Virus record (IMG/VR): IMGVR_UViG_3300030331_002330
Span: 1-28,428 of that record
Strand: one strand, 5' to 3'
From: a virus
DNA length: 28,428 bases
Shown here piece after piece: positions 1 through 28,428 of this stretch. The notes under the pieces were generated by a model. That model was not told where the DNA came from, did no database searches, and saw only the letters and a program-made list of their open reading frames with translations. The stretch's first letter is position 1, and each line of letters starts with the position of its first letter. A program made the translations under genes and the position numbers.

Positions 1-193
1 CGCCTTTGTCATTATGTTTTTTTTTGCATCTAATTATATATGTTAATGCTGTTGCCAAATGATATGGTAAATCAAACTGGTCACAAACATCCTTGGCCAT
101 CATACCGTTTTTACCTATATAATATTTTGGAATATTATCCTCATGTGGTTTATTCCTATCGTATTCATAATAATATTTACTTTTTTCTAACAT
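1..193 (-). CDS. DUF3310-like protein, partial (3' end outside window)
   Basis: The ATG at 193 opens a frame that runs to the left edge without a stop and overlaps the HNH gene by 17 bases. The visible 64 residues include KYYIGKNGMMAKDVCDQF and LPYHLATALTYIIRCKKKH (about 45-63). The latter matches the ...N/TALKYIxRxxKK... core of DUF3310, small phage proteins often annotated as nucleotide kinases but really uncharacterised. The C-terminus lies beyond the window. Residues continue beyond N-D-K-G. Confidence 0.7.
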   Translation of the reverse strand, partial: MLEKSKYYYEYDRNKPHEDNIPKYYIGKNGMMAKDVCDQFDLPYHLATALTYIIRCKKKHNDKG

Positions 194-509
194 AATTTTT
201 TATTTGTTTTCTATATTCTACACCTTCGTATGCAGATTTTATTGCATGGCATTTATTGCACAACGTTTGTAAATTGCTATTGTCCAACATATTTCCACCC
301 ATTGATATTGGCTTTATGTGGTCAACCATTTGTCCTGCTGTTGTTGTTCCTTTTCTTTTACAATGTTCGCACAAAGGGTTTGCCTTTATATAAAATTTTC
401 TGGTCATTCTCCATGCCTTGCTGTTGTAAAACATTTGATTGTTATTGTGCCTAATTTGTTTATTGGTTTTAATCCAACTTCTTTTTTTTGGTTTCGGTAA
501 TGTAGGCAT
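177..509 (-). CDS. HNH endonuclease
   Basis: This 110-residue protein matches phage HNH nucleases. The stretch FYNSKAWRMTRKFYIKANPLC...C (about 27-50) leads into a zinc pair (C47, C50), the catalytic MVDHIKPI (D63, H64), NSNLQTLCNKCH (N79, C84, C87, H88) and KSAYEG. In many HK97-type phages an HNH partner of the terminase is needed for cos cleavage. Here it lies at the end of the early block and the terminase is elsewhere in the window, so the partner role is an inference. Its stop overlaps the next gene start by 17 bases. Confidence 0.9.
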   Translation of the reverse strand: MPTLPKPKKRSWIKTNKQIRHNNNQMFYNSKAWRMTRKFYIKANPLCEHCKRKGTTTAGQMVDHIKPISMGGNMLDNSNLQTLCNKCHAIKSAYEGVEYRKQIKNYVRKK

Positions 510-841
510 TAATTATTTAACTCTGTTATAATATAATAATATTCCATATCAACTTTTTTTATGTATTCCAAATTTTTAAAATAATCCAAAAGTTTGTCCC
601 TATCCCTACTTTCCCACATCTCATGACAACCTTTGCGCCCATTATATGTCATACAATGTAATGTAATATTGTTTTTGTCTGCAATTAAATCTTGCCTTCT
701 ACTTCTTGGTATTATGTGGCTAAAACTAAGTGGAACAATATTACCATTCATACCACAACCAGTACATGTATTATTTTCCAACAATATTTCATTGTATATT
801 TTTTTTAATTGTCTCTCTATTTTGGCTCTTTTTTTGTTCAC
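509..841 (-). CDS. Divergent HNH-like zinc protein
   Basis: This 110-residue protein has a CTGCG pair (C26, C29), then SFSHIIPRSRR (S41, H42), NNITLHC (N58, H62, C63) and GCHEMWE (C72, H73, E74). The pattern is an HNH/His-Me-finger fold with zinc ligands; a phage recombination-type (NinG-like) relation is possible. It would nick or cut DNA. Its start is GTG overlapping the VRR-NUC stop, and its TAA overlaps the next ATG (TAATG). It differs clearly from the following classical HNH protein, so the two are not a recent duplication. Confidence 0.72.
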   Translation of the reverse strand: MNKKRAKIERQLKKIYNEILLENNTCTGCGMNGNIVPLSFSHIIPRSRRQDLIADKNNITLHCMTYNGRKGCHEMWESRDRDKLLDYFKNLEYIKKVDMEYYYIITELNN

Positions 842-1173
842 ATCAAATACATGTCCAATTCATATTTGCATGCCTCAAACCCTTTACATATTACAGCTTT
901 ATATCCTCTTTTCTTTAAAGCCTTTATCCAATCTTTTTGTGCATTTGTTGCACGACCAGTTTCTGTTTTTATTTCTATAAATAATCCATGGTACAACTTA
1001 TTTGGTTCACAAATTTGTAAATCAGGAAATCCTGCCCAATATCCTGTTCGTTTGGCTTTCTTGGCTTGGCTCATACTTGTTCTTAAACCACCTAATGATG
1101 CGCAAAACCTTACTTTTGGATATTGCATTTTAATATAGTTAACAACATGAGTTTGTAAATCAGTTTCATTCAT
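838..1173 (-). CDS. VRR-NUC family nuclease
   Basis: This 111-residue protein is a stand-alone VRR-NUC domain, a PD-(D/E)xK nuclease. Visible are the N-terminal ETDLQTHVVNYIKMQYP helix, GYWAGFPDLQI with D51, the FIEIKTETGRAT core with E67-x-K69, QKDWIKAL with Q79 (about 79-86), and GYKAVICKGFE. Family members process branched or flap DNA during replication and recombination and may be important for virion DNA maturation. Its TGA overlaps the GTG start of the HNH-like gene downstream (GTGA). Confidence 0.85.
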   Translation of the reverse strand: MNETDLQTHVVNYIKMQYPKVRFCASLGGLRTSMSQAKKAKRTGYWAGFPDLQICEPNKLYHGLFIEIKTETGRATNAQKDWIKALKKRGYKAVICKGFEACKYELDMYLM

Positions 1174-1195
1174 GTGCTAAATATAGGAATTTTTT

Positions 1196-1546
1196 TTAAA
1201 AATATATAACTAGCTTATTTCCATTGTTTTTATAATCCTTTCGCATTTGTTCTGTAATATCAATATTGTATGATGCTGTAATGTTGTCAATGGTATCATC
1301 AGCACATCTTTGCCTTTCGGTACCTAACATTACAACTGAATTCCATGTATTTTTTTCATCACTATAAAGTTTGTGAAATCCCACGTGATATTGGGATGTT
1401 TGTATTGTACCTTTATAATAATGTAATACAGCAGTTAATTTTTTATCATCCAATTTATTAAGGCGTTCCAATCTTTCCTTTTCATATTGCTTTTTTAATT
1501 GTTTTAATTCTTTTTTGGTTGGTGGTATTGGATTAAAATTACTCAT
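1196..1546 (-). CDS. Hypothetical early protein
   Basis: This 116-residue protein has a basic helical N-terminus (PPTKKELKQLKKQYEKERLERLNKL, in pieces about 8-32) then a mixed region including AVLHYYKGTIQTSQYHVGFHKLYSDEKNTW and a C-terminal part ending NGNKLVIYF. No catalytic or zinc motif is seen. It overlaps the previous gene by 8 bases and is followed after 22 bases by the VRR-NUC gene, so it belongs to the same early operon. Coding status is supported by overlaps and composition like its neighbours; function unknown. Confidence 0.55.
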   Translation of the reverse strand: MSNFNPIPPTKKELKQLKKQYEKERLERLNKLDDKKLTAVLHYYKGTIQTSQYHVGFHKLYSDEKNTWNSVVMLGTERQRCADDTIDNITASYNIDITEQMRKDYKNNGNKLVIYF

Positions 1547-1772
1547 TAGTTTGTATGTCTCTCATTTCACCTGTTGTAATATTTACTTCCATTGGTCCAT
1601 ATTTTTCATTAAAACCATCTGTTATTTCCCTTGTATCGGTTTCTGCATTTTCACATTGCACTATTAAATTTGTTTTATGCATTTCTAATTTACCAATCGA
1701 AATGTAAATATCATTTAATTTACCTACTGATTCTTGTAATATTTTTAACTCTGATTTTGTTAATTTTTTCAT
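1539..1772 (-). CDS. Small coiled-coil phage protein
   Basis: This 77-residue protein is mainly one helix pair (LKILQESVGKLNDIYISIGKLEMHKTNL, about 9-36) and ends with NEKYGPMEVNITTGEMRDI (about 55-73). The combination of a helical hairpin and the ending KYGxxxxNIxTGE is seen in small early phage proteins of unknown role; interaction with host or replication proteins is possible. Its ATG follows a leader of repeated TAAATAAA-type sequence and has no GGAGG. It overlaps the next gene by 8 bases. Confidence 0.62.
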   Translation of the reverse strand: MKKLTKSELKILQESVGKLNDIYISIGKLEMHKTNLIVQCENAETDTREITDGFNEKYGPMEVNITTGEMRDIQTNE

Positions 1773-1778
1773 TTTTAT

Positions 1779-2132
1779 TTATTTATTAGTTATTAATTTA
1801 GTTTCACTTCTGTACGACAATCTTTTATCCTTTTGATGTTCAGCAACATTTTCATTGTTCCATATTATGTTGCGCCATATTTTAAGCCATTTGTAATATG
1901 TTTTAGCACTTATATTAAATTCATCTGTATTGCGAACACCATTCCAAAATGCCATTTGTACATCTTTCCATAATAATGTTGCAAATGATTTTTTTAAATC
2001 TGTCGCTAAACTTTGCGCCATTAAAACCTTTGTTTGCCCTGACACATTATGTTGTCCTAAATCAAAATATGTTTTGGTCAACAATTCAACACACATTTTT
2101 ATTAATTCTGCTTCACTAATATTTTTTATCAT
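1779..2132 (-). CDS. Conserved hypothetical protein of the replication block
   Basis: This 117-residue helical protein overlaps the initiator gene by 17 bases. It has the segments LATDLKKSFATLLWKDVQMAFWNGVR (about 42-67) and NISAKTYYKWLKIWRNIIW (about 73-91); the TYYKWL...W pattern recurs in proteins beside replication genes of Bacteroidota phages. It could be a helicase-loader-like or initiator partner protein, but I see no ATPase motif (no Walker A), so a loader of the DnaC type is ruled out. Function unknown. Start ATG lies inside the initiator coding end. Confidence 0.65.
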   Translation of the reverse strand: MIKNISEAELIKMCVELLTKTYFDLGQHNVSGQTKVLMAQSLATDLKKSFATLLWKDVQMAFWNGVRNTDEFNISAKTYYKWLKIWRNIIWNNENVAEHQKDKRLSYRSETKLITNK

Positions 2133-2787
2133 TTTCTATTTGTTTTAGTATTTCCATTGCATCATTATGACTTTGTAAATGTTTTTCCACTTTATTTAAA
2201 CCAACAGAATGTAATGCCCATTTCGATTCATTTTTGGCCCATGTTTTTATTCTTCTGTTTGTGTCCCATGTTTTTTGCAAATCTTTTTTCATAATGCCTT
2301 TTTTATTTGGTTCACTCCAATATTCAAAAAATTCATCCAACATCTCTTTTTTATATTTATTGCTATATGACATAACATTATCATAAAAAAATTCTTTTGG
2401 TATTATATCTTTATTATATTGTTTATTTATTGTATTGTTATTTAATTGTGTTTGGTTTCCCACATTTAGGTTTCCGAACTGTGGGTTTTTTAACTCTGGT
2501 GATTCATATACTGTGTAATTAATACCAATAAATGTTCCTTTTTCATTTTTAATTCTTATTCTTTTTACATAACCAAACTCGATTAATTCATTCATAGTGG
2601 TTCTAATACTGCTTTTCCCTTCCTTTAATATTTTATGTAAACCATTGATTGATAAATCCCAATTATCATTAAAACTTAATAGCAATGCTAATAATCCTTT
2701 TGCCTTCAAGGATAAATTTTTGTTTTTAAAAATACCATTGCATATAGTTGTATAATTTTTATTTTTTACTACTCTAATAATATCCAT
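2116..2787 (-). CDS. Replication initiator-like winged-helix protein
   Basis: This protein has 223 residues from the preferred ATG MDIIRVVKNKN, which overlaps the previous stop as TGATG; a TTG start three codons upstream is unlikely. The N-terminal domain (about 1-90) is a winged helix of the replication-protein type: YTTICNGIFKNKNLSLKAKGLLALLLSF, then NGLHKILKEGKSSIRTTMNELIEFGYV. The middle is Asn-rich and flexible. The C-terminal part (about 140-195), with FFEYWSEPNKKGIMKKDLQKTWDTNRRIKTWAKNE, resembles the DnaD-like/primosomal region of phage initiators. It probably opens the origin and recruits the replicative helicase, encoded outside the window. Confidence 0.8.
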   Translation of the reverse strand: MDIIRVVKNKNYTTICNGIFKNKNLSLKAKGLLALLLSFNDNWDLSINGLHKILKEGKSSIRTTMNELIEFGYVKRIRIKNEKGTFIGINYTVYESPELKNPQFGNLNVGNQTQLNNNTINKQYNKDIIPKEFFYDNVMSYSNKYKKEMLDEFFEYWSEPNKKGIMKKDLQKTWDTNRRIKTWAKNESKWALHSVGLNKVEKHLQSHNDAMEILKQIENDKKY

Positions 2788-3065
2788 CAACCCCAAATTA
2801 ATTTTTGTTCATATTGTGGTTTTGGTTTAAAATATAAATATTTTGCTATTGTTGTTTTTCTGCCAAATCTTGTTGTAAAATGTAAATCTGTGGTATGTAT
2901 GTTATATCCTTCTTGTTTTAAATTAAAAATTATACTTGCTAAACGTGTGGCGCCATAATGTTTTATTGCTTGTAAACTTGTTATATGACCATAATTTTTT
3001 AAATGCCATTTTATTGCATCTGTTTGTGTTTTTATTTCCTCTTGTTTAATTTGTATTGTTTTCAT
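2787..3065 (-). CDS. Helix-turn-helix protein (HTH_39-like)
   Basis: This 92-residue protein contains TQTDAIKWHLKNYGHITSLQAIKHYGATRLASIIFNLKQEGYNI (about 13-56 in separate helices), the winged-helix pattern of small phage HTH proteins: HxxxxGHIT..xA...YGxTRLxxxIxxLxxxGYxI. The wing is YNIHTTDLHFTTRFGRK. It probably binds DNA and regulates the early unit or helps replication. It starts with ATG within the end of the DnaA-like gene, and its TGA overlaps the start of the replication protein gene (TGATG). Confidence 0.78.
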   Translation of the reverse strand: MKTIQIKQEEIKTQTDAIKWHLKNYGHITSLQAIKHYGATRLASIIFNLKQEGYNIHTTDLHFTTRFGRKTTIAKYLYFKPKPQYEQKLIWG

Positions 3066-3447
3066 TATTATTTTGTTTTAATTCAAATAAAAGATTTTTT
3101 ATTTCTTTTCTTTTTTCATAAAATCTTCCACCATAAACATTAAACCTTTTCATTTGTGTTAAAAATTCATTAAAGTTTTTCCTAACATCATTGTATGTAA
3201 ATAATTCAAAATGAAATTTATTGACATGATGGATACTAGATGCATGATTTATTGTCCTAAAATATTTATTCATGCCCTTGTGTGTTATTTCCATGTAAAT
3301 ATATAAATAGTAAATGAACATTCTTTTGGCCTTAATTGTATTTGAATTCCTATTATTATTACTTAAAACATTATTTCTATTTGCATTAAATATTTTACAA
3401 CTAACATCCAAAGCATGACTAATTATTTTATCCCTTGTAGTCATCAT
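3046..3447 (-). CDS. DnaA domain IV-like DNA-binding protein
   Basis: Residues about 38-78 of this 133-residue protein, from IKAKRMFIYYLYIYM to NHASSIHHVNKF, follow the DnaA C-terminal duplex-DNA-binding domain: R/K-rich first helix, an internal helix pair, then the NHASxxHHV signature (67-75), equivalent to DHSTVxxA in DnaA. The ATPase part of DnaA is absent; the rest is charged helical sequence. In phages such stand-alone domains could bind an origin or sequester host DnaA sites. Two adjacent ATG codons are possible starts. It overlaps the annealing-protein gene by 20 bases and the winged-helix gene by 20, so it is part of the replication operon. Confidence 0.68.
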   Translation of the reverse strand: MMTTRDKIISHALDVSCKIFNANRNNVLSNNNRNSNTIKAKRMFIYYLYIYMEITHKGMNKYFRTINHASSIHHVNKFHFELFTYNDVRKNFNEFLTQMKRFNVYGGRFYEKRKEIKNLLFELKQNNNENNTN

Positions 3448-3817
3448 CTTTATTTATTTCGTCTTCACCATAAACCCCCAATTCATAAAAACCAGTTAAT
3501 TTTAAAACAGCCCTTGACATTGCCCTTTTTTCAGCCATTTCTAAAACATACCATGTATTGCAATTGCCATTTTTATAATCACCCTTTAAGGCACTTCCAT
3601 ACGTTTCTATAAATATATCACCATTGTGTGCAATGGCCTTTACTGCAGCAAAATCCTTTTCACATTTAACATCCACATATTTAATGTTTATGTTTTCAAA
3701 TGCCTGTATTTTTTCAATGCCACTTCTGGTTATTATTATATAATGTTGATGTTTAAAAACATCACTTGGTTGTAAATTGTATTTATTGTATTTTTCTTTT
3801 ATTAATTGTGTATTCAT
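3428..3817 (-). CDS. Putative single-strand annealing / recombination protein (Rad52/Erf-like)
   Basis: This 129-residue protein recurs in Bacteroidota phages in replication blocks. Its layout is a short helix, strands HYIIITRSGIEKIQ (about 25-38) and VDVKCEKDFAAVKAIA, then DIFIETYGSAL (about 67-77), and a long helix YVLEMAEKRAMSRAVLKLTG (about 90-109), followed by an acidic tail. Strand, strand, then a helix with an AExRAxxRAVLKL pattern is reminiscent of Rad52-fold/Erf annealing proteins. It could therefore anneal single-stranded DNA during recombination-dependent replication. The match is by overall pattern, so function is inferred. It overlaps the next gene by 20 bases. Confidence 0.55.
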   Translation of the reverse strand: MNTQLIKEKYNKYNLQPSDVFKHQHYIIITRSGIEKIQAFENINIKYVDVKCEKDFAAVKAIAHNGDIFIETYGSALKGDYKNGNCNTWYVLEMAEKRAMSRAVLKLTGFYELGVYGEDEINKDDDYKG

Positions 3818-3821
3818 ATTT

Positions 3822-4040
3822 TTATAGTCTATCCATCATAGCACCTAACATTAACAATCCTATCGTACATATTGATACAATTATAAATGCTATAATATTT
3901 TTTAATATTTGTTTTTGTCTAACAACAGTAATGCCATAATCCCTTATGTTTTGATATTTAAAAAATTTGGCCACCTGTTTTGCGTTTAAAATTTGTTGTT
4001 TTTTTGTTTTTCTGTTTATTACTTTATATTGTGTTTTCAT
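3822..4040 (-). CDS. Small membrane-anchored early protein
   Basis: This 72-residue protein has a basic N-terminal part, YKVINRKTKKQQILNAKQVAKFF (about 5-27), and one C-terminal membrane helix, IIAFIIVSICTIGLLMLGAM (about 49-68). It is probably anchored with its N-terminus inside the cell. Early location suggests superinfection exclusion, host takeover or membrane attachment of replication, but no family is recognised. It starts with ATG after the common A-rich leader, 11 bases after the acidic gene, and ends 4 bases before the next gene. Confidence 0.65.
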   Translation of the reverse strand: MKTQYKVINRKTKKQQILNAKQVAKFFKYQNIRDYGITVVRQKQILKNIIAFIIVSICTIGLLMLGAMMDRL

Positions 4041-4051
4041 TGTTTTTAATT

Positions 4052-4351
4052 TTAAAATTGTTGTATTATAAATGAACCATCACCAAATGCCCAATACATT
4101 GTGTTATTCATAATTGATTCCTCATCAGGATAATCTTCTTTGTCATAATCTTGCCAAAATTCGTCCATATCTTCATATTCAGCATATTCACAACAAAAGG
4201 CAATAGGGTCAAACTCTATTTCCTCACCTGTGCCATTCTCAAATTCTGTAAGCATATCATACAATTCCATACGTCCAATAGGACTAAATTGGTTAGGCCT
4301 GTGTTCTGCAAACCAACTTGCAAATTCATATCTGTTTACTGTTTTTTTCAT
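4052..4351 (-). CDS. Acidic conserved phage hypothetical protein
   Basis: This is a 99-residue protein from the preferred ATG (MKKTVNRYEFASWFAEHRPN). An upstream ATG at 4393 would add 14 residues but would overlap the previous gene and lacks the A-rich leader seen before 4351. The protein is strongly acidic and has the pattern NQFSPIGRMELYDMLTEFE, then EIEFDPIAFCCEYAEYEDMDEFWQDY (about 48-73), and finishes with GDGSFIIQQF. The IAFCCEY...GSFIIQ pattern occurs in many phage early proteins of unknown function. Its charge could suit a DNA mimic or an antirestriction role, but that is speculation. Confidence 0.7.
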   Translation of the reverse strand: MKKTVNRYEFASWFAEHRPNQFSPIGRMELYDMLTEFENGTGEEIEFDPIAFCCEYAEYEDMDEFWQDYDKEDYPDEESIMNNTMYWAFGDGSFIIQQF

Positions 4352-4370
4352 TTGTTTTTGTTTTTGGTTA

Positions 4371-4550
4371 TTATTTACGTGATTGTAATTCACATTGTAT
4401 TAAATCAATCATTTCCTTTAATCTTAAATATTGATTATCTTTTTCACTTTTTTTGTATTGTCTAATGGCCAAACCATAATTGATTGATGTTTTGTATAAT
4501 TCCTTGTCTGTCCAAGTTTTTAGTAGGTTTTTTAAAGTTTTTATTTCCAT
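4371..4550 (-). CDS. Small hypothetical protein, first gene of the early unit
   Basis: This is a 59-residue gene too short for simple ORF calls. It begins MEIKTLKNLLKTWTDKELYK and ends MIDLIQCELQSRK. It is mostly helical and charged with no membrane segment or zinc motif. Support comes from an ATG after the same A-rich leader (AAAAACAAAAAC) that precedes neighbouring early genes, a full open frame, and a 19-base spacing to the next preferred start. As the first gene after the putative early promoter it could be a host-takeover or regulatory protein. No family recognised. Confidence 0.65.
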   Translation of the reverse strand: MEIKTLKNLLKTWTDKELYKTSINYGLAIRQYKKSEKDNQYLRLKEMIDLIQCELQSRK

Positions 4551-4571
4551 TGTTTTTGTTTTTAATTATAG

Positions 4572-4634
4572 TGTAAATATAACAATATTTTTTAACATAA
4601 ATGTAAAAAACTAAATTTTTTTTACGTTATTTAC
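4572..4634 (-). promoter_or_regulatory. Probable early promoter/operator region
   Basis: This stretch lies between the terminator and the first early gene. It contains TATATTTA on the minus strand (4581-4574), one mismatch from the Bacteroidota -7 consensus TAnnTTTG, about 24 bases upstream of the ATG at 4550. A good -33 TTG element is not obvious. Also present are ACATaaATGT (about 4596-4605), a TTTACGTTATTTAC near-palindrome (about 4621-4634) and further TTTAC/GTAAA elements, which could be operator sites. The assignment is tentative because the DNA is so AT-rich. Confidence 0.35.
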
Positions 4635-4657
4635 AAAAAAACCCCTAATTAAAGGGG
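4635..4657 (-). terminator. Intrinsic terminator ending the late transcription unit
   Basis: On minus-strand RNA, CCCCT/AGGGG arms (4657-4653 and 4646-4642) form a hairpin around a 6-base AT loop, followed at once by seven T (4641-4635). It lies about 60 bases after the metallophosphoesterase stop. A G/C-rich stem stands out strongly in this AT-rich DNA. It separates the late head/tail/lysis unit from the early block. Confidence 0.82.
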
Positions 4658-4715
4658 CCTTTTACAACAAAAACTCTAAAACAATAAACTTAAAAACTAG
4701 CCAAATATATAAAAA

Positions 4716-5942
4716 TTATATTACTATTTTAAAAACAGTTTGTTTTTTTTGTGTTTTATCCAAACTTTTAGCGTTGTATGCAGATAGTTCGTCATTTATA
4801 TTATAACCAACAAAACCATCAGTATGCTGTAAATCTATTCGTATATCGTGCCTTTCTTTGTTTTTCATAATATATATATTTTGTGCAGCTCTACTGCTTA
4901 AAAGTAAAGCATTTTCACTATATGCGTTTGCACCGACCAGAGATGAACTACGTGCAAAATTATCGGTTATTTTAGTCTCATGTAAATGCCCACATATTAC
5001 AAAATCCAATATAATACCATTTCTAGCGTATTTACTAATAACTTTTGCAATTTTATCTGATTGCATATTACCTAATTGATGTCCATGTATTAATAAAACA
5101 TTATGACCATTTACCTCTACAACCAATTCCAAACCACCAGATGTAATAAAATTAATGTTTGGCAGTAACAACCTTAAAATTTCAAATATTGTAAAATCAT
5201 AGTTATCAGTAGCAACAATATCGACCCAACCAAGTTCGTATGCCCTTGATTCATTACCAGATACACAGGCAACTGTTACATTTGCTGTATTATTTAAATC
5301 CAATATAAAATGTTTTAAAAGATGTACGCCTAAAAATGTTGCCTTGGCTCTATTGGTTCCCATGGCTAACTTTTCGTCCAACCTTCTATCACTGTTTAAT
5401 AAATCACCTGTTATTGCTATTAATATTTCATTAATTTTATAAAAATGACAATATTGTTTTATATGATATGCGTATTTTCTTAGTCGTTTGGACGCAATTT
5501 TAAAATCATATTTATTGGTTTTTAAATCTACCAATTCATTAAAATGTGTGTCAGCTATTTGTACAATAATTGATTGTTTGTCGTTGCATTTATGTTTTTT
5601 TATTGTTGTTTTTAATGATTGTGTTTTTAATAAATCAATTAATGATTTGTTATATTCAACTAAGGCATTTTCCAACCTAGCATGTTCCCTGAATGATTTA
5701 TTTTTAATACGATTAAGGTCTGCTTGTTTTTGGCTTTTTTTAGCTAATTTAAGATTTTCCTCTATTATTTCTTTATCAGATAATTCATATTGTATTATGT
5801 CTTTAATTCTATGTCTTAGTGTTTGTTTTTTTACATTTAAATTATATTTTTCAATTAAATGTTGTGCAATGGATTGATAACCATTACCATTCCAAAAATG
5901 TTCTAATATTTCGTCAAGATATTCTAAATACTTAGATTCCAT
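4716..5942 (-). CDS. Calcineurin-like metallophosphoesterase with N-terminal helix-turn-helix region
   Basis: This 408-residue protein contains the metallophosphoesterase motifs in order: DTH (131-133), GD (179-180), GNES (229-232) in place of the usual GNH(D/E), HGH (286-288) and GHLHE (318-322). Residues about 1-60 (FWNGNGYQSIAQHLIEKY ... TLRHRIKDII) resemble a helix-turn-helix that senses or binds DNA. A charged helical linker (about 60-120) joins the two. Proteins of this layout are widespread in phages, usually unassigned; nuclease, phosphatase or DNA-end processing roles are possible. It follows the endolysin with no gap and is the last gene before a terminator, so it is probably co-expressed with late genes. 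Confidence 0.82.
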   Translation of the reverse strand: MESKYLEYLDEILEHFWNGNGYQSIAQHLIEKYNLNVKKQTLRHRIKDIIQYELSDKEIIEENLKLAKKSQKQADLNRIKNKSFREHARLENALVEYNKSLIDLLKTQSLKTTIKKHKCNDKQSIIVQIADTHFNELVDLKTNKYDFKIASKRLRKYAYHIKQYCHFYKINEILIAITGDLLNSDRRLDEKLAMGTNRAKATFLGVHLLKHFILDLNNTANVTVACVSGNESRAYELGWVDIVATDNYDFTIFEILRLLLPNINFITSGGLELVVEVNGHNVLLIHGHQLGNMQSDKIAKVISKYARNGIILDFVICGHLHETKITDNFARSSSLVGANAYSENALLLSSRAAQNIYIMKNKERHDIRIDLQHTDGFVGYNINDELSAYNAKSLDKTQKKQTVFKIVI

Positions 5943-6308
5943 TTAATATGTCCAAATTACAACTTGTTTTTTATCCTCATCCAAATCCACATGAATAAAA
6001 TTATGACCAATACCAAACCTACAAAAACCTGCGTTCATTAATGCTCCCAAAACCACAGCTCTTTCCCTGGAATTTTTTACCAAAATGTCTGCTGCCAAAC
6101 CTTTAATGTGTGAACTTGTTGGATTTTTTATTGATGCTGGATGTTTTTCACATCTGTAACCACTGGTTATTATAAAAGGTATGTCATTACCATCATCATC
6201 TTTTGAATATGACCTTGCACTATTTAATATTTTTAAAAAAGTTCTGTCAATTTTATTTTTATGACAACCACAATTGCAAACAAATTCCCTTAATTTAAAG
6301 TATTTCAT
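5943..6308 (-). CDS. Endolysin, peptidase M15 (D-Ala-D-Ala carboxypeptidase / L-Ala-D-Glu type)
   Basis: This 121-residue protein is a compact M15_3-type zinc peptidase. The zinc site is visible as SSHIKGLAADI with H67 and D74, and FIHVDLD with H106. The family segments FKLREFVCNCG (about 4-14) and ITSGYRCEKHPAS (about 47-59) are present. It cleaves peptidoglycan stem peptides at lysis. There is no signal peptide or extra wall-binding domain, so export should depend on the holin. The CNCGC cysteine cluster near residues 11-15 is common in these phage forms. The stop codon abuts the metallophosphoesterase start. Confidence 0.9.
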   Translation of the reverse strand: MKYFKLREFVCNCGCHKNKIDRTFLKILNSARSYSKDDDGNDIPFIITSGYRCEKHPASIKNPTSSHIKGLAADILVKNSRERAVVLGALMNAGFCRFGIGHNFIHVDLDEDKKQVVIWTY

Positions 6309-6426
6309 GTAACATATAAATTTTACAACCTTTTATTTCTTTATACAATATTTTATTATATTTTTTTTTCTCTATTTTTTTATTGTATTTTGGGTTGTTA
6401 CTATTTAGTTTGTTTTTTTTAGGCAT
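6295..6426 (-). CDS. Putative small basic protein between holin and endolysin
   Basis: A 43-residue frame begins MPKKNKLNSNNPKYNKKIEK, continues with more lysines and ends CKIYMLHEIL. It overlaps the holin stop by 8 bases and the endolysin start by 14, a compact fit like the neighbouring genes, and it would fill an otherwise empty 110-base gap. It has no membrane segment or recognised motif, and its lysine and asparagine richness partly follows from AT-rich DNA. It may be a real small protein, a translational leader for the endolysin, or spurious. Confidence 0.4.
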   Translation of the reverse strand: MPKKNKLNSNNPKYNKKIEKKKYNKILYKEIKGCKIYMLHEIL

Positions 6427-6808
6427 TTTTTTTAATTTTTTCAAAACTTCTACCACCAAAATAAGCTGTGTATATTACAATTAATAATGTTTGATAAACC
6501 GGTATAAACTCATTTTGTATTTTAAATTGACCAATATTACCACTGGTTATTGATATTAGTACAAACATAATTGTTAAAAACGCCAATGCCAATGGTCTGA
6601 TGTTTTTGGTTAACAAACTGCCATTGTTATCACTTAACCAACGACTGGTTACTTGCTCTTGCATTTTGCTTTCATATTCTAGCAAAACTTTTTTTAATTG
6701 TTTTTTGGCATCCAATTTTTCTTGTTTGGTTGTTGTTAAATTATCAACAACATTACCTACTTCTTTTACCAAATCACCAGAAGCAAAAAGCTTTTTAAAA
6801 AATGTCAT
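6419..6808 (-). CDS. Holin candidate (3TM/GTA-holin-like)
   Basis: This 129-residue protein has an N-terminal amphipathic/coiled region (DLVKEVGNVVDNLTTTKQEK and following, about 12-55), then SLLTKNIRPLALAFLTIMFV (about 64-83) as the first membrane segment and YQTLLIVIYTAYFGGRSFEK (about 105-124) as the second. The layout and the WLSDN...KNIRP...GGRS.EK motifs resemble the GTA/3TM holin family. It would permeabilise the inner membrane to release the endolysin encoded two genes on. It is coupled to the upstream small membrane protein by ATGA, and its stop overlaps the next small ORF by 8 bases. Confidence 0.75.
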   Translation of the reverse strand: MTFFKKLFASGDLVKEVGNVVDNLTTTKQEKLDAKKQLKKVLLEYESKMQEQVTSRWLSDNNGSLLTKNIRPLALAFLTIMFVLISITSGNIGQFKIQNEFIPVYQTLLIVIYTAYFGGRSFEKIKKNA

Positions 6809-6972
6809 ATTTTATTTTTAAAAGACCAATTATATATTTTATACAAGGAAATACTAATTGCTAATATTAATGATATAAATGTCAATATTTCATTACACTC
6901 AGTTAAACTAATACCAATGGCTGTTCCATTAGCAACTAATATTTCCATTGTATCTTTTACCTCGCTTTTCAT
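6805..6972 (-). CDS. Small single-pass membrane protein, holin-like partner
   Basis: This 55-residue gene has ATGA overlaps at both ends: with the preceding fibre-associated gene (6969-6972) and with the following holin gene (6805-6808). Two such overlaps in 168 bases make it very likely real. It starts MKSEVKDTMEILVANGTAIG and has one hydrophobic helix, ILTFISLILAISISL (about 29-43), followed by a basic tail ending FKNKI. Position in the lysis block suggests a pinholin, antiholin or small lysis membrane protein. No signal-peptidase or lipobox motif is visible. Confidence 0.75.
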   Translation of the reverse strand: MKSEVKDTMEILVANGTAIGISLTECNEILTFISLILAISISLYKIYNWSFKNKI

Positions 6973-7316
6973 GACACCCAAGGCAAAGGCAAAGTTTCCT
7001 CAACTGGGTTTTTTTGCAATTCAATATTTGCAGCCAATTGTGTATCTATTTCAGTTGGAGTTGGCTCAGTCATTTCATTTAACCATGCCTCAACATTTTC
7101 CTTAGTCAAATCATTATAAGGAATAAATGTTGCTGGGTCAACTGGTCCAACACTTAAAGCTCCATAAACATCAGCATAAAAACCAGTTTTTGTTTCTGGG
7201 TTATAGTCATCTGTTTTAGCCGAACGCCTCCAATGTACTGTTATAACTACGTCATCAAGACCCTCTTCATGGATTTTACTATCCATGCTACTTATTATCC
7301 AATTATATGTTATCAT
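6969..7316 (-). CDS. Conserved phage protein after the tail fibre gene (fibre-associated, unknown function)
   Basis: This 115-residue protein resembles a family common in marine phages, placed beside tail fibre genes. It opens ITYNWIISSMDSKI, has the DDVVITVHWRRSAK strand (about 21-34), a GFYADVYGALSVG strand pair, the FIPYNDLTKENVEAWLNEM helix (about 64-82), and closes with QKNPVEETLPLPWVS, the Lys-Asn-Pro ... Pro-Leu-Pro-Trp ending that marks the family. A fibre chaperone or small tail-tip protein is a reasonable inference, but no function is established that I know of. Its TGA overlaps the ATG of the next small gene by ATGA. Confidence 0.75.
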   Translation of the reverse strand: MITYNWIISSMDSKIHEEGLDDVVITVHWRRSAKTDDYNPETKTGFYADVYGALSVGPVDPATFIPYNDLTKENVEAWLNEMTEPTPTEIDTQLAANIELQKNPVEETLPLPWVS

Positions 7317-7339
7317 TTTTTTTTATTTAATTATTTTAA

Positions 7340-10300
7340 TTATTCAAAAGAGGCAATTGTTCTTGTAACTGTATCACCTCCTACATTTATTTTTACCTTT
7401 ATATTTCCATCAGCTGAATCCATATAAATTGACGCTTTATTGTTTGCTGGGTCAGCTGGTGTTGATATTGCATTTAGTGTTAATACGTCATCAAGCTCTA
7501 ACACACTTTGAACTCTGGCTTTTCCAAAAACATCTAATTTATAAACATTGGAATCTGTTGTTGTTCCAAGTAAAAGGTTTCCATTTGATGATATTCTTGC
7601 TCTTTCTGTAAATGACGTTGAAAGAACTAAATTATTAGATGATGAACCAATTCTAACCTTATCCGCAGTAGAGGCATTATTAGAAAAATGTATAAATGCA
7701 TTATTGCCAGATGCACTTCTAAAACCAGCAACCATGCTTGAGCTTGATGCATGAACATTTAATGTTCTATTTGTTGCTGGTGTTCCTGTGCCACTTATAA
7801 TTGATGTATTACCAGATTCAGCAATAGTAAAAATGTTTTCATTTCCACCATTTTTTACTCTAAAAGTAGATAAAGAATTATTATCCTCATCTAAATGTAT
7901 TTCAACATCTGTATTACTTTTAATTCTAAAAGGAGAACCAGAGCTACTAATATCACCATTTAATGAAATGCTACCATTTACTTGTAGTAAACTATTGCTA
8001 GAATCGGTACTAGTACCAATAAGTAATTTGCCAGCATTTGTAATTCTTGCTCTTTCATTACTATTTGTAACAAAAGCAAAATCAGTATCATTATAAGTTC
8101 CTAAAAATCCAGTTCCTCCAGCTCTTAAATTAATTAAAGCACCACCACTTTCTTCTACTCGTAAAGTTGCATTGCTTGATAAAATATGTATTTTTTCACT
8201 AGGGCTATTTGTTCCAATACCTATGTTTCCAGTTGATTTTATATCTAATACAACACCATGAGAATTTTTAAATCGTAAATCATTAACACCAGCATCACCG
8301 AATTGAATACTATTAGTACCAGTTGAAACAACTGCTCTGATATCAGACAGAGAAGATAAATCAATTCTATACCCATTTGACTTTATTTCGCCATTTACAT
8401 CTAAAGAAAAATTTGGGCTAGTCGTTCCAATTCCAACGTGATTTGTAGATGAATCAATGTTTATATTATCAGCCGATAAAGAGGCATTAAATCCAAGACC
8501 TAATACACCCCCCTCTGCATTTATATAGCCTAAAGTATCGTCATCTTGTATTATAATATTTGCTCTATTATCAGTTGATTTAAATCTTGCTACTGTATTT
8601 GAGGCTGATTCAACGTGTAATGGATTTGCTGGGCTAGACGTGCCAAGACCCAACCGCCCAGTAGATGTTAATCTTAATTTTTCACTATTGTTTACATACC
8701 AAATATGAGAGCCAAATTGTCCATCTTGATATATTTTTACTGTATGATTATTAGTTGTATCTGATATATGTAAATCAGAATTAATTATACTAAACTTATA
8801 TTTAGAATTGAGTGTTAAAGAGCCATTTGGTATATTTACAACACCTCCAGATTTTACTCCTAATGTTAGTGTATTTGCAGTAGCAGTATTTCCAACTGTG
8901 GTTACTGTATTACTTGCATTTGTTACAGTTGTAACTAAATGACCATTTTCATTTGTATCTCTTAAAATATCTGATATAACTCTTGTTGCCTTAACATTAC
9001 CATTTACTTGCAGTTTACTAGAGCCATCGTCTGTTGTTGTATTTATTAATAATGCACCGCCATTTGTTATTCTAGCTTTTTCACTACCTCCAGTATATAA
9101 ACCAATATACCCAGTATCATTAGCTTTTAAAAACAATTGATTACTTGAATCCCCAGAAATTAAAACATTTCCATTGTTTAAAAATAACTGATTTGTAGTT
9201 AGTCCACCACCTCTTATTCCTACGTTACCACCTACGTCTAAAGTATATACTGGGCTTGACTGGTTTATACCAACTTTACCAGTTCCAATGTCAGAAATAT
9301 TTTGTGTAAAAAGTTTTTCCCAACGAGCTGTCGATGCTCCTAAATCATATACATTATCTAACAAAGGAAAATGATTGCCAGTTTTGGTATTTCCATTAAC
9401 TTCTAACAAAGATGTTGGGTTGCTTGTTCCAATTCCCAAGCCAGTAGAATTTAACCTCATTTTTTCAACGTCGTTTGTGTTAAAAGCCATACTATCAGAT
9501 GCGTGTCTGTAAATAATTTGTCCAACATTATTATCTGCTGAATCTGCAAAATCTATTGAGCTATTTGCATTATCTTGAGATTGTATTTGTAAACTTGTAC
9601 TTCCAGTAGTATTAAAAATTCTTGCAGATGCTCCAGCAGATTCAACATCTAAAAGAAAATTTGGGCTAGACGTTCCAATTCCAATTTTTTGTGTTGATGT
9701 ATCAATATACATAATATCTGCATTGTTACTATCACCAAACTGTATATCTCTATTACTGTCAGATTGTATTGTAAGCTTTCCAGAGCTATTAAACATTTTA
9801 CCAACAAAAGTTGCAGCACTTCCAACTCTCCAACCTCCAGTTGTATAAGCATCATTGTTTATAAAAAATTTATCACTAAAAGATGTAGATGTTGCATTTA
9901 TTAATAATCTGCCAGAACTATCTAGTCGCATTTTTTCAGCACTACCTACCTCAAAGATTTGAGCATTACTACTTAATTGGTGAGCAACTGAGCCATCTCC
10001 ATTTTGTAACATTAATCCACCACTTCCACCTCTTATGTAAAGTAAATTATTTGAACTTAATAATCCTATTTTAGCTTGACCAATACTAAAGTTTGTACTT
10101 GTAAATTCTATTCCATAAGAGGTACTATTTCCATTTGCAGTTACTTCTTCAAGCGTATCACTTGCTCCGACTTGGGCATCAACATAACCTTTACTTGCAG
10201 CATCAGTTGAGGCTACTGGAGTAGCTGGAATTGTAACTTGACCAGTAAAACTACCATTTCCAGAAACAGTCAAGTTTCCATCAGATGAAACAGTCAGTAA

Positions 10301-13300
10301 ATCACCATTATTGTTTGAAAATTTATATCCTCTTATGCCACTTGATAAACTAAAATCAGCACCATCACTTGTTGAACCGATTGTTAGATTATTTGTTCCT
10401 CTTAATATTATATTTCCTTGAACATCTAATTTTTCACTTGCAGTAGTTCTACCAATAGCTAAATCCCCATCAGATGTTAAACGCATTTTTTCACTATTAT
10501 TTGTGTTAAATGCTATTGGTTGTGTCGATAGAGTTGAAATATCTAAAGAATGGCTTCCAACTATACTGTTATATCCTAGAAAAGTGTGTTGAGTTCCACT
10601 TAATGAATACGCACTTATAATTTTTGTAGTGGCTACATTGTCATCACTAACAACGTGTAATTTGTTACTTGGGCTAGACGTACCAATTCCCACTTTTTCA
10701 TTTCTTGCATCTATTGTAAAAACTTCGGTATCTGAGCCATTTAAAAATTCGAATCTACCAACAGTAGGGTGTCCCATTCTAAATCTCATTGAGGCATCTA
10801 AACCATTATACAGTTCTATAAAATTGAAATTATTATTAGATGTTTTTAAAAAACCATCAGATGGTATAATAATATTTCCACTTGTTTTTATATCGCCAGT
10901 CACTTGCAGTTTTTCACCAGTATCGCTTGTTTGGTTTATTAAAAAACTACCTTGTTTTGTAATAGCCGCTTTTAGAGTTCCATCAGTCAAAAAATGAAGC
11001 TGCATTGAAGACAATTGACTATTACTTGATAATAAAGTAATTCGACCTCTATTACTAAATTCTGACATAATTTCAAAAACACTTGGCCCAATTATTTTAT
11101 CACCTGATGAAACAACAATATTATTTCCGCTAGTTGTATTTCCATTTGCTAAAACTTCTGCAAGAGTATCACTTGCTCCAACTTGACCATCAACGTATGC
11201 CTTTATACTTTCACTAGTTGCTAAACTTGTAGCACTTGCAGTTCCAAAAGTATCGTCATCAATATAACTACTAATCGCAACACTACCAGAATCTATACTT
11301 GTTGCTGTAATATCAAAGCCACCAACTGTCCCTTTGGTTTTGTTTTGATATTGTGCCGCTAAGTCATCTTGATTAATTAAAACAATAGAGCCAATATTTA
11401 TGTCATCAAATAATGCTGTTGATGTTACGTTTATATTTGTATCACCAGCACTTTGATTTGATGTTACATTGAATTGTAATATTTCACCACTATTAGAGTT
11501 TATTAAATTAAATGTATCACCGCTTTTAAATACAGCCGAATCAAGTGGCTCAATAGGTACTTGAGTTAATTTTAGTTGTTCTTCTATTCTTACAAATGTT
11601 ACAGACCCATTAAATGTTGAATCAGCACTAAATTTAATTTGTGTATTTCCTAAACATTGTTTGTAGATTATATAATCACCACTTGTTGTAATGACTTGAA
11701 ATCCACCACTTGTTCCAGCTTTTACAGCCAAACTTCCAGATTCTACCTCTACTCTAAAACTTATTTTATATGTTTTTTCTAATTCTAAAACATCTTGAAT
11801 TAAATCACTACTTGAGCCAGTTGCAGAAAATTTAGCTTTTGAAAGAGTTGTGTCAATACTCCAGCCAGTTCCTAGAGTCCAATCACTTGCAGTATTAAAG
11901 TTTCCGTTAACAGAAACATTTGAGCCAGTTGATGCAACTGTTTTTCTCAAATAAGCAACTGGGGCATTCATCATTAAAGCATTTAATACTGGTCCTTGCA
12001 TTCTTGCATTTGCCAAAGGTGCATCAGTTTGTGAGCCACCTAAACCGCCTAAATCATTTGTTGTTGTTGTTGCGGTTACAGTATCTCTTATAATTTGGTA
12101 ACCCTCATAATCCCACTCGTCTTGTAAAGTGAAAAAACTACCTCTTCTAAATATATATTCTGGGTCAGTTTCATTGCTTCTTGTTTCTCTAAGCCTACCT
12201 ATTGGATTTACATATCTAGGTCTTTCAGCTGTTCCACCTCCACTTGCAGTTGATGTTTGGTTTTTTAAAGCCTCACTAACCACTAATCTCATTGTTGGAG
12301 ATATAACAACTTTAACTTGACCACTCAAAAATTCATGAATTAGTAATTCAGTAAATGTTTTTGTTCCACTCAATGTGCCTCGACCCCATTCCCCATCTGG
12401 ATTTGTTTTGACAAATGTAAGACCATTGTTTACTCTTAAAGCACCGATAGTAGATTGTAAAACAGCATCACCCCAAATCAAAGTTCCAAAGTCATGAATC
12501 TCTGTATTGTTACTGTTATCTAAAGTAGTTACAACTTGATTGCCATAAGAAGCATTTTGCGTTGTATTTAGAGTTTGTAAAAAGCCCATAAACGCTGAGC
12601 TAGTAAGTAGTTGAATATCTGGTTGTGATGTTCCAGCATTGAAAGTTAAAGTTTGTAATAAGTTATTATTACTAGGAACTAATATTTGTGAAGGGTCTTG
12701 TAAAGTATTTGACCAGCTTACTGTTCCAGATGACGTTGTTCCACTACTTAATGGGTCTGGCAACAAAATACTTACTTGAGGATTCCTTTGAACAACTGTT
12801 CCACTATAATTATTGTAGCCACTAAAACGACAAAAGAATGAGCCTCCATTTTGTGTTGCATAATCCTCAATATCTAAAAAGAATGACCATGCACCATCCA
12901 TTGTTATTGGATTTCCACTAGCATCAACAAATGGTATTTGTTCTTGAAAACCAATATAATTAGTTTCTATGTTACGCCTTGACTTTATTACATACTTTGG
13001 TGATTTAACTATTGGTGACCAGTCGGCTTTTAATACCCAATAATAAGTTCCAGTTGTTTGCTCATATTGTAAATAATATTCAGTTATAACACCAAAAGAA
13101 TCAATATTTGTTGCATAAAAATTAAATTTAATTGAACACCACCATCCTCCAGTATGTTCAACAATATTAGAGCTAGATAAATCCCAAACCCAGTTTAATG
13201 GAATTGATAAAAATAAAAAGTTAGCACTAGATGGGTCAATAATAGTCCCTTGAAATATTTCTTGACTTGTAGCATCATTTCCAAATGGAAAACCACCATA

Positions 13301-14353
13301 ATAATTTCTAGAGGCAAAACTTAAAAAGTCAGCTGAGGCCCTATGTGTTATTGGTAGATAATTATATTTAGTTCCAACTAATTTACTTATTTGGTCTGGT
13401 CCAACTGTTTGTTCATATCTAGTAAAAAAAGTGTCACCTAAATGGTCTTGACTTGACAAAAGAGTTCCGCTTTTATTATATTGTCTTGTATTAATATTAT
13501 CTGGATTGTCAATAAAACCAGTTTCGTCTTGTATGTATTCTGGTATTTGTACAATCCAAAACTCATGTTTCCAATAAGTTATTCTCGCACCCCAATGTCT
13601 TAAAAGCTCTTTTAAAACTGTATAGCAATTTTCTGGTGTAAACACTTGTTGGTCGTTTTTTGTATGGAACATAGAGACCACACATTTGGTATTTCCAAAA
13701 GGGTCAAAGTTTTGATTAGTGTTTGGCATTGCACCATTATACCAATTTATTGCAGTTGTAAACCCATAATCTTGAGTTGAGCCTTGAGATGTTGTTGCAC
13801 ACCCAGCTTTTAATAATATTTCTTTTATCCAAAAAGTATAAACAGCTGGTCCAAAATACATATTTTCTTGAGCATAGTTTCCCATAACCCTATCCTCAAA
13901 ATCCTCATTGCTTAAATCAACAAAATCAATATCTTTTAAAAGAGCTAAACCATCAACAAAAGTTAATTTTTGTTCATAAGGAAATGAAACATCCTCACCA
14001 GCTCCTAAATCCATAACCATAAATCCAGACCACAATGGTTTTGTTCCACTATATGTAGAACTAGATGCTCTATATAAATGTAAATAAATTTGCCTTTCTT
14101 GAAAAGTAGTTCTAAGTTCCTCTATAAAATCTTGATGTAAAGTGTTTTGAACTAAAAAAGGTAGCTCACATTGTGAACTTAGTATTGGTGAAAATCTATC
14201 CTCTTGGTCAGTTTCGTAAGTTATGACTGGTCCTCCTTTTCCTAATACTATTTCTGTTGCTGCGCCAGAAAAGTTTGCAACAAAGATTTCTAAATAGTAA
14301 TCTAAACCATTGTTGCTTTTATATGATGAAAAATATTTTTTTCCAAAACTCAT
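7340..14353 (-). CDS. Giant baseplate/tail fibre protein with GIGTSSP-type repeats
   Basis: This single 2337-residue protein takes the place of a separate distal tail, tail hub and fibre set. Residues about 1-800 look like a tail-tip/baseplate module (aromatic-rich, ending near ANARMQGPVLNALMMNAPVAYL). Residues about 812-925 look like a jelly-roll carbohydrate-binding domain (NGNFNTASDWTLGTGWSID ... KAGTSGG). Two linker units with YVDGQVGASDTLAEVLANGN-like sequence occur near 1055 and 1385. From about 1134 to 2270 at least 13 degenerate repeats of the form GxLxIGTxSPxxKLxV follow (seven with G(I/L)(G/N)xx(S/N)P), each often preceded by EK(M/L)RL. A compact C-terminal domain (about 2284-2337) ends KVKINVGGDTVTRTIASF. 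No S74 peptidase chaperone domain is visible. It probably trimerises and binds host surface glycans. Confidence 0.85.
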   Translation of the reverse strand: MSFGKKYFSSYKSNNGLDYYLEIFVANFSGAATEIVLGKGGPVITYETDQEDRFSPILSSQCELPFLVQNTLHQDFIEELRTTFQERQIYLHLYRASSSTYSGTKPLWSGFMVMDLGAGEDVSFPYEQKLTFVDGLALLKDIDFVDLSNEDFEDRVMGNYAQENMYFGPAVYTFWIKEILLKAGCATTSQGSTQDYGFTTAINWYNGAMPNTNQNFDPFGNTKCVVSMFHTKNDQQVFTPENCYTVLKELLRHWGARITYWKHEFWIVQIPEYIQDETGFIDNPDNINTRQYNKSGTLLSSQDHLGDTFFTRYEQTVGPDQISKLVGTKYNYLPITHRASADFLSFASRNYYGGFPFGNDATSQEIFQGTIIDPSSANFLFLSIPLNWVWDLSSSNIVEHTGGWWCSIKFNFYATNIDSFGVITEYYLQYEQTTGTYYWVLKADWSPIVKSPKYVIKSRRNIETNYIGFQEQIPFVDASGNPITMDGAWSFFLDIEDYATQNGGSFFCRFSGYNNYSGTVVQRNPQVSILLPDPLSSGTTSSGTVSWSNTLQDPSQILVPSNNNLLQTLTFNAGTSQPDIQLLTSSAFMGFLQTLNTTQNASYGNQVVTTLDNSNNTEIHDFGTLIWGDAVLQSTIGALRVNNGLTFVKTNPDGEWGRGTLSGTKTFTELLIHEFLSGQVKVVISPTMRLVVSEALKNQTSTASGGGTAERPRYVNPIGRLRETRSNETDPEYIFRRGSFFTLQDEWDYEGYQIIRDTVTATTTTNDLGGLGGSQTDAPLANARMQGPVLNALMMNAPVAYLRKTVASTGSNVSVNGNFNTASDWTLGTGWSIDTTLSKAKFSATGSSSDLIQDVLELEKTYKISFRVEVESGSLAVKAGTSGGFQVITTSGDYIIYKQCLGNTQIKFSADSTFNGSVTFVRIEEQLKLTQVPIEPLDSAVFKSGDTFNLINSNSGEILQFNVTSNQSAGDTNINVTSTALFDDINIGSIVLINQDDLAAQYQNKTKGTVGGFDITATSIDSGSVAISSYIDDDTFGTASATSLATSESIKAYVDGQVGASDTLAEVLANGNTTSGNNIVVSSGDKIIGPSVFEIMSEFSNRGRITLLSSNSQLSSMQLHFLTDGTLKAAITKQGSFLINQTSDTGEKLQVTGDIKTSGNIIIPSDGFLKTSNNNFNFIELYNGLDASMRFRMGHPTVGRFEFLNGSDTEVFTIDARNEKVGIGTSSPSNKLHVVSDDNVATTKIISAYSLSGTQHTFLGYNSIVGSHSLDISTLSTQPIAFNTNNSEKMRLTSDGDLAIGRTTASEKLDVQGNIILRGTNNLTIGSTSDGADFSLSSGIRGYKFSNNNGDLLTVSSDGNLTVSGNGSFTGQVTIPATPVASTDAASKGYVDAQVGASDTLEEVTANGNSTSYGIEFTSTNFSIGQAKIGLLSSNNLLYIRGGSGGLMLQNGDGSVAHQLSSNAQIFEVGSAEKMRLDSSGRLLINATSTSFSDKFFINNDAYTTGGWRVGSAATFVGKMFNSSGKLTIQSDSNRDIQFGDSNNADIMYIDTSTQKIGIGTSSPNFLLDVESAGASARIFNTTGSTSLQIQSQDNANSSIDFADSADNNVGQIIYRHASDSMAFNTNDVEKMRLNSTGLGIGTSNPTSLLEVNGNTKTGNHFPLLDNVYDLGASTARWEKLFTQNISDIGTGKVGINQSSPVYTLDVGGNVGIRGGGLTTNQLFLNNGNVLISGDSSNQLFLKANDTGYIGLYTGGSEKARITNGGALLINTTTDDGSSKLQVNGNVKATRVISDILRDTNENGHLVTTVTNASNTVTTVGNTATANTLTLGVKSGGVVNIPNGSLTLNSKYKFSIINSDLHISDTTNNHTVKIYQDGQFGSHIWYVNNSEKLRLTSTGRLGLGTSSPANPLHVESASNTVARFKSTDNRANIIIQDDDTLGYINAEGGVLGLGFNASLSADNINIDSSTNHVGIGTTSPNFSLDVNGEIKSNGYRIDLSSLSDIRAVVSTGTNSIQFGDAGVNDLRFKNSHGVVLDIKSTGNIGIGTNSPSEKIHILSSNATLRVEESGGALINLRAGGTGFLGTYNDTDFAFVTNSNERARITNAGKLLIGTSTDSSNSLLQVNGSISLNGDISSSGSPFRIKSNTDVEIHLDEDNNSLSTFRVKNGGNENIFTIAESGNTSIISGTGTPATNRTLNVHASSSSMVAGFRSASGNNAFIHFSNNASTADKVRIGSSSNNLVLSTSFTERARISSNGNLLLGTTTDSNVYKLDVFGKARVQSVLELDDVLTLNAISTPADPANNKASIYMDSADGNIKVKINVGGDTVTRTIASFE

Positions 14354-14355
14354 AT

Positions 14356-16206
14356 TTATACACTTCTTAACCTGCTCATTCCACCTCTTTGATTACTTAT
14401 AAAAATATCATTTCCACTTATACGTCCAAACACTTCTACTTTTTGTGAACCACCATTTATCATATTTTTTAACCTATCCAAAGGTGCAATTACTTCTGGA
14501 TTACTAGCATTGGTTCCAACACCCTCACCAATTAATCCTAATGTTGGTCCTGTTACCAAACCACCCTTTGCAAAACCTGGTATTAATGAATTAAAAGCTG
14601 TTCTGGCTAAACCTGCTGCCAAACCTGCAACAACTGGTATTAAAAAAGGGGTTAATGCTGTTGTTTTTAAAGCATTAGATACTGCTGCTGCAACTCCTTG
14701 TGATATTAATGCGCCTATAGTTTCCCTAATGGAATTTTTTACAACCTTGGCAAATTCCTTCATACTTTCTGCACCTTGTGATAATGATTGACCCAATGAT
14801 TGACCCATTTTCATTATTGATTTTTCGGTCAGTCCAAATTTTTCCATTAATTTATCTAAAATAGTGGCAGTTTCTTCCATTTCACTATTTAATGGCCCAA
14901 TAAATTCATTAGGAACTGGTGCTGCAACAAAAGGATGCAATATGGATAAATCCACCATATCCACAGGACTTTGTGGGCTACCTAAACTAAATGGATTTGA
15001 CAATAATCCCATTGCTATTGCCATATCTGTTGCCTGATTTTTTATTGCATCAACAAATGTTGTAAATTCATGTTCATATTTTTTTGTATCCTTTTGCATT
15101 GACATAACAGCATCTGTTATACCTAATGCTTTGGCCAAAGGACCACCAAATACCAGCACCAGTTGTTGTGCTGCATCAATTAATGAATTTTTCCACCATG
15201 TCCAATCTGATAATCTTTCCTTAAATGCCTCATAATTTTCTAATACAAACATAAAACCAGCAACCAATGCAGCTAATCCCATTAATATAATACCAGTTCT
15301 ACTAAACAAATTTGAAAATAATCTGGTTAAACTACCTGTAACTGATAAAATTGGTCCAATTGCTGCGGCCAATAAAGTAAAATTGGCAATGTTTTGTTTT
15401 AAAACTGGGTTCATTTCTGTAATGGACGACACAAAACCTCTTGCCCAAGCCAAAATATCTTGTGCAACCGGTAATAACATTGTTCCAATTTCGACACCAA
15501 GGTTATTAAAATCTGCAGCTAATTGCCTTGTTTGATTTGCAAAACTACCAGATGTTCTACTAAAATCACCTATTGCCTTACCACTTTGTTTAACAGCCAG
15601 TTCATAGGTTAATGTTGCTTTGGCTACTCTATCCAATTCTTTAAATACCAAACCTTGTTCTTCGGCAAATTTTTTCAAGTCTGCCTCAGTTATTGCAATA
15701 CCTAAAGATTTAATCGATTCCCTTTCACCTAATAAAGCTTTTGTTAATGCCATTGATGCACCCTCGGCACCACCAGAAAAGTTTGTAAACGAAGCCAAAT
15801 CAACAGCCAATTCATTTACTTGTTTACTTAAATTTAATGCCTCTTTTTCGGTAAAACCAAAACCTACTAATAAATCCCCAGTATCACCAAGCATTTGTTT
15901 GGCCGCCTGACTTGATAAACCAAATGATTGTTGAAATGTTTTGGCAGTTATTTCTGCATCTTTTTGAATACTACTAAATACAGTTTTAAATTTAGAGTTG
16001 GTTTCCTCAAAATCTGATGCCATTTTAATGGCGGCAGCGCCAAGACCAATAACAGGTAATGTAATGTTCCTTGTTAAAGTTTCACCACTACGTTGCATTG
16101 ATGCACCAAATTTACCAATACTACGTTGTGCTTTTTTCATTGCTCGGTCAAACCCTTTAAGGTTTGCACCAAACATAATAGTTAAAAATCCAACCGACTT
16201 ACCCAT
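14356..16206 (-). CDS. Tail tape measure protein
   Basis: This 616-residue protein follows the chaperones and has the TP901-type tape measure layout. An N-terminal FGANLKGFDRAMKKAQRSIGKFGASMQ region (about 12-38) leads into long helices, a conserved ALLGERESIKSLGIAITEADL segment (about 157-177), hydrophobic stretches at about 276-291 and 305-322, and a glycine/alanine-rich C-terminus ending FAKGGLVTGPTLGLIGE. It sets tail length and helps DNA cross the host membrane. At the usual 1.5 angstrom per residue the tail would be about 90 nm, short for a siphovirus. No lytic transglycosylase or peptidase domain is visible. Start abuts the G-GT stop. Confidence 0.92.
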   Translation of the reverse strand: MGKSVGFLTIMFGANLKGFDRAMKKAQRSIGKFGASMQRSGETLTRNITLPVIGLGAAAIKMASDFEETNSKFKTVFSSIQKDAEITAKTFQQSFGLSSQAAKQMLGDTGDLLVGFGFTEKEALNLSKQVNELAVDLASFTNFSGGAEGASMALTKALLGERESIKSLGIAITEADLKKFAEEQGLVFKELDRVAKATLTYELAVKQSGKAIGDFSRTSGSFANQTRQLAADFNNLGVEIGTMLLPVAQDILAWARGFVSSITEMNPVLKQNIANFTLLAAAIGPILSVTGSLTRLFSNLFSRTGIILMGLAALVAGFMFVLENYEAFKERLSDWTWWKNSLIDAAQQLVLVFGGPLAKALGITDAVMSMQKDTKKYEHEFTTFVDAIKNQATDMAIAMGLLSNPFSLGSPQSPVDMVDLSILHPFVAAPVPNEFIGPLNSEMEETATILDKLMEKFGLTEKSIMKMGQSLGQSLSQGAESMKEFAKVVKNSIRETIGALISQGVAAAVSNALKTTALTPFLIPVVAGLAAGLARTAFNSLIPGFAKGGLVTGPTLGLIGEGVGTNASNPEVIAPLDRLKNMINGGSQKVEVFGRISGNDIFISNQRGGMSRLRSV

Positions 16207-16560
16207 TTATTTTTTTGTTTTATGCTCTGTTAATTTTTTTATGTATTCAGCCTTATTTTTTAGTTCCTTATAATTCAACTCTTCTTTTTTCTTATCCCAT
16301 TCAAATTTTATTAAATCAGTTGGCTTTAATTTTTTACCTTTAGCTATTTGTATATTTAAAAGTAAAGTTGTTTGCCATCTTGTTCTTTCCCATTCACCTC
16401 TTTCTCTAATATTTTCCAATTCATAAAATCCTTCCAATTTATTCCAAAATTGTGCAGGAATATAATCATAAAAATCTTTTACACTTAATCCTAAATAACC
16501 AAAAGCAATTTTTTCAAGTTCACGCCAAGATAGTTTTTGTTTTACTTCTTGGCCTTCTGC
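16207..16560 (-). CDS. Tail assembly chaperone frameshift extension (GT part of G-GT)
   Basis: This is the -1 frame continuation, 117 codons long, read after slipping at 16560-16566. It begins AEGQEVKQKLSWRELEKIAF and continues through GYLGLSVKDFYDYIPAQFWN into a basic, charged C-terminus ending TEHKTKK. It is open throughout with no good own start; the first ATG is at 16437, in the middle of a conserved-looking helix. The combined G-GT protein would be about 225 residues (108-residue form minus its last five residues, plus 117). In lambda and relatives the GT part binds the tape measure while G binds tube subunits. The stop abuts the tape measure ATG exactly. Confidence 0.85.
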   Translation of the reverse strand, partial: AEGQEVKQKLSWRELEKIAFGYLGLSVKDFYDYIPAQFWNKLEGFYELENIRERGEWERTRWQTTLLLNIQIAKGKKLKPTDLIKFEWDKKKEELNYKELKNKAEYIKKLTEHKTKK

Positions 16561-16566
16561 TTTTTT
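16524..16566 (-). other. Programmed -1 frameshift signal: slippery heptamer plus stem-loop
   Basis: The heptamer A AAA AAG (16566-16560), in frame with gpG codons, is the classic strong bacterial slippery site also used by dnaX. Six bases later a perfect 7-base-pair stem forms between GCCAAGA (16553-16547) and TCTTGGC (16530-16524). It can extend by three more pairs (AGT/ACT) past a one-base bulge, and the gpG stop codon lies partly within the loop region. Slip site, spacer length and downstream structure all fit a -1 signal. Confidence 0.88.
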
Positions 16567-16868
16567 TCAACACTACCATTCATGTGTTCAGTTAGTATTT
16601 CCATTGCCCTTGTAATGCAACCATAATCACCATCTATCATATCAGCCAAATCATCAATAGTTATTGTGCAAGATTGTTTTGCTGCTCTGTACCCATCTTC
16701 TATTCCACAATAAATTAGTGTTAATGCACTATCAAGTGTCATGTCGGTTGCCAGCTTATCCAAATCTTGTAATGATGTATTTGTTTTTGCACTATATTTT
16801 CTAAGTGCATTAAAACCAAATTTGATAGGAAATTTTTTGTTATTTATTTCTATAAATGTATATGTCAT
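16542..16868 (-). CDS. Tail assembly chaperone, short form (gpG-like)
   Basis: This protein of 108 residues from the preferred ATG (MTYTFIEINNKKFPIKF) is a tail assembly chaperone: an N-terminal strand pair, then helices containing LRKYSAKTNTSLQDL and ALTLIYCGIEDGYRAA, as seen in tail chaperones encoded between the tube and tape measure genes. It guides tube polymerisation around the tape measure and is not kept in the virion. An in-frame ATG at 16889 would add 7 residues; the TTG at 16907 lies inside the hairpin above and is unlikely. Near the 3' end ribosomes can slip into the -1 frame to make a longer G-GT product. Confidence 0.82.
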   Translation of the reverse strand: MTYTFIEINNKKFPIKFGFNALRKYSAKTNTSLQDLDKLATDMTLDSALTLIYCGIEDGYRAAKQSCTITIDDLADMIDGDYGCITRAMEILTEHMNGSVEKKQKAKK

Positions 16869-16894
16869 TTTGTTTAGTTTTTGGTTCATGGCTA

Positions 16895-16918
16895 AGGCAC
16901 TAAACAAAAATAGCGCCT
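16895..16918 (-). promoter_or_regulatory. RNA hairpin between tail tube and tail chaperone genes
   Basis: On minus-strand RNA, AGGCGCUA (16918-16911) pairs fully with UAGUGCCU (16902-16895) including one G.U, around an 8-base U-rich loop. On the plus strand that pair would be A.C. No U-run follows, so it is not a standard terminator. It ends only a few bases before an ATG at 16889 and 27 bases before the preferred start at 16868. It may protect the 3' end of the tail tube message or lower translation of the chaperone gene. Confidence 0.5.
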
Positions 16919-16935
16919 ATGCCAATCCCCTTTAT

Positions 16936-17373
16936 TTATACTTCGTTTCTTGCCAGTGTACCAGTACCTTCAATCGTAAACGAATAGGTAGCAGTATCTT
17001 CTGTTCCGCCAGTTAAACTCATAGATGTAATAAACCCTTTTCCAGAGTAAAAATTATCATCAGTTGTTTGATTATCACCAAACATAAATGTTACAGGCAA
17101 TCTATTTGTTAATACGTTTGTATCAATTAAATCATCTGCACCATCTGTTAAATCTGCCCCTTGTGCATTAGTCCATGCATAGGCCCCATCAACATCAATA
17201 GAAAAATCTCTCACGCCTTCAAGCACTTCTTTAAAACCATTGCTTTCTTTGTTTGTTATTTCTCTTGTTGAATGATTTACATTTAGTGTACAATTCTGTG
17301 CAAAAGCAACCAAATTGGTTTGCCCTGATGTGCCGCTGTACACTTTTAAGTCTGTTCCATTTAAAATAGCCAT
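16936..17373 (-). CDS. Major tail tube protein
   Basis: This 145-residue protein has the length and pattern of siphophage tail tube proteins of the TP901-1/gpV-like group: an N-terminal AILNGTDLKVYSG strand pair, TLNVNHSTREITNKES (about 29-44), followed by FSIDVDGAYAW (about 57-67) and the C-terminal paired strands GFITSMSLTGGTEDTATYSFTIEG (about 112-135). The TREITNKES...W pattern is typical for hexameric tube subunits. It polymerises around the tape measure. Starts with ATG after a leader made almost entirely of A and T. A hairpin without a U-tract follows its stop (16895-16918). Confidence 0.88.
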   Translation of the reverse strand: MAILNGTDLKVYSGTSGQTNLVAFAQNCTLNVNHSTREITNKESNGFKEVLEGVRDFSIDVDGAYAWTNAQGADLTDGADDLIDTNVLTNRLPVTFMFGDNQTTDDNFYSGKGFITSMSLTGGTEDTATYSFTIEGTGTLARNEV

Positions 17374-17392
17374 TTTCTTTTATTTTTATTTA

Positions 17393-17575
17393 TTAATTAT
17401 TTTTATCAGCATCTACTTCTTTGCTTTTTTTTTCTTTTTTCTTTTTTTCTTCTTTGTATATGTATTCATTTTCTTTTAAAAATTTTAATGTATCTTTATC
17501 AGTTACATTTATTACACATCCTTTTTTAATAATTCTACCTGCATATCTCCAATTTTTTGTTAATTGTATTTCCAT
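17393..17575 (-). CDS. Small basic protein of unknown function before the tail tube gene
   Basis: This 60-residue protein has an N-terminal beta-like part, LTKNWRYAGRIIKKGCVINVTD (about 5-26), then a short helix TLKFLKENEYIYKEE and an extremely lysine/glutamate-rich tail (about 43-60). The first part resembles small phage proteins with the pattern aromatic-AGxxxKKGxxxxV, often encoded in the head or tail modules and of unknown role. It could be a minor virion or decoration protein, or a folding helper for the tube. It lies between the tail-completion and tail tube genes with short gaps (10 and 19 bases), and starts with ATG after an A-rich leader. Confidence 0.65.
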   Translation of the reverse strand: MEIQLTKNWRYAGRIIKKGCVINVTDKDTLKFLKENEYIYKEEKKKKEKKSKEVDADKNN

Positions 17576-17585
17576 AATTTTTTTT

Positions 17586-17996
17586 TTAATTAGTTGGATT
17601 AATTTGTCTTATTTCAAAATCCATTGATTTTCTAAATATACCAGAATCTCCACTTGTATCATCAAATAAATCATTATAACTTTTAAATTGACTTGATTGT
17701 ATTTGTTCATTTCCATAAGTTCCTTCATTTATTCTGTCCATTGCAACCCTTATTTTTTGTGCTAAATCTGATGCTTCGTTGTACGTTTCACAATAACAAC
17801 TAATCATAACATCATTTGTATCTAGTGTTGATGGTCCTTCCTTAGTATCATTAGGCGTTACTCCTGTAACATCATATATAATAAAAGGAAAAGCAGTTGT
17901 TTGTGGTGCTACATTTGGAAATATACGCGTTGATACAATATTTGTTATTGTGGTATCACTACTTAAAATATTATATATTGATTTTCCTATTTGCAT
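17586..17996 (-). CDS. Tail-completion / tail terminator protein (DUF3168-like)
   Basis: This 136-residue protein matches the DUF3168 / gp17-like tail-completion pattern: an N-terminal helix IGKSIYNILSSDTTITNIVSTRIFP (about 3-27), the strand AFPFIIYDVTG (about 35-45), the MISCYCETYNEASDLAQKIR strand-helix (about 64-83) and a C-terminal strand GIFRKSMDFEIRQ. These proteins cap the head-proximal end of the tail tube and join it to the neck. Position between gp10-like and tail tube genes agrees. Start ATG overlaps the previous stop by one base. Confidence 0.82.
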   Translation of the reverse strand: MQIGKSIYNILSSDTTITNIVSTRIFPNVAPQTTAFPFIIYDVTGVTPNDTKEGPSTLDTNDVMISCYCETYNEASDLAQKIRVAMDRINEGTYGNEQIQSSQFKSYNDLFDDTSGDSGIFRKSMDFEIRQINPTN

Positions 17997-18550
17997 TATC
18001 TTCCTAAAACACCAAATTTTTTGGTTCTTTTTGTATGGTTATTAATTAATCTTTCAACAATTTTATTTGCATCATTTCTAGCATTTTGATTTACTATTTG
18101 TTTGGTTTCGTTAAATGCTGGTAACATAAAAGGTTGGTCTTGTCCAAAACCTTTTCCTCCAAATTTAATTTCACTACCAAATTCTACCCAAGCTCCATAA
18201 AATCCAGATTTGCCATACATTTTATTTCTATTTTTTCCTTTATAATCCTCAGATTTTTTTGCAAATTTACCCTTAACCCTTGGACCAATATATCCACCCA
18301 TGTTTTTTCTACTTGTTCTTGTTGAAAAAAAACCAATACTTCTTCCTAATCTACCTGTTCCTCTTTTACTAGTATTGGATATTTTATTAGCATTTATTTG
18401 TGCTTGCCTTTGCATTGGTTTGCTGGTTTCCCTCCAAAAAGCATTCCATGCCTTACCTTCACCATTTTTTATTTGTTTAGGTAATTGCTCAAACATACGC
18501 TGTATTTCCTTAACGCCAAAAACTTCTACACCTTTATGAGTTATTGCCAT
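17996..18550 (-). CDS. HK97 gp10-like neck/tail protein
   Basis: This 184-residue protein resembles the HK97 gp10 family of neck or tail-terminator-associated proteins. Residues 14-29 form an amphipathic helix EIQRMFEQLPKQIKN, and residues 117-126 hold FYGAWVEFGS, equivalent to the conserved aromatic EFG(T/S) turn. The protein is very basic, with long Lys/Arg stretches at 60-115 and at the C-terminus, consistent with lying close to DNA in the neck. It is joined to both neighbours by TAATG overlaps, giving the canonical order connector, adaptor, gp10, tail completion. Its exact position in the virion cannot be told from sequence. Confidence 0.82.
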   Translation of the reverse strand: MAITHKGVEVFGVKEIQRMFEQLPKQIKNGEGKAWNAFWRETSKPMQRQAQINANKISNTSKRGTGRLGRSIGFFSTRTSRKNMGGYIGPRVKGKFAKKSEDYKGKNRNKMYGKSGFYGAWVEFGSEIKFGGKGFGQDQPFMLPAFNETKQIVNQNARNDANKIVERLINNHTKRTKKFGVLGR

Positions 18551-18882
18551 TAGTCTTTATTTTCACAAATTATTTCCAAAAATCTAGTACGACCTTCTAT
18601 TTCATTTATAACCTTTATAAAATAATCTTTACTATCAAAACGTAAAAAAGATTCCAATGTTAAGCTACTCATGTCCAAGTTTCTTATATATACATGCAAT
18701 CTGGTCATACCTGTTATTTTACTTGATTCATCTGTTTTTTCACTTCCACCCTTCCATTCAATAGCCGCCCAAACTGTTCTAAATAGTGTGTAAGCTCTGG
18801 TTTTTTCACCATAATCATTTTGACTTAATGGTGAATTAATATTATATATTTCAACACGCCTATCTAGTTCTCCTATTGTCAT
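18550..18882 (-). CDS. Head-tail adaptor / head-closure protein
   Basis: This 110-residue protein fits the head-closure (Phage_H_T_join, SPP1 gp16-like) family. It opens with IGELDRRVEIYN, has the TVWAAIEWKGGSEKT strand (about 37-51) and ends with FDSKDYFIKVINEIEGRTRFLEIICE (about 83-107), a small beta-barrel signature. These proteins sit under the connector ring and close the DNA exit channel before tail joining. The gene overlaps the connector by ATGA and the next gene by TAATG. The family call is from motif resemblance and gene order; no oddities seen. Confidence 0.82.
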   Translation of the reverse strand: MTIGELDRRVEIYNINSPLSQNDYGEKTRAYTLFRTVWAAIEWKGGSEKTDESSKITGMTRLHVYIRNLDMSSLTLESFLRFDSKDYFIKVINEIEGRTRFLEIICENKD

Positions 18883-19706
18883 CCTACAATCTGTACTTTA
18901 TAAGTATTTAAAAGCCACTTAACATTTTGCGGCAATTCTGTTGCTATTCTACCTATTACAACACTAGACCTATTTTCATAAAGGTTTCCGATTGTCAAAA
19001 GAATAGCTTGTTTTATTATATCTGGAACATCAAATATACTTCCATAACCAACTGTGTATCTTGCAAAAACAGCATCATTTCTTTTTGCTATGTTTGGAAA
19101 ACTTTGACCATCAGCCAATTGTATTTGTGATGGTTCATAATTTAGTTGAGTATTATAAATAGTTGAATCTAATAAAACAGAATTTTCTGTGCCACCTAAA
19201 GATGATATTTTAAAAGTAGCATCATTATTTCCTGATAATATTGTTAATGTATCATTTAAGGAATATCCACTACCAGCAACAACCAATTCAACACTAGTTA
19301 CATTTCCATTTGTATCAGCGGTAGCATTAACTTTAGCTCCAGACCCATTGCCACCAGCACATTCTAAATTAGTATTAACTCCAACTGTATAACCACTTCC
19401 AGCATTGTCTAAAGTAATTATTGATGGAATTGTTGTTGCACCACCTGGAAAATATTTAACATTAGCAACCGAACTTACTTTACTTTTAAATAAAGTTTCT
19501 AACTCTTTAAAACTACTAGCATATTGTTCAATAACAGTATCAATAAAAAATCTGTTTGTGTATTCCTCACATAGTTGTGTTGCAGCCTTTATCAAAGATG
19601 TAATATAAGTGTCATCTGCACTTGTATCAACTCGTAAATGTGCTTTTGCCTCAGTTAAAGTAACAGGAAATGTACTGGCGGCTGTAATTACTTGATATGT
19701 TTTCAT
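18879..19706 (-). CDS. Head-tail connector (gp6-like adaptor) with an inserted repeat domain
   Basis: This 275-residue protein is a connector of the HK97 gp6 / Phage_connect family. It starts with an all-helical part TLTEAKAHLRVDTSADDTYITSLI (about 17-39) and EEYTNRFF (47-54), and ends with VPDIIKQAILLTIGNLYENR (about 227-246). Such proteins form a ring below the portal. Unusually, residues about 95-172 (about 19191-19424) are an insertion with two related units, NAGSGYT (101-107) and VAGSGYS (143-149), separated by Gly/Ser/Asn-rich strands. This is a beta-rich repeat known from other phage virion proteins. With the insertion removed, the rest is close to the normal family length. The stop overlaps the next gene (ATGA). 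Confidence 0.85.
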   Translation of the reverse strand: MKTYQVITAASTFPVTLTEAKAHLRVDTSADDTYITSLIKAATQLCEEYTNRFFIDTVIEQYASSFKELETLFKSKVSSVANVKYFPGGATTIPSIITLDNAGSGYTVGVNTNLECAGGNGSGAKVNATADTNGNVTSVELVVAGSGYSLNDTLTILSGNNDATFKISSLGGTENSVLLDSTIYNTQLNYEPSQIQLADGQSFPNIAKRNDAVFARYTVGYGSIFDVPDIIKQAILLTIGNLYENRSSVVIGRIATELPQNVKWLLNTYKVQIVG

Positions 19707-19719
19707 TTTGTTTTGTTAT

Positions 19720-19755
19720 AAAAAAAGGAGTGATGGTATATCCACCACCCCTTTT
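19720..19755 (-). terminator. Hairpin terminator or attenuator after the capsid gene
   Basis: On minus-strand RNA a 14-base-pair stem forms between 19755-19742 and 19736-19723 around a 5-base loop. It includes two G.U wobbles and is followed by a run of seven T ending at 19720. On plus-strand RNA the two wobbles would be A.C mismatches, so the structure is tuned to the direction of the genes. It begins 22 bases beyond the capsid stop codon and ends 14 bases before the connector start. Probable roles are partial termination or 3'-end protection giving more capsid than downstream mRNA. Confidence 0.75.
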
Positions 19756-19776
19756 CAGAATTAATTATTAATACTG

Positions 19777-21006
19777 TTATGATTGTATTAATGTACTAAA
19801 TGCTGTTGTACTATCAGTTGTCATTCCATCAACTAATGTTGTAACAACCATAGATGCTTGCCCTCTTCTACCTAAAGTATATGGGTCAAACAAAATGTCA
19901 ATTCCACCAAACTGCGCTAGATGACATCTTGAAAAATCTCCAAATAAAGCATGTGCCTTACCAGAAGCTCCACCATTACCTACATTTGTTGAAAAGAATC
20001 CAAAATAATTGTTTAATTCTTTATCAGCAATATTCCATAATGGTGCAACACCTGTAGTTTGTAGCAATGTTCTAATCGAAGCATAAGCATCTTTATCAAA
20101 CAAATATGCCATTCTTGCTCCTTCCAATGGTACATTATTACCTAAAACAAAAGCCTCAAGGTCAATAAAAGTAGATGCAGCCAATGTTGAATCAGTTGAA
20201 CCTGCTCCTGCATCCGCAAAAATTGATTCTGGGGCACTAGTAATATCATTAGTTCCTAATAAAGCTTTTTCCCATGTTGATGCTACTGATTGTGCCATAT
20301 TTCTTCTAATCGCAGCCTCCAAACCTGAATTTTGTGTCATTGCTTCCATACTCATATCAACAACTGATATTAGTTTTTTTGGTGATAATGTTTTAGCAGT
20401 TATTGCATTACCAGTAGCCGATACATCAGAACTTACATCCTCAGTAACAAATGATGATTCTATACCACTAATAATTGGAAATTTTGCATCTGCCACACCT
20501 GTGTAAAGATTTGCACCTGCACTTGTTAATACTAAATTAGCATCCAGTTGGTCTGTAAAAGATTGTATTTCTGTACTTTTTATATCACCTGCTGTTTGCA
20601 TTGCTCTATTTTCCAACACAGATGCTGGTATAGCCACTCCAGTATATGTTTGACCAGTATATCTAGCCTGTGCTCTTGCTTCTTGGTCCATTTCTTTAGT
20701 TAATCCTTCAAGTTTACCAGTATATGCTTGACGCATTGCTTCTTGAAAAGAATATTTTGAAATGTCTTTATCTACTTTTTCAGATACAGTACCAGATACT
20801 ACTGCAGCATTACGCTTTATAGTTTCCATTTTTTCTGCTCTTGTAATTTTAACGTCAAGATTATCCACTTCCTCTAGAAGCGCATCTACTTGCTCGTTTT
20901 CCTCAGAGGTTAAATCTCTTTCCTCAGTTGTTGCAACATCCTTAATGTTTTCCAACTGAGAAATAATGTCTGACCTTTCCTCTTTTAAATAAATTGATGT
21001 TTTCAT
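19777..21006 (-). CDS. Major capsid protein, HK97 fold
   Basis: This 409-residue protein follows the prohead protease as usual in HK97-type heads. Residues about 1-75 are a charged heptad-like coiled coil (acidic TSEENEQVDALLEEVDNLD stretch), matching an internal delta/scaffold domain that the neighbouring protease probably removes. The remainder shows features of the family: an IPASVLENRAMQ segment, FPIISG, the TLSPKKLISVVDMSMEAM spine-like region, a central helix ending IRRNMAQSVASTWEKALL, and the GARMAYLFDKDAYASIRT and GDFSRCHLAQFGGIDI strands near the end. It forms the capsid shell. A strong hairpin terminator lies 22 bases after the stop codon, consistent with capsid mRNA being produced in excess. 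Start is ATG after an A-rich leader. Confidence 0.92.
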   Translation of the reverse strand: MKTSIYLKEERSDIISQLENIKDVATTEERDLTSEENEQVDALLEEVDNLDVKITRAEKMETIKRNAAVVSGTVSEKVDKDISKYSFQEAMRQAYTGKLEGLTKEMDQEARAQARYTGQTYTGVAIPASVLENRAMQTAGDIKSTEIQSFTDQLDANLVLTSAGANLYTGVADAKFPIISGIESSFVTEDVSSDVSATGNAITAKTLSPKKLISVVDMSMEAMTQNSGLEAAIRRNMAQSVASTWEKALLGTNDITSAPESIFADAGAGSTDSTLAASTFIDLEAFVLGNNVPLEGARMAYLFDKDAYASIRTLLQTTGVAPLWNIADKELNNYFGFFSTNVGNGGASGKAHALFGDFSRCHLAQFGGIDILFDPYTLGRRGQASMVVTTLVDGMTTDSTTAFSTLIQS

Positions 21007-21022
21007 TTTTAATTTTTTTTAT

Positions 21023-22594
21023 TTATTTTCTCTTTTTTAATTCAATATTTAATGAGATAAGAGAATTTCTCACCAAATTGTTTTCCTTTTCCTCTATTAT
21101 TTCCTCAATATCTTCGACCAAAGATTGTTTGTATTGTTCCAAACCTCTTTTGGCAACAACCAAATCACTCTCAGCCATATTATAAGCTGGATATGTTACC
21201 GGACTAACATCATAAAGCCTATCAATCTTTTTAATTGTTCTAATGTTATTTCCAGAATCATCTGTTGACCAATCATCCTCTGCAACAGTAAAGGCAAATG
21301 AACTTTGTGTTATATCACCACGCTTCATTGATATGGCCAAATCTTTACCATACGTTGTATTAGGCATATCAAATTCGTACTTTAATCCTTTTTCATCAGC
21401 ATCCAATCTTAATGTGCCTGATGTATTTCTAGCTAATATTAAATTAGGGTCATGGTTTATTAATGCCCTTACATCAGACTTGTTAATTAATTCTTCTGTA
21501 AATGCTCCTTTTTCTATATATTCATAAAACCCTCCTAAATTATTACTTCTGGAATCATAAACACTAGCATGTCCAACAACTACATCAACGCCCTCATCTG
21601 ATTGTTCTATTCTGGTTTCAATATTAAATATTCTTTTTTCCATAAAATCTATTTTATTATTTTTTTTATTCATTACATTCATAATATCCTCATGGCTTTT
21701 AAATGGCATATAAACTGTTTGACCATCCAATGTATGTTCATGAAAACCACTTCCACCCATTTCTTTAGCCATATCTGTCGCCTCTTTTTTTGTGGTAAAT
21801 AATGGCATTTCTATTCCATCATTTATCATTGTTCCAACTTTGGCTCTTTTATTTTTATCTTCTTTCATTTTTTTTACAACTGGATGATTGCTTGGTAATA
21901 AATCTGTGTCATGTTTACCTCCTCTAAACTTACCATTTTTTAAGGCATAATTAAAACTATTGCAACGGGCAAATGCCCACTGCTCTGGACTTTTTACACT
22001 AGGTCGTACCGACCCTGGATTTGTATTATATGCGCCCACTCCTCTGTTAAATACCTTTACCATTGTTTTATATGATACTTTTGTATTCCAACTTTTTTTT
22101 GAGCTTTTTACATCATCGTTATGTTCTTTTACTTTGTTTTGTAAAGCTGTTTTTACTTTTTCTGTTACCCTTTCCTCTGATTTTTTTTCCTTATCTATTT
22201 GGTCCAATTTTTTTATAGCCCACTCAACACCACTTGTTCCTCCCCAAGCATCGTACATTATGCCTCCACAACCTTCGTCATAAGGAACATCTTTATGTTG
22301 TTGATGTCTTTTAAATGATGCCATTCTTGCAATGGTTTCTCTACTTATACTTTCCCTATTTGCCAATTGTCTGGCTCTTGTCCATCCAACTTGCGTACCA
22401 CATGTGCTACCATTTTCCTCTTTATATTTTATTGCCCTTTTTGCATTGTTGGTTGCCGCCTCTGGATAATCATTATATGTTGCTGTTGCTCTATAATTTT
22501 TGTTAGCATTTTCTGCTGCCTCTTTGCTTGAATAAATACATGAACCATTTTGGCCCCATTTCCATTTTCCATTACTACATTTTTTAGCTGGCAT
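21023..22594 (-). CDS. Composite prohead protease with a long multi-module N-terminal extension
   Basis: This 523-residue protein is more than twice the usual prohead protease length. Residues about 319-520 are the HK97-type (U35) maturation protease: an IETRIEQSDEGVDVVVGHASV strand pair, the KGAFTEEL helix, the ALINHDPNLILART-like histidine region (H381) and the GDITQSSFAFTV serine region (S431/S432), as the catalytic pair is usually placed. Before it lie a KKCSNGKWKWG-type basic/Trp motif (4-14), a TQVGWTRARQLAN...DAWGGTSGVEWA module (about 45-130), a YKTMVKVFNRGVGAYNTN...GKFRGGKHDTDLLP module (about 174-234) and a GSGFHEHTLDGQTVYMP module (about 281-297). These modules recur in phage head proteins, and their functions are unknown to me. 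The protease would cut scaffold/delta-domain segments during head maturation. It lies between portal and major capsid, as expected. Confidence 0.88.
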   Translation of the reverse strand: MPAKKCSNGKWKWGQNGSCIYSSKEAAENANKNYRATATYNDYPEAATNNAKRAIKYKEENGSTCGTQVGWTRARQLANRESISRETIARMASFKRHQQHKDVPYDEGCGGIMYDAWGGTSGVEWAIKKLDQIDKEKKSEERVTEKVKTALQNKVKEHNDDVKSSKKSWNTKVSYKTMVKVFNRGVGAYNTNPGSVRPSVKSPEQWAFARCNSFNYALKNGKFRGGKHDTDLLPSNHPVVKKMKEDKNKRAKVGTMINDGIEMPLFTTKKEATDMAKEMGGSGFHEHTLDGQTVYMPFKSHEDIMNVMNKKNNKIDFMEKRIFNIETRIEQSDEGVDVVVGHASVYDSRSNNLGGFYEYIEKGAFTEELINKSDVRALINHDPNLILARNTSGTLRLDADEKGLKYEFDMPNTTYGKDLAISMKRGDITQSSFAFTVAEDDWSTDDSGNNIRTIKKIDRLYDVSPVTYPAYNMAESDLVVAKRGLEQYKQSLVEDIEEIIEEKENNLVRNSLISLNIELKKRK

Positions 22595-23765
22595 CTTCTC
22601 CTATTTTTTCTATTGTTGTCATATTCATTTGCATAAAATGTTTATCACCACCCTCAATAGAGTTCATGTTTTCTTTTCTTCTCACTTCATTGACACTCAT
22701 ATATCCATTTGTTATTGCAGTTCTGTATGATTCTGTTCTTGATTTAACGTCTCCTCTTAATAAACCATTAACATTAAATTCAACAAATGTTTTACCTATT
22801 TCATTGGTTCTAAATAATTTAAGGTTGATTTCTTCTTCTATTCTAGTTATATATGGCATTAGTGTATATGTAACAAATTCCTGTGATTGCATTTCGATAT
22901 TATTAAAACTTGATTTGCTTAAATCTTTTAATAAATGAGGTGGTATGTTAAAAATTCTAGCCACCTCTTCTATACTAAATTGCCTTGAACTTAGAAATTG
23001 TGCTTGTTCGGGACTAATTGAAATTGGTTTAAAAGTTAATCCTTCCTCTAATACTATTGTTGAATTGCTATTTTTTAATTTTCCATAGTTATTATTAAAA
23101 CTAGTTTTAAGTCTTTGCAATGCTGTATCACTTAATGCTCTGTCTGTTTGTAAAATTGAACTAGGTTTTGCACCATTGGAAAAAAATGTATTACCAAACT
23201 CTTGTAAATTTTCTGAATATTTTAATGCCTTACTGCATTGGTCAACTGGACTGATACCAGTAATACCATCATCTGTTAGTGTTTTAAAATGTAATACATC
23301 ACTAGAATCCATTATGGCTCCTTTGTCAATTTGATAAAAAACCTCACCTTCATTTACAACAACCTTAACATCATCAGGATTTAGGCAAATTAATTCTGTT
23401 GGGGTTCCACCATTATTTCTTATAATTTGTACAAAGGCATTACCATTTGTGCAAATGCAAAGCATTATAAATTCAAAAAATGTAATTTTATTTTGATAAT
23501 AATTAGGTTTAAATTTTACCAATTTATATATAGGATTATTAACCGCCTCTATTTTATCACCATTGTTTTGTCTAGTAAAAACAGATATAGGCAACGAACT
23601 AACACTTTCGGCCAATAATCTAATAGCACACCATACAGCAGTTAATGTTAATGCCTTATCTGTATCAAAACTATTATTATCGTGAAATAATGTATTTAAA
23701 CCAATGTGCCTTTTATTGGTTTTTTTTGGAATGAATACGTTTGTGATTCTTTCGAGTAAAGTCAA
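22584..23765 (-). CDS. Portal protein, HK97 family
   Basis: This 393-residue protein fits HK97-type portals in length and position. Typical segments are LTLTAVWCAIRLLAESVSSLP (about 40-60), the PIYKLVKFKPN region, the GNAFVQIIRN strand, and IEEVARIFNIPPHLL with the following FNNIEMQSQEF (about 280-310), which characterises this family. Portals form the dodecameric channel at one capsid vertex through which DNA enters and leaves, and they bind the terminase and the connector. The reading frame has an in-frame TGA five codons upstream and no ATG near the N-terminus, so the start is the TTG at 23765, as in terL. The 3' end overlaps the protease gene by 11 bases. Confidence 0.93.
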   Translation of the reverse strand: MTLLERITNVFIPKKTNKRHIGLNTLFHDNNSFDTDKALTLTAVWCAIRLLAESVSSLPISVFTRQNNGDKIEAVNNPIYKLVKFKPNYYQNKITFFEFIMLCICTNGNAFVQIIRNNGGTPTELICLNPDDVKVVVNEGEVFYQIDKGAIMDSSDVLHFKTLTDDGITGISPVDQCSKALKYSENLQEFGNTFFSNGAKPSSILQTDRALSDTALQRLKTSFNNNYGKLKNSNSTIVLEEGLTFKPISISPEQAQFLSSRQFSIEEVARIFNIPPHLLKDLSKSSFNNIEMQSQEFVTYTLMPYITRIEEEINLKLFRTNEIGKTFVEFNVNGLLRGDVKSRTESYRTAITNGYMSVNEVRRKENMNSIEGGDKHFMQMNMTTIEKIGEDAS

Positions 23766-23840
23766 AGGATATTATTTTTCACAATAATAAAAAATAAAAA
23801 ACCTATAAAAAAATAAAATCGACCTAATTTTTTAACACAC

Positions 23841-25385
23841 CTATAATGTTATTATTCCTCTATTATCATAAACACTATCACCAGATTCTGTTGTCAAATA
23901 ACAACCTAATGCCATAATTAAAGCAATAACAGGGTCAACTTTTTCTTTGGATTTATTTTTGGCTACTTTTATATTACCTGCAGGGTCCTCTTGCAACGAC
24001 ACATTGCTAATGCACCAATTCATGCAAGGGTTATTATTATGTATAATATTTTTGGCCAATATTTCTGCCTCGAGTGTTTTTGTTGGCATTGACATACTTA
24101 CAAAACCTTGTCCAAAAGGGTCCATGTTAGCGCCATCATTTTGTAAATCAATAACAATTTGTGATGCATTCCATCTATCATAACATATACTTTGAATTCT
24201 ATATTTTTTTGATAAATCGTTTATTTTTTTTCTAATAAAATTATAATCTGCAACATCTCCTGTTGTTCCATATATATGTTTTTGTTTTAACCAAGTAACA
24301 TAATCAACACTATCGCGTTCACTCCTTTTTTTGGCATTATCCTCAGGTATAAAAATATATGGTATAAAAACAAATTTGCCATCTACGTTAAAAAGCAAAA
24401 CAAAGGCTGTTAAATCTCTAGTGGATGCCAGGTCCAAACCACCCCAACACTCTCTACCTTCTAATGTTTTATAGTCAAAATTGTCATAACACGCTTCCCA
24501 TTCCCCAGATGTTAGCCATGCACTTTGAGAATCCGTCCATTGATTTAACATCAATCTTCTAAATGTATTCTGATATGATGGTACATCTTTTGCTCTTTGG
24601 CTTTCCCTTTCCATATATTCCTTTTTAAGGCTAACACCATAATTTGGATTTGCTTTTATCCATGTTGATTCCAACGTAATGTCATCATCCATATGGGCCT
24701 CGTATATTACAGAATAAAATGTCTCATCAGTTATGGTACCATCACTTACTTTTTTTGCATAACTATATATTTCATAGCATATTGATTGTTTGTCATACCC
24801 TGCTGTTGTAATTGCAATGGTCAAAGGTTGCCTTCTAGACCCTACTGATGTTGTTAAAGTGTCCCACAAATCACGATTTGGTTGTGTATGAAGCTCATCA
24901 AAAATAATACAGTTAGCATTAAAACCATGTTTGGTTTTACTATCAGAACTAATTGCCTGATAAAAATTACCTTTACTTTCATTTACAATACTATTTCTAA
25001 AAACTTTGGCTCTGTTGGTCAGTTCATTATTTTGCATTACCATACCTTTGGCTATTTCAAAAACAATACCTGCTTGGCTTCTATCCCCTGCTGCACTATA
25101 AACCTCGCTTCCTCTTTCCTCATCTGCAAATAACATATACAATCCTATGGCGGCACAAAGCGTGCTTTTTCCATTCTTTCTAGGAACTTCAATAAAAACT
25201 GTTCTGTATTTTCTTAAATTTGTTTTTTTATTTTTCCATCCAAATATATCACCTACTATTTTGATTTGCCAATTTTCTAATTTAAATTTTTGATTGGTAA
25301 ACTCTCCCTTTGTGTGTGTTATAAATGTTTCTATAAATCCAATTGCTTTTTTTGCGGCGTTTTTATCAAAAAAATATTTAGTCAA
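23841..25385 (-). CDS. terL: Terminase large subunit (HK97/Terminase_1 type)
   Basis: This 514-residue packaging motor has both expected domains. The N-terminal ATPase shows a deviant Walker A VPRKNGKS (67-74), Walker B CIIFDE (159-164) and motif III-like ITTAG (192-196). The C-terminal RNase H-like nuclease shows its three acidic positions at GGLDLAST (D318), CYDRWN (D403) and KVDPVIAL (D484). It cuts concatemeric DNA and pumps it into proheads. The reading frame has an in-frame TAA four codons upstream of the TTG at 25385, and no ATG lies between, so TTG is the probable start; it overlaps the terS stop. A 75-base gap separates it from the portal gene. Length and motif order are normal for the family. 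Confidence 0.95.
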   Translation of the reverse strand: MTKYFFDKNAAKKAIGFIETFITHTKGEFTNQKFKLENWQIKIVGDIFGWKNKKTNLRKYRTVFIEVPRKNGKSTLCAAIGLYMLFADEERGSEVYSAAGDRSQAGIVFEIAKGMVMQNNELTNRAKVFRNSIVNESKGNFYQAISSDSKTKHGFNANCIIFDELHTQPNRDLWDTLTTSVGSRRQPLTIAITTAGYDKQSICYEIYSYAKKVSDGTITDETFYSVIYEAHMDDDITLESTWIKANPNYGVSLKKEYMERESQRAKDVPSYQNTFRRLMLNQWTDSQSAWLTSGEWEACYDNFDYKTLEGRECWGGLDLASTRDLTAFVLLFNVDGKFVFIPYIFIPEDNAKKRSERDSVDYVTWLKQKHIYGTTGDVADYNFIRKKINDLSKKYRIQSICYDRWNASQIVIDLQNDGANMDPFGQGFVSMSMPTKTLEAEILAKNIIHNNNPCMNWCISNVSLQEDPAGNIKVAKNKSKEKVDPVIALIMALGCYLTTESGDSVYDNRGIITL

Positions 25386-25854
25386 AGTAGTTATTTATTT
25401 GTGTATTATTATTTATAGTTGGTGCATTTATACTGGCTCTAGCTACAGGTGTTAATCCAAATTGTGTTGCCAGTTTTAAAGCGGTATTAAGCGCGTCCTT
25501 TGCAATTTTTTGGTATGGTACTGCTTGTGCATGTTTTATTGTTCCATCTGTATTTTTAAAAACCTGTATTCTTCCTTTTTCCCTTAGTAACATTTCTGTT
25601 TCTATATACAAACTTATTTCATTACAATATGCTTCGATTAATCTTAAATCAATATTGTGTAACATATTTAAATTAAATAATTGATTCGTAACTTTATACC
25701 ATTCTTTTTTTCCTATTTCAGATAACAACGCAGGTGGGTCTGGTATATTAGCAACCAAATCAACTTGCATTTCGTTTTCAACAATGCGACTAACGTCCAA
25801 TGTACCTTGCATTTCCTTAATCTTTGTTGGTAATTTTTTCCTGCCTTTTCCCAT
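25378..25854 (-). CDS. terS: Terminase small subunit, P27-like
   Basis: This 158-residue protein sits directly before terL and fits the P27-type small terminase family. It has a basic N-terminus (MGKGRKKLPTKIKEMQGT), then PDPPALLSEIGKKEWY (about 37-52), a helical middle including LRLIEAYCNEISLY, and a C-terminal KIAKDALNTALKLATQFGLTPVAR segment before a polar Asn-rich tail. Small terminases form rings that recognise the packaging site and regulate the large subunit. The ATG start lies inside the end of the epimerase gene (38-base overlap), and its stop overlaps the terL TTG start by 8 bases. The family call rests on motif resemblance and position. Confidence 0.85.
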   Translation of the reverse strand: MGKGRKKLPTKIKEMQGTLDVSRIVENEMQVDLVANIPDPPALLSEIGKKEWYKVTNQLFNLNMLHNIDLRLIEAYCNEISLYIETEMLLREKGRIQVFKNTDGTIKHAQAVPYQKIAKDALNTALKLATQFGLTPVARASINAPTINNNTQINNYFD

Positions 25855-26686
25855 TTTTAAATTTTTCTATATAATTTTCTAATGTGTGGTTTGTTTTCCA
25901 ATTTAATATTTTTTTGGTATCATTTTTTATTTCATATACTCCATATCTTTCACCTTTTTTTTCTGGTATCATTATTATGTTATCACTAAACATTCTTGCT
26001 ACATCTATTATTTTATAATTTTTTTCTGCGGTTAAATACCATTCGTGATTTTTATTTTGTGTTAATATTAATTCCAAAGCATTTATTATATCATCAATGT
26101 GTGTGAATTGGCGTGTTTGTTTTCCATCATAAACGACGGTTAATGGTTTTTGCTCATTGTATTGCTTTTCAAAAATTCCTATTACTGTTGCATAATTACC
26201 AGTGCTTATATGATTTTTTCCATACACATTATAGAAATAACATATTTCATAATTTATTTTAAACCATTTGGAATAATTTTTTATCAATTCAACCATTTTG
26301 GATTTTACCCAAGAATATGGGCTTAAATTTTCATTATTACCAAATTTTGAACTACTTGCAGAATAAATTAATTTTGCATTCCATTTTTTACATTGTTCAA
26401 TAACCTTGCTGGTACCATATAAATTGCTTTTGTACAAATATAAAACATCTTTAAATGAAGGTACCACCCTTGAATATTCTCCAAAATGAAAAACAATATC
26501 ATGTTTTTGTAAATTGGCTATTTCCCAACTATTTCCATAAACATAATTTATTCCTTCTATATGATTTGTGGAAGTTCCTGTAAAATAATTATCCAAACTT
26601 GTCAAAATATAATTTTTATTTTTACTTAATTTTTTTAATAAATTACTTCCTATATATCCTGCCCCACCAATTACCAATATTTTCAT
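25817..26686 (-). CDS. NAD-dependent sugar-nucleotide epimerase/dehydratase (extended SDR)
   Basis: This 289-residue protein is an extended short-chain dehydrogenase/reductase of the GalE-like epimerase group. It has the Rossmann GGAGYIG motif at residues 7-13, an acidic LDNYF turn (31-35), a serine-rich active-site strand SASSSKFG (109-116), catalytic YSWVK (Y124, K128), the FYNVYG strand (about 151-156) and RQFTHIDD (192-199), matching the RDFVHVDD substrate-site motif. Such enzymes interconvert or dehydrate NDP-hexoses in the cytoplasm. It starts with an ATGA overlap from the glycosyltransferase gene, pointing to provision of its donor sugar. Its 3' end overlaps terS by 38 bases, so it is embedded in the packaging operon. 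The exact sugar cannot be read from sequence; a role in host surface sugar alteration is the main alternative. Confidence 0.85.
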   Translation of the reverse strand: MKILVIGGAGYIGSNLLKKLSKNKNYILTSLDNYFTGTSTNHIEGINYVYGNSWEIANLQKHDIVFHFGEYSRVVPSFKDVLYLYKSNLYGTSKVIEQCKKWNAKLIYSASSSKFGNNENLSPYSWVKSKMVELIKNYSKWFKINYEICYFYNVYGKNHISTGNYATVIGIFEKQYNEQKPLTVVYDGKQTRQFTHIDDIINALELILTQNKNHEWYLTAEKNYKIIDVARMFSDNIIMIPEKKGERYGVYEIKNDTKKILNWKTNHTLENYIEKFKNGKRQEKITNKD

Positions 26687-27570
26687 TTTTTTTCTTTGTA
26701 AAAATCTTGCAATAATTTATTTTTTATTTCCTTTACTTTTTTTAATTTAAAATTTTTCTCTAGATTTTTTAGTTTATTCCAATCTATTGTTTTTTTTCTT
26801 ACCAGTTTATTTTTAAAATGTCCTTTCCAATCCACATAATGATGTGGTCTATCATACCTCATAATTGTTTTGACATATTGTGGCCATATTTCTTCTAATG
26901 ATTTTGTTTTTAAAACCTTTTTTTCATAAGCATTATTTTTATATAATTCGTCTTGATTGCCTCCTTTCATTTTAGCCACAGTACTGGTTTTATCAACAGT
27001 AAATGCATTAAATAATATTGTGCAATAGCCATTGTCCAAAACCTGTAAACATAAATCAACATCCTCATTATATTTTAATCTCCATCTATATGGCATATTA
27101 TTTTTTATTAACATTGCACTATATGCGTGAACATTTAAATAAAATGGTTTTTTATCACTACAACCTGGCACGACAAAAGTGCTATAATTAAAACCAGTTA
27201 TTGCTACATTTTCATATCTGTCTGTAAAATCCTCAACTGTTTGTAATGCCTTTTTTGCATTGCATGGTATTTTTAAACCTCTGTTTATTCTTCTAATTTT
27301 ATGTATGTTGTCATCAAAAAGCCAATGTCTATCATATCCTTTTTTTATACTATCTTCCCATGCAAAATTTCTCGCTGGATAACTACCAACACCAAGATTT
27401 TCAAAAGGCAATTCCATAACATATTTTTTTCCTAATACATCACAATAATTTTTATATTCTTGTGGTTCAACCAATATTTTAAAATCAACATTATCCTTAA
27501 TAAAAAACCTAGCAGTCAACGGATTTTCCCACCTGCCTTTTGATACAATATAAACTGGATATTTATTCAT
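26683..27570 (-). CDS. TET-associated-type glycosyltransferase (TAGT family, probable DNA base or other glycosyltransferase)
   Basis: This 295-residue protein resembles the TAGT family, GT-A-like enzymes described by comparative genomics in phage and TET/JBP-linked DNA hypermodification loci. Visible marks are the N-terminal YIVSKGRWENPLTARFF segment (about 7-23), WLFDDN with D86-D87 as the probable metal/nucleotide-binding acidic pair, and YNEDVDLCLQ (about 167-176), whose E169/D170/D172 match a GT-A catalytic region. The predicted role is transfer of a sugar from a nucleotide sugar to a base such as a hydroxymethylpyrimidine in phage DNA. The next gene encodes a sugar-nucleotide epimerase and overlaps by ATGA, which fits sugar-donor supply. 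No TET/JBP oxygenase or nucleotide hydroxymethylase is visible, so the acceptor is unproven. The lysine-rich C-terminus (about 250-295) may contact DNA. Confidence 0.75.
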   Translation of the reverse strand: MNKYPVYIVSKGRWENPLTARFFIKDNVDFKILVEPQEYKNYCDVLGKKYVMELPFENLGVGSYPARNFAWEDSIKKGYDRHWLFDDNIHKIRRINRGLKIPCNAKKALQTVEDFTDRYENVAITGFNYSTFVVPGCSDKKPFYLNVHAYSAMLIKNNMPYRWRLKYNEDVDLCLQVLDNGYCTILFNAFTVDKTSTVAKMKGGNQDELYKNNAYEKKVLKTKSLEEIWPQYVKTIMRYDRPHHYVDWKGHFKNKLVRKKTIDWNKLKNLEKNFKLKKVKEIKNKLLQDFYKEKK

Positions 27571-28153
27571 ATTTTAAACTTGATAAATCCTTTTTTTCTG
27601 TATATGGATAATTGGTTGACCATGTGTCCTTGGTTTTTTTACTAATAATTATATTGTATTTTTCCATAAATTCAAGCCTGTCATTATCATTTAAAAAATG
27701 AATTACTATTTTTAATGTATCTTCTTTTGATTCAAATTCTGGCATACCAACCCATTCGCTGGTCTCGTCACTTGAATTTACCTTATTAACCTCATCATCC
27801 ATATTTTTCCAAACATCAATTCCCCAGTCATTTAAATCCATACTATCCCATTCGTTTCCTAAAACCGACCAATCCCACTCGCCAAAACTTGCATTATCTT
27901 TTATTATAAATTCTTTTTTTTGTTCTTCGGTTAATCCTTTTGCAATTTTTACAGGAACATTTTTTAGTCCTGCTTTTAAACATGCTCTGTATCTCATATT
28001 GCCACCTAGAATTATATTATTTTCGTCAATAACAATAGGCCTTAATTCCAACATTTCTGGAAATTGTTTAATGCTATTAACCAATTTATTAAATTTTGCA
28101 TCATTAATTATACGAGGATTGCTCTCGTTTGATTTTATTTTTTTTATATCCAT
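27563..28153 (-). CDS. ParB/sulfiredoxin-like (ParB N-terminal fold) protein
   Basis: This 196-residue protein carries the ParB N-terminal domain pattern. NPR is at residues 12-14, followed by a helix running to about residue 30, a PIVIDENN strand-turn and an ILGGNMRYRACLKAG box (about 48-62) equivalent to the GxxRxxA motif. The following KDNASFGEWDW segment (about 85-95) is typical of phage versions usually found beside terminases and DNA methyltransferases. There is no ParB helix-turn-helix or dimerisation domain, so it is not a partition protein. The ParB fold can bind and hydrolyse nucleotides (CTPase or phosphotransferase relatives), and family members have been linked to phage base-modification loci. 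It abuts the zinc-ribbon gene and overlaps the glycosyltransferase gene by 8 bases. Its exact reaction is unknown. Confidence 0.85.
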   Translation of the reverse strand: MDIKKIKSNESNPRIINDAKFNKLVNSIKQFPEMLELRPIVIDENNIILGGNMRYRACLKAGLKNVPVKIAKGLTEEQKKEFIIKDNASFGEWDWSVLGNEWDSMDLNDWGIDVWKNMDDEVNKVNSSDETSEWVGMPEFESKEDTLKIVIHFLNDNDRLEFMEKYNIIISKKTKDTWSTNYPYTEKKDLSSLKYE

Positions 28154-28345
28154 TTAATTTTTTTTTAATGTTGGCTCTGTCCTAATTAATGTAGGAAAAC
28201 CACCAAATTCCTTTGCAATTTCTTGCATATAATTTCCACATTTACATTTGGCTTCTTTTGTTCTAACAGTCCCTTCAAAAATTTCTAAAGTAGCTTTTTC
28301 TAATTTTTTTTCTATTTTACATATTTTACAAAAATATTTAAACAT
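28154..28345 (-). CDS. Small zinc-ribbon-like protein
   Basis: This 63-residue protein has a CxxC pair (C6, C9) and a CxC pair (C34, C36). The arrangement can form a single zinc ribbon or knuckle, with a basic, lysine-rich surface between the pairs. Such miniature zinc proteins are common next to terminase and DNA-modification genes in phages, but their roles are mostly unknown; binding nucleic acid or protein is the usual guess. Start is ATG. Its stop abuts the ParB-like start exactly (TAAATG), so the two are probably co-translated. I do not recognise a named family. It could equally be a structural zinc module working with the glycosyltransferase cassette downstream. Confidence 0.7.
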   Translation of the reverse strand: MFKYFCKICKIEKKLEKATLEIFEGTVRTKEAKCKCGNYMQEIAKEFGGFPTLIRTEPTLKKN

Positions 28346-28358
28346 TTTATTTGGTTTT

Positions 28359-28374
28359 AGTTTGAACTTAAACT
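28359..28374. promoter_or_regulatory. Imperfect palindrome upstream of the first gene
   Basis: A 16-base imperfect inverted repeat, AGTTTGAACTTAAACT, with perfect 5-base outer arms (AGTTT/AAACT) lies 14 bases upstream of the first start codon in the window (28345). It could be an operator half-site pair or a weak RNA hairpin. In such AT-rich DNA chance is a serious alternative. I see no convincing Bacteroidota promoter (-7 TAnnTTTG) beside it. The remainder of 28346-28428 shows no gene that I can support. Confidence 0.15.
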
Positions 28375-28428
28375 GATATATTAATATCTATACCCATATA
28401 TCCAATTTTGCGATATTGTTCTTACAAT

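Follow-up and report, generated by a model that had tools for sequence, protein, structure and literature searches.

The analysed window spans 28,428 nt (positions 1 to 28,428 of IMG/VR record IMGVR_UViG_3300030331_002330) and contains a run of overlapping genes, all on the minus strand, that leads from a ParB-like protein into the terminase genes. These are a ParB/Srx-like protein of 196 aa (27563..28153; PF02195, 3.1e-07), a TAGT glycosyltransferase of 295 aa (26683..27570; PF20691, 1.1e-39; phrog_842), an extended SDR nucleotide-sugar epimerase/dehydratase of 289 aa (25817..26686; PF01370 (Epimerase), 1.1e-29), the terminase small subunit, terS (25378..25854; Terminase_4, 1.7e-19; phrog_83, 8e-31), and an HK97-like terminase large subunit, terL, with a TTG start (23841..25385; PF20441, 1.4e-49; PF03354, 8.3e-31), which is 44% identical to Firmicutes phage terminases. 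Recomputed coordinates and overlaps agreed with those of the initial annotation: ParB and TAGT share 8 bases, TAGT and the epimerase share 4 (ATGA), and the epimerase extends 38 bases into terS; terS and terL overlap by 8 bases as well. The 38-base overlap is not conserved, being 14 bases in the nearest relative, L002. A 63-aa zinc-ribbon-like protein with a CxxC...CxC pattern (28154..28345, minus strand) abuts ParB and has no Pfam match over the cut-off; its homologue lies upstream of ParB in 9 of 80 relatives, and its membership in the unit is uncertain. The left end of the record cuts a DUF3310-type gene, the N-terminal part of which (2..193, minus strand) runs on in frame at the right end, ahead of the zinc-ribbon gene, the same place where relatives carry DUF3310-type homologues. 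With its ends meeting in this way, the window appears to be a whole genome that is circularly permuted, and the closed circle places an HNH endonuclease (177..509, minus strand; PF01844, 3.2e-11) a few genes upstream of ParB.

The assignment of 26683-27570 to the TAGT family held in the profile search, with 136.9 bits against a curated cut-off of 27.5 and coverage of the whole profile (1-205 of 205). Four motifs are invariant among 42 homologues: FDDN (85-88), NED (168-170), GGNQ (203-206) and RxHH (241-244). The structure model (pLDDT 86.7) matches GT-A glycosyltransferases at Z 13-14.6, in support of a GT-A fold, and FDDN supplies the acidic DD(D/N) motif. The solved GT-A structures nearest to the model are enzymes acting on polysaccharides or proteins, including POMGnT1, GalNAc-T2, COLGALT1 and, weakly, a PBCV-1 capsid glycosyltransferase. 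The HH motif is found in ParB-linked TAGTs and is absent from the enzymes of T6 and Nonlabens phage P12024L. It was considered as a mark of ParB linkage and rejected, as Vibrio, Tenacibaculum and Kuja TAGTs with no ParB neighbour have it too; all it does is distinguish its bearers from T6- and TET-type TAGTs and from most of the second type. The second TAGTs found in some relatives cluster with the T6 and TET-linked TAGTs (95/95) in a tree that is not rooted with confidence, T6, P12024L and the Porphyromonas row being long branches. They share the GGC motif of T6, as would be expected of enzymes that extend a sugar already in place.

The ParB_N domain scored 30.8 bits against a cut-off of 26.3 and carries the motifs NPR at 12, GGNMR at 50 and IKDN at 84. 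Profile matches to ParB CTPase structures cover residues about 5-94 only, stopping near 96, and the fold is also matched by Foldseek; the domain matches both ParB and Noc CTPases. Past residue ~96 the model continues as a low-confidence linker and then another domain (about 128-190, GMPEF...KTKxTW), which replaces the usual ParB HTH region. No recognisable HTH was found in the protein, and no ParA was recognised in the window. In two clades of TAGTs, the partner ParBs carry different conserved C-terminal domains; in L124, one such C-terminal domain stands alone ahead of TAGT. The SDR protein has the GxxGxxG Rossmann motif (GGAGYIG, 7-13) and the YxxxK active site (YSWVK, 124-128). Its best solved matches are UDP-GlcA 4-epimerase-like and UDP-GlcA decarboxylase proteins, the nearest being 6zl6 (8.9e-17), and no NCBIfam equivalog cut-off (e.g., GalE, UXS, heptose epimerase) was reached. 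Also considered for its specificity was Kuja, in which a UDP-glucose 6-dehydrogenase lies beside a 43% homologue.

Comparison with relatives shows that the conserved core is the ParB-TAGT pair next to terminase, not a three-gene cassette. In a set of 54 non-redundant viral loci, TAGT has ParB upstream in 47 of the 49 with enough sequence and terL at most 1.3 kb downstream in 28 of 30, and 18 of 80 loci repeat the ParB/TAGT overlap of exactly 8 bases; such regularity exceeds chance. These counts uphold the link of TAGT with a ParB-fold protein and terminase, whereas the epimerase, which the initial annotation had included in the cassette, is optional, being present in 15 of 46 non-redundant operons. 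The position beside terS is the rule for the family, in E. coli prophages as well as in phages of Lactobacillus. The same pair is followed by terminases of different families, and relatives may add a second T6-like TAGT, an FkbM methyltransferase or other glycosyltransferases. The order ParB-TAGT-terminase was also found in L. delbrueckii phage c5, phiLdb, L. gasseri phage jlb1, Porphyromonas and E. coli phages, and Nocardia phage NTR1 (no annotated terS); in the archaeal virus HHTV-2, the pair lies about 2.9 kb before terL. In E. coli, Rac-family prophages carry the pair as ynaK and a "GREB1-related protein" in 885 of 5426 complete genomes (about 16%). With regard to the host of the window itself, a scan of genomes returned two MAG contigs only. 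The unit decays in some phages (TAGT is split in phiLdb, ParB is absent in Ld17, and a remnant is left in Ld25A) and, therefore, is not essential. In related loci, the slot between ParB and terminase is filled by a DNA methyltransferase (BS-TP3, Javan316 and L119), by a queuine-tRNA-ribosyltransferase-like protein (L123; 6.4e-30) or by a PAPS-reductase-like protein (L122); the ParB query from BS-TP3 retrieved 7 loci only.

The initial annotation had seen no TET/JBP oxygenase, hydroxymethylase or methyltransferase in the window, and the searches agree. With the E threshold relaxed to 10, TET/JBP (PF12851) still had no match in the window, and it was found in none of 48 relatives, while the P12024L control was recovered; thymidylate synthase (PF00303), which has the fold of dCMP/dUMP hydroxymethylases, was likewise found neither in the window nor in the 48 relatives. 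C5 DNA methyltransferase (PF00145) was not found among the scanned window proteins of at least 85 aa (the 2337-aa tail protein excluded), and occurs in 3 of 48 relatives' records. ThyX and 2OG-FeII_Oxy_3 were found in none of 16 records, and no alpha-GT or beta-GT (GT-B fold; PF11440/PF09198) turned up among the window proteins scanned. TET/JBP, thymidylate synthase and C5-methylase were also missing from the records of phages with the unit that have E. coli, lactobacilli, Nocardia, Porphyromonas or Haloarcula as hosts, and the named cultured phages had neither of the first two. Given the complete-looking genome, and relatives without the known enzymes, the suggestion that a base-activating enzyme simply lies outside the window is unlikely. 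A neighbour lost through fragmentation of the record is a weakened explanation too, as the ends close together and relatives with early regions also have no candidates. Given that neither a hydroxymethylase nor TET/JBP turned up among the phage genes, the sugar would go onto a base that is unmodified (or methylated by the host) or onto one that depends on an unrecognised enzyme.

Several known systems resemble this locus in part. The TAGT of T6 glucosylates glucosyl-hmC DNA (PMC13216743; PMC13390438). This beta-glucosyl-HMC-alpha-glucosyltransferase of the T-even hmC system belongs to the same Pfam family, and the relatives' second TAGTs are similar to it; however, a thymidylate-synthase-type gene adjoins it in T6, and the present locus has none. 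In the TET/JBP-TAGT-methyltransferase operon of P12024L, TAGT likewise sits in a small phage operon, although it is only about 30% identical, and the window and its near relatives have ParB and terminase as neighbours instead of TET/JBP or methyltransferase. Bacteroides phage BS-TP3 and Streptococcus phage Javan316 encode the same ParB family in the same place before terS-terL, but with a methyltransferase (separate or fused) as the writer instead of a glycosyltransferase. The E. coli Rac-family prophages share the order ParB-TAGT-(hypothetical)-terS-terL, the overlapping ParB/TAGT genes and the RxHH motif, whereas their TAGT clade is deeply diverged, their ParB C-terminal domain is the other one, and they have no epimerase. 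Finally, the CmoX/CmoY carboxymethylcytosine system is a phage DNA hypermodification locus that adjoins a ParB_N protein (ParBc) (PMC12783734), although it uses a carboxymethyltransferase and a ligase and has no TAGT.

Taken with the TAGT assignment and the ParB and terminase links, these comparisons keep a nucleic-acid modification writer as the likeliest predicted role. In its specific form, ParB-guided glycosylation of nucleic acid by a unit co-expressed with the packaging genes, we give this reading slightly better than even chances. The ParB/Srx-type N-domain, which probably binds nucleotide, would load the complex on phage DNA after its replication, with the C-terminal domain docking the cognate TAGT. 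TAGT would then move a sugar from an NDP-sugar to DNA ahead of terminase uptake, the SDR may remodel the donor in this phage, and the gene overlaps may couple modification to packaging at translation. In relatives, the sugar could be extended or decorated by the T6-like second TAGT, other glycosyltransferases or the FkbM methyltransferase, and virion DNA modified in this way would withstand the nucleases of the next host. The TAGT profile and fold, the activity of the T6 enzyme on DNA, the ParB-TAGT-terminase order, methyltransferases in the same slot, T6-like second TAGTs and clade-matched ParB C-terminal domains all argue for a writer. Against it stand the empty searches for acceptor-making enzymes, the polysaccharide- and protein-directed GT-A neighbours, a ParB with no recognisable HTH, which leaves its DNA binding putative, and decay of the unit in some phages. 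A narrower version, in which a ParB-dependent enzyme puts the sugar straight onto a DNA base that is unmodified or carries no more than host methylation, with no hydroxymethyl handle, just before packaging, is tentative and on balance doubtful.

The main rival, which is unlikely, is that the substrate of TAGT is a protein of the packaging machinery or the virion (terminase, portal, capsid or even ParB), with ParB acting as an adaptor that depends on nucleotide and not as a guide to DNA. GREB1, a vertebrate relative of the TAGT family, has been reported to glycosylate a protein, which counts against a DNA writer; the protein-directed enzymes among the nearest solved folds, the adjoining packaging and head genes, and apparently complete genomes without DNA acceptor chemistry point the same way. 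However, DNA is the substrate of the characterised phage member of the family, other phages have DNA methyltransferases in the same ParB slot, the second TAGTs are T6-like, and the terminase families after the pair differ. It is less probable still that the pathway is classical and a piece is missing, so that pyrimidines hydroxymethylated by the host or an unrecognised phage enzyme are then glycosylated by TAGT. The best-known TAGT context is indeed the P12024L operon, and many early genes have no assigned function; nevertheless, the unit recurs in phages of the various hosts named above without the corresponding enzymes in their records, and the HH motif sets ParB-linked TAGTs apart from the T6 and P12024L enzymes.

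Two further explanations have little weight. Glycosyltransferase, SDR and FkbM enzymes could alter host LPS or capsule and block superinfection (lysogenic conversion), and genes for SDR, FkbM and sugar-binding glycosyltransferases are typical of such loci, including a cluster with a similar SDR in Flavobacterium phage immuto. This appears improbable, as the unit has no gtrA/gtrB flippase or membrane protein, its pairing with ParB and terminase genes is steady, and TAGT is the best profile. The least probable account takes ParB for a plasmid-partition protein and TAGT for an unrelated moron, adjacent with no joint function; the match to ParB and Noc CTPases fits it, but the lack of a recognisable HTH or ParA partner, the presence of the pair in two TAGT clades that are far apart and have their own ParB C-terminal domains, and retention of the 8-base overlap in 18 loci do not.

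If direct attachment occurs, it would define a class of DNA glycosylation that needs neither hmC nor hmU nor TET, and this class would extend over phages that infect many bacterial phyla, E. coli Rac-family prophages and at least one archaeal virus. TAGTs without alpha-GT or beta-GT were noted as an open puzzle in 288 of 753 phage genomes (PMC13216743). Many such orphan TAGTs gain a context here, namely a ParB partner, terminase adjacency and genomes in which no known acceptor chemistry was found. Standard laboratories could address the question of the acceptor, since cultured L. delbrueckii phages carry the unit, as do ~16% of complete E. coli genomes. It should be noted that the Rac prophage of E. 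coli K-12 retains only the ynaK remnant, and a candidate function can now be offered for this ParB-like gene.

The minus strand of the window carries, in reading order, a zinc-ribbon gene (28154-28345), ParB (27563-28153; PF02195, 3.1e-07), TAGT (26683-27570; PF20691, 1.1e-39), SDR (25817-26686; PF01370, 1.1e-29), terS (25378-25854; PF05119, 1.7e-19) and terL (23841-25385; PF20441, 1.4e-49). These matches, including the profile search of 26683-27570 against the TAGT family, uphold the gene names of the initial annotation, and the ParB, TAGT, epimerase and terminase genes are real. The computed overlaps are 8 bases for ParB/TAGT, 4 for TAGT/SDR, 38 for SDR/terS and 8 for terS/terL. Structure comparison assigned the TAGT model (pLDDT 86.7) to the GT-A glycosyltransferases, with TAGT-domain proteins as the closest viral models, and the FDDN, NED, GGNQ and HH residues are invariant among 42 homologues. 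Profile and fold both place the window protein among the TAGTs.

One scan yielded 80 viral sequences related to the TAGT; removing redundancy at 95% leaves 54. The gene order ParB-TAGT-epimerase-terminase was retained only in part: ParB lies upstream of TAGT in 47 of the 49 non-redundant loci with enough sequence, and 28 of 30 have terL no more than 1.3 kb downstream, whereas the epimerase (SDR) is found in only 15 of the 46 non-redundant operons that could be read from ParB to terL. The exact 8-base ParB/TAGT overlap recurs in 18 loci. The same 46 operons include seven with a second TAGT, three with an FkbM-type methyltransferase, three with a sugar-binding glycosyltransferase and two with an additional glycosyltransferase-like protein, recognized by a DMD motif and matching no Pfam or PHROG family. 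Proteins of about 312 aa with a GT-A-like DMD motif, likewise without a Pfam or PHROG match, lie between ParB and TAGT in one related locus (L018:5064-6002) and six others of its cluster. The genes that follow the cassette include small genes of three unrelated families and terL genes of at least two. The window terL is of the Firmicutes type (44%), and the early genes match relatives that have a terminase of another family; these differing affinities point to a mosaic junction just after the SDR, at the SDR/terS boundary (25817-25854). The terminase and structural genes of the window come from another lineage than those of the relatives sharing its early genes, and the cassette stays beside whichever terminase is present.

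The window is a single IMG/VR record of 28,428 bases, classed as linear, and its ends share no exact repeat of at least 10 bases. A DUF3310-type gene is cut at its left end (1-193), and its frame stays open when the left end is joined to the right end (28346-28428), where the continuation DCKNNIAKL resembles DIRKAINHL of the homologues and the stop comes a short distance ahead of the zinc-ribbon gene. Relatives have a DUF3310 gene in the corresponding place, preceding their zinc-ribbon and ParB genes. The window also encodes HNH, portal, protease, capsid and endolysin proteins. We infer that the genome is circularly permuted and, at about 28.4 kb, essentially complete; a permuted, almost complete genome of 28-31 kb is likewise suggested for several relatives (e.g., G004, G011 and G019).

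Neither TET/JBP nor thymidylate-synthase homologues, the latter covering the hydroxymethylase type, were detected in the window, in 48 relatives (the control P12024L was found for TET/JBP), or in c5, HHTV-2, NTR1, Porphyromonas, jlb1, EcoS-683R6, Ld17 and phiLdb. C5 methylase was found in three of the 48 relatives' records and in one E. coli prophage (CD09), and in none of the eight named phages; ThyX and 2OG-FeII_Oxy_3 were found in none of 16 records. The viral records searched are mostly fragmentary, and an unrecognized enzyme may be present. The early-region proteins of the nearest relatives, in Pfam and PHROG scans, are nucleases, HTH proteins, SSB and phosphoesterases, and the families listed include none that modifies bases. 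The proposed role in glycosylation stands as a plausible guess; an activating enzyme outside the window, which the initial annotation had raised as a possibility, is the least likely option, because the window looks complete and neither TET/JBP nor thymidylate synthase was found in the 48 relatives and the named cultured phages. Without the defining hydroxylase or hydroxymethylase, both of which were looked for and not found, the unit falls outside the TET/JBP-TAGT and T-even hmC systems, respectively, though it may still work like them. A 2026 paper counted TAGTs without alpha-GT or beta-GT in 288 of 753 phage genomes and termed them potentially novel transferases (PMC13216743). We found no account of a ParB-TAGT-terminase unit in the literature searched, where coverage of the likeliest TAGT/TET papers was incomplete, so that novelty is unproven.

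Contextual arguments favour DNA as the probable acceptor: DNA is the substrate of a characterized TAGT relative (PMC13216743, PMC13390438), methyltransferases occupy the place from ParB to the terminase in the Bacteroides phage BS-TP3, the Streptococcus phage Javan316 and the related locus L119, with a queuine-tRNA-ribosyltransferase-like or PAPS-reductase-like protein there in other loci, and carboxymethylcytosine loci also have a ParB_N neighbour, its role unassigned there (PMC12783734). Glycosylation of a protein is the serious rival, since GT-A relatives identified by structure matches act on proteins and no acceptor enzyme was seen. The C-terminal domain of ParB may dock the cognate TAGT. 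The window ParB matches ParB CTPase structures only at residues about 5-94, by profile and in agreement with the fold, and a GMPEF...W domain stands where the HTH region is usual. In the second TAGT clade (c5, jlb1, E. coli, NTR1, HHTV-2), ParB ends in another conserved domain (YEP[TS]G ... RH ... ALVIID-like), and one locus has the GMPEF-type domain by itself, as a related protein of 81 aa directly upstream of TAGT (L124:7757-8002); docking is proposed from these observations. On a Melioribacter MAG contig, a queuine-tRNA-ribosyltransferase-like protein (L123:588-1358; phrog_887, 6.4e-30), flanked by two ParB genes, lies upstream of TAGT and may be another DNA-modifying enzyme using that slot. 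In another phage (L122:2491-3713), the gene immediately after ParB encodes a PAPS-reductase-like protein, and terS and terL come next.

The HH motif near the C-terminus is common to all ParB-linked primary TAGTs, as RxHH in nearly all and as MLHH in the Porphyromonas sequence. It is absent from T6, from the TET-linked enzyme of P12024L and from three of four second TAGTs, and these three cluster with T6 and P12024L in the tree (support 95/95). Among the three, the GGC motif of T6 is present in the two of the closest type, with variants otherwise. The T6 activity is sugar-on-sugar extension (PMC13216743), and the grouping and motif of the second TAGTs are consistent with such an activity.

The ParB-TAGT unit appears to be a widespread, testable candidate writer; the TAGT profile matched all 15 records tested. 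In E. coli, both phage vB_EcoS-683R6 and prophages of the Rac family carry trkG, ParB (ynaK), TAGT (named "GREB1-related protein" in RefSeq), a small ORF, terS and terL. The E. coli pair was found at 80% query coverage or more in 885 of 5426 complete genomes; as E. coli lineages are not independent, this figure measures prevalence rather than the number of events. In K-12 derivatives, the match to the ynaK-TAGT query is limited to its first 254 bases, adjoining ydaY; the K-12 Rac prophage lacks the TAGT, terminase and head gene part found in other strains. The order in the L. delbrueckii phage c5 is cos, ParB, TAGT (PF20691, 4.5e-54), a small ORF, a terS-like gene and terL, and phiLdb is arranged like it. 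The unit decays among these phages (loci L125 and L133, hit H134): the phiLdb TAGT is split, Ld17 has no ParB, and Ld25A keeps only a TAGT remnant. L. gasseri jlb1 and Porphyromonas phage005 have ParB-TAGT-terS-terL, and Nocardia NTR1, in which terS is not annotated, has ParB-TAGT-terL, its Orf1 being ParB by PHROG. In HHTV-2, which infects the archaeon Haloarcula hispanica, ParB-TAGT is followed by terL 2.9 kb on.
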